From NCBI GenBank assembly GCA_025060475.1, contig JANXBZ010000003.1:1-49571 (forward strand): a stretch of DNA of 49,571 bases, read 5' to 3'. Shown piece after piece: positions 1 to 49,571 of the stretch. The notes beneath the pieces are model-generated. The model was not told the origin of the DNA and did not search any database. It was given only the letters and a program-made list of their open reading frames with translations. Each line of letters starts with the position of its first letter. Within the stretch, counting starts at the first letter, position 1. The position numbers and the translations under genes are program-made. This DNA comes from Dictyoglomus sp. (lineage in GTDB: Bacteria > Dictyoglomota > Dictyoglomia > Dictyoglomales > Dictyoglomaceae).

Positions 1-159
1 AGGTTGCCCGAGGGGGTACAGATGGTGATGCCAGGGGACAATTTAGAGATGGAGATAAAATTAATAAAGCCTATAGCCCTAGAAGAGGGGTTAAGATTTG
101 CCATAAGAGAAGGTGGCAAGACTGTTGGAGCCGGAGTCGTAACTAAAATTATTGAGTAG
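1..159 (+). CDS. tuf: Elongation factor Tu, C-terminal end (partial)
   Basis: Open from the left edge; the last 52 codons of EF-Tu are present and end in TAG. The C-terminal beta-barrel is recognisable (MVMPGDN, then [13 protein letters not shown] and [10 protein letters not shown]). EF-Tu is the cytosolic GTPase that brings aminoacyl-tRNA to the ribosome. rpsJ follows after 16 bases with no terminator, so tuf is probably co-transcribed with the S10 operon, a common bacterial order. The fragment is about 45% G+C by hand count, richer than the genes that follow. The start lies outside the window. Confidence 0.95.
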
Positions 160-175
160 GGAGGAATGAGAATTT

Positions 176-496
176 ATGAGTAGCTATTTAGAAAAACAAA
201 GAATAAGAATCCGGCTCAAGGCTTTTGATCATAGAATTCTAGATCAATCCGCTAAAAAGATTATTGATACTGTGAGAGGGACAGGAGCAAAAATTTCTGG
301 TCCTATCCCTCTTCCTACAAAAGTAAGTAGATATTGGGTATTGCGTTCTCCTCATGTTAATAAAAACTCCGGAGAGCACTTTGAAATTCGAGTTCATAAG
401 AGACTTATTGATATCATAGAACCTACTGCAAAAACTGTGGAAGCTCTTATGAATTTAGAGCTTCCTGCAGGAGTTGAAGTAGAAATTAAAACTTAG
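176..496 (+). CDS. rpsJ: 30S ribosomal protein S10
   Basis: 106 residues, the usual S10 length. The start region ([20 protein letters not shown]) and the [15 protein letters not shown] segment are family hallmarks. S10 sits in the head of the 30S subunit and also acts in NusB-dependent antitermination. ATG is preceded by a GGGAGGA ribosome site. It is the first gene of the S10 cluster, 16 bases after tuf and 16 bases before rplC. Confidence 0.97.
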
Positions 497-512
497 AGAA
501 GAGGGGATTGAG

Positions 513-1172
513 ATGTCTGCACCAACTACGAAAGGAATTTTAGGAAGAAAAATTGGTATGACTCAAATTTTTAGAGAAAATGGTGAGGTGGTTCCTGTCA
601 CAGTTGTTAAGGGGGGACCATGCCTAATATTGTCTTTAAAGCTTGAAGAAAGAGATGGATATAATGCTATTCAATTAGGATATGAACAGTGTAAAGAAAC
701 AAAGTTAAATAAGCCCCAAAGAGGATTTTTTAAAAAACTTGGCTTTCCAACTTTCAAAATTGTTAAAGAGATAAGAGTTATAAATCCTCACGAATATAAA
801 CCTGGACAAGAACTTACTGTAGATATTTTTAAAGAAGGAGAATTAGTTGATGTAACAGGGAAAACAAAAGGAAGAGGATTTACGAGTCATATAAAACGCT
901 GGAATTTTAGTAGAGGAAGAATGTCTCACGGTTCTAAGTGTCATAGAAGAAGAGCATCAATTGGTGCTGGTGGAGTTCAGCATGTAATGAAAGGTCAAAA
1001 AATGGCTGGAAGATATGGCAATGAATTAGTCACTATTCAAAATTTAGAAATTGTAAAGGTTGACAAAGAAAAAAATCTATTGCTTATTAAAGGTGCAATT
1101 CCAGGACCGCCAGGTAATTTACTGGTAATTAGAAAAGCTATTAAATCTCTTAGGAAGGGGATAGAACAATGA
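513..1172 (+). CDS. rplC: 50S ribosomal protein L3
   Basis: 219 residues. The N-terminus GILGRKIGMTQIF and the GRGFTSHIKRW and RRRASIGAGG segments are diagnostic of L3, which binds 23S rRNA near the peptidyl transferase centre and is an early assembly protein. An AGAGGGG site precedes the ATG. Its stop overlaps the rplD start as ATGA, so L4 translation is probably coupled to L3. Confidence 0.97.
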   Translation: MSAPTTKGILGRKIGMTQIFRENGEVVPVTVVKGGPCLILSLKLEERDGYNAIQLGYEQCKETKLNKPQRGFFKKLGFPTFKIVKEIRVINPHEYKPGQELTVDIFKEGELVDVTGKTKGRGFTSHIKRWNFSRGRMSHGSKCHRRRASIGAGGVQHVMKGQKMAGRYGNELVTIQNLEIVKVDKEKNLLLIKGAIPGPPGNLLVIRKAIKSLRKGIEQ

Positions 1173-1798
1173 TTCAAGTTCCTGTTTATAATCAGAATGG
1201 AGAAAAAGTTTCTGAGATAGAACTTAAGGAAGAATTATTTGGGGTTAAGACAAGACCAGATTTGTTTCATATGTGTGTTGTTATGTATCTAGCAAATGGA
1301 AGACAAGGAACTCATTCAACAAAAAGAAGATCTGAGGTTAATAGAAGTGGAAGAAAAGTCTGGCCTCAAAAAGGTACAGGTCACGCTCGTCAAGGTGATA
1401 GAAAGGCTACCCATTGGGTAGGTGGAGGAAGACCTTTTGGACCAAAACCGAGAGATTATTCTTATAAGATGCCTAAGAAAATGAGAAGATTAGCTATTAG
1501 GTCTGCTTTATCTACAAAACTAAAGGAAAATAATCTTATAATTTTAGATAAAATAGAACTTTCTCAACCAAAGACAAAAGAGTTTGTAAAAATCCTAGAC
1601 AATTTTGGATTAAGTAATTCTTCTGTTCTAGTAAGTCTTCCTAAGAAAAATGAACTTATAAAGAGAGCAACTTCGAATATTAAAAATGTTAAAACAATGG
1701 TTGCGTCTTGTCTAAATGTCTATGATTTATTAAAATATGATTATTTAATTCTAACTATAGATGCGATACCTGTTTTAGAGGAGGCATTTTTAAAATGA
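1169..1798 (+). CDS. rplD: 50S ribosomal protein L4
   Basis: 209 residues. The L4 signature is present (GTHSTKRRSEVNRSGRK, then KGTGHARQG, a basic loop that lines the exit tunnel). It begins in an ATGA overlap with rplC and ends in an ATGA overlap with rplW. In enterobacteria L4 represses its own S10 operon; nothing in this window shows that mechanism here. Confidence 0.96.
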   Translation: MIQVPVYNQNGEKVSEIELKEELFGVKTRPDLFHMCVVMYLANGRQGTHSTKRRSEVNRSGRKVWPQKGTGHARQGDRKATHWVGGGRPFGPKPRDYSYKMPKKMRRLAIRSALSTKLKENNLIILDKIELSQPKTKEFVKILDNFGLSNSSVLVSLPKKNELIKRATSNIKNVKTMVASCLNVYDLLKYDYLILTIDAIPVLEEAFLK

Positions 1799-2082
1799 AA
1801 GATCCATATACTGTAATTCTAAGTCCTATAATTTCAGAAAAAAGTACTGAATTATCAAAGTATGGAAAGTATATTTTTGAAATAGCGAGAGATGCCAATA
1901 AAATTGATGTTAGAAGAGCAGTAGAAGAAATTTTTAAGGTTAAAGTTAAGAAAGTGGCAATTATAAATGAAAAGCCTAAGTTAAGAAGATTAGGAATGTC
2001 TCAAGGTTATACTTCAAAAAGGAAGAAGGCAATTGTAACTTTGCAACCAGGTTATAAAATCGAACTGATTAGTGGAGTATAG
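1795..2082 (+). CDS. rplW: 50S ribosomal protein L23
   Basis: 95 residues. The start region contains the L23 motif [12 protein letters not shown], and the basic [12 protein letters not shown] stretch is the rRNA-binding part. L23 lies at the tunnel exit and is the docking site for trigger factor and SRP. The start overlaps the rplD stop as ATGA. rplB follows after 11 bases, with TAGGAGG between the two. Confidence 0.96.
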
Positions 2083-2093
2083 GAGGTATTATT

Positions 2094-2939
2094 ATGCCAC
2101 TTAAGAAATTAAGACCTATAACGCCAGGAACAAGACATGCTCTTCTTCCAGATTTTTCTGAAATAACAAAAGAGGAACCAGAAAAATCTTTGGTGGTTCC
2201 TCTAAAAAAGTCTGGAGGGAGAAATAACTTTGGTCATATAACTGTAAGATTTAGAGGGGGAGGACATAAAAGGCTTTATAGAATAATTGATTTCAAAAGG
2301 GATAAAGATAACATTCCAGCAAAAGTGATAAGTATTGAATATGATCCTAATAGATCTGCGAGAATTGCTTTATTAAGTTACTCGGATGGAGAAAAAAGGT
2401 ATATAATAGCTCCGGAGGGTTTAAAAGTTGGAGATACAGTAATTTCGGGTGAAAATGTGGATATAAAAGTTGGAAATAATCTTCCTCTAAAAAATATTCC
2501 TGATGGTACTTTAATACATAATTTAGAACTTTATCCCGGAAGAGGTGGGCAATTGGTAAGAGCTGCTGGAACCTCTGCTCAAATTCTTGGAAAAGAAGGT
2601 AAATGGGCTTATATTCGTCTTCCTTCTGGAGAAATAAGACTTTTTGATTTAAGATGTAGAGCAACTATTGGTCAAGTAGGAAATATCGATCATAAAAATG
2701 TCGTTTTAGGAAAAGCAGGAAGAAATAGGTGGTTAGGAAGAAGGCCACACGTTAGGGGTTCTGCTATGAACCCTGTAGATCATCCTCATGGTGGAGGTGA
2801 GGGCAAAGCACCTATTGGACATCCAGGTCCTCTTACTCCCTGGGGTAAACCTACGTTGGGATATAAAACTCGTAAGAAAAGAAAGCCATCTGATCGATTT
2901 ATTGTTCAAAGAGCTAACGAAAAGAAAGAGATAAAATAG
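2094..2939 (+). CDS. rplB: 50S ribosomal protein L2
   Basis: 281 residues, full length. The RNA-binding domain ([21 protein letters not shown]) and the C-terminal [13 protein letters not shown] motif with its functionally important histidine are both present. L2 helps associate the subunits and supports peptidyl transfer. ATG follows a TAGGAGG site. An open frame on the opposite strand inside this gene is a codon-bias shadow. Confidence 0.97.
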
Positions 2940-2951
2940 AGGTGAAAATTT

Positions 2952-3236
2952 ATGGGAAGATCATTAAAAAAGGGGCCTTATGTAGACCCAAAACTTTTGG
3001 AAAAAATTAGAAAGCTTAATGAAAAAGGGGAAAAGAGGATAATTAAAACGTGGTCAAGAAGATCTATTATAGTACCAGAGATGGTAGGACATACTATTGC
3101 AGTTTACAATGGTAGGAAACATATTCCTATTTACATTACAGAAAATATGATAGGACATAGATTAGGAGAATTTGCACCTACTCGTACTTTTACAGGGCAT
3201 AGAATTCCTACTGCTCGAATCACAGCTATTAAATAG
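2952..3236 (+). CDS. rpsS: 30S ribosomal protein S19
   Basis: 94 residues. The family start [16 protein letters not shown] and the [13 protein letters not shown] and GH motifs are intact. S19 forms the 30S head with S13 and contacts L5 bridges and A-site tRNA. It lies 12 bases after rplB with a GAGGTG site. Confidence 0.97.
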
Positions 3237-3251
3237 GGAGGTAGTCTACAA

Positions 3252-3596
3252 ATGTTTGAGGTTAAAGCAGAAAGTAAATATGTAAGAATATCTCCATATA
3301 AAGCAAGAAGAGTATTAGATTTAGTAAGAGGAAAAATGGTAAATGAGGCTGAGGCAATTTTAGAAGCCTTGCCTCATAAAGCTGCATATTTTATATTGAA
3401 ATGCTTAAGATCTGCAAAAGCTAATGCGGAACATAATTTTGGTCTTAGAGGAGAGAGATTATATATTTCTCGAGCATGGATAAATGAAGCTCCAAGATGG
3501 AAAAGAATTAATCCAAGAGCACGAGGACGTGCTGATATAATTCAAAAAAGGAATAGTCACATTGTTATATATGTCCAAGAAAAAGAGGAGGGATAA
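3252..3596 (+). CDS. rplV: 50S ribosomal protein L22
   Basis: 114 residues. [19 protein letters not shown] at the N-terminus and the C-terminal beta-hairpin ([22 protein letters not shown]), which lines the exit tunnel, identify L22. A GGGAGG site precedes ATG by about 10 bases. rpsC begins one base after the stop codon. Confidence 0.97.
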
Positions 3597-3597
3597 A

Positions 3598-4326
3598 GTG
3601 GGACAAAAAACTCATCCTTATGGTTTTAGATTAGGAATTATAAAAGATTGGAAAAGTCATTGGTTTGCGGGAAAACAGGATTATATTATCTTATTACATG
3701 AGGATTGGGCAATTAGGAATTATATAAAGACTAATTATTCCCAGGCAGGTGTTTCCTTGATAGAAATAGAAAGAAAAGTAGCTAATAGAGTAGATATTAC
3801 TATCCATACTGCAAGACCAGGAATGCTTATAGGTCGAGGAGGTATGGAGATAGAAAATATTCGAAAGAACCTAATAAAGTTAACAGGGAAGAATGTTTTT
3901 ATATCTGTAAAGGAAATAAAAAATCCAGAACTTGATGCACAATTAGTTGCAGAAAACATTGCTTCTCAAATTGAGAGAAGAGTGAACTACAAAAGAGCAA
4001 TGAAACAGGCAATAAATAGAGCTTTAAGAGCAGGAGCAAAGGGAATAAAAGTAATGTGCTCTGGAAGACTAAATGGAGCTGAAATTGCAAGATCAGAGTG
4101 GTTTAGGGAAGGAAGAATTCCCCTTCAGACATTAAGAGCAGATATTGATTACGGTTTTGCTGAGGCAAAAACTATTTCAGGAGTTATAGGAGTAAAGGTT
4201 TGGATTTATCATGGAGATAAACCAGAATTAGGAAAGGAATCTGTTGAAGAAATACCTTCTACTACTTCGATTTTACTTGAAGAAGATTTTGAAAGAGATG
4301 AGGTGGATTACGATGTTGATGCCTAA
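3598..4326 (+). CDS. rpsC: 30S ribosomal protein S3
   Basis: 242 residues starting from GTG, giving the family N-terminus (M)[13 protein letters not shown]. The frame stays open upstream to an ATG at 3562, but that lies inside rplV, and a GAGGAGG site stands just before the GTG. The KH domain motif [11 protein letters not shown] is visible. S3 sits at the mRNA entry of the 30S subunit. The acidic tail ([15 protein letters not shown]) extends past the conserved core and overlaps rplP by 14 bases. Confidence 0.95.
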
Positions 4327-4732
4327 AAGAGTTAAATATAGAAAACAACATCGTGGTAGATTAAAAGGTAAAGCAAGTCGTGGGAATAGAGTTGTATTTG
4401 GTGATTACGGGATTCAAGCTTTAGCTCCTGCTTGGATAACTAGTGCTCAAATAGAGGCAGTCCGTAGAACTCTTACTCGTTACGCAGGAAAAAATGGAAG
4501 AGTATGGATCAGAATATTTCCAGATAAATCTGTTACTGCAAGACCTGCTGAAAGTAGAATGGGTGGAGGAAAAGGAGATGTAAAAGATTGGGTAGCTGTT
4601 GTAAAACCAGGTACTATTCTTTTTGAAATAGGTGGAATACCAGAGGAGGAAGCAAAAGAAGCAGTAAAAATAGCGGGAACTAAACTTCCCATTAAAACTC
4701 GTTTCGTATCTCGAGAATTAGGTGGTGAATAA
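4313..4732 (+). CDS. rplP: 50S ribosomal protein L16
   Basis: 139 residues from the ATG that gives the classic start [19 protein letters not shown]. The frame is open upstream into rpsC, but those residues do not belong to L16. It binds 23S rRNA near the A-site. The [12 protein letters not shown]-type segment (here [14 protein letters not shown]) is conserved. The start overlaps the end of rpsC by 14 bases, with AGGTGG as ribosome site inside rpsC. Confidence 0.95.
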
Positions 4733-4734
4733 TT

Positions 4735-4932
4735 ATGGTAAAAGCAAGAGAACTAAGAGAAAAAACAAACGATGAATTAAAAGAGGAATTAAAAAAACTT
4801 AGACATGAACTTTTTAATTTGAGATTTCAGCTTAAGACAGGTGGTCTTACAAATCCTCATAGAATAAAATTAGTTAGAAAAGATATTGCAAGGATATTAA
4901 CAGTATTAAGAGAACGAGAACTTAAATCTTGA
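4735..4932 (+). CDS. rpmC: 50S ribosomal protein L29
   Basis: 65 residues, two long helices as expected. The pattern [27 protein letters not shown] followed by [17 protein letters not shown] is typical of L29. It sits by L23 at the tunnel exit. The start is two bases after the rplP stop, with GGTGG as the likely ribosome site. Confidence 0.96.
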
Positions 4933-4950
4933 AAATAAGGAGAGGAAACT

Positions 4951-5265
4951 ATGTCGGGTAAAAGAAAAGAAATGATTGGTAGAGTAGTGAGTGCTAAAAT
5001 GCAGAAAACTATTGTGGTTCTTGTAGAGAATACCTTTTCGCATCCTTTATACAAAAAGACAGTTAAGAAGCTAAAGAAATATAAAGTTCACGATGAAAAA
5101 CAAGAGGCAAAAGAGGGAGATCTTGTTCTGATTCAAGAGACTAGACCTTTAAGTAAGGAGAAGAGATGGCGATTAGTAAAAATATTAAGAAAAGGAGAAG
5201 CTCTCCCTACTATAACTGAAGAGGTAATGGAGGAAGGTGGTATAAATGATTCGACCTCAGACTAG
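4951..5265 (+). CDS. rpsQ: 30S ribosomal protein S17
   Basis: 104 residues. The OB-fold core ([16 protein letters not shown], then [18 protein letters not shown] and [18 protein letters not shown]) identifies S17. The C-terminal tail after residue 85 is longer than the minimal bacterial form, is acidic, and overlaps rplN by 20 bases. An AAGGAGAGG site precedes the ATG. Confidence 0.96.
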
Positions 5266-5608
5266 GTTGGTTGTAGCAGATAATAGTGGAGCAAAAGAAA
5301 TAATGTGTTTTAGAGTGTTAGGAAAAAAAAGTATTGCGGAAGTAGGAGATATAATCGTTGCAAGTGTTAAAGATGCTGTTCCTCGAGCAAGTATCAAAAA
5401 GGGTGATGTAGTCTATGCAGTTGTTATTCGAACAAGAAAGGAAATAAGAAGAAAGGATGGTTCTTACGTGAGATTTGATGATAATGCTGCAGTGATTATA
5501 GATAAGCAAGGAAATCCAAGAGGGACAAGAGTTTTTGGACCAGTAGCAAGAGAATTAAGAGATAAAAATTTCACAAAAATAATTTCCTTAGCTGCTGAGG
5601 TTATATAA
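5246..5608 (+). CDS. rplN: 50S ribosomal protein L14
   Basis: 120 residues with family start [20 protein letters not shown] and the conserved [20 protein letters not shown] core and [13 protein letters not shown] end. L14 forms an intersubunit bridge with 16S rRNA helix 14. The start lies inside the rpsQ tail behind a GGAGGAAGGTGG site, which suggests translational coupling. Confidence 0.97.
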
Positions 5609-5621
5609 GGAGGAAGATTTT

Positions 5622-5942
5622 ATGTTTGGAATAAAAAAAGGAGATTTAGTTTTAGTAATATCAGGTAAAGATAAAGGAAAAAGAGGAAAAGTCATAAGTA
5701 TCCTTCCACGGGAAGATAAAATAGTTGTGGAGGGAATAAATATTGTAAAAAAACATATGAGACCTACCCCTAAAAATAGGCAAGGAGGTATTGTAGAAAA
5801 ACCTGCACCAATTTATAGGTGCAAAGTTATGTTGATTTGTCCTCGTTGTAACCATCCAGCAAGAATTAAATATTCCTTTTTAGAAACAGGACAAAAGGTA
5901 AGAGTTTGTAAAAAATGCAATGAAATTATTGATCGTGTGTAA
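5622..5942 (+). CDS. rplX: 50S ribosomal protein L24
   Basis: 106 residues. KOW motif near the start ([20 protein letters not shown]). The C-terminal part carries two Cys pairs (CPRC and CKKC) that form a probable zinc ribbon, a form seen in several thermophiles. L24 starts 50S assembly at the 5' domain of 23S rRNA. An AAGGAGG site precedes it. Confidence 0.96.
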
Positions 5943-5958
5943 CTAGGGAGGAAGAGAT

Positions 5959-6498
5959 ATGGAAATTCTAAAGCAAAAATATAAAAAGGAAATTATTCCA
6001 GAAATGATGAAGAAATTTGGATATAAAAATCCGATGGCTGTTCCTCGCTTAGAAAAAATTGTGATAAATATGGGAGTTAGCGATGCTGTACAAAATCCTT
6101 CTGCAATTGAATCTGCAGCAAGAGATTTAGCTGTAATTACTGGACAAAAACCTTTAGTAAGAAGAGCACGAAAATCGATCTCTAATTTTCATTTAAGAAA
6201 AGGTATGCCCATTGGATTAAAAGTAACTTTAAGAGGAGATAGAATGTATGCCTTTTTATATAAGTTAATAAATATTGCTCTTCCAAGAGTAAGAGACTTT
6301 CAAGGTGTTTCTCCAAATTCCTTTGATGGTAGAGGTAATTATAGTCTTGGAATTAAGGAACAGTTAATTTTTCCAGAGGTTGAATATGATAAAATAGACA
6401 AAATAAGAGGAATGGATATTACTATAGTTACTACTGCAAAAACCGATGAAGAAGCAAAAGAGCTCTTATCTCTTTTTGGTATGCCTTTTAAAAAATAG
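5959..6498 (+). CDS. rplE: 50S ribosomal protein L5
   Basis: 179 residues. The start [20 protein letters not shown], the [17 protein letters not shown] segment and [19 protein letters not shown] near residues 117-135 are L5 hallmarks. It binds 5S rRNA and the P-site tRNA elbow. A GGGAGGAAG site precedes the ATG. Confidence 0.97.
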
Positions 6499-6522
6499 AA
6501 ATTAGAAGAGAGGGAGGAAATT

Positions 6523-6708
6523 GTGGCCAAGAAATCACAAATTGTTAAATGGTTAAAACCCAAAAAATTTAAAGTTCGAGAATATAATAGATGTAAAATC
6601 TGTGGAAGACCACGGGGATACATAAGAAGATTTGGTCTTTGTAGACTTTGTTTTAGAGAATTAGCCCTTAAAGGAGAAATTCCAGGAGTAAGAAAGGCAA
6701 GTTGGTAG
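6523..6708 (+). CDS. rpsZ: 30S ribosomal protein S14, zinc-binding type Z
   Basis: 61 residues from GTG ([20 protein letters not shown]). Four cysteines in CKICGRP and GLCRLC form the zinc site that marks the short, Zn-dependent S14 rather than the longer zinc-free paralogue. It belongs to the 30S head. A GGGAGGA site stands 6 bases before the GTG. Confidence 0.96.
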
Positions 6709-6720
6709 GAGGTTTTTACT

Positions 6721-7116
6721 ATGACGCTTACAGATCCTATTGCGGATATGCTAGTTAGAATTAATAATGCGAATCAAAGAAGAAAATCCATAGTTGATAT
6801 TCCTTTTTCAAAACTAAAACTTAGTATAACGGAGCTTCTATTAAAGGAAGGATATATTGATAAATATGAAGTATTTGGCGAAGAACCTAAAAAGTTTATT
6901 CGTATTTATTTGAAATATGTTAATAAAATACCAGTGATTCAAGGAGTAAAAAGAGTTAGTAAGCCTGGAAGAAGATATTATGTAAGTAAAGATGAAATAC
7001 CTAGGGTACTTGGAGGATTAGGAATTGCTATAATATCTACCTCAAAGGGATTAATGACTGATAAAGAAGCAAGGACTTTAGGTATTGGTGGGGAAGTTCT
7101 TTGTATGATTTGGTAA
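6721..7116 (+). CDS. rpsH: 30S ribosomal protein S8
   Basis: 131 residues. The start [18 protein letters not shown] and the end [25 protein letters not shown] match S8. It binds 16S rRNA helix 21 and is the translational repressor of the spc operon in E. coli. No S8-binding mRNA hairpin was identified here. The ribosome site is TAGGAGG. Confidence 0.97.
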
Positions 7117-7131
7117 AGGAGGAATTAGGAT

Positions 7132-7674
7132 ATGTCAAGAATAGGTAGAAAACCAATAATGATACCAGAGAAAGTAGAAGTTGAATTCATAGGAGAAAAT
7201 AGTTTAAGAGTAAAGGGCCCTTTAGGAATTTTAGAAAAAAGTTTTCATCCTCTAATATCAATAAAAGCACAAGATCATCAAATAATAGTAGAAAGATCTG
7301 ATGATGAGAAATTTTCTAAAGCCCTTCATGGTTTAACAAGAGCTCTTATTAATAACATGATTGTTGGAGTTACTCAGGGTTTTGAGAAGAAATTAGAACT
7401 ACAAGGGACTGGATATAGAGCAAGACTTCAAGGAAATAAGTTAGTCATGGATTTAGGATTCTCTCATCCTGTGGAATTAGAGATACCTGAGGGTTTAAGT
7501 GTAAATGTAGAAGATAATACTAAGATAACAATTAAAGGAATAGATAAAGAGAAAGTAGGCCAATTTGCTGCTTATATTCGAAGTATTAAACCTGCAGAGC
7601 CTTATAAAGGAAAAGGAATTAGATATCTTGGTGAAAAAATACGTCAAAAGGCTGGTAAGGCAGGGAAAAAATAG
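7132..7674 (+). CDS. rplF: 50S ribosomal protein L6
   Basis: 180 residues. SRIGRKPIMIPEKVEV at the N-terminus and the C-terminal KPAEPYKGKGIRYLGEKIRQKAGKAGKK are diagnostic. It lies near the sarcin-ricin loop, where GTPase factors bind. AAAGGAGG precedes the ATG; rplR follows 14 bases after the stop. Confidence 0.97.
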   Translation: MSRIGRKPIMIPEKVEVEFIGENSLRVKGPLGILEKSFHPLISIKAQDHQIIVERSDDEKFSKALHGLTRALINNMIVGVTQGFEKKLELQGTGYRARLQGNKLVMDLGFSHPVELEIPEGLSVNVEDNTKITIKGIDKEKVGQFAAYIRSIKPAEPYKGKGIRYLGEKIRQKAGKAGKK

Positions 7675-7688
7675 GAGGTAGTGTATAA

Positions 7689-8057
7689 ATGATAGAAAAA
7701 GAATCAAGAAAAGAAAAAAGAAAGATAAGACATTTAAGAATAAGAAAGAAAATATTTGGAACTCCTGAAAGGCCTCGTTTAGCTGTGTTTAAAAGTTTAA
7801 GATATATTTATGCTCAGATTATTGATGATACTAAAGGACATACATTGGTTTCTGCTTCGTCTCTAGAAAAGGAATTAAAGTCACAGTTAAAATCTACAGA
7901 TAATATAGAGGCAGCAAAATTAGTAGGAAAAGTTATTGCTAAAAGAGCTTTAGAAAAGGGAATAAAGAAAGTAGTTTTTGATAGAGGTGGATTTTTATAT
8001 CATGGAAGAATAAAAGCTCTTGCTGATAGTGCAAGAGCTGAAGGATTGGAATTTTAA
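7689..8057 (+). CDS. rplR: 50S ribosomal protein L18
   Basis: 122 residues. The basic N-terminal tail [19 protein letters not shown], then [22 protein letters not shown] and the end [20 protein letters not shown] are typical. L18 binds 5S rRNA in the central protuberance with L5. A TAGGAGG site is present. Confidence 0.97.
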
Positions 8058-8077
8058 AAAATAAGGAGGGAAAATAA

Positions 8078-8608
8078 TTGAGCAAAGAATTAGAACCTAT
8101 TTTTAAAGAAAGAGTTGTAGAGATTAGAAGAGTAGCTAAAGTTGTTAAAGGAGGAAAGAATTTGAGGTTTAGAGCTTTAGTTGTTGTTGGAGATGAGCAA
8201 GGAACTGTTGGTGTAGGAATTGCAAAAGCAGCGGAAGTTCCTGATGCTATTAGAAAAGCAATAAGAAAAGCTAAAAAGAATGCCATAAAAGTTTCCATAA
8301 GCAAAGGAACAATTCCTCACGAAGTTATTGGAAAATTAGGAGCCTCAAAAATTCTTTTAAAGCCTGCTGCTCCTGGTACTGGAGTTATCGCAGGAGGTGC
8401 TGCAAGGGCTGTTTTGGAATTGGCAGGAATTAAAAACATTCTAGCAAAGTCTTTAGGTTCAACTACTGCTATTAACTTAGCCCAAGCAACTTTAAACGCA
8501 TTGAAAGCTTTAAGAGATCTTCCTGAGGTGGCAAAAATGAGAGGAAAGAAAATAAGAGAAATTGTAAAAGTTTCTCAGAAATCCTCAAATGGGGAGGGAG
8601 AAAATTGA
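8078..8608 (+). CDS. rpsE: 30S ribosomal protein S5
   Basis: 176 residues from TTG behind an AAGGAGGG site. The S5 double-stranded RNA-binding domain ([29 protein letters not shown]) and the loop [17 protein letters not shown] are clear. S5 shapes decoding accuracy at the mRNA entry. Its TGA overlaps the rplO TTG start (TTGA). rpmD (L30), which usually follows, is absent. Confidence 0.96.
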
Positions 8609-9051
8609 AACTTTCTGAATTAAAACCAAAATTAGGAGCAAGAAAGGAACCAAAAAGAGTAGGTTGTGGGTATGCTGCTTCTGGGAAGTATGCGGGGAGA
8701 GGCATGAGTGGACAAAATTCAAGAACAGGAGATGGGACGCGACCAGGATTTGAAGGAGGGCAAACTCCTCTTACTCGAAGACTTCCCAAACTTGGTGGAA
8801 TACCAAATGCTCCTTATAGAAAATATACCATAGTTAATCTAAAAGTTTTGGAAGAGAATTTTAATCCTAATGATGTAGTAGATCCTGAGATATTACTAAA
8901 AAAGAGAATAATTAAAAAAGTAAATTTTGGAGTAAAGATCTTAGGAGATGGTGAAATTTCTAAACCCTTAATTGTAAGAGCTCATTCTTTTAGCTCCTCA
9001 GCTCAAGAAAAAATTGAAAGGGCAGGCGGAAAAGTAGAGGTGATTAAATAG
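8605..9051 (+). CDS. rplO: 50S ribosomal protein L15
   Basis: 148 residues from TTG in a TTGA overlap with rpsE, with GGGGAGGG as ribosome site. The glycine-rich N-terminal extension ([22 protein letters not shown]) and the [10 protein letters not shown] motif identify L15, a late 50S assembly protein. The stop codon shares one base with the GTG start of secY. Confidence 0.95.
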
Positions 9052-10310
9052 TGTTTGATACTTTAATAAGAGCTTTTAAACTTCCTGATTTGAGAAAGAA
9101 AATACTATTTACATTGTTTATTTTTGCTGTATATAGATTTGGTGCTCATATACCAGTGCCAGGAGTAGATAGGGTTGCTTTGAGTAATTTATTTAAATCT
9201 CAAGGACTTCTTGGTTTTTTAGACTTATTTACAGGTGGAGCTCTTGCAAGATTTTCTATCTTTGCAATGGGTATTACTCCTTATATTAATGCTTCAATTA
9301 TGATGGAGCTTCTTACTGTAGTATTTCCTTCTTTAGGAGCACTAAAAAAGGAGGAAGATGGAAGAAGAAAACTTACTCGTTATGCAAGAAACTTAACGGT
9401 TCTTCTTGCAGCTATAGAGGCTTTTGGATTGACTATTTTTATGCATAATTATAAAGTAATTCCTCAGCTAACTCCTATATATGTTCTTACTACTGTAATT
9501 ACATTAACTGCGGGAACCACTTTTATAATGTGGTTAGGGGAACAAATTTCTCAATATGGCATAGGTAATGGTGTTTCTCTACTAATATTAGCATCTATTT
9601 TGGCACGTTTTCCTACTGATGTTGCAAGGACATTTTTGTTATTGCAAAGAGGTGAAATTGGGATTTTAAATGTAATAGTATTTTTTATATTGTTAATCGC
9701 AATAATTGTTGGAGTAGTGTGGGAAGAAAGTGCAGAAAGAAGGATTCCTGTTCAATACTCGCGAAGAGTGGTTGGAAGAAGGGTATATGGAGGACAATCT
9801 ACTTATTTACCTCTAAAATTAAATCAAGCAGGAGTTATTCCAATTATATTTGCAATTACTATTCTTATGATCCCTCCTACAATAGGACAGTTTGCTAATA
9901 TTCCATGGTTAAAAAATATACTTAATATTTTTTCTCCTAACTCCTTTCTATATCCCATATTTTATTTTCTTCTTGTTTTAGGTTTTACTTACTTTTATGC
10001 TTCTATTGTTTTTGACCCCAGTGAACTATCAGAAAACTTCAAAAAGTACGGGGGATTTATTCCCGGCGTAAGACCTGGTAAGCCTACGGAAGAATATCTG
10101 GCAAATACTTTAAATAGGTTAAACTTTTTTGGAGGGGTATTTTTAGGTTTGATTGCTTTAATACCTACCTTTATAGAGAGACTTACTGGAGTTACAGAGT
10201 TCCAATTAGGTGGAACAAGTATTCTTATTATGGTAGGTGTAATTTTAGATACAATTAAAACTTTAGAGGCTCAGATGATAATGAAAAGTTATGAGGGGTT
10301 TTTGAAATGA
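9051..10310 (+). CDS. secY: Protein translocase subunit SecY
   Basis: 419 residues and about ten hydrophobic helices. This is the channel subunit of the Sec translocon in the inner membrane, which moves unfolded proteins across or into the membrane with SecE, SecG and SecA. The N-terminal plug region (FRFGAHIPVPGVD-like) and the cytosolic loop with RRIPVQYSRR are conserved. GTG start with GAGGTG upstream inside rplO. It ends in an ATGA overlap with adk, the standard secY-adk order. Confidence 0.96.
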   Translation: MFDTLIRAFKLPDLRKKILFTLFIFAVYRFGAHIPVPGVDRVALSNLFKSQGLLGFLDLFTGGALARFSIFAMGITPYINASIMMELLTVVFPSLGALKKEEDGRRKLTRYARNLTVLLAAIEAFGLTIFMHNYKVIPQLTPIYVLTTVITLTAGTTFIMWLGEQISQYGIGNGVSLLILASILARFPTDVARTFLLLQRGEIGILNVIVFFILLIAIIVGVVWEESAERRIPVQYSRRVVGRRVYGGQSTYLPLKLNQAGVIPIIFAITILMIPPTIGQFANIPWLKNILNIFSPNSFLYPIFYFLLVLGFTYFYASIVFDPSELSENFKKYGGFIPGVRPGKPTEEYLANTLNRLNFFGGVFLGLIALIPTFIERLTGVTEFQLGGTSILIMVGVILDTIKTLEAQMIMKSYEGFLK

Positions 10311-10951
10311 GAGTATTAATATTTTTTGGACCTCCAGGTGCGGGTAAGGGAACTCATGCGAAGGAAATAAGTGGGATTTTAAATGTTCCTCATATTTCTA
10401 CAGGAGATATTTTTAGAGAAGCAGTAAAAAACGAAACATTTTTAGGAAAAAAGGTAAAGGAATATTTAGATGCAGGTAAATTAGTGCCTGACGATTTAGT
10501 TTGGGAAGTAGTTAAAGAAAGAATATCAAAGAAAGATTGTTCCTCTGGATTTATCTTGGATGGATATCCCCGGACAATTGTACAGGCAGAATACTTAAAG
10601 AAGTTTTTAGTTAATGCGGATATAAAGGTTATATATCTTAAAGTATCTGACGAGATTGTAATAAAGAGGTTAACATCTCGTAGAGTATGTAGGAATTGTG
10701 GTGCTATTTATAACTTAATATCTATGCCTCCTAAAGAAAATAATAAATGTGATTTATGTGGCGGAGAACTCTATCAAAGAAGCGATGATACAGAAGAGGT
10801 TATTAGAAAAAGGCTTGATACCTACTATAAAGAGAGTCAAGCATTATTGGAATATTATAAAAATGAAGGTATATTATATGAGGTAAATGGAGAAGAAAAT
10901 AAAGAGATAGTAACTAGAGAAATATTAAAGGTGGCTGGTAATGGGGCTTAA
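10307..10951 (+). CDS. adk: Adenylate kinase, zinc-lid type
   Basis: 214 residues. It catalyses ATP + AMP = 2 ADP in the cytosol. The P-loop GPPGAGKGT lies at residues 8-16 and the DGYPRT motif near 85-90. The lid domain carries four cysteines (C128, C131, C148, C151) that bind zinc, as in Gram-positive and thermophilic enzymes. It is coupled to secY by ATGA and overlaps map by 11 bases. Confidence 0.97.
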   Translation: MRVLIFFGPPGAGKGTHAKEISGILNVPHISTGDIFREAVKNETFLGKKVKEYLDAGKLVPDDLVWEVVKERISKKDCSSGFILDGYPRTIVQAEYLKKFLVNADIKVIYLKVSDEIVIKRLTSRRVCRNCGAIYNLISMPPKENNKCDLCGGELYQRSDDTEEVIRKRLDTYYKESQALLEYYKNEGILYEVNGEENKEIVTREILKVAGNGA

Positions 10952-11690
10952 AATTAGAGAGGAAATTGATAATATGAGAAAAGGAGGAAAAATTTTAGCT
11001 AGGATCTTTAAAGAATTAGAAAAATACATCCATGAAGGGGTATCAACTTACGAATTATCTCGTAAAGTGGAAAACTTAATTTATAAATATGGAGCAAAAC
11101 CTGCATTTAAAGGATATAGAGGATACCCAGAAGTAATCTGTGTTTCTATTAATGAGGAGATAGTCCATGGGATACCAAGAAAAAATAAAATATTGAAAAA
11201 TGGTGATATTGTAAGTATAGATATTGGATTAGAATATAATGGTTTTTACGTTGATTCAGCAAGAACCTATCCCATAGGAGAGGTTTCTCCTTTGGTTTTA
11301 AGACTTATAGAAGTTACGGAGTCTGCTTTATGGAAGGGTATAGAAAAGGCAAGAGTAGGTAACCATTTATCGGATATATCTTGGGCTATACAACAACATG
11401 TAGAAAAAAGTGGTTTTAGTATCATAAGGGATTTTACAGGACATGGTATAGGAAAGAATCTTCATGAACCGCCAAGTATACCTAATTTTGGGCCACCAGG
11501 ACAAGGTCCAATTTTAGAGGAAGGATTAGCATTAGCAATAGAACCTATGGTATCTATGGGAGATTACAGAGTAAAGATATTAGATGATGGATGGACTGCT
11601 ATTACTCTTGATGGAAGTCTCTCTGCTCATTTTGAACATACTGTGATAATAACTAAAAACGGTCCTGAAGTTTTAACTCAAGAGGAATAA
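10941..11690 (+). CDS. map: Methionine aminopeptidase, type I
   Basis: 249 residues. It removes the initiator methionine from nascent proteins. The metal ligands of the pita-bread fold are in place: D94, D105, H168, E201 and E232, with H77 as substrate-binding histidine. The short N-terminus shows type Ia without a zinc-finger extension. It overlaps the end of adk, and infA follows after 8 bases. Confidence 0.96.
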
Positions 11691-11698
11691 GGGGATGT

Positions 11699-11947
11699 AT
11701 GACTAAGAAAGAAGTAATTGAGATTACAGGAACCGTTAAAGAAGCTTTACCAAATGCAACTTTCAAGGTAGAGCTTGATAATGGATTTGAAATATTAGCT
11801 TATGTATCTGGTAAAATGAGAATGAATTTTATAAGAGTTATGCCTGGGGATAGAGTTAAAGTAGAACTATCTCCTTACGATTTAACTAAAGGAAGAATTA
11901 TATATAGATTTTCATCAAGTAATAAGGAGGTTAAAGATGAAAGTTAG
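11699..11947 (+). CDS. infA: Translation initiation factor IF-1
   Basis: 82 residues, a single S1-like OB fold. The pattern [31 protein letters not shown], then [28 protein letters not shown], is characteristic. IF-1 occupies the A-site during initiation. The C-terminus has about ten extra residues ([11 protein letters not shown]) beyond the core, and these overlap the start of rpmJ. Confidence 0.95.
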
Positions 11948-12050
11948 AGCTTCTGTTAAGAAAATATGTGAAAAATGCAAAATTATAAGAAGAAAGGGTA
12001 GAGTGATGGTAATTTGTGAAAATCCAAGACATAAGCAAAAGCAAGGTTAA
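11937..12050 (+). CDS. rpmJ: 50S ribosomal protein L36
   Basis: 37 residues: [14 protein letters not shown], then [10 protein letters not shown] and NPRHKQKQG. The zinc ligands C11, C14, C27 and H32 show the zinc-containing paralogue. ATG follows AAGGAGG and overlaps the infA tail by 11 bases. The order map-infA-rpmJ-rpsM is the Firmicutes-like one. Confidence 0.95.
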
Positions 12051-12065
12051 GGAGGTGTCTAATAA

Positions 12066-12440
12066 ATGGCTCGTATTGCAGGAGTAGATTTACCAAAAGA
12101 TAAAAAAATTGATGTTGCCTTGACATATATTTATGGGATTGGGCGTACAACAAGTAAAAAAATTTTGGAGGTTACAAAAGTTGATCCAAATAAAAGGGTA
12201 AAAGATTTAACTGAGGAAGAAATAAGTAGATTACGTGAAGAAATTGAAAATAAATATAAAGTTGAAGGAGATTTAAGGCAAGAAGTAGCTTCTAATATTA
12301 GAAGGTTAATAGAAATTGGATGTTATAGAGGAATTAGACATAAACTTGGCTTACCAGTAAGAGGTCAGAGGACTCGTTGTAATGCCAGAACTAGAAAGGG
12401 TCCTCGTAAAACTGTAGGTGCAAAACGTAAGGAGAAATAA
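12066..12440 (+). CDS. rpsM: 30S ribosomal protein S13
   Basis: 124 residues. [29 protein letters not shown] and the C-terminal basic tail ([21 protein letters not shown]) identify S13, which contacts P-site tRNA and bridges to the 50S subunit. An AAGGAGG site lies upstream. Confidence 0.97.
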
Positions 12441-12470
12441 AAACTTAAATTTCAGGAGGTTGAATAATTA

Positions 12471-12863
12471 ATGGCAAAGAAGAAAAGAGTTAGAGGGCCA
12501 AAAAGAGAAAAGAAAGTTATTCCTGAAGGAGTTGCTCATATAAGTGCTACATTTAATAATACAATTGTGACAATAACCGATCCTGCAGGAAATGTTGTTG
12601 CATGGGGTAGTGGTGGCACAGCTGGATTTAAAGGAACAAAAAAGGGAACGCCTTTTGCAGCACAACTCGCAGCTGAGATGGCAGCAAAAAAAGCTATGGA
12701 ATATGGAATGAAAAGAGTAGATGTATTAGTAAAAGGACCTGGTCCAGGAAGAGAAACTGCAATAAGATCTCTACAGGCTGCAGGTTTAGAAATTAATTTA
12801 ATTAAGGATGTTACTCCTATACCTCACAATGGATGTAGACCACCAAGAAGACGTAGAGTGTAA
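12471..12863 (+). CDS. rpsK: 30S ribosomal protein S11
   Basis: 130 residues. The [15 protein letters not shown] segment, GSRGTRK-like [14 protein letters not shown] and the end [18 protein letters not shown] are S11 hallmarks. It sits on the 30S platform near the E-site. The ribosome site CAGGAGG precedes the ATG. Confidence 0.97.
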
Positions 12864-12880
12864 GAGGGAGGAAAGAAAAT

Positions 12881-13501
12881 ATGGCAAGATATACCGGTCC
12901 TGATTGTCGTTTATGCAGAAGAGAAGGAATTAAATTATTTCTTAAGGGGACAAAATGCTTTAGTAATAAGTGTCCCTTTGAGAGGAGAAAATCTGCTCCT
13001 GGTCAACATGGTAGAGCCCAAAGAAAACTTACAGAATATGGATTGAGATTGCGAGAAAAACAAAAACTAAAGAGAATCTATGGAGTATTGGAGAGACAAT
13101 TTAGAAGATACTTTGAAGAAGCATCTAAAGGAAAAGGAGTTACAGGTGAGAGACTTCTCCAAATTTTAGAAACTCGTTTAGACAATGTAGTTTATCGTCT
13201 TGGATGGGCTTTGAGTAGAGCTCAAGCAAGACAATTAGTTTTACACAGAAAAATTCTTGTAAATGGAAGAAAAGTGAATATACCATCATATAATGTTAAA
13301 GTGGGAGATATAATTGAAGTTGCAGAAAAAGATCTTATTCCTGTCCAAGAAGCTCTTGAGACTTTTTCTAATAAACATGTTCCTTCCTGGTTAGAAGTAG
13401 ATAATGAGAATCTAAAAGGTAGAATTCTGAGATTGCCTACAAGAGAAGAAATAGATGTTCCTGTACAAGAGCAATTAGTTGTTGAGTTCTACTCTCGTTA
13501 A
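12881..13501 (+). CDS. rpsD: 30S ribosomal protein S4
   Basis: 206 residues. The N-terminal CRLCRREG and CFSNKC cysteines form a zinc site (the C+ form). The S4 RNA-binding domain follows near residues 95-155 ([31 protein letters not shown]). S4 nucleates 30S assembly and in E. coli represses the alpha operon. Confidence 0.96.
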
Positions 13502-13514
13502 GGAGGTAGATAAA

Positions 13515-14471
13515 TTGATTGAAGAAACAAGGAAAGTTTTTATTGAGGAATTAAATGAAACTTATGGAAGATTTATAATAGAACCTTTAGAGAGAGGCTT
13601 TGGATGGACTATTGGTAACTCTCTTAGAAGAATATTACTATCTTCTATTGAAGGGGCAGCAGTTACAGCAGTGAAAATAGAAGGAATAAGGCATGAGTTA
13701 GATGTTTATAAAGGAATGAAAGAAGATATTTTAGAAGTTTTATTGAATCTTAAAAAAATAGTGGTAAAGATTGAAGATAACGAAACACATATTCTTCAAC
13801 TAAATGTTGTAGGTCCAAAAGTGGTTAAAGCAGAAGATTTTAAAGCTCCCTCTAATGTAAAAATAATAAATCCTGATTTAGTGATTGCTACTTTAGTAGA
13901 AGAGGTTCCTCTATATATGGAAGTAGAAGTAAGAAAAGGAAAAGGCTATGTATCTGCAGAGGAGAATAAAGTTCCAGGACAGCCCATTGGTGTTATAAAT
14001 TTAGACTCTATCTTTTCACCTGTAAAAAAAGTAAGTTATGAGGTAGAAAAAACAAGGGTTGGAAGAAGAACAGATTTAGATCGTCTAGTAATAAATATTT
14101 GGACCAATGGAGCTCTTTCTCCAGATGTTGCTTTAAAAGAAGCAGCTAAAATTTTAATGGATCATGCAAAATTTATTTTAGAGCAGGACTTTTCCTTCTC
14201 AGAGATAAAGAAAGAGGAATCACCTTTTATTAAAGAAGAAGAAAAGAAGATTTTGACATTGGAAGATTTAGGCTTGTCTACTCGTGCTTACAATGCATTA
14301 AGAATGGCAGGAATTCATACTATAGATGAACTACTCTCTAAAACAGAACAAGAGTTAATTAATATAAAAAACTTTGGACAAAAATCTCTTCAAGAACTCA
14401 AAGAAAAATTAAAGGAAAAAGGTTATTCGTTATCTAGTACGAAAGGAGAGGAATCTGATGAGACATCGTAA
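13515..14471 (+). CDS. rpoA: RNA polymerase alpha subunit
   Basis: 318 residues from TTG, about 8 bases after a consensus AAGGAGG that spans the rpsD stop. The frame is open further upstream, but only inside rpsD. The N-terminal dimerisation domain (GRFIIEPLERGFGWTIGNSLRRILLSS) and C-terminal DNA-binding domain (ILTLEDLGLSTRAYNALRMAGIHTI) are complete, joined by an acidic linker near residues 228-245. It overlaps rplQ by 14 bases. Confidence 0.95.
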   Translation: MIEETRKVFIEELNETYGRFIIEPLERGFGWTIGNSLRRILLSSIEGAAVTAVKIEGIRHELDVYKGMKEDILEVLLNLKKIVVKIEDNETHILQLNVVGPKVVKAEDFKAPSNVKIINPDLVIATLVEEVPLYMEVEVRKGKGYVSAEENKVPGQPIGVINLDSIFSPVKKVSYEVEKTRVGRRTDLDRLVINIWTNGALSPDVALKEAAKILMDHAKFILEQDFSFSEIKKEESPFIKEEEKKILTLEDLGLSTRAYNALRMAGIHTIDELLSKTEQELINIKNFGQKSLQELKEKLKEKGYSLSSTKGEESDETS

Positions 14472-14808
14472 AGCATATAGAAAATTAAGTAAACCCACGC
14501 CTCAAAGAAAGGCATTATTGAAGGCTTTATTACTTTCCTTTTTTAAACATGGAAAAATTATAACTACTTATCCAAGAGCAAAAGAACTTACTCCTTTAGC
14601 GGAAAAAATTATTACTTTAGCCAAAAAAGACACTATACACAATCGTAGACTGGTTTATAGTTGGATTCAAGATAGAGAAATTGTTAGAAAGATATTTACT
14701 GAAATCGCACCTAAGTATCAACAAAGGAATGGGGGATATACAAGAGTATTGAAAGCAAGTATACGTAGAGGTGATGCAGCTCAAGAAGCAGTAGTTGAAT
14801 TAGTGTAA
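14458..14808 (+). CDS. rplQ: 50S ribosomal protein L17
   Basis: 116 residues. MRHRKAYRKLSKPTPQRKALLKAL and the end YTRVLKASIRRGDAAQEAVVEL are typical. L17 lies near the tunnel exit. The start is within the last codons of rpoA behind an AGGAGAGG site. The next gene begins directly after its stop codon. Confidence 0.97.
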   Translation: MRHRKAYRKLSKPTPQRKALLKALLLSFFKHGKIITTYPRAKELTPLAEKIITLAKKDTIHNRRLVYSWIQDREIVRKIFTEIAPKYQQRNGGYTRVLKASIRRGDAAQEAVVELV

Positions 14809-15627
14809 ATGATAGAACTTAGAAAAGTAACCTTTGTTTATAGAGATGAAATTATAAAGGAGAAGGTAGCAATTAAGAATTTTAACTTGGAAATACCTTC
14901 TCCTTCTTTTTTAGCTATAGTAGGAGCAAATGGTTCTGGTAAATCTACCTTAGCACGTCTTATAAATGGACTCTTAATTCCTACATATGGAGATGTAATT
15001 GTAGATGGCATAAATACAAAAGATGAAGCTAGAATTTGGGAAATAAGACAAAAAGTTGGTTTAGTTTTTCAAAATCCAGATAACCAAATTATAGGTATGA
15101 CTGTAGAAGAGGATGTAGCTTTTGGTTGTGAAAATCTAGGATTATCTCCTAAAGAGATTGAGGAAAGGATAGAATTTGCTCTTTCTTCTGTAGGTATGAA
15201 AGAATATAGGAATTATCCTCCTCATTTATTATCTGGTGGACAAAAACAACGAGTTGCTATAGCTAGTGTCTTAGCAATGCTTCCTAAATATATCATTTTG
15301 GATGAACCTACAACTATGCTAGATCTTAAAGGGAGAAGAGAAATATTGAATATTATAAAAAACCTTTATGAAAAAGAAAAAATTTCTATAATATTAATTA
15401 CCCACAACATGGAAGAGGTTATTTTAGCAGAAAAGGTTATAATATTAGATAATGGAGAAATGAAATTTATAGGAACCCCAAAAGAGGTTTTTACTTTATA
15501 TTCTGAAATTATCAAATGGGGTTTAGATTTACCTTTAGTTACTAAATTATCAAAGATTCTTAAAGATAAAGGAGCAGATATTTATTATCCTATCTTGACT
15601 ATTGAGGAGCTTAAAGAATGTCTTTGA
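14809..15627 (+). CDS. ecfA1: ECF transporter ATPase A1
   Basis: 272 residues. ABC ATPase of the energy-coupling factor (ECF) vitamin and metal importers. Walker A GANGSGKST at 39-47, Q-loop VFQNPDNQ near 86-93, signature LSGGQKQR at 141-148, Walker B YIILDEPT at 161-168 and H199. The FQNPDNQ motif is characteristic of EcfA1. It sits directly between rplQ and ecfA2, the conserved position in Firmicutes, and has no gap after rplQ, so it is co-transcribed with the alpha operon. Confidence 0.93.
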   Translation: MIELRKVTFVYRDEIIKEKVAIKNFNLEIPSPSFLAIVGANGSGKSTLARLINGLLIPTYGDVIVDGINTKDEARIWEIRQKVGLVFQNPDNQIIGMTVEEDVAFGCENLGLSPKEIEERIEFALSSVGMKEYRNYPPHLLSGGQKQRVAIASVLAMLPKYIILDEPTTMLDLKGRREILNIIKNLYEKEKISIILITHNMEEVILAEKVIILDNGEMKFIGTPKEVFTLYSEIIKWGLDLPLVTKLSKILKDKGADIYYPILTIEELKECL

Positions 15628-16478
15628 TTTTTTTAGATAACGTAAGTTTCTATTATTTAAAAAATACTCCTTTAGAAAGATTAGCCTTAAAAGAAATTTC
15701 TCTCTCTATTAATGAGGGAGAAAGAATAGGAATTATTGGTGAAACGGGCTCAGGAAAATCTACATTAATACAATTATTTAATGGACTCTTACAACCTACA
15801 GAAGGAAAGGTATATTTAAAAGGAAAAGATATAAGAGAATGGTCTATGAAAGAGATATGTAGAATTATAGGCTTAGTTTTTCAATATCCTGAGCATCAAC
15901 TATTTGGAGAAACTGTTTTTGAAGAAGTTGCTTTTGGTCCAAGAAATATAGGTTTTAAAGAGGAAGAAATAGAAGATACTGTTAAGAAAGCTTTGGATGT
16001 TGTTGGTTTAAACTATGAAATAATTAAAGAGAGATCTCCCTTTTCTTTATCTGGTGGAGAAAAAAGGAGATTAGCCATTGCAAGTATTTTAGCTATGGAT
16101 CCTGAAGTTCTAGTTTTAGATGAACCTACCGCAAACTTAGATCCGCGAGGAAAGAGAGAATTAATGCAATATTTAAACAGGTGGACGAGGAAAAATAAAA
16201 CTTTGATTATAGTTTCTCATGATTTAGACGAGATTATTCCCTTAATAAAAAGAGTAATAATATTACATAAAGGAAAAATTATTTTAGATGGATCCATTGA
16301 TTTTCTCTTTAGAGAGAAACAAAAGTTAATTGAAATCGGTTTAGATCTTCCTCAAATTCTTCAGATTATAAAAATTCTAGAGGAAAAAGGCTATCCTGTT
16401 GAAGGATATATGACATTAAATGAGATCGTGGAAATAATTCTTGCGTATAAGGGGTACTTGGCATCATGGAAGCATTGA
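15618..16478 (+). CDS. ecfA2: ECF transporter ATPase A2
   Basis: 286 residues. Second ABC ATPase of the ECF module, expected to form a heterodimer with EcfA1 on the cytosolic face. Walker A GETGSGKST at 41-49, FQYPEHQLFGETV (the EcfA2-type Q-loop), signature LSGGEKRR at 144-151, Walker B VLVLDEPT. It overlaps ecfA1 by 10 bases and ecfT by 13. Confidence 0.93.
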   Translation: MSLIFLDNVSFYYLKNTPLERLALKEISLSINEGERIGIIGETGSGKSTLIQLFNGLLQPTEGKVYLKGKDIREWSMKEICRIIGLVFQYPEHQLFGETVFEEVAFGPRNIGFKEEEIEDTVKKALDVVGLNYEIIKERSPFSLSGGEKRRLAIASILAMDPEVLVLDEPTANLDPRGKRELMQYLNRWTRKNKTLIIVSHDLDEIIPLIKRVIILHKGKIILDGSIDFLFREKQKLIEIGLDLPQILQIIKILEEKGYPVEGYMTLNEIVEIILAYKGYLASWKH

Positions 16479-17266
16479 AGACCTTTCCATTAGGTCAATA
16501 TATACCAGGAAACTCTTTTTTACATTCCTTAGATCCCCGAGCTAAATTGATATCGTCCTTTTGGTTAATAATACTTCTTTTTCTTTTAAAGCTAAATATT
16601 TCTTACTTAATATTCTTTTTTTTCTTAGTCTCAGAAGTTTTAATCTCTAAAATTCCTTTAAAATATTTTATTCGAAGCTTAAAGCCCTTGTATTTTTTAA
16701 TAGCGTTTACTTTTACTCTACATCTCTTTTTTGGAGAAGAAGGAGGAAAAGTTTTTTTTAGATATGGAATTTTCCACATAACTGAGAAAGGAATTCAAAT
16801 GGCTGTGTTCATGTCTACAAGACTTATTTTTTTAGTTATAATTACTTCTCTTTTGACTCTAACTACTTCTATCTTAGAATTAGCGCATGGTTTAGAAGAT
16901 ATTTTAAAACCTCTTAATTATGTCAGATTTCCTGTACATGAATTTTCAATGATGATGACTATTGCTTTAAGATTTGTACCAACTCTTTTAGAGGAAACAG
17001 ATAAAATAATAAAGGCTCAGAAATCTCGAGGTGCAGAATTTGGAAAAGGAAGTCTTATTGAACAGGCCAGAAAACTGCTACCTATTATTATTCCTCTTTT
17101 TCTTAGCGCTTTTAGAAGGGCTGGAGAATTGGCAGAAGCGATGGAAGCACGGGGATATAGAGGGGGAAAGGGTAGAACTCGTTATAAAAAATTAACTTGG
17201 GAAATGAAAGAAAATCTTTATATTTCTTTTATAATTATTTTTTCAGTATTTCTATTAAGTCTGTGA
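16466..17266 (+). CDS. ecfT: ECF transporter transmembrane protein T
   Basis: 266 residues. Several hydrophobic helices fill the N-terminal half. The cytosolic coupling region carries two short Ala-Arg-Gly-type motifs (KAQKSRGAEF and EAMEARGYRGG) that contact the two ATPases. No substrate-binding S component is encoded nearby, so this is a shared, group II ECF core that would serve S proteins made elsewhere. Its stop overlaps the truA start as ATGA. Confidence 0.92.
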   Translation: MEALKTFPLGQYIPGNSFLHSLDPRAKLISSFWLIILLFLLKLNISYLIFFFFLVSEVLISKIPLKYFIRSLKPLYFLIAFTFTLHLFFGEEGGKVFFRYGIFHITEKGIQMAVFMSTRLIFLVIITSLLTLTTSILELAHGLEDILKPLNYVRFPVHEFSMMMTIALRFVPTLLEETDKIIKAQKSRGAEFGKGSLIEQARKLLPIIIPLFLSAFRRAGELAEAMEARGYRGGKGRTRYKKLTWEMKENLYISFIIIFSVFLLSL

Positions 17267-18009
17267 TGATGTACAATTGGAAATTGACTATTGCTTATTT
17301 AGGAAAAAACTTTTATGGATTTCAGAAACAACCAGGCAAAAGAACAGTTCAAGGAGTTTTAGAAAAAATATTAAGAGATATTTTCCAGGAGGATATAAAA
17401 GTTTTTGGAGCAGGAAGAACTGATGCAGGAGTTCATGCATTGAATCAAATAGTAAGTTTTAAATCTTTGAAAAACTGGGACTTAGATAAGCTAAGACGTG
17501 CAATAAGCTCTCTTCTGCCTGAAGATATAATTTTAAAAAACATTGAGAGAGTTGATGAAAGTTTTCATGCAAGATATAGTGCAAAAAGCAAGTCATATAT
17601 TTATATTATATATAATTGTGAAATTCCTTCATTATTCTTAAAAGATTTTGTCTGGTGGATCAAATATCCTTTAAATAAAGAAATCTTATCTACTTCAGCA
17701 AGATTACTTTTAGGGAAACATAATTTTATTAATTTTTGTATACAAGAAGGAAATAAAGACACAGTAGTTGAAATTGAAAATTGTTTCTGGAAATTTTATG
17801 GTCATTTTTTAATTTTTTATATTTCTGCTTCTCACTTTTTATGGAAAATGGTAAGATTCTTGGTAGGAGGTATGGTAGAATTAGGATGTGGAAGAAAGAA
17901 GATTGATGAATGGATTTCCTACTTAGAAAGAAAATTTGATAGAAGATTTTCTACTTGTGCTCCACCCCAAGGTTTATATCTTTTTGATGTAAAATATGAC
18001 AATCTATAA
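17266..18009 (+). CDS. truA: tRNA pseudouridine(38-40) synthase
   Basis: 247 residues from the ATG that overlaps the ecfT stop; a second ATG one codon later is equally possible. The frame is open upstream only inside ecfT. The enzyme isomerises uridines 38-40 in the tRNA anticodon arm. The catalytic Asp53 lies in GAGRTDAGVHA, and the YYRYIIYN-like segment (KSYIYIIYN) follows. It closes the superoperon, and no clear terminator hairpin follows it. Confidence 0.93.
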   Translation: MMYNWKLTIAYLGKNFYGFQKQPGKRTVQGVLEKILRDIFQEDIKVFGAGRTDAGVHALNQIVSFKSLKNWDLDKLRRAISSLLPEDIILKNIERVDESFHARYSAKSKSYIYIIYNCEIPSLFLKDFVWWIKYPLNKEILSTSARLLLGKHNFINFCIQEGNKDTVVEIENCFWKFYGHFLIFYISASHFLWKMVRFLVGGMVELGCGRKKIDEWISYLERKFDRRFSTCAPPQGLYLFDVKYDNL

Positions 18010-18093
18010 ATTAAGAGATAATTCTACATAGGGAAACTTTTTACCACTTTAAAAAGCTTATTAAAATTTCTGCTGATTTAATATTTTTTTAAA

Positions 18094-18109
18094 AATTTTT
18101 TGTTATAAT
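18094..18109 (+). promoter_or_regulatory. Extended -10 promoter for the ABC importer operon
   Basis: TGTTATAAT at 18101-18109 is an extended -10 element (TG, one base, TATAAT) with a poor -35 region upstream. It lies 40 bases before the TTG start at 18149, and transcription would begin near 18116. The 16 bases 18094-18109 recur exactly at 28308-28323. Identification is by pattern only. Confidence 0.6.
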
Positions 18110-18112
18110 CTA

Positions 18113-18130
18113 TCGTGAAAAAAATAACGA
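18113..18130. promoter_or_regulatory. Candidate Rex operator before the ABC importer
   Basis: TCGTGA, six A, TAACGA: an inverted repeat of two 6-base half-sites around a 6-base spacer. It begins 4 bases after the -10 element and so covers the expected transcription start. The layout matches the known Rex site (TTGTKA, six bases, TMACAA) with one changed base per half-site. The same geometry occurs twice at 28108-28139 before the hydrogenase operon that ends in rex. The assignment to Rex is inferred. Confidence 0.5.
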
Positions 18131-18148
18131 TTTTATGGAGGTGAAATT

Positions 18149-19051
18149 TTGAAAAAAATAATATTGATATTGTTAGTTATTCTATTAATATCAAATCCTA
18201 ACTTAGCTTTTTCTAATAATCTTAAAAAAATAGAAGTATTAATTCCTTTAGGACCAAGTATTATACCTTTTGCCCCATTAATCTTAGAAAGTTCAGACTT
18301 TAACTTTACTATTTGGAGAACCATTGATGAATTAACTATCAGAGCAAGAGATAGTAAATATGATGTAATAATAGCTCCATTTATTACACTTGTTAATTTA
18401 TATAATAAGGGGGTAAATATTAAATATCTTGCTACTTTTAACTTTTCTGCCTTCTATTTAATTTCTAATAAAGCAAAAAAATTTGAAGAGCTAAAGGGAG
18501 AAACCTTGTATATAGCCCAAAAAGGTTCTACTCAAGATATTATCTTCAATATTTTTCTTCAGCAAACAGAATTAAAGGACAAAATAAATATCTACTACTC
18601 CACTCCTCAGGAAATAACATCATTATATATTTCTGGAAAAATAAATAATGCTCTATTACCCGAACCCTTTGTATCCATGTGTTTAGCTAAAAATGGAAGG
18701 ATACTCTTAGATATTCAGCAAGTATACAGATGGATTTCAAAAGGAAAATATCTGCCAATAACCTCTATTGCTATAAGGAGAGATTTAAATAAAAAAGATA
18801 TAGAAAGAATAGATAAACTATTTAGAGATAATTTTAAGAATCTAAATATGAATCCAGAAAATTATATCGAAAAATCCTCTAAAATTCTCAATATAGAAGG
18901 ACATATTATAAGATCATCCTTAAAGAGATTAGCTTTTAGATATCAAGGTTATTCTATAAAAAGAGATTTGTTAAACTTTTTAGAGTATATATATGAAAAA
19001 GCTCCTCAATTAATAGGAAATATTCCAGATGAGAACTTCTTTAAACTATAA
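18149..19051 (+). CDS. ABC importer substrate-binding protein, SsuA/ThiY-like
   Basis: 300 residues from TTG behind a TGGAGGTG site. Residues 1-22 form a Sec signal peptide (KKIILILLVILLIS, cleavage likely after AFS). There is no lipobox cysteine, so the protein is probably free or loosely held in the periplasm. The two-lobe fold is suggested by the NMT1/SsuA-like pattern: DVIIAPFITLVNLYNKGVNI, then KFEELKGETLYIAQKGSTQD and ALLPEPFVSMCL. Such proteins bind sulfonates, thiamine precursors, riboflavin or similar small molecules; the ligand cannot be read from sequence. It overlaps the permease gene by 23 bases. Confidence 0.75.
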   Translation: MKKIILILLVILLISNPNLAFSNNLKKIEVLIPLGPSIIPFAPLILESSDFNFTIWRTIDELTIRARDSKYDVIIAPFITLVNLYNKGVNIKYLATFNFSAFYLISNKAKKFEELKGETLYIAQKGSTQDIIFNIFLQQTELKDKINIYYSTPQEITSLYISGKINNALLPEPFVSMCLAKNGRILLDIQQVYRWISKGKYLPITSIAIRRDLNKKDIERIDKLFRDNFKNLNMNPENYIEKSSKILNIEGHIIRSSLKRLAFRYQGYSIKRDLLNFLEYIYEKAPQLIGNIPDENFFKL

Positions 19052-19784
19052 AATACTATTCTGGATATTATTTATAATTATATGGTACCTTATGGGGATG
19101 GTAATAAATTCAAATCTAATTCTTCCCTATCCTCATAAGGTACTTTATAAAATAATTGACTTATTGAAAAATCCTTACTTTTATCAACATTTAATAGCTA
19201 CAATGTTTAGAGGGATTATGGGACTTCTTCTAGCTTTAATCTTTGGCCTAATATTCGGAATTGTGAAAAATTCATATGTTCATAATAGCATAAGAAGTAT
19301 TATCGATTTATTTCAAAGTAATCCCTTAATTGTTTGGATAACTCTTGCTTTATTTTGGTTTGGTTTTGGAAATAAAACTATAATATTTATTGTTTTTGTT
19401 GTGCTTTTTCCTAATTTTTACCTAAATACTTATAACGCTATTAAAAATATACCTAGAGAATATATAGAGCTTTTTAAAATATATCCTGTTTGTAAAAAGA
19501 AGTATTTTTTTAAATTCTTAATTCCTTATCTGAAGCCTTTTTTATTACCTAGTTTTGCTATATCTATAGTTTCTTCTTTTAAAATATCAGCTATGGCAGA
19601 ATTTTTTTCGGGAGAAAAGGGAATTGGCTTTCTAATTAGTTATGCAAAGACTTTTCTAAATGTCGAGGAAGTCTATGCTTATGCCCTATTTCTTTTTCTT
19701 TTAAGTAAATCTTCTGAATTTATATTTCAAAGAACTGGTTTTTTAAGGGAGAGTGTTAAAAATGGTTTTTTTAAGATTAACTAA
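19029..19784 (+). CDS. ABC importer permease, SsuC-like
   Basis: 251 residues with about six membrane helices. The N-terminal LPYPHKVLYKI segment and the cytosolic EAA-type loop (IPREYIELFKIYPVCKKKYFFKFLIPYLKPFLLPS) are typical of the SsuC/TauC/ThiX family of inner-membrane permeases. The ATG lies inside the end of the binding-protein gene and the 3' end overlaps the ATPase gene, so the three are translated as a unit. The substrate is unknown. Confidence 0.78.
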   Translation: MRTSLNYKILFWILFIIIWYLMGMVINSNLILPYPHKVLYKIIDLLKNPYFYQHLIATMFRGIMGLLLALIFGLIFGIVKNSYVHNSIRSIIDLFQSNPLIVWITLALFWFGFGNKTIIFIVFVVLFPNFYLNTYNAIKNIPREYIELFKIYPVCKKKYFFKFLIPYLKPFLLPSFAISIVSSFKISAMAEFFSGEKGIGFLISYAKTFLNVEEVYAYALFLFLLSKSSEFIFQRTGFLRESVKNGFFKIN

Positions 19785-20336
19785 TATTAAAAAATCTTTC
19801 AATGGGAAGAAAGTTTTAAATGGAATCTTTTTAGAGATTAATAAGGGAGAAAGAATCATAATAAAAGGACCTAATGGAAGTGGAAAGACAACTTTATTAA
19901 AAATAATTGCTGGAATAATATCTCCTGATGAGGGTAGAATTGAATTTTTTGAGAAACCTCAAATATCTTTCCAATTCCAAGATCCCATATTTTTACCTTG
20001 GCTAAATATGGAGGAAAATTTAAAACTAACAGCAAAAGATATAAATATGCTTGAATTTCTTACAGAATATTTCAATCTTAAAGAGTATTTACATTTATAT
20101 CCTCAAGAACTCTCGGGAGGATATCAGCAAATTTTTTCCTTCATTAGGTCTTTTACCATACCTCATAATCTTCTAATACTAGACGAGCCTTTTAAGTCCT
20201 TAGATTCAAAGATTAAAAAAAAGGTAGAAGAATTTTTGAAGAAATATCTTGAGGATAAAAAAATATCCCTCTTGATGGTTAGCCACCAAGAGGGAATTGA
20301 AGAGAAAAATTTCTTTGATAGAATTTTTATTATTCC

Positions 20337-20340
<4 letters not shown>
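19762..20340 (+). CDS. ABC importer ATPase, SsuB-like, short
   Basis: 192 residues from the ATG at 19762, chosen over an in-frame GTG at 19753 because an AAGGGAGAG site stands 8 bases before the ATG. Walker A GPNGSGKTT, Q-loop FQFQDP, signature LSGGYQQ, Walker B LLILDEP and the switch histidine in VSHQEG are all present. It is about 50 residues shorter than usual SsuB proteins and ends soon after the H-loop, so it is compact rather than broken. It converges tail to tail with rex, the stop codons sharing four bases. Confidence 0.8.
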
Positions 20341-25327
<4,987 letters not shown>

Positions 25328-26467
25328 TTAGTAAGATTCAATTTTAACAATTTTCCCTTTTTTCTTTAATATTTCTGCTATATCCTGAATAACTCTAAAC
25401 TTAAGAGACATATCATAACTAAATAGTGGATTTTGATAAGTAGGGTTAATAGCTTTCCCAACAATAAAACAAATCTCGTCAGCTTTTTCTATAAAATCAA
25501 CAATAATACTTGCTCCATAACCTAAATTTTCTGTTTGTCCATTAAGATATCTAAAAACTTGTGTTAAAGTAATAATCCCCTCTGTTACTAAATCTATACC
25601 CTCCATATATCCTATAGGTGGAGAATTATCAGAAATAGTTTTCAAATCAAGCTCAACTTTTTTTCCTAGAATTTTTTCTACAATTTGTGCAGTAGTTCCT
25701 CCACATATCACCTTCCTTCCTGGCATACTTATGAATCTTTTAACTACGAATTCATCCAAAAAGGGATCCGAAGGAGGACCAACCATTACATTAACTTTAT
25801 TGAAAGTTCTAAAATGTAAGACACAACAAAGAGCATCGTCTCCCTTTACACCCTTATCAAGTTTTTTTGCTTTTTCAATCAAATGTTCAACTATTTCCTT
25901 AGGAGTCAATTTATACCTAATAAGATTAGTAATTTCCCTTTTAATATTCTCTACGCCTAATCCTAAAGGAAACAATTTTGTTCCTAATCCTGCTTGGGGA
26001 ACCCCATCAGTCATTACGAATAAGAAATCATCTTCTAAGGGTACAAAGAAGCTTTCTTTTATTTCTTTGCCTTCAATAATATTCTTTTTCTTTTCTAGCT
26101 CTACAAATTCCTTTTTGCGAAACAATAGAACTAAAGGAAATTCATACTCTGCTATATAGCATGTTTTATCTAATGATTTAAAAAGAATACTACAAAAATT
26201 CGCATAACTTATGTCTCTTATTTTACATTTTGGAAGAGTGGATAATATACTTTTCATCACTTCTTCTAAAGGCATATCATTGAACAACATGGTGGTGGCT
26301 AAAGAAGCGGTAAGAGTAGAAAGAATACTCGCTTTTATTCCACTTCCAAGACCATCAGAGACAGTAACTACTACTTTATCTTCATTTCTTTTTATTTTTA
26401 TAGAATCTCCACAAACTTCTTCTCCTTCTTTATTTTTGAAGGCAAAAACTACCTCACAAGTCAGCAT
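25328..26467 (-). CDS. SpoIIE/RsbU-type PP2C serine phosphatase
   Basis: 379 residues. The PP2C metal motifs are visible: GDSIKI near 20-25, VTVSDGLGSG near 34-43, FVMTDGVPQAG near 150-160 and KGDDALCCVL near 205-215. A C-terminal domain of about 150 residues follows. It holds a conserved-looking VICGGTTAQIVEKILG segment, whose function I cannot name. No transmembrane segment is seen. Its start overlaps the sensory hydrogenase gene by 14 bases, so the two are probably made together and may form one signalling unit. Such phosphatases often act on anti-sigma-antagonist proteins; no partner is encoded beside it. Confidence 0.82.
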   Translation of the reverse strand: MLTCEVVFAFKNKEGEEVCGDSIKIKRNEDKVVVTVSDGLGSGIKASILSTLTASLATTMLFNDMPLEEVMKSILSTLPKCKIRDISYANFCSILFKSLDKTCYIAEYEFPLVLLFRKKEFVELEKKKNIIEGKEIKESFFVPLEDDFLFVMTDGVPQAGLGTKLFPLGLGVENIKREITNLIRYKLTPKEIVEHLIEKAKKLDKGVKGDDALCCVLHFRTFNKVNVMVGPPSDPFLDEFVVKRFISMPGRKVICGGTTAQIVEKILGKKVELDLKTISDNSPPIGYMEGIDLVTEGIITLTQVFRYLNGQTENLGYGASIIVDFIEKADEICFIVGKAINPTYQNPLFSYDMSLKFRVIQDIAEILKKKGKIVKIESY

Positions 26468-28091
26468 CTTCTTCTAACACCTTCCTAAACTGTACAAAAT
26501 AGCTTTTTGTTTCAGCAATAGATTCTCCCAAAAGACTTGCAATTTCTTGAGCAAGAAGCATCTGCCTATTTATCAATTCCTCTATTTTCTCCGCACTTTC
26601 TTTTTTCAATCTTTTGAGTTCTTCTTCTTTTTTCTTTTCCTTAGTAATATCTAAGAGTAATGCTACTTTTCCATGTCCATCAGGTAGTTCAAAGGTTTTA
26701 ACAAAAAAGTAATAATGCTCATCATCTACTGAGATTTCTATTGAGTTTTTTCCACTTTCTATTTCCTCGATTACAAAATCTAAAAGAGGTTCTTTATTAT
26801 AAAAGAAATCTTCTCCAGAAGGATTTATATATATGGGTTTATTATTTTTGTTATAAATAATAATGATGTTTGGAAACTCTTCTATAATTGCATTACTAAC
26901 TGAACTTACCTTATCAATCAAATAAGTAATACACATTTCTTTCTCTGCTTTTCCTAAAACTACAGCTACAGCTTTTTCTCTGCAAGTTGAATATCCACAA
27001 GCACCGCAATTTAGCTCTTTTTTAGAATTCTCTTTTCCCATCTCTATCAAAATTTTTCTGATTTTATCTTCTGATACTTCTATGACATTTTTTTTAGGAG
27101 AAAAAATTCTCTTTATGTCGTCAATAAATTGAAAGCTTGAGAAATTATTAGGTTTTTCTATTTCTTTGAGTTGTTCTGCATAACTAATAATTCTCTTTCT
27201 TTTCTCTAAAATACCTATATCTTTTCTTATAGCTGGTCCGTTTATACAGCCTCCAAAACATGCTGTAGCTTCTATTACGAAACCCTCTTTATAAGACTTA
27301 ATGTTTTCAAAAATCTTTGCTATATTTTCTACCCCTTCTACAACCATATGATTTATCCAGTCTCCTTCTAGAGTGAAGTTTATGCCTCCACTTATGGGAT
27401 AAAATCTACCTTTATCAGGGTATGGAGGAGTGGGATAACTCGTTTCTAAGCTGACAATATCTATATTATTTTTTTCTATATAATTTTCTAGTTCTTCATA
27501 AGTTAAGACTAAATCTACATATTCTTCTCCATCTTTTTTCTTTGCTATACATGGTCCTATATACATTACAGGAAAATTTCCAAAATATCTCTTCATGAAC
27601 AATGAATGTACATTCATTGGAGACAAAAAAGGAGAAAGATAAGGGATGACCTCTGGATAGTATTTCTCTGCCATATCAAAAACTACGGGACAAGATGTAG
27701 TGATCATGGTTTTATTTTTATTTTTTTTGATAAAGTCTCTATAATATCTAGAAATTATCTCAGCTCCTACAGCAGTTTCTTGTACTGCAATAGCTCCTAG
27801 GCTTTTTAAAAAAGTAATAATTTTGAGTGGCTCGTCAAAATGAGCAAAAAATGATGGTGCTATGGAGACCAAAAAAGGCTTATCTTTTAGTTCATATAAA
27901 ATATGTATACTTTTTGTATAGGTTCTTGCCCTCTGAGGACATATTTCTATACAGTTTCCACATAAAATGCATTCATCATCCATAACGTATGATTTTCCTT
28001 TGTTAAACATTATCGCTTTGACAGGACAGTTTCTAAGACATTTATAACAATATTGACAGTTAGTTTCTTTTGTTAAGATTAATTTTCCCAT
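26454..28091 (-). CDS. Sensory [FeFe]-hydrogenase-like protein with PAS domain
   Basis: 545 residues. Two [4Fe-4S] clusters at C12-C22 and C41-C51. An H-cluster domain follows with four ligand cysteines C134, C181, C278 and C282. The first motif reads TTSCP, so the cysteine used for proton transfer in catalytic enzymes is Ser133. The third motif reads ATACFGGCINGPA, without the GGGQP end. A further Fe-S module (CGACGYSTC at 362-370, C387), a PAS-like domain (about 400-500) and a coiled coil (about 500-530) come next. There is no membrane segment or kinase domain. The layout matches the HydS group of putative H2 sensors. First gene of the operon, behind AGGAG. Confidence 0.88.
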   Translation of the reverse strand: MGKLILTKETNCQYCYKCLRNCPVKAIMFNKGKSYVMDDECILCGNCIEICPQRARTYTKSIHILYELKDKPFLVSIAPSFFAHFDEPLKIITFLKSLGAIAVQETAVGAEIISRYYRDFIKKNKNKTMITTSCPVVFDMAEKYYPEVIPYLSPFLSPMNVHSLFMKRYFGNFPVMYIGPCIAKKKDGEEYVDLVLTYEELENYIEKNNIDIVSLETSYPTPPYPDKGRFYPISGGINFTLEGDWINHMVVEGVENIAKIFENIKSYKEGFVIEATACFGGCINGPAIRKDIGILEKRKRIISYAEQLKEIEKPNNFSSFQFIDDIKRIFSPKKNVIEVSEDKIRKILIEMGKENSKKELNCGACGYSTCREKAVAVVLGKAEKEMCITYLIDKVSSVSNAIIEEFPNIIIIYNKNNKPIYINPSGEDFFYNKEPLLDFVIEEIESGKNSIEISVDDEHYYFFVKTFELPDGHGKVALLLDITKEKKKEEELKRLKKESAEKIEELINRQMLLAQEIASLLGESIAETKSYFVQFRKVLEEDADL

Positions 28092-28107
28092 GTTTAAACT
28101 CCTATTA

Positions 28108-28139
28108 TTGTTATTTTTTTAACGTTATTTTTTTCACAA
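28108..28139. promoter_or_regulatory. Two overlapping candidate Rex operators
   Basis: The sequence reads TTGTTA, six T, TAACGTTA, six T, TCACAA. Site 1 is 28108-28125 (TTGTTA/TAACGT) and site 2 is 28122-28139 (ACGTTA/TCACAA). Both have two 6-base half-sites around a 6-base spacer, and they share the central palindrome TAACGTTA. The centres are 14 bases apart. The block lies 17 bases before the sensory hydrogenase start and overlaps the expected transcription start. Because the operon ends in rex, autoregulation by NADH/NAD+ is the likely meaning. Confidence 0.65.
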
Positions 28140-28142
28140 TAT

Positions 28143-28171
28143 ATTTTAAAATTATTAGGAGATTTAAACAA
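28143..28171 (-). promoter_or_regulatory. Promoter of the hydrogenase operon
   Basis: Read on the - strand: -35 TTGTTT (28166-28171), spacer of 17, -10 TAAAAT (28143-28148). Transcription would start near 28136, within the candidate Rex operators, so a bound repressor would block polymerase. The -35 is a 4 of 6 match, so the call is moderate. Confidence 0.5.
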
Positions 28172-28307
28172 TTAAAATTTTGTTAAAAATAATTGTCTAA
28201 AATTTCTTAAAACTATAAAAGAAAACCTTTAGAAAAATCTATTAAAAAACTAAGACTGATGAGTATGAAGATAGAAAAAGAAAATTTAGGTACTCTTTTC
28301 TTTACAG

Positions 28308-28323
28308 AATTTTTTGTTATAAT
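28308..28323 (+). promoter_or_regulatory. Upstream extended -10 promoter candidate for rplM
   Basis: TGTTATAAT at 28315-28323 is an extended -10 element with no good -35. The surrounding 16 bases equal those at 18094-18109. A transcript from here would have a leader of about 140 bases before rplM. Confidence 0.4.
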
Positions 28324-28412
28324 ATTGACTAATTCTGGAAGGTTTTATTCTTTTCTACTAAGTTTTATAACTACAGGAGGGATTTTTTGACTATTGTTCA
28401 GTTTATAAAATA

Positions 28413-28442
28413 TTGACAAAGAGCAAGAAATTATATTATATT
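28413..28442 (+). promoter_or_regulatory. Main promoter for rplM-rpsI
   Basis: -35 TTGACA (28413-28418, full match), spacer of 18, -10 TATATT (28437-28442). The start of transcription would fall near 28449, about 24 bases before the rplM ATG, leaving room for the GGAGG at 28461-28465. Confidence 0.65.
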
Positions 28443-28472
28443 ATAAAGTCCATTAAGAAAGGAGGAATAGAA

Positions 28473-28901
28473 ATGTCAACTTATATGGCAAAAAAAGAAG
28501 AGATAAAAAGAGAGTGGTTTCTAGTAGATGCCAAAGGAAAGGTTTTGGGAAGAATAGCTTCTGAAATTGCTAAGATTTTAAAGGGCAAACACAAACCTAT
28601 ATATACTCCTCATGTAGATACTGGAGATTTTGTGATAGTAATTAATGCAAAAGACGTGGTATTAACGGGCAAAAAAGAGGATACTAAAATTTATTTTAGA
28701 CATTCAGGATATCCTGGAGGTGACAAGATTTTAACTGCTAAAGAAATGAGAGTTAAATTTCCTGAAAGGATCATTTATTTTGCAGTAAAGGGAATGCTTC
28801 CTAAAAATTCCTTAGGAAGGAAGATGATTAAAAAGCTTAAAATTTATTCTGGCCCTGAGCATCCTCATCATGCTCAAAAACCAAAGGTATTAAATATCTA
28901 G
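28473..28901 (+). CDS. rplM: 50S ribosomal protein L13
   Basis: 142 residues from the ATG behind AAAGGAGG. The frame is open upstream to 28413, but that codon is the -35 box, so the longer form is rejected. The core [30 protein letters not shown], then the [18 protein letters not shown] segment and the [18 protein letters not shown] motif, identify L13. It starts a separate transcription unit here instead of following truA. Confidence 0.95.
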
Positions 28902-28910
28902 GAGGGATAG

Positions 28911-29327
28911 ATGTTGGAATTGAATCTTCGAGAAAAGAAAATATTTCATGAGGTTGGGAGCAGGAAGACTTCAAGAGTTAAAGTTTGGCTTCATTATCCA
29001 GGAGAAGGTAAAATAATTGTAAATAATAAAACTTTAGAAGAGTATTTTGGGGGAAGAATATTTTTTCATGTATTGGCTAAAAAGCCATTAGAGCTCACAG
29101 GAATGAAGGATCAAGTAGATATTATTGCGGATGCCAATGGTGGGGGACCCTCTGCTCAGGCTCAAGCTTTAGCTCATGGTATTGCTAAGGCTCTCACTAA
29201 TCTTAATCCAGAATTTAGAAGTATCCTAAAAAAGGAAGGACTCTTGAAGAGAGATCCTAGAGAGAAAGAAAGAAAGAAATATGGCCTAAAAAGAGCAAGA
29301 AGAGCTCCTCAATATTCAAAGCGTTAA
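28911..29327 (+). CDS. rpsI: 30S ribosomal protein S9
   Basis: 138 residues. GSRKTSRVKVWLHYPGEGKIIVNN, GGGPSAQAQALAHGIAKAL and the C-terminal tail KKYGLKRARRAPQYSKR, which reaches P-site tRNA, are typical. It is the standard partner of rplM, 9 bases downstream. The N-terminus (LELNLREKKIFHEV) diverges from common S9 forms. The next gene starts 3 bases after the stop. Confidence 0.95.
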   Translation: MLELNLREKKIFHEVGSRKTSRVKVWLHYPGEGKIIVNNKTLEEYFGGRIFFHVLAKKPLELTGMKDQVDIIADANGGGPSAQAQALAHGIAKALTNLNPEFRSILKKEGLLKRDPREKERKKYGLKRARRAPQYSKR

Positions 29328-29330
29328 ATT

Positions 29331-29852
29331 ATGGATTTAAAGGATTATGTTATTTCTCTAGTTAAAAAGGCTATTGAAGTATACTTAAAAGAAAAAAAAA
29401 TTATTGATCCCCCCGAAGATATTCCTTTGGAACTTAAAAAAAGAGCAGGTTCTTTTGTTTCTATTCACACAAAAAACGGTAAGCTTCGGGGGTGTATAGG
29501 AACTATATTGCCTACATCTGAGAATTTAGCTCAAGAAATTATACAAAATGCTATAAATTCTGCATTCAGAGATCCAAGATTTCCTCCTGTAACCTTAGAG
29601 GAATTAGATGATTTAGAATTTTCTGTAGATATACTTTCTCCTTTAGAAGAAGTAAAAAGTTTAGATGAATTAGATCCTAAAAAATTCGGTATAGTTGTAG
29701 AGAAGGGATGGAGAAGAGGAGTTCTTTTGCCAGATCTTGAAGGGGTAAATACTGTTAAGAAACAGTTAGAAATTGCTTTGGCAAAAGCAGGTATCGATCC
29801 TTCAGAGGATTATAAAATTTACAAATTTACTGTAATTAGATATAAGGAATGA
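29331..29852 (+). CDS. AMMECR1-domain protein
   Basis: 173 residues, a single AMMECR1 domain. The diagnostic LRGCIGTILP lies near 58-67 (GKLRGCIGT), followed by NAINSAFRDPRFPPVTLEELDDLEFSVDILSP. The family's biochemical role is unsettled. In bacteria it is found with a radical SAM enzyme and often a MEMO protein (the AmmeMemoRadiSam system). Here the radical SAM gene follows at once, but no MEMO gene is in this window. The position after rpsI, without a gap, suggests read-through expression with ribosomal proteins. Confidence 0.88.
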   Translation: MDLKDYVISLVKKAIEVYLKEKKIIDPPEDIPLELKKRAGSFVSIHTKNGKLRGCIGTILPTSENLAQEIIQNAINSAFRDPRFPPVTLEELDDLEFSVDILSPLEEVKSLDELDPKKFGIVVEKGWRRGVLLPDLEGVNTVKKQLEIALAKAGIDPSEDYKIYKFTVIRYKE

Positions 29853-30851
29853 ATGAAAGAAGCTTTGTATTATAAAAAATTAGACAACAAAAAAGTTCAA
29901 TGCCTTCTTTGTCCACATCATTGTTTAATTTTGTCAGGAAAAAGAGGAATATGTGGAGTCAGAGAAAATAGAGAAGGTATATTATATTCTCTTAATTATA
30001 ATTTCGTGAGTTCTATTGCCTTAGATCCTATTGAAAAAAAACCACTATACCATTTTCATCCAGGAAAATTTATTTTATCTGTTGGGACTGTAGGCTGTAA
30101 TTTTAAATGCCCATATTGCCAAAATTGGAGGATTTCACAGGTTTCTCCTGATGAATTTGAACTTGAAAAGATTGATAGCTATAAACTGATTTCTCTTGCT
30201 AGATCCTATAAATCTTTTGGTATTGCTTATACGTATAATGAACCCTTTATATGGTATGAATTTGTCTTAGAAACATCTAAAATTGCTAAAGAACAAAATT
30301 TAGAAAATGTTTTAGTAACCAATGGTTATATAGAAGAAGAGCCTTTTTTAGAATTAGCTCCATATATATCTGCTATGAATATTGATCTAAAATCTTTTAA
30401 TGAAGAATTTTACTCTAAGTTATGCCAAGGAAAACTAGAAAAAGTGTTGAACATTATACTTTTAGCTTATAAGAAGGGTATTCATATAGAGATTACTACT
30501 CTTATAATTCCTGGTTGGAATGATAAAGAGGATGAAATTAAGGAATTAACTAACTGGATAGCAAGTATAGATAAAAATATTCCTCTTCATTTTTCTAGGT
30601 ATTTTCCTGCTTATAAATTTAATTTATCTCCTACACCTCTTGAAACTCTTTGGAAAGCTTATTCTATTGCCAAGGAAAAGTTAAATTATGTTTATTTAGG
30701 TAATATATGGAATTTAGAAACTTCTACAACTTTTTGTCCGAAATGTAAAAATCAACTTATTATTAGGAATGGTTATACTATAGAGAAAAATCTTCTGTTG
30801 AATACTAATACCTGTCCATTTTGTGGTGAAAAAATCTCTGTTATAATATAA
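29853..30851 (+). CDS. amrS: AmmeMemoRadiSam-type radical SAM enzyme
   Basis: 332 residues. The radical SAM cluster motif CNFKCPYC has C82, C86 and C89. The N-terminus carries C17, C20, C24 and C34 (CLLCPHHC, GICGVREN), probably a second metal site. A C-terminal zinc-ribbon-like piece follows (CPKCKN, CPFCGEK). The HFSRYFPAYKF segment is typical of the AmrS/PflA-like family. The start codon directly follows the AMMECR1 stop. The substrate is not known from sequence. Confidence 0.85.
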   Translation: MKEALYYKKLDNKKVQCLLCPHHCLILSGKRGICGVRENREGILYSLNYNFVSSIALDPIEKKPLYHFHPGKFILSVGTVGCNFKCPYCQNWRISQVSPDEFELEKIDSYKLISLARSYKSFGIAYTYNEPFIWYEFVLETSKIAKEQNLENVLVTNGYIEEEPFLELAPYISAMNIDLKSFNEEFYSKLCQGKLEKVLNIILLAYKKGIHIEITTLIIPGWNDKEDEIKELTNWIASIDKNIPLHFSRYFPAYKFNLSPTPLETLWKAYSIAKEKLNYVYLGNIWNLETSTTFCPKCKNQLIIRNGYTIEKNLLLNTNTCPFCGEKISVII

Positions 30852-30857
30852 AAAATA

Positions 30858-31259
30858 ATGAAATTTCATAAAATTTTTTATGTAATTTTGAGTTTACTAT
30901 TTTTAGGTTTTTGGGTATATAGTTATTATCAATGGTGGTTAGATACTCCATGGAGGGAAAGGTGGAAAAAGCTTATAGAAAATCCAGAATTATTTGATTC
31001 AAAGGAGATAGAACTTAAAGGAGAGGTCAAGGATCCTTATACTATTGTAGGAACAACAATTTCAGTTTATACATTGGAATTTGAGAATTTTAGATATAAT
31101 GTGATAAGTTTTTCAGGAATTCCTGAAGAAAAAAGTGAAATAATTATCAAAGGAAAGATCAAGAAAAATTTTAAAGTCGAAACCCTTTTTGAGAATAGAA
31201 GATTTGTTAAGACCTTTTCGTGGGCAATTATTGAAGAAGAAAGGAGAGATTTAAGATGA
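30858..31259 (+). CDS. Membrane-anchored small protein of unknown function
   Basis: 133 residues; family not recognised. Residues 5-25 form one hydrophobic helix (IFYVILSLLFLGFWVYSYY), followed by a Trp-rich stretch (WWLDTPWRERWKK). The rest looks like a small beta-rich, possibly OB-type domain (KEIELKGEVKDPYTIVGTTI, EIIIKGKIKK), probably outside the inner membrane. No clear ribosome site precedes its ATG. It overlaps the glmM start as ATGA, so it is co-translated with glmM and might relate to envelope building. Confidence 0.6.
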   Translation: MKFHKIFYVILSLLFLGFWVYSYYQWWLDTPWRERWKKLIENPELFDSKEIELKGEVKDPYTIVGTTISVYTLEFENFRYNVISFSGIPEEKSEIIIKGKIKKNFKVETLFENRRFVKTFSWAIIEEERRDLR

Positions 31260-32581
31260 ACAGGATTTTTGGAACTGATGGGATAAGAGGAAAAGTCAAT
31301 GAAGATTTAACTCCTGAGTTTATTTTAAAATTAGGTAAAGTATTAGCTGAGTATTTAGAAGAAAAGGGAAAAATAATAATAGGATATGATACAAGAATTT
31401 CAAGAGACATGCTGAATTTTGCACTACAATCTGGGATACTATCTATGGGAATAGATACCTTAGATGTAGGAATTATTCCAACTCCTGGTATTGCATATCT
31501 TGTTCGTTGTTTAGAACATATTTCTGCAGGAATTGTTATTTCTGCATCACATAATCCTGTAGAATATAATGGAATCAAAATCTTTGGAAAAGATGGTTTT
31601 AAACTTCCTGATAATGTTGAGGAAGAAATAGAAAATTTACTTAAATCTGAAGCTGTTTTATACAGAGGAAAAAAAATAGGTAAAAGGATTGAATTTCCAG
31701 AAGGTAAGAATCTTTATATAAAATTTCTTAAGGAAGTTATAAATTTAGATTTAAGAGGATGGAAGATTTTTTTAGATTGTGCGAATGGATCTGTTTCTGA
31801 AATTGCTCCTATCTTATACAAAGATTTAGGTGCAGAAGTTGTTGCTATTAATTATAACTATGATGGAACAAATATAAATAAAAATTGTGGGGCAGTTTAT
31901 CCCCAAATAGGACTTGAAAATTTCAAAAATTCTGGAGCGACTATTGGATTCACTTTTGATGGGGATGGAGATAGGGTTCTAGCTTTTTCTGAGAAATTTT
32001 CCATAGTTAACGGAGATAAAATTCTTGGAATAATCGCTTTATATTTAAAGAGAAAGAAGAAGCTTAATAAAAATACTGTAGTTGGCACAATCATGACAAA
32101 TTTGGGATTAGAAGAATTTCTTAAAGGACAGGATATTTCTCTTATAAGAACTAAAGTTGGGGATAGATATATTTTGGAAGAGATATTGAATAATAAGTTA
32201 AATCTTGGAGGAGAACCCTCAGGGCATGTTATATTATTTGATTATTTACCTACAGGTGATGGCCTTTTAGCTTCTCTTTTTCTTTTAAAGATCTTAAAAG
32301 AAGAAAATATTTCCTTAGAAGAATTAGCTAATTCTATTCCCCAGTATCCTCAAATAACCGAGAATTTGAACTTAAATAAAAATTATCCAAAGGAAATAAC
32401 AAAAACTCTGGAAGAATTAGTTAAGGAGGTGATAAGGGAAAACAATATTAGATCTATAGTAAGATTCTCAGGAACAGAGTCTTCTGTTTTAAGGATTACT
32501 TTAGAAGGAGATGTTCCTGAAAGCCTTTTAGAGGAATATATGAAAAAAATTAAAAATAAAATAATTTCATTTTTGAACTAA
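31256..32581 (+). CDS. glmM: Phosphoglucosamine mutase
   Basis: 441 residues. It converts glucosamine-6-phosphate to glucosamine-1-phosphate on the way to UDP-GlcNAc for peptidoglycan. The phospho-serine loop ISASHNPVEYNG has S98, the metal loop FDGDGDR lies at 234-240, and the phosphate-binding RFSGTESS is near the C-terminus. It is followed by a glmS ribozyme and glmS, so product and substrate enzymes share one transcript. The last base of its TAA is the base before the ribozyme cleavage site. Confidence 0.95.
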   Translation: MNRIFGTDGIRGKVNEDLTPEFILKLGKVLAEYLEEKGKIIIGYDTRISRDMLNFALQSGILSMGIDTLDVGIIPTPGIAYLVRCLEHISAGIVISASHNPVEYNGIKIFGKDGFKLPDNVEEEIENLLKSEAVLYRGKKIGKRIEFPEGKNLYIKFLKEVINLDLRGWKIFLDCANGSVSEIAPILYKDLGAEVVAINYNYDGTNINKNCGAVYPQIGLENFKNSGATIGFTFDGDGDRVLAFSEKFSIVNGDKILGIIALYLKRKKKLNKNTVVGTIMTNLGLEEFLKGQDISLIRTKVGDRYILEEILNNKLNLGGEPSGHVILFDYLPTGDGLLASLFLLKILKEENISLEELANSIPQYPQITENLNLNKNYPKEITKTLEELVKEVIRENNIRSIVRFSGTESSVLRITLEGDVPESLLEEYMKKIKNKIISFLN

Positions 32582-32735
32582 GCGCCTGGACTTACCCGAT
32601 AAAGGGTAAGTTGACGAGGAGGAGGTTTATCGAGTTTTCGGCGGATGCCTCCAGGTAGTTGCTACCTACCTTAAAGGAAACTCACAAAACTGGTGGGTGA
32701 CCGCCAGGACAAAAGGTTTCCAGTAGCAAAGGTGA
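32582..32735 (+). promoter_or_regulatory. glmS ribozyme riboswitch (glucosamine-6-phosphate)
   Basis: The conserved core is clear: GCGCC at the start, TTGACGAGGAGGAGG, TTTATCGAG and TCGGCGGATGCCTCC. The P3.1-type pairing TTGCTAC with GTAGCAA (32723-32729) and a P4 arm (GGAAAC/GTTTCC with an inner CTGGTGG/CCGCCAG hairpin) are visible. In the family, glucosamine-6-phosphate acts as cofactor for self-cleavage before G+1 (here 32582), which destabilises the glmS message. Cleavage here would fall right after the glmM stop codon. The 3' limit is approximate. Confidence 0.93.
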
Positions 32736-32773
32736 GTAAGGAAGTCTCCTTCTCATAGAAATTTTATTATGAG
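32732..32773 (+). promoter_or_regulatory. Alternative hairpins at the glmS ribosome site
   Basis: Just after the ribozyme core, GTGAG and AAGGA (32732-32742) can pair with TCCTT and CTCAT (32747-32756). CTCATA (32752-32757) can instead pair with TATGAG (32768-32773), whose end belongs to the GAGGAGGAG ribosome site of glmS. The two hairpins exclude each other. Whether this matters for glmS translation is inference. Confidence 0.35.
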
Positions 32774-32785
32774 GAGGAGAAAAAG

Positions 32786-34609
32786 ATGTGTGGTATAATT
32801 GGCTATGTAGGGAAAAATACATGTATTCCTTTTCTCATAAATGGACTAAAAATGTTAGAATACAGAGGTTATGATTCTGCGGGAATTGCAACTTTAGTAG
32901 ATGGGGAAGTAATTATAAAGAAAGTTGTGGGGAAGGTAAAACAGTTAGAAGAAATTGTTGATTATAATGAGAAGAGCTATATTGGTGTGGGACATACTCG
33001 CTGGGCAACTCATGGTGAACCTACAATAGATAATGCACATCCCCATATGGACTGTAATGGACGTTTTATTGTAGTTCATAATGGTATAATTGAAAATTAC
33101 AAAGAATTAAAAGATTATCTAATTGCTAAAGGTCATAAATTTAGAAGTCAAACAGATACAGAAGTTATTGTACATCTAATAGAAGAGGAATTTTTAGAAG
33201 AAAATATTATCTTTTCCTTTAAAAAAGCAATCGAAAAATTAGAGGGTTCTTTTGCCTTGGTAATATTAGATAAAAAGAATCCTACGACTCTTTATGTGAT
33301 CAAAAGGCAGAGTCCTTTAATAGTTGGATTAGGAGAGGAAGAAATATTTGTTGCATCTGACATTCCTGCTCTTTCTCTTTGGGTAGAGAATTATATTTTC
33401 CCAGAAGACGATCAATTAGTAATTCTTTCTCCTAGACGTATAGAAATTTATAACTTAAAAAATAATCTATGTAGATTAAATTTAGAACCTGTAAAAATTC
33501 CCAAAGAGAAAATCTCTGTTGATAAAGGTTCCTATCCTCATTATATGTTAAAAGAAATATATGAACAGCCTGCAGTTTTAAGAGAAATATTTACTGAGGC
33601 TATAGAAAAAAAAGGAAATCTCTTCTTTTTTAAAGATTTCGAAGAAGATTCAATTTTGTGGAAAAAAATAAATAAGATATTTGTAGTTGCCTGTGGAACT
33701 TCCTATCATGCAGGATACTTTGCAAAATATCTATGGGAAGAAGAGTTACCTTATTATGTTGAAGTTGATTATTCTTCAGAATTTAGATATAGAAAGCCAA
33801 AAATAAATGAAAATACACTTTTTATTGCTATAAGTCAATCAGGAGAGACTGCTGATACTATTGCAGCATTAAGATTAGCAAAGGAAAAAGGAGCAAAAAT
33901 TCTGTCTTTAACTAATAATCCTAGAAGCACTATCGCAAGAGAAAGCGATTTTAATTTGTTTCTAAGATCGGGAATAGAAATAGGGGTGGCAGCAACAAAA
34001 ACATTTATAGCAGAATTGGCTTTTATCTATCTTTTGAAAGAATATATAAAGCAGAGACTATATGGAGAGAATGGTGTAAATTGGGATAATTTAAGAAGAA
34101 TACCAGTATATTTAGAAAAAATTTTGTCTAATTCAAATTCAATAAAAGAAATAGCATATAAATATTCAAAAATGAAAAATTTTCTTTATATAGCAAGAGG
34201 AAGAAATTTTCCTTTAATTTTAGAAGGAGCGTTAAAATTAAAAGAGATATCCTATATTCATGCTGAAGGAGTATCAGCAGGAGAAATGAAACATGGGCCT
34301 ATTGCTTTGCTAGATAAAAATACCCCAGTAATGGCAATAGCAGTTGAGGATGAAACCTATAATAAAATTTTTTCAAATTTAGAAGAAGTAAAAGCGAGAA
34401 AAGCACCAATTATTGCTATTGCTAGCGAAGGAGATAAAAAGATTTTGGATATTGCTAATGATGTGATTTATATTCCCAAATTTGATCCAAAATATTATCC
34501 TTTTTTTGTAACAATTCCTTTGCAACTTTTTGCCTATTATGTTGCTGAGAAGTTAGAAAGAGAGATTGATCAACCAAGAAATTTGGCAAAATCTGTTACA
34601 GTGGAATAG
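32786..34609 (+). CDS. glmS: Glutamine-fructose-6-phosphate aminotransferase
   Basis: 607 residues, full length. It makes glucosamine-6-phosphate from fructose-6-phosphate and glutamine, the first committed step to UDP-GlcNAc. The N-terminal glutaminase domain begins with the nucleophile Cys2 (MCGIIGYVG) and has GHTRWATHGEP. Two SIS isomerase domains follow (ACGTSYHAG, SQSGETADT) and the C-terminal DQPRNLAKSVTVE is conserved. Expression is controlled by the ribozyme upstream. acpS follows after 3 bases. Confidence 0.97.
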   Translation: MCGIIGYVGKNTCIPFLINGLKMLEYRGYDSAGIATLVDGEVIIKKVVGKVKQLEEIVDYNEKSYIGVGHTRWATHGEPTIDNAHPHMDCNGRFIVVHNGIIENYKELKDYLIAKGHKFRSQTDTEVIVHLIEEEFLEENIIFSFKKAIEKLEGSFALVILDKKNPTTLYVIKRQSPLIVGLGEEEIFVASDIPALSLWVENYIFPEDDQLVILSPRRIEIYNLKNNLCRLNLEPVKIPKEKISVDKGSYPHYMLKEIYEQPAVLREIFTEAIEKKGNLFFFKDFEEDSILWKKINKIFVVACGTSYHAGYFAKYLWEEELPYYVEVDYSSEFRYRKPKINENTLFIAISQSGETADTIAALRLAKEKGAKILSLTNNPRSTIARESDFNLFLRSGIEIGVAATKTFIAELAFIYLLKEYIKQRLYGENGVNWDNLRRIPVYLEKILSNSNSIKEIAYKYSKMKNFLYIARGRNFPLILEGALKLKEISYIHAEGVSAGEMKHGPIALLDKNTPVMAIAVEDETYNKIFSNLEEVKARKAPIIAIASEGDKKILDIANDVIYIPKFDPKYYPFFVTIPLQLFAYYVAEKLEREIDQPRNLAKSVTVE

Positions 34610-34612
34610 CAT

Positions 34613-34999
34613 ATGGAAGAAAATTTAAAAATACTTGGAATAGGTCTAGATATAGTAGAAATTGATAGAATTAGAGAGGCAGTTATAAAACATAAAAATT
34701 TCTTAGAGAGAATTCTTTCATTAGAGGAGAGACGACAAATAAGTAGCAAAAAAAATAACCTTTCCTCTATTGCTGTAAGATTTTCGGCAAAAGAGGCGTT
34801 TATTAAAGCATTAGGTGGTAAATTTGAAGGATGGTGTTGGAGAGATGTAGAAATATTGACTGGTGTAAATGGAAAACCAGAAATAAGATTAAAAAACAAG
34901 GCCTTAGAGGAGGCAGTAAAGAGAGGAATAAAAGATATTAAAGTAAGTCTTTCTCATTCTAATAAATATGCTGTAGCAGTTGTTATAATATTAGGCTAG
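34613..34999 (+). CDS. acpS: Holo-[acyl-carrier-protein] synthase
   Basis: 128 residues. It transfers 4'-phosphopantetheine from CoA to acyl carrier protein. The metal-binding GIGLDIVEIDRI has D13, and the RFSAKEAFIKALG helix has E61. The length is that of the AcpS class. The start is 3 bases after glmS, so it belongs to the glmM-glmS transcript. No fatty-acid genes are near. Confidence 0.93.
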   Translation: MEENLKILGIGLDIVEIDRIREAVIKHKNFLERILSLEERRQISSKKNNLSSIAVRFSAKEAFIKALGGKFEGWCWRDVEILTGVNGKPEIRLKNKALEEAVKRGIKDIKVSLSHSNKYAVAVVIILG

Positions 35000-35009
35000 G
35001 GGGGATTCT

Positions 35010-35936
35010 ATGAAGGAGAGTCCATTGGAGAATTTAAGAAAAAAATTGGAGGATATTAGAAAAATTCTAGGAGATATAATCGTTCCGAATCCAAGAAAAC
35101 TTCAAGAAAATTGTGAGAAGTTTGTAATTATGAGACAAGAAATACAGGATTTAGTTGAGAAATTAAATGATCTGAAAGTATCTATCGAACCCGAATTAAT
35201 TCGATTAAGAGAAATAGATTCTTTAGCAAAATCAAACCTAAAAGTATTTAACAAGGGATTAAAAAATTCTTCTATATTTTCAAGATCTTCATCATATCCT
35301 AAGGAATTTTGGTGGTGGCATATATTGGAAATTTATAGACTTGAAAAAAAGAAAAAAATGAAAAAAATTCTATTATCTACAGGAATATTAGTAATTATTT
35401 TCATTGGTACGATTTTGTTTTTTAGATTTTATAAAACACCAGAAGAAGAATTTTTAAATTCTTTATCCTCTATAGATAGATTAATAGAAGAAAAAAAATA
35501 CGAGGAAGCAGAAAATAAAGCGCAAAAGCTTACAGAAGAATTTCCAAATAGAATAGAGGCTTGGTTAAAACTTGGGATTATTCAAGAATTAAAGGGTTAT
35601 TCTAATTTTGTTTCGACATATAATAAGGCTAAAAGTTTATGTAAAAATGAAGATGAATTTTATATGAACAGAGCAATGGAATATTTTAAAATCAAGGAAT
35701 TTAAAAAAGCAGAAAAGGATATAAAGAAAATCTTAGAGAAAAACAGTGAAAATCCACAAGCTTTGTATATATTAGGTTCTATATATGAAGAAGAAGGGAG
35801 ATTATTTGATGCTTTAAACTTATTTAAAAAAATAGAATCCTTAGGAGATAAAGTAGACCCGCAACTTATGGCAATGACAAAAATACGATTAGGACTACTT
35901 ATGCAAAAAATTCCAGCTTCGATTCCTTTGAAATAG
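35010..35936 (+). CDS. Membrane protein with coiled coil and TPR repeats
   Basis: 308 residues; no named family recognised. The N-terminal 100 residues are charged and helical, probably coiled coil (LENLRKKLEDIRKILG, QEIQDLVEKLNDLKV). A WWW patch comes before a basic stretch, and a transmembrane helix follows near 120-140 (ILLSTGILVIIFIGTILFF). The C-terminal part has tetratricopeptide-like repeats (IEAWLKLGIIQELKG, PQALYILGSIYEEEGRLFDAL). By the positive-inside rule the coiled coil is cytosolic and the repeats lie outside. It follows acpS by 10 bases behind a GGGGGG site. It probably acts as a scaffold; the partner is unknown. Confidence 0.65.
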   Translation: MKESPLENLRKKLEDIRKILGDIIVPNPRKLQENCEKFVIMRQEIQDLVEKLNDLKVSIEPELIRLREIDSLAKSNLKVFNKGLKNSSIFSRSSSYPKEFWWWHILEIYRLEKKKKMKKILLSTGILVIIFIGTILFFRFYKTPEEEFLNSLSSIDRLIEEKKYEEAENKAQKLTEEFPNRIEAWLKLGIIQELKGYSNFVSTYNKAKSLCKNEDEFYMNRAMEYFKIKEFKKAEKDIKKILEKNSENPQALYILGSIYEEEGRLFDALNLFKKIESLGDKVDPQLMAMTKIRLGLLMQKIPASIPLK

Positions 35937-35949
35937 TTTAAGAATAAAC

Positions 35950-35978
35950 TTGAAAAAAACATTAAAAAATGATATATA
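35950..35978 (+). promoter_or_regulatory. Promoter of the 6S-like RNA
   Basis: -35 TTGAAA (35950-35955), spacer of 17, -10 TATATA (35973-35978). A start near 35986 would begin the structured RNA. Confidence 0.55.
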
Positions 35979-35985
35979 TTGAATC

Positions 35986-36166
35986 AGAGAGCCCTGCTGT
36001 GTGCGTGGTGTGGACGTGTCCTTGGCTCAACACCTTTTCTAGATAAGCCAATATCTTCTCTTGGGATTGCGGCTCTTACGAGCTACATAACCAAGAGAAG
36101 TGAGGCTTAAAAGTATGGGGAAGAGGGCGCAAAGGCATGTGACATCACGGCACAGCGGGGATTTTT
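35986..36166 (+). ncRNA. ssrS: Probable 6S RNA
   Basis: About 180 bases with no reading frame. The ends pair: CCCTGCTGTG (35992-36001) with CACAGCGGGG (36152-36161), GTGGTGT (36005-36011) with ACATCAC (36143-36149), and CCTT (36020-36023) with AAGG (36133-36136). A large unpaired bubble follows on both sides. A distal arm comes next: AAGCC/GGCTT (36045-36049 with 36104-36108), then CTTCTCTTGG/CCAAGAGAAG. A closing stem, central bubble and long arm are the 6S layout, and the AGCCAATAT and GGCTTAAAA stretches resemble E. coli 6S. 6S binds the housekeeping RNA polymerase by mimicking an open promoter. Closing stem plus T5 serves as terminator. Confidence 0.75.
36152..36166 (+). terminator. Terminator formed by the 6S closing stem
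   Basis: The 3' strand CACAGCGGGG of the closing stem is followed by ATTTTT. Pairing with the 5' end gives a G+C-rich stem next to a T run, as in an intrinsic terminator, although the enclosed loop is the whole RNA. Some read-through into alaS (36188) is possible, because no other alaS promoter was found. Confidence 0.4.
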
Positions 36167-36187
36167 AGTAATAAAAACTTAAGGAAA

Positions 36188-38794
36188 ATGAGAATAAGTC
36201 AAGAAATAAGAGAAAAATTTATTAAATATTTCGTTGGAAGGGGACATTTGCACCTTCCCAGTGCTTCTTTAGTTCCTAGTGATGATCCGACTTTACTTTT
36301 TACCACTGCGGGAATGGTTCCTTTTAAACCATATTTTTTAGGACAAGGAACACCTCCAGCAAAAAGAATAACCACAATTCAAAAGTGCTTTAGGACTACA
36401 GATATAGAAAAAGTTGGATTTACCCCTCGACATCTTACTTTTTTAGAGATGCTTGGTAATTTTTCCTTAGGAGATTATTTTAAGAAAGAAGCAATAGAAT
36501 TTGCTTATGAATTCCTCATAAAAGAACTCCAGTTGCCTTTATCTTCTATATGGATTTCTATCTTTGAAGAAGATGATGAAGCTTTTGAGATTTGGAATAA
36601 ACATATTGGAATTCCTGCGGAAAGAATAGTTAGGTTAGGTAAAGAAGATAACTTTTGGGGACCACCAGGACCAACAGGGCCTTGTGGTCCATGTTCAGAA
36701 ATTTATTATGATTTTGGGCCTAAAAACAAAGGAGAAGAAAATTGTAAACCTGGAGATCCATGTGATAGATTTATGGAGATTTGGAATCTTGTATTTATGA
36801 CATATTATATGGACGAGGAAGGAAAGTTAACTCCTCTTCCTCAGAAAAACATTGATACGGGAATGGGTTTAGAGAGAATTACCACTATTGTGGAAGAGGC
36901 TGTTAATGTGTTTGATACTGATCTTTTTCAACCACTGATACAGGAGATTAGAAAATTAATAAATCAAGAAGATAGGGTTATAGAAAGAATAATTTCAGAC
37001 CATATAAGGGGTATAACCTTTCTCATGGGAGATGGGGTTGTTCCTACGAATGATGGGAGAGGTTATGTCCTAAGAAGGCTAATAAGAAGAGCAGAAAGAA
37101 AAGCCTTTGAAAAAGGGATTAAAGAGCCTTTCTTATATAATTTAGTTCCAAAGGTTATTGAAATTATGAAATCCTTTTATCCCGAATTGGTTTCTAAAAA
37201 AGATTTTATAATGAGAATATTAAAAAAAGAAGAGGAACAGTTTTTAAAAACCTTAGAACAAGGTCTTTATCTTTTAGATACTATATCAAGAGAAGGAATA
37301 ACAGAATTATCTGGGGATTTTGTGTTTAGACTCTACGATACCTATGGATTTCCTTTGGAATTAACTCTTGAAATAGCCCAAGAAAAGGGATGGAAAGTAG
37401 ATTTAGAGGGTTTTAATAAGGCAATGGAGGAACAAAAAAGGAAAGCGAGAATTTCTTTAGAGGAAAAACTAGAAAGTATATGGATAAATCTCTCCGATGA
37501 GGAAATATATGAGTTAAGAGAAATTCCTCCTACTGAATTTGTAGGTTATGATGTGTTAGAAACCAAATCTAAGGTTTTATTCTTTCTTCAAGGAAAACAT
37601 GGGAGGATAATTAAACCTTCCGAGGAAATTTATCTTATATTAGATAAAACACCTTTTTATGCAGAAAGTGGAGGTCAGGTAGCAGATAAAGGAGTAATAG
37701 TTGGTGAAGATGTTGAAGTTGTTGTAAATGATGTCCAGAAATTAGGAGAAAAATTCTATGTTCATAAAGGAAGGGTAGTTAAAGGAGAATTAGAAGAGGG
37801 AATGGAAGTTATTGCAAGAGTTGATAAAGAGTCGAGAGAAAGTGTTCAAAGACATCATACTGCAACTCATCTTTTACATTATGCTTTAAGAAAGACTTTA
37901 GGGAATCATGTTATGCAGTCAGGATCTCTTGTTTCTCCTGAATTTTTAAGATTTGATTTTACCCATTATCAACCTTTAACATTTTCAGAAATTGAAGAAA
38001 TAGAGCGAATTATAAATTCATCCATAGTTTCTAATTATAAAGTAGAAAAGATATATACTACTTTAGAAAAAGCAAGAGAAATGGGGGCTTTAGCTTTATT
38101 TACTGAAAAATATCAAAGAGAGGTAAGAGTTATAAAAATAAATGATATAAGTATGGAGCTTTGTGGAGGAACTCATGTAGAATATACAGGAGATATTGGG
38201 TTATTTATTATAGTAAAGGAAGAAGGAATTGGAAGTGGAATAAGAAGAGTATTTGCATTGTGTGGACTTAAAGCATGGGAGTATATTAATTCTCAGAAGA
38301 AAGCTTTAAATGATATTTATGGCTTATTAAGAGTTAATAACTTAGATGATTTAAATCAAAGACTTGTAAAAATATTAAGTTCTTTAGAGGAGAAGGATAA
38401 TAAAATTAAAAATCTTGAGAATATAATATTAGAATATGAAGCTAAGAGAATATTAGAGAGGGTGATTTCAAAAGATAACGTGAATATCTTCATAGAAAAG
38501 GTTAATCTTCCATCTATTGATTTAGTAAGAAGATTAGGAGATTATTTAAAAAGTAAAAAACCTGATAGTTTAATTATCCTGGGTATTGATCAAGAAGATA
38601 AAACTTCTATAAATATTATGATATCTCCAAGTTTAGTTAAAAAGGGAATTCTTGCTAAAGATATTGCGAATATGTTAAATGAAAAGTTAAAGGGAAAAGG
38701 AGGAGGAAGAGATACTTTTGCTCAAATAAATATAGATAAGATTGATAATTTAAAAACAATAGAGAAAATATTAACAGAATGGCTCGAGAAATAA
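36188..38794 (+). CDS. alaS: Alanine-tRNA ligase
   Basis: 868 residues, full length. It charges tRNA-Ala in the cytosol. The class II catalytic domain (FTTAGMVPFKPYFLG, TFLEMLGNFSLGDYF, GMGLERITTI), the editing domain with the zinc motifs HHTATHLLH and CGGTHV, and the C-terminal glycine-rich C-Ala domain (KGKGGGRDTFAQ) are all present. It starts 22 bases after the 6S-like RNA. Confidence 0.97.
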   Translation: MRISQEIREKFIKYFVGRGHLHLPSASLVPSDDPTLLFTTAGMVPFKPYFLGQGTPPAKRITTIQKCFRTTDIEKVGFTPRHLTFLEMLGNFSLGDYFKKEAIEFAYEFLIKELQLPLSSIWISIFEEDDEAFEIWNKHIGIPAERIVRLGKEDNFWGPPGPTGPCGPCSEIYYDFGPKNKGEENCKPGDPCDRFMEIWNLVFMTYYMDEEGKLTPLPQKNIDTGMGLERITTIVEEAVNVFDTDLFQPLIQEIRKLINQEDRVIERIISDHIRGITFLMGDGVVPTNDGRGYVLRRLIRRAERKAFEKGIKEPFLYNLVPKVIEIMKSFYPELVSKKDFIMRILKKEEEQFLKTLEQGLYLLDTISREGITELSGDFVFRLYDTYGFPLELTLEIAQEKGWKVDLEGFNKAMEEQKRKARISLEEKLESIWINLSDEEIYELREIPPTEFVGYDVLETKSKVLFFLQGKHGRIIKPSEEIYLILDKTPFYAESGGQVADKGVIVGEDVEVVVNDVQKLGEKFYVHKGRVVKGELEEGMEVIARVDKESRESVQRHHTATHLLHYALRKTLGNHVMQSGSLVSPEFLRFDFTHYQPLTFSEIEEIERIINSSIVSNYKVEKIYTTLEKAREMGALALFTEKYQREVRVIKINDISMELCGGTHVEYTGDIGLFIIVKEEGIGSGIRRVFALCGLKAWEYINSQKKALNDIYGLLRVNNLDDLNQRLVKILSSLEEKDNKIKNLENIILEYEAKRILERVISKDNVNIFIEKVNLPSIDLVRRLGDYLKSKKPDSLIILGIDQEDKTSINIMISPSLVKKGILAKDIANMLNEKLKGKGGGRDTFAQINIDKIDNLKTIEKILTEWLEK

Positions 38795-38796
38795 TT

Positions 38797-39213
38797 ATGG
38801 GAAGATGGTTAGCCATAGATTGGGGAGAAAAATATATAGGGTTAGCTATATCTGATCCTTTAGGAATTATATCTCAGGGATTAGGGGTATTTGAGAATAG
38901 GGGAAAAAAAGAGTTTTTAAATCTTATTAAGAAAATATTAAATGATTACTCTATAAAAGGTTTTGTTTTAGGATTACCTATATCATTAAAGGGAGAAGAA
39001 ACTCAAAGAACTTTACAAATTAAAAAAATAGGCTTGATTTTAGAGAAAAATTTTTCATTACCTGTATATTTTGTTGATGAAAGGTTTTCTACCATCGAGG
39101 CAGAAAAAGTGTTGATTCAAGGAAATGTAAGAAGAGAGAAGAGAAAAATTATAAAGAATCAGCAATCCGCTATTATAATTCTTAATAAATTTCTTGCACA
39201 GATTTCTTCTTGA
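38797..39213 (+). CDS. ruvX: YqgF/RuvX-family nuclease
   Basis: 138 residues from ATG 38797, two bases after the alaS stop; an in-frame ATG at 38779 inside alaS is the alternative. RNase H-like fold: the first acidic residue is D8 in WLAIDWGEKYIGLA, GFVLGLPISLKGEE follows, and VDERFSTIEAE carries the later acids. The family acts in 16S rRNA 5'-end processing and has also been proposed as a Holliday-junction resolvase. The position after alaS is common in bacteria. Confidence 0.9.
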   Translation: MGRWLAIDWGEKYIGLAISDPLGIISQGLGVFENRGKKEFLNLIKKILNDYSIKGFVLGLPISLKGEETQRTLQIKKIGLILEKNFSLPVYFVDERFSTIEAEKVLIQGNVRREKRKIIKNQQSAIIILNKFLAQISS

Positions 39214-39238
39214 CTATAATAATTATAAAATTTATAAT
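39210..39238 (+). promoter_or_regulatory. Promoter for tRNA-Val and the thrS leader
   Basis: -35 TTGACT (39210-39215), spacer of 17, -10 TATAAT (39233-39238). Transcription would start near 39245, 4 bases before the tRNA. The -35 overlaps the ruvX stop codon. Confidence 0.75.
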
Positions 39239-39248
39239 TTTAGCCAAA

Positions 39249-39323
39249 GGGCGCGTAGCTCAGTGGAAGAGCACTATCTTGACGCGGTAGGGGTCGGTGG
39301 TTCAATCCCACCCGCGCCCACCA
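39249..39323 (+). tRNA. tRNA-Val (anticodon GAC)
   Basis: 75 bases including an encoded CCA end. The acceptor GGGCGCG pairs with CGCGCCC, D-arm GCTC/GAGC, anticodon arm CTATC/GGTAG around the loop TTGACGC, T-arm GGTGG/CCACC around TTCAATC. The anticodon is GAC, so it reads GUC and GUU valine codons. It lies on the same transcript as the thrS leader, with no terminator between them. Confidence 0.96.
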
Positions 39324-39329
39324 TAAAGT

Positions 39330-39562
39330 AAAGGCAAAGAAGAGGAGAGTACCCTTACTAAAGCTTTCAGAGAGGAAGGGAAAGGGTGAGAGTCCTTCTA
39401 AGCTTTAGAAGGGGAAGACCACCTCTGAGCTTTTTTACTGAAATCTCTTCTGAGAGAGTAAGTAAAAACGGGTAATTCCGTTAGAAATCAAAGTGGGTGA
39501 AAAAACCAATTAAGGTGGAACCACGGTGCTCCCGTCCTTTTATGGCGGGAGCTTTACTTTTA
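39330..39562 (+). promoter_or_regulatory. T-box leader of thrS (tRNA-Thr sensing)
   Basis: The T-box sequence AAGGTGGAACCACGG lies at 39512-39526. Upstream is a long structured stem I region. Its likely specifier is ACC (Thr) at 39418-39420 in GGGAAGACCA, which agrees with the gene controlled. In the family, uncharged tRNA-Thr pairs with specifier and T-box bulge and stabilises the antiterminator, so thrS is made when threonine charging is low. The 5' limit is approximate, because the transcript starts before the tRNA. Confidence 0.92.
39528..39562 (+). terminator. T-box-controlled intrinsic terminator
   Basis: GCTCCCG (39528-39534) pairs with CGGGAGC (39546-39552), followed by a T-rich run. 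The 5' arm directly follows the T-box sequence, whose bases would form the competing antiterminator. Confidence 0.9.
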
Positions 39563-39582
39563 AAAACAAGGAGGAGAGATAT

Positions 39583-41487
39583 ATGGTATGGATAATGAAA
39601 TGGAGGGAAAAGAGTTGGGAATGTGAGGGAAACATACTTTCAGCGGTTAAAGAAAAAGGGTTGGACAATATTGCTTTAGGAGCTAAAATTGATAATAAAT
39701 TATATGATCTTTCTTATATTCCTGAGGATAATTCCGAAGTAGTGATATTAGACTGGGATACTCCTGAGGGAAAAGAAATATATAGACATACAACTTCACA
39801 TGTTTTAGCAAATGCTGTAAAAGAATTATTCCCAGATGTAAAATTAGGAATTGGTCCTGCTATAGAAGATGGTTTCTACTACGATTTTTATAAAAAAGAA
39901 CCTTTTACTCAAGAAGATTTAAAAAAAATTGAAGAAAAGATGAGGGAAATAATAGAAAGAAATTTATCTTTAGAAAGAATTGAGCTTTCAAAAGATGAAG
40001 CAAAAAAGCTTCTAAAAGATTTAGGAGAAGACTTTAAAATTGAACTTTTAGAGGAAATTCCTGAGAGTGAACCTATAACTTTTTATAAACAAGGAAATTT
40101 TATAGATTTATGTAAAGGTCCCCATCTTCCTTCTACAGGAAGAATTAAATATTTTAAACTTCTTAATATTTCTGGTGCATATTGGAGAGGAAGTGAGAAA
40201 AATCCAATGTTCCAAAGAATATATGGAACTTCTTTTTTAACGGAGAAAGAACTGGAGGAATATTTAAGAAATAGAGAAGAAGCGTTAAAAAGGGATCACA
40301 GAAAATTAGGTAAGGAAATGAATTTGTTTTTTATTTTTGAGGACGCAGGTCCAGGTTTAATATTTTATCCTCCTAAAGGAGCGATGTTAAGATTAATTAT
40401 AGAGGAATTTGAGAGAAAAGAGCATTTGAAGAGGGGATATCTTCCAGTTATTACTCCTCACGTTTTAAAGATGGATCTTTGGAAGAGATCAGGACATTGG
40501 GATAATTTCAGAGAAAATATGTTTTTTTTAGAAATAGAAGATCAGGAATATGCTATAAAGCCTATGAATTGTCCAGGACATATACTTATATATAAGTCTT
40601 TCATACATAGCTATAAAGAGCTTCCATTGAGATTTTTTGAAATGGGAACAGTTTATAGATATGAGAGATCTGGAGTTCTTTATGGCTTACAAAGGGTAAG
40701 AGGATTTACTCAAGATGATGCTCATATATTTTGTACTCCTGAACAATTAGAGGACGAAATAAAAGGAATTTTAGATTTTGCTTTCTTTATGCTAAATTCT
40801 TTTGGATTGAAAGATTTTGAAATAACTTTATCTACTCGTCCTGAAAAATATATTGGAAGTGATGAAATTTGGGAGAAAGCAACACTTTCTTTAAAAAATG
40901 CTTTAGAATCTCTGGGAGTAACATATAGAATTGCAGAAGGAGAAGGAGCTTTTTATGGCCCTAAGATAGATATTGGATTAAAAAGTTTGTACGGGAAGTT
41001 ATGGCAAGGACCTACGATTCAAGTGGATTTTAATCTTCCTGAGAGATTTGATTTAACCTATGATGCTCCTGATGGAACAAAGAAGAGGCCTGTCATGATT
41101 CATAGAACTCTTTTAGGTTCTTTAGAAAGATTTTTAGGAGTTTTAATAGAACATTATGGGGGAAGATTTCCTCTTTGGCTTTCTCCAATTCAAATAGTCA
41201 TCTTACCTATTGCGGATAGGCATAGAGACTATGCTTTAGAAATAGCGGATATATTTAGAAAAGAGGAATTTAGAGTTGAAATAGATTTAGATCAGGCAAG
41301 CTTAAATTATAAAATAAGAAAAGCTATTTCCCAGAAAATTCCTTATTTATTTATTCTTGGAGATAAAGAGATGACTGAAAGAAAAATAAGTGTTAGAAAG
41401 CATGATAAAGATTTAGGAGTCTTTTCTATAGAAAATATAATGAAACTACTTAAAGAAGAGGTAGAACAGCGTTATGCTCATTATTAA
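39583..41487 (+). CDS. thrS: Threonine-tRNA ligase
   Basis: 634 residues from ATG behind AAGGAGGAG; the frame is open back to 39526, but that part lies in the terminator hairpin. It has a short N-terminal TGS domain (about 1-65), an editing domain with the HxxxH motif HTTSHVLANAVKELF and the CKGPHLP cysteine, the class II catalytic core with zinc ligand in MNCPGH, and a C-terminal anticodon domain. It overlaps the prepilin peptidase gene by 14 bases, which ties pilus genes to the same transcript. Confidence 0.96.
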   Translation: MVWIMKWREKSWECEGNILSAVKEKGLDNIALGAKIDNKLYDLSYIPEDNSEVVILDWDTPEGKEIYRHTTSHVLANAVKELFPDVKLGIGPAIEDGFYYDFYKKEPFTQEDLKKIEEKMREIIERNLSLERIELSKDEAKKLLKDLGEDFKIELLEEIPESEPITFYKQGNFIDLCKGPHLPSTGRIKYFKLLNISGAYWRGSEKNPMFQRIYGTSFLTEKELEEYLRNREEALKRDHRKLGKEMNLFFIFEDAGPGLIFYPPKGAMLRLIIEEFERKEHLKRGYLPVITPHVLKMDLWKRSGHWDNFRENMFFLEIEDQEYAIKPMNCPGHILIYKSFIHSYKELPLRFFEMGTVYRYERSGVLYGLQRVRGFTQDDAHIFCTPEQLEDEIKGILDFAFFMLNSFGLKDFEITLSTRPEKYIGSDEIWEKATLSLKNALESLGVTYRIAEGEGAFYGPKIDIGLKSLYGKLWQGPTIQVDFNLPERFDLTYDAPDGTKKRPVMIHRTLLGSLERFLGVLIEHYGGRFPLWLSPIQIVILPIADRHRDYALEIADIFRKEEFRVEIDLDQASLNYKIRKAISQKIPYLFILGDKEMTERKISVRKHDKDLGVFSIENIMKLLKEEVEQRYAHY

Positions 41488-42244
41488 ATTTATATTAACA
41501 ATTTTAATGTTTTTCTTGGGAGCAAGTATAGGAAGTTTCTTAAACGTAGTAATATATCGATTACCACGGGGAGAATCTATTATTATACCTCCCTCTCATT
41601 GTCCTAAATGTAACCATAGATTGGGTCTATGGGATTTGATACCAGTTTTCAGCTATATTTTACTAAAAGGAAGGTGTAGATATTGTAGAGAAAAAATTGC
41701 TTTTAGATATTTACTGGTTGAGACATTCTTGGGTTTTACTTTTTCTATTTTATTTCTGATTTCTGATTTTTCTTTATTTACAATCAAATCCTTGGTATTT
41801 GTTTCCCTTTTAATACCTATATTTTTCATAGATTTAGAACACATGCTGATACCCGATATTATATCAATTCCTGGAATTTTGATAGGAATTTTTATCTCTT
41901 TATTTGAAGGGAAATTTACGGAAAGTTTAAAAGGAAGCATTGTTGTTGGAATTATTCTATTATTAATATACATTTTGGCATTGATTTTTTACAAACAAGA
42001 AGGAATGGGACAAGGAGATATAAAGTTGGGGCTTTTATTGGGAAGTTTTTTAGGTGTTAAACTAGGATTATTGACACTATTTTTAGGATTTACTTTAGGA
42101 GGTTTAGTTTCAATCATTCTTATTATCCTAAAAAGAAAAAATTTAAAAGAATATATTCCTTTTGGTCCCTTTCTTATCATTTCTGGAATTCTTAGTTATT
42201 TTTGGGGTGAAAATTTAATTAATTTCTATTTTGCTTTGTTTTAA
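41474..42244 (+). CDS. pilD: Type IV prepilin peptidase/methylase
   Basis: 256 residues, a polytopic inner-membrane protease. It cuts prepilins after Gly and N-methylates the new N-terminus. The cytosolic domain has four cysteines C43, C46, C68 and C71 (CPKC, CRYC). The two catalytic aspartates are D120 (FFIDLEHMLIPD) and D182 (GQGDIKLG). It is followed directly by prepilin genes. A bifunctional peptidase-methylase is likely because the N-terminal Cys domain is present. Confidence 0.93.
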   Translation: MLIIKFILTILMFFLGASIGSFLNVVIYRLPRGESIIIPPSHCPKCNHRLGLWDLIPVFSYILLKGRCRYCREKIAFRYLLVETFLGFTFSILFLISDFSLFTIKSLVFVSLLIPIFFIDLEHMLIPDIISIPGILIGIFISLFEGKFTESLKGSIVVGIILLLIYILALIFYKQEGMGQGDIKLGLLLGSFLGVKLGLLTLFLGFTLGGLVSIILIILKRKNLKEYIPFGPFLIISGILSYFWGENLINFYFALF

Positions 42245-42248
42245 TTAT

Positions 42249-42728
42249 ATGAACAATGAATATTGGGGTTTTACTCTTCTAGAATTATTGATTGCTTTTT
42301 CAATTTTTTCAATAATTATTATTGCTTTAGGTTATAATTTTATAAACCTCTTTGATATTTTGAGTTTAGAAGAAGCAACAATTAATTTATTCTCAGCATT
42401 AAAACTTTTTCAAGAAAGTGCTTGTTCCCAAAAGGAGTATCACGACTTTTTTGAATTTTATCCAAATGTTGAATTATGTCTTTGGAAAGTGTATAATCCA
42501 AATAGCAATAGTTATAGAGTATTTAGGATAATTGATTTAAAGAAATATAAAGTTGATCTAATTTCTGCCGATTTTGGATCTTTAAATTTATTGTATTTTA
42601 CATCCTTGGGAATACCATCTGCGGGAGGGACTGTCGTTTTGGGAAAAGGAAGATTAAGAAAATATATAATTATAACTCCAGCTACAGGGAGGATATGGGT
42701 TAGTGATTCTCCTCCAGAAAATTGGTAA
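42249..42728 (+). CDS. Prepilin-like protein 1 (pseudopilin)
   Basis: 159 residues from ATG 42249; a TTG at 42231 is the alternative. A short leader ends in EYWG and is followed by the mature start FTLLELLIAFSIFSIIII, with Glu at position 5, the class III signal cut by PilD. The rest is a globular domain with a C-terminal glycine-rich end (AGGTVVLGKGRLRKYIIITPATGRI), which resembles the GspH/FimT minor pseudopilin fold. It probably serves as a minor pilus subunit. No good ribosome site is seen, so coupling to pilD is likely. Confidence 0.75.
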   Translation: MNNEYWGFTLLELLIAFSIFSIIIIALGYNFINLFDILSLEEATINLFSALKLFQESACSQKEYHDFFEFYPNVELCLWKVYNPNSNSYRVFRIIDLKKYKVDLISADFGSLNLLYFTSLGIPSAGGTVVLGKGRLRKYIIITPATGRIWVSDSPPENW

Positions 42729-43092
42729 TAATGGGTTTAGTCTAATAGAAGTTTTAATTGTAGGTTTAATAATATTTATTGCAATGTTTGCTGTATTTCA
42801 GATGTATTCGTATGGATTATTTCAATATCCTAGAATTAGTAATCTTGTACAAGCTAATCATTTATTAGTTAGAGAAGCGGAAAACATAAATTCAAAAGCC
42901 TATACCCAAATTGATACTTTTTTATTAAACAATTATCCTAAGATCATTAATATTAGAAACATGAGTTTTAGAATATCTTATACTTTAAATACTCCATATA
43001 CATGGTGTAAAATAATTACTTTATATGTATCTTGGAGAGATGGCACTCAAACTCAAACTTTATCTTTAGAGATATTAAGGTCTATTCCATGA
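42703..43092 (+). CDS. Prepilin-like protein 2
   Basis: 129 residues from GTG inside the previous gene (overlap 26). The leader (V)ILLQKIGNNG precedes FSLIEVLIVGLIIFIAMFAVFQM with Glu5. The short periplasmic domain is beta-rich and ends in RDGTQTQTLSLEI. It resembles PilV/GspI minor pilins in size. The stop overlaps the next start as ATGA. Confidence 0.72.
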   Translation: MILLQKIGNNGFSLIEVLIVGLIIFIAMFAVFQMYSYGLFQYPRISNLVQANHLLVREAENINSKAYTQIDTFLLNNYPKIINIRNMSFRISYTLNTPYTWCKIITLYVSWRDGTQTQTLSLEILRSIP

Positions 43093-43646
43093 TGAAAAGA
43101 GGATTTACATTAGTAGAATTTTTAATTAGTGTTACAGTATCTTTTATTGTAATTACTGCTATTGTTAATTTTCTTATTGTAGGTTCTCGAAGTTATCAAA
43201 GCCTTAATCAAAGAATAGATTTACAGAGAAATGCAAGATTAGTATCTGATAGACTAATCAGAGAGATAAAAAGAGCCTCCTCAATAGATCCTTCTTCGGA
43301 TGGTAGTAGTATTATAATAAATTACTATATATATACTCTTCAAACCAATATTGTCTCTTCATCATTATCTACTGTTAGATATTATGTAAATCCCTCAGGC
43401 ATATTAAGAAGACAAGTAAAGCAAGGAAGTCTATGGGTTGGTGATAATCCCCTAACGGAAAATAATTTTAGAGTATTAACTCCAGTTTTTTACTACTTGG
43501 ATGCATCTTCCAATATAACTTCTCCTAATTTAGCTAAAATAGTTCTTGTTGATCTTAAACTTGATGCAGATAGGGATAATCGAGCAGATTATACATTATC
43601 TTTCTCTATTTATCTACCTCTTAAAGAAAATTATTTCTTGAGGTAA
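43089..43646 (+). CDS. Prepilin-like protein 3 (PilW/GspJ-like)
   Basis: 185 residues from the ATG that overlaps the preceding stop; the longer frame back to 43032 is inside the other gene. The leader MMKRG is followed by FTLVEFLISVTVSFIVITAIV with Glu5. The QRIDLQRNARLVSDRLIREIKRAS segment is typical of PilW/GspJ minor pilins. It should form the pilus tip complex with the other two. Confidence 0.76.
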   Translation: MMKRGFTLVEFLISVTVSFIVITAIVNFLIVGSRSYQSLNQRIDLQRNARLVSDRLIREIKRASSIDPSSDGSSIIINYYIYTLQTNIVSSSLSTVRYYVNPSGILRRQVKQGSLWVGDNPLTENNFRVLTPVFYYLDASSNITSPNLAKIVLVDLKLDADRDNRADYTLSFSIYLPLKENYFLR

Positions 43647-43667
43647 AATATATTTGAGGTGATATAA

Positions 43668-44852
43668 ATGAAGGAAGAGGGACAATTAATTTTAGTTATT
43701 TCCATAGTCCTTTTTCTTTTTATTCTTGGTGGAATAATTTTATCTTTGATACCTCCTGAGAATTTAATGACAAGAAGACAAATAGAGAGTAATCAAGCTT
43801 TTTATCTTAGTCAGGCAGGTTTAGAAAATGCAGTTTATTTAATTAATAACAATGTAAATCTAAAGGATTTAAATCTTACATCTAAGAAGGAATCCTATGG
43901 TCTAAATGTAAGTTATACTATTACTGAAACTTCAGGATTAAGATTTACAGGATCCTTTATTTTACCAATTAGATTAGGGGAATATGTTGTTTCCGCTAAT
44001 TATACAAATGCTTTGATAAATGAAGGAGGTTTATTAGTACAGGGAGATTTCTTTGTAATAAGAAGTGTAGGTTATATTCCTTCTATTTCAAATTACACGG
44101 TAAAAAGGAGTATAGAGATTTGGGGAAGAGCGGATCAATTTTCTTTAGATCCCTTTAAATATGCAGTTTTTGCAGCAAGAAATGTAAGTGTAAAAGGAAA
44201 TGCAATTATTCGTGGAGAACCTTTGCCAGGAGGAAGATTTGATACTGCTATATATTCTCGAGGAGATGTAGATCTTATAGGAAGAAGTTATGATATTAAT
44301 GGAACAAATTCTCCTATTCCAGGAATTGATTATATTGCTAATGATCCCTCATTACAAATGCCCACATTAAATTTTTCTTATTTAAGAGCAATTTCTATGA
44401 TGCAAGGATTATATAGAAGTGGAAATAGAGTTGACTTGAAAAATGTAGTAAATGTAGCTCAAAGTAATCCTTCATGGTATAATTCTGCTACTAAAACATA
44501 TAATACGTGGTCTTTAGTTATTTTTGTTGATGGCTCAGCAGATATGGCAGGAAATGTTGAGTTTCAAGGAATTATTGTTGTTAGAGGAAATTTAAAAATT
44601 ACAGGAACTGGAAATAAAGTTAGAGGCATAGTTTTTGCTTCAAATATGGATACAAGTACTGATGAATTGAGCATTTATGGAGATCCTGTAATAGATGGGT
44701 GTTCTTTAGGTGAGGATGTTGATATAGGAGGAAATAGTACTGTAAGGCATAATAATGAGTTCTTAAATAATATTTTTTCTACTCATAGAATAGAAAACGT
44801 AGTACAAAAAACAAGAACTAAGCTAAGAACACTATCTTGGAGGGAATATTAA
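43668..44852 (+). CDS. PilX-like pilus assembly protein with repetitive C-terminus
   Basis: 394 residues. The N-terminal helix (GQLILVISIVLFLFILGGIIL) and the following SNQAFYLSQAGLENAVYLINN are typical of PilX N-terminal regions. There is no Phe1/Glu5 prepilin pattern. The C-terminal half has short glycine and asparagine turns (VSVKGNAIIRGEPL, GNVEFQGIIVVRGNLKITGTGNKVRG), which suggests a beta-helix. It may be a large minor pilin or adhesin at the tip. The ribosome site is GAGGTG. Confidence 0.65.
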   Translation: MKEEGQLILVISIVLFLFILGGIILSLIPPENLMTRRQIESNQAFYLSQAGLENAVYLINNNVNLKDLNLTSKKESYGLNVSYTITETSGLRFTGSFILPIRLGEYVVSANYTNALINEGGLLVQGDFFVIRSVGYIPSISNYTVKRSIEIWGRADQFSLDPFKYAVFAARNVSVKGNAIIRGEPLPGGRFDTAIYSRGDVDLIGRSYDINGTNSPIPGIDYIANDPSLQMPTLNFSYLRAISMMQGLYRSGNRVDLKNVVNVAQSNPSWYNSATKTYNTWSLVIFVDGSADMAGNVEFQGIIVVRGNLKITGTGNKVRGIVFASNMDTSTDELSIYGDPVIDGCSLGEDVDIGGNSTVRHNNEFLNNIFSTHRIENVVQKTRTKLRTLSWREY

Positions 44853-44856
44853 GAAT

Positions 44857-45846
44857 ATGAGTATTAAAGATTTATTTTCTTCTGAGGAACAAATAATAGG
44901 AATTGATTTTAATAATCCTTTAAGAGTAATTCACGCAGGTAGAAAAAGAGATAAGATCATTATAAAACATATTCATGAAGAACGTTTATCTGATGATATA
45001 TTTCAAGGAATACAGTTTTCTAACCCTGAACCTGTAAGAGAGATTCTTAAGAGAATTATAAAAAGCTTTAAGTTAAAGAAGGGAAAAGTTTTGTTTTCTA
45101 TACCTGCTCAAAATACTGCAATAAGATTTATTAATTTTACTTATATGCCTGAAGAGGAGCTTAGAGAAGCATTGAGATGGGAATTGGAGAGATTTATTCC
45201 TTTTCCTGTGGAAGATGTGTATTTTGATTATCAAATATTAAATATAACAGAAAGAGAAAATACAAAGGAATATCAATTATTATTAGTAGCCTCACCATCA
45301 GAAATTTTAAATTCTTTTTTAAATATTTTAAGAGATTTAAATTTAGAACCAGAGTTAATAGATATAAGCTTCTTTTGTGCTATAAGAACTGCGATCAAAG
45401 AAATAAAGGATATTCCTAAAGAATTGACTCTTTTTATTTATGCTCGAGAAAAATTTGTTGATTTATTAATTTTGAAAAATAAAACTCCTCTTTTCTTTAG
45501 AAGTATTCTTACTAAGAATTGGTTTGAAGATGAAGAATTAGATGAATTAAGTAGATCCTACGCTTTAGATGAGTACTTAAGAGAGATTTATCGAAATATC
45601 AATATCTTCTACTCGCAGTATCCTGAAGAACGAGTTGAAAAATTAATTCTTTTAGGAGATATTGTATTAAATAAAGATTTTATTGAATTATTAGAGTCAA
45701 TGTTAGGATTAAAGGCAGAAATTTCTCCTTTATCTTTGAATGAGTTAAATATACAAGTTAAAAATAAAGACGTTATTTCTATTTTTCAAAAAGAATTACC
45801 TAAGTGGAGTGTCCCATTAGGACTTCTTTTTTGGGGAGAAGCTTAG
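44857..45846 (+). CDS. pilM: Type IV pilus assembly protein PilM
   Basis: 329 residues, actin-like ATPase fold: IIGIDFNNPLRVIHAG at the start, ALRWELERFIPFPVEDVYFDYQIL near 105-130, and VEKLILLGDIVLNKDF near 262-277. PilM sits on the cytosolic face and binds the N-terminus of PilN. It begins 4 bases after the PilX-like gene. Confidence 0.88.
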   Translation: MSIKDLFSSEEQIIGIDFNNPLRVIHAGRKRDKIIIKHIHEERLSDDIFQGIQFSNPEPVREILKRIIKSFKLKKGKVLFSIPAQNTAIRFINFTYMPEEELREALRWELERFIPFPVEDVYFDYQILNITERENTKEYQLLLVASPSEILNSFLNILRDLNLEPELIDISFFCAIRTAIKEIKDIPKELTLFIYAREKFVDLLILKNKTPLFFRSILTKNWFEDEELDELSRSYALDEYLREIYRNINIFYSQYPEERVEKLILLGDIVLNKDFIELLESMLGLKAEISPLSLNELNIQVKNKDVISIFQKELPKWSVPLGLLFWGEA

Positions 45847-45849
45847 ATT

Positions 45850-46401
45850 ATGTTCAAAATTAATTTATTACCTAAGGTAGTAAAAAGAAAGGAAGTAATA
45901 AGATTACCCTTTTTGGGGATATTATTTTTTATTATTTTATTTATCGTCCTTTTAGGAGCCTTGACCCTTTATAGAAATATATTAATAGAAGTTAGAAACT
46001 TGAGAAATGAAAATATCTCTTTGGAGCAGCAGATAAGTGTTATAAAAGACAGAATAAGAGAACTTCAAAAGATAGATGAGATGAAGAAGCAATATAGTGA
46101 AAGATTAAAACTTTTGGATGAAATTTCTCAGAAAGAAATTTCTTGGCTATCCATATTTGAGAGTTTAAATAGAAACACTCCAAGAAATTTGTGGCTTAAA
46201 AATTTTGCAATGGAAGATTTAAATTTAAATTTAGAAGGATTTGCTTTATCCTATAATGATATAGCAGTTTTTCTTGCTCAAATGGAAAGTTTAGGTATGT
46301 GGGAGAATATAAAGCTTGCTTTTGCATCGAGGGTTGGAAATCCTCCCTATGATTCTATTAATTTTCAATTATCCGCTCAATATAAGAGGGTAGAAGAATG
46401 A
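45850..46401 (+). CDS. pilN: Type IV pilus assembly protein PilN
   Basis: 183 residues. The N-terminal cytosolic FKINLLPKVVKRK contains the conserved INLLP motif that docks on PilM. A membrane helix (about 20-42), a coiled coil (45-90) and a ferredoxin-like periplasmic domain follow. With PilO it forms the inner-membrane alignment complex. It overlaps pilO as ATGA. Confidence 0.88.
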   Translation: MFKINLLPKVVKRKEVIRLPFLGILFFIILFIVLLGALTLYRNILIEVRNLRNENISLEQQISVIKDRIRELQKIDEMKKQYSERLKLLDEISQKEISWLSIFESLNRNTPRNLWLKNFAMEDLNLNLEGFALSYNDIAVFLAQMESLGMWENIKLAFASRVGNPPYDSINFQLSAQYKRVEE

Positions 46402-46943
46402 AAATTAATATTTGGATTATTCTATCTTTAATTTTGTTTTTATTTATAGGGATTTTTTATTTCTTAATTTATCGTCCTTTAGAACAAGAAAAAGCTAATC
46501 TCTTAGAAAGTATTGAGACTAATAGGCAAACTTTAATTAAATATCAAGCAAGTTATAAAAAGTTATTAGAAGAATGGGATAAGTTTAGAATAGCTCTGCA
46601 AAGATATGCAGAATTACAGGAAAAACTTCCTGTGAAAGAGGATTTGCCAAGACTTTTAATTCATGTAGAGAAAATCTCTAAAGAATCTAAATTAAAAATA
46701 AATTCTTTCAGACCTCTTCCATCAAATGTACCAAAAACTGATGGAAAAACCCCCCCTCCCTATGAAGAATATAATTATAGTATAGATATGGAAGGAAGTT
46801 ATGGATCCTTTTTGCTTTTTCTTTCTAAAATTAAAACAGCTCCTCGGCTAATATTAATTAAAAATCTAAAAATAAATCCCCTAAATACTGAAGCTTCCTT
46901 ATTAAAATATAATTTTATCTTGTCCACATTTATAACTCGTTAA
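46398..46943 (+). CDS. pilO: Type IV pilus assembly protein PilO
   Basis: 181 residues. A membrane helix near 4-26, then a coiled coil (LEQEKANLLESIETNRQTLIKYQ) and a periplasmic domain whose LPRLLIHVEKISKESKLKINSFRP and YGSFLLFLSKIKTAPRLILI segments are typical. It pairs with PilN and links to PilP and PilQ. Confidence 0.86.
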   Translation: MKINIWIILSLILFLFIGIFYFLIYRPLEQEKANLLESIETNRQTLIKYQASYKKLLEEWDKFRIALQRYAELQEKLPVKEDLPRLLIHVEKISKESKLKINSFRPLPSNVPKTDGKTPPPYEEYNYSIDMEGSYGSFLLFLSKIKTAPRLILIKNLKINPLNTEASLLKYNFILSTFITR

Positions 46944-46955
46944 GGGGGATTCATC

Positions 46956-47537
46956 ATGGATTTAAATACATTATTAAAAGAACCTAAATTTAGAATAGTA
47001 ATGTTTATAGTTGGTAGTTTATTATTAATAGGAGGCGTAGGATATTATTATTATGCTAATTTTTTAGTTTTTCCGCCAGAAACTGAAGTAAAACCTAAAG
47101 TTGTTTCTACTCCTTTTTTGACTGATACTTTAACTCAAATGTTGAATACTCTAACTTATAAAGAAATAATTTATACATATACAAGTATCAATTTAGGAAG
47201 AAGTAATCCTTTTGCTTCTGTTATTACTATTCCTAAAGAAGGAACAACTCTTTCTTCCTCGAGACAGGTAGTAGAAATTACCCGTAAAGAAGAAAAGATA
47301 TCTACTCCTGTGAAAATTATTCCTAAAGGAGAAAATTTTGCAAAAAATTTTAGATTAACTGGAATAATAAAGGTAGAAAAAAAATACTATGCTATACTTG
47401 AGGAAGGAGATAAAGGATATTTTGTTAAAAGTGGTCAAATCTTAAGAGATAATATTTATGTTTCCAAAATCGATGATGAGAGTTTAACTTTAAGGAAGGG
47501 AAATGAAATTGCCATATTAAAATTAGGAGGTGACTAA
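46956..47537 (+). CDS. pilP: PilP-like pilus assembly protein
   Basis: 193 residues. The N-terminal helix (IVMFIVGSLLLIGGVGYYYYA) anchors it. A disordered Pro/Thr/Lys-rich middle follows, with the SNPFA-like GRSNPFASV motif. The C-terminal beta domain (FRLTGIIKVEKKYYAILEEGDKGYFVKSGQ) is the PilP/GspC-type HR domain that contacts the secretin. It is not a lipoprotein, unlike many PilP, since the lipobox Cys is missing. The name rests on position as well as pattern. Confidence 0.7.
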   Translation: MDLNTLLKEPKFRIVMFIVGSLLLIGGVGYYYYANFLVFPPETEVKPKVVSTPFLTDTLTQMLNTLTYKEIIYTYTSINLGRSNPFASVITIPKEGTTLSSSRQVVEITRKEEKISTPVKIIPKGENFAKNFRLTGIIKVEKKYYAILEEGDKGYFVKSGQILRDNIYVSKIDDESLTLRKGNEIAILKLGGD

Positions 47538-47538
47538 T

Positions 47539-49571
47539 TTGAAAAATATCAATAAAAAGCTTTTAATATTTATATTCCTTTCTTTTATAATAACAACCTT
47601 CGCAGCAATAACTTCTTTAGTAAGCATTCAAATCAAAGAGCCAACTCCTGGTTCTATGGAGATTGTTTTGTTTTTCTCATCACCAACAATTCCTAAATAT
47701 AGTTTAAATCAAAAGGGAACACAACTGTTCTTAACTTTAGAAAAAGTTGAAAATAAGATAAAAGGAAAATCATTGGAAATAAATAAGGGCTTTATAGGAA
47801 ATATAAATTTTCAAGAAGATACTAAAAAAGGGACTCTTACTTTAATTTTTAATTTTATCGGGTCAATTCCTAAATATAATATATCTTCAAAACTAGGAAG
47901 TATAACATTACACATTAGTCCGCAAGTTGCGACCCAAGTTGACACTAAATCTTCTGTTTCAAAGGAAGAATATAAATTATTGGGTATATCCATAGATAAA
48001 AAATTAAATCCTCCTTTGATTATAATAAATACTGAAAATAAATTAATACCTCCCTATAAAACTTTGTTATTAAAGAATCCTTTAAGATTTGTTGTAGACT
48101 TACAAAATACCTTAGATAGAAGTTCTGTTAAAAGTTATAATATCAACGTTAGTCCTTTTATTACCATAAGAATTTCCCAGTTTTCTAAGGATCCCTTAGT
48201 AACTCGTTTAGTATTTGATTTAAAGGTTTCCTATCCCAAGGTGGGTATCAAAGAGACAGATCAGGGATTAGTTGTGGGTACTGAAGAAATTCTTGCAAAA
48301 CTTCCCGGAAGAACAGTAAAAGTTGAAACTACATCTATAGTGAGTGTTACCAAGGAAGAACCTAAAGAAGTTGTAGAATCGAATCTTCCTCAAACTTCTA
48401 AAATTTCTCCAGTTTCTACTTCTGAGAAGCAGATGGAAACTCCATCTAAGACTACTACAGACAAGTTTATGCAGAAGGTTTCTCTAACTTTTGATAGGGC
48501 AGAGATAAGAGATGTATTAAAGGCAATGGGACAACTTATAGGGATGAATATTATAACTGATGTTGGTGTTCAAGGAAGAATAAGTGTTTATTTGAAAGAT
48601 GTAACCTTTAAAGATGCTTTTTATTCTTTACTTGCTGCAAGTGATCTTGGGTATATACAGCAAGGAGAAGTTTTAATAGTAAGTACTTTAGATAAGATGC
48701 AAAAACTTGAAAGTAGAGAGCTTACCACAAAAATTTTTCCACTAAAATACTTTGATTCTAAAAAGGCAAAGGATCTTGTAAGTAATATCAATAAAAATCT
48801 TATTGTGGCTACAGAAGAGAATCGGAATTGGTTAATTATATCTGGTCCGTCTTCAGATATTGCTAAAATCGAAAGTTTTGTTAAATCTTTAGATGTTCCC
48901 ACAGAAAAAGTTGTTACTGAAGTTCCTGTTCCTCCAGAAAAAATTTTAGTTGAAAAGATCGATGGTAATATTTATATCTCCACGAGTTTACATGGAGAAG
49001 ATATCAAAAATGTTTTACAGGAAATTGCCAAAAAGACAGGTAGAAGTGTGTTTATTGAGAGTAATATAAGTAGTATCGTCTTTGTTACCCTTAACCGTGT
49101 TTTGGTAGATCGAGCTTTAGATTTAATAATTAGAGGAAGTGGATTATCTTATGAAGTTAAGGAAGGGGGAGAAATATTAGTTAAAAGAAAGACAGAAGAA
49201 AAAGCAGAAACCCCAGCTTTAGTTGTTACAGATTTGATAAAAGTAGATAGAATTGGAAATAGGTTATATATTACTGCAGAATTGAAAAAAATTGATGTAA
49301 GAGAAATTTTGAAAGAATTAGGTAAAAAAGCTAATATAAATTTTGTAATAGATCCCAAAATTTCAGGAGAGGTTGAATTTTATGTTAATAAAGTACCCGT
49401 TGAGGAATTGCTTCCTCTCTTAGGCAGGATAGTAGGATTTAGTGTAGAAAAAGTAGGAGAAATTAATTATATAAAACCATTTGAGGAAAAAGCGATACCA
49501 GCTGAAGTAGTAAAGACAAAGATATATGGATTAAGGTACATAGGGTTAGGGGACATTCAGAGAGCAGGTGG
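47539..49571 (+). CDS. pilQ: Type IV pilus secretin PilQ (partial)
   Basis: 677 codons from TTG, open to the right edge. A TAGGAGGTG site stands before the TTG. Signal peptide at about 1-24. Two AMIN-type beta domains (about 30-130 and 150-235; LKNPLRFVVDLQN). A Ser/Thr/Pro linker (about 255-310). Three STN-type domains follow: LTFDRAEIRDVLKAMGQLIG (about 315-385), STSLHGEDIKNVLQEIAKK (about 480-550) and AELKKIDVREILKELGKKA (about 577-650), with an N1-type domain after the first (about 396-455). The beta-barrel lies beyond the window. PilQ forms the outer-membrane gate for pili, so the cell has an outer membrane. Confidence 0.88.
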   Translation, partial: MKNINKKLLIFIFLSFIITTFAAITSLVSIQIKEPTPGSMEIVLFFSSPTIPKYSLNQKGTQLFLTLEKVENKIKGKSLEINKGFIGNINFQEDTKKGTLTLIFNFIGSIPKYNISSKLGSITLHISPQVATQVDTKSSVSKEEYKLLGISIDKKLNPPLIIINTENKLIPPYKTLLLKNPLRFVVDLQNTLDRSSVKSYNINVSPFITIRISQFSKDPLVTRLVFDLKVSYPKVGIKETDQGLVVGTEEILAKLPGRTVKVETTSIVSVTKEEPKEVVESNLPQTSKISPVSTSEKQMETPSKTTTDKFMQKVSLTFDRAEIRDVLKAMGQLIGMNIITDVGVQGRISVYLKDVTFKDAFYSLLAASDLGYIQQGEVLIVSTLDKMQKLESRELTTKIFPLKYFDSKKAKDLVSNINKNLIVATEENRNWLIISGPSSDIAKIESFVKSLDVPTEKVVTEVPVPPEKILVEKIDGNIYISTSLHGEDIKNVLQEIAKKTGRSVFIESNISSIVFVTLNRVLVDRALDLIIRGSGLSYEVKEGGEILVKRKTEEKAETPALVVTDLIKVDRIGNRLYITAELKKIDVREILKELGKKANINFVIDPKISGEVEFYVNKVPVEELLPLLGRIVGFSVEKVGEINYIKPFEEKAIPAEVVKTKIYGLRYIGLGDIQRAG

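Follow-up and report, generated by a model that had tools for sequence, protein, structure and literature searches.

HydS, a sensory [FeFe]-hydrogenase-like protein, and the PP2C-type phosphatase encoded directly behind it probably form a two-protein module of the group C3 type, in which the H2 or redox state would be read by HydS and passed through its PAS domain and C-terminal helix to the phosphatase, and from there to a phosphoprotein that is not a STAS protein. The ligand, the direction of the switch and the target of the module are what we infer from this arrangement. The two genes lie in a window of 49,571 nucleotides (the whole stretch of DNA that was analysed) from Dictyoglomus sp., a heat-loving, hydrogen-making bacterium. 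They are the first two genes of a six-gene operon on the minus strand (28091-20337), with the order hydS-PP2C-hydC-hydB-hydA-rex, which is preceded by Rex-type operators and closed by a terminator. The features of this region are the following:

28109..28138, minus strand: two adjacent Rex-type palindromes, CGTTAAAAAAATAACA and TGTGAAAAAAATAACG, upstream of hydS (pattern search; putative Rex binding)
26454..28091, minus strand: hydS, group C sensory [FeFe]-hydrogenase-like protein of 545 aa, made up, in order, of two [4Fe-4S] motifs, H-domain, C-terminal FeS motif, degenerate PAS and helix (Pfam, alignment, profile match)
27234..27878, minus strand: H-domain of HydS, residues 72-286 (Pfam PF02906, E 1.5e-43; invariant Cys)
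26457..26909, minus strand: PAS and C-terminal helix (HydS residues 395-545), the likely docking element for the phosphatase (relatives, profile match)
26454..26467, minus strand: 14-nt overlap of the hydS stop and the phosphatase start, translational coupling (coordinates)
25328..26467, minus strand: SpoIIE/RsbX-type PP2C phosphatase of 379 aa (Pfam PF07228, E 2.1e-15; AF2 model against PP2C structures)
25328..25804, minus strand: uncharacterised domain at the C-terminus of the phosphatase, residues ~222-379 (conserved in 25 homologues; AF2)
24821..25312, minus strand: hydC (NuoE-like) of the bifurcating hydrogenase
22957..24834, minus strand: hydB (NuoF-like) of the bifurcating hydrogenase
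20944..22941, minus strand: hydA, NADH-dependent [FeFe] hydrogenase, best match to a group A6/A3-like model, H-cluster motifs intact
20337..20981, minus strand: rex, NADH/NAD+-sensing repressor (NCBIfam, E 3.2e-92)
20266..20295, minus strand: intrinsic-terminator-like hairpin behind rex, with a 13-pair stem and a U tract

An earlier note on this DNA had placed overlapping genes for a sensor and a SpoIIE-type phosphatase at 25328-28091 with no kinase, anti-sigma factor or antagonist beside them, and both the coordinates and the absence of such genes next to the pair have been confirmed. The Rfam search of the operon gave no match. The same gene order recurs in other Dictyoglomaceae and in Thermotogota, so the pair is more than a chance association.

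The pairing itself was examined with a profile built from four of the phosphatases, which was searched in 290 genomes and yielded about 23 full-length homologues, well apart from generic SpoIIE matches. Together with the named loci and a single metagenomic contig, this search gave 25 loci with a readable upstream gene, and in all of them the long phosphatase is encoded directly behind a partner that ends in PAS and a helix with the consensus EIAxLLGExxAETK. The two genes touch or overlap (-32 to about +30 nt, over-long predicted starts allowed for), and the distance matrices of phosphatase and partner are correlated (r=0.91, 0/2000 permutations, 24 pairs), part of which reflects shared species history. 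In the converse search of the 290 genomes, every HydS that matches through the helix has the phosphatase adjoining it, contig ends apart, the PAS/helix region of one carrier (L068) being too divergent for the model. The group C HydS proteins of genomes that do not encode the phosphatase hold C-terminal histidine kinase or sigma-54 activator domains. The flow from sensor to phosphatase that the earlier note had proposed is thus supported by the adjacency in 25/25 loci, and it agrees with the hypothesis published for group C3 (PMC5037454, PMC6776011).

A full HydS serves as the partner in 19 of the 25 loci. In five others (L058, L059, L060, L061 and L064) it is a protein of ~170 aa with PAS and helix only, and in L069 it consists of FeS, two PAS and the helix, the H-domain being absent from all six. 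From these comparisons, it is concluded that the PAS plus helix would be the dedicated partner of the phosphatase and the H-domain a sensor head that can be exchanged. Since the helix is kept in the six loci where the H-domain is missing, it is likely the phosphatase-docking element, with the hydrogenase head being optional, and H2 binding is not obligatory for the module. Several of these six loci still adjoin hydrogenase genes, mostly with a gene for a small [2Fe-2S] HfsA-like protein ahead. A different architecture, in which a group C HydS is joined to a sigma-54 activator AAA+ domain and an HTH of the Fis type, is found in three proteins (L089 1495-3762, L090 108-2363, and L100 448-2730); this output is not among HydDB groups C1-C3 and may represent a one-component H2-responsive enhancer-binding protein.

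HydS of the window is recognized by the Pfam models Fe_hyd_lg_C (1.5e-43), FeS (PF04060, 3.7e-10), and 4Fe-4S dicluster (1.1e-7). It had been correctly noted that this protein keeps the four H-cluster ligand cysteines (C134, C181, C278, and C282, which are invariant among close relatives) and has lost the GGGQP motif, in whose place CINGPAIRK is found. The N-terminal [4Fe-4S] motifs correspond to C12/15/18/22 and C41/44/47/51, and a C-terminal Cx2Cx4Cx16C motif typical of sensory enzymes (C362/C365/C370/C387), absent from the earlier note, completes the set. TmHydS from Thermotoga maritima, which takes up an H-cluster (PMC10055695), likewise presents two N-terminal [4Fe-4S] motifs, an H-domain and a C-terminal FeS motif, and its PAS domain has a probable counterpart in the degenerate PAS of the window protein. 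Both proteins hold Gly at the M353 position (Gly179 in the window), while they differ at the proton-relay site (Ser133 versus Ala131 in TmHydS) and at the M497 position (Thr276 versus Ser267). Ser133, directly before C134, had been singled out as an informative replacement of the relay cysteine, a view that does not hold: the three closest relatives have Ala in this position, and sensory enzymes show Ala in ~43% and Ser in only ~10% of cases (PMC10055695). The description of HydS as a PAS protein without a kinase was right about the kinase, while the PAS of the window protein escaped Pfam. Nevertheless, three of eight close relatives show a weak Pfam PAS_8 match, and the region matches by profile the shorter partner proteins that do have a Pfam PAS (99.4%, E 2e-21), which supports a homologous PAS domain too degenerate for Pfam.

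The motifs of HydS suggest that it carries an H-cluster. The main weakness of the case for the putative H2 sensing by HydS is that the maturase HydF (TIGR03918) was undetected in the genome of the organism (99.6% complete), though the H-cluster motifs of hydA are intact; the matches to this model are other GTPases, with MnmE, Der, HflX, FeoB and Obg recognized by eye among those inspected. Since hydA keeps these motifs, some maturation route is expected. The literature search found nothing on Dictyoglomus with HydE or HydF. The missing maturase also fits a tentative reading, less probable than H2 or redox sensing through HydS, in which the module would sense the reduction of ferredoxin or FeS clusters and not H2, with the H-domain being a relic or an electron-relay surface. 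The five partners with PAS and helix only and the one with FeS, two PAS and helix, all devoid of the H-domain, are in line with it, as is the finding that a group D relative has a C-terminal cluster unresponsive to H2 (PMC13104023). However, the invariance of the four H-cluster cysteines among close relatives speaks against this reading, TmHydS is catalytically active with Ala at the relay position (PMC10055695), and the hydA of the same operon would need maturation as well.

Both the sequence and the predicted structure (AF2 pLDDT 85.6) identify residues 1-220 of the phosphatase as a SpoIIE/RsbX-type PP2C, and the best PDB matches of this part of the model are PP2C phosphatases (E 7.7e-14). 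The metal-site aspartates D21, D38, D154 and D210/D211 are invariant in 25 sequences. The extra C-terminal domain that had been claimed for this protein is real: residues ~222-379 are predicted to form a separate alpha/beta domain of ~155 residues (AF2 pLDDT 85.6, pTM 0.83, from a five-sequence alignment), and its motifs GPP, CGGTT, PP and LVTEG are among the best-conserved stretches of the phosphatase in the 25 homologues. Pfam gave no match to this domain in the window protein, and one weak sub-threshold match (NBD_C) appeared in one distant member. A known fold was sought and rejected, as no PDB structure matched at E<=1e-3, the best TM scores (about 0.4) corresponding to UbiX- and Rossmann-like proteins. 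The domain, undescribed in the literature searched, could recognise the substrate.

The earlier note had looked to STAS-domain proteins elsewhere in the genome for the target, and the search for them gave a negative answer. The genome (1.72 Mb, 99.56% complete) encodes the window phosphatase as its single SpoIIE-domain protein, and neither STAS nor STAS_2 had any match in it. Both are also absent from four sampled family members and two carriers of other families. These seven STAS-free genomes are about 98-99.6% complete and six of them carry the pair, while other carriers do have STAS proteins.

The lack of a STAS protein, together with the operon shared with hydCBA in Dictyoglomaceae and Thermotogota, would also be compatible with a phosphatase that acts directly on HydABC or another metabolic enzyme instead of on a transcriptional partner switch. 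In Thermoanaerobacterium saccharolyticum, NADH-ADH activity shifts beyond what adhE expression explains (PMC5707799), as such a control would predict. This explanation is regarded as rather unlikely, as the pair lies away from hydABC in several genomes (e.g., L064 and L068), and the target phosphosite is hypothetical here.

Only one SpoIIAB/RsbW-type HATPase (HATPase_c_2) was above cut-off in the genome, and it is fused to CBS domains. It is encoded in a second hydrogenase-type operon (L019 4776-12008; G000:C1, minus strand), which comprises DRTGG, CBS-HATPase, group D HydS, DRTGG, DRTGG-like, PHP, HydC, HATPase, 2Fe-2S, and HydB. HydA is missing from this operon, and what follows resembles an MFS transporter gene. 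A genome of the same genus (99% complete) lacks the pair and retains the operon of group D HydS and CBS-HATPase. A quite improbable arrangement would place two H2 sensors on opposite arms of a STAS-free phospho-switch, where the CBS-HATPase beside the group D HydS would phosphorylate a non-STAS acceptor, for instance a DRTGG protein, and the phosphatase driven by the C3 HydS would reverse this, its C-terminal domain recognising the acceptor. The group-D-linked HATPase occurs in 9/22 carriers of the pair versus 35/268 other genomes, a difference confounded by relatedness and anaerobic lifestyle that is not evidence, and no literature linking SpoIIE, hydrogenase and DRTGG was found. The dephosphorylation of an RsbV/SpoIIAA-type STAS antagonist to free a sigma factor is the usual role of SpoIIE/RsbU-type PP2Cs, and STAS proteins do exist in other carriers, but the absence of STAS and STAS_2 from this genome and the six others makes such partner switching highly improbable and largely refutes it for the organism studied here.

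Transcription of the operon may be governed by the redox state as well. Each of the two palindromes at 28109-28138 has one mismatch to CGTKA-N6-TMACG. Dictyoglomaceae, Thermotogota and two other families have this pattern ahead of their hydS operons, and the 388 kb of loci contain 13 exact matches, each of them in front of either the hydS operon or the ABC-transporter operon beside rex. Exact palindromes were present in 7/23 upstream regions versus none in 200 shuffles, and palindromes with at most one mismatch in 10/23 versus a shuffle mean of 0.46. The window contains an exact site at 18114-18129, the chance expectation for the pattern over the whole window being 0.06. This site precedes an ABC-transporter operon next to rex (18149-20340), which encodes a DUF3834-like binding protein, a permease and an ATPase; the corresponding gene in L051-L053 is preceded by the same Rex-type palindrome. 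The classic pattern TTGTKAA-N4-TTMACAA, with three mismatches allowed, was no commoner than chance and was discarded. The core of the window palindromes, GTKA-N6-TMAC, has the same spacing as the T. saccharolyticum Rex motif TTGTTA-N6-TAAC, a site for which is predicted ahead of hfsABCD (PMC5886521). Judging from these motifs, Rex would bind the palindromes and probably represses its own operon at low NADH.

By gene context (a linked phosphatase and no fused or adjacent kinase), the pair belongs to a known kind, group C3 of HydDB, whose members are phosphatase-linked and putatively sense H2 via Ser/Thr phosphatases (PMC5037454). As in the window, where the PAS is degenerate, a PAS-bearing HydS without a kinase is followed there directly by a Ser/Thr PP2C, the definition of the group resting solely on sequence and gene context. 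HfsB/HfsC, from the hfsABCD operon of Thermoanaerobacterium, and HydS of Ruminococcus albus show the same order of HydS-PAS and phosphatase in a hydrogenase operon. For R. albus, this pair has been proposed as an H2 sensor, with a strong change of expression with H2 conditions (PMC6776011). In T. saccharolyticum, ethanol yield changes along with adhE expression and ADH activity in hfsA/hfsB deletions, and loss of hfsB raises hydrogenase activity (PMC5707799). Like the window operon, hfs has a predicted Rex site in front (PMC5886521). In contrast to hfsABCD, the window pair shares its operon with the bifurcating hydCBA and rex, and no gene for a separate HfsA-like [2Fe-2S] protein precedes it in the window. 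The C-terminal phosphatase domain, the docking helix, the variants without H-domain and the STAS-free carriers were not found in the literature searched.

According to these data, the preferred mechanism is that HydS, with a putative H-cluster and its FeS clusters, senses the H2 or redox state, which may shift the conformation of the PAS domain and the C-terminal helix. The helix would contact the PP2C encoded by the overlapping gene and alter its activity in trans, as the obligate pairing suggests. RsbU and RsbP are controlled through a coiled coil (PMC12143880), and the proposed control would parallel on two chains this in-cis PAS-coiled-coil regulation. Like RsbP, RsbU and SpoIIE, the system combines a PP2C fold with a putative regulatory input of PAS plus helix, whereas it differs from them in having sensor and phosphatase on separate chains, an extra C-terminal domain and a STAS-free genome. 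The phosphatase would then dephosphorylate a Ser/Thr protein other than a recognisable STAS antagonist, the likely outcome being the tuning of hydrogenase and fermentation output alongside Rex. The pairing, the correlated distances, the invariant aspartates, the PP2C fold and the hydrogenase operon with Rex operators argue for a sensor-phosphatase module; the undetected HydF, the degenerate PAS, the partners without H-domain and the share of common history in the correlation argue against it, and both interaction and activity are predictions from sequence.

The signal output of group C sensory [FeFe]-hydrogenases is a matter for H2 biology and for ethanol/H2 engineering, as in the hfsB mutants. 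The invariant part of this sensor is its C-terminal helix and not the hydrogenase head, which narrows the question of that output, and the genomes that carry the pair but lack STAS proteins and have one SpoIIE protein only offer clean settings for finding the true substrate.
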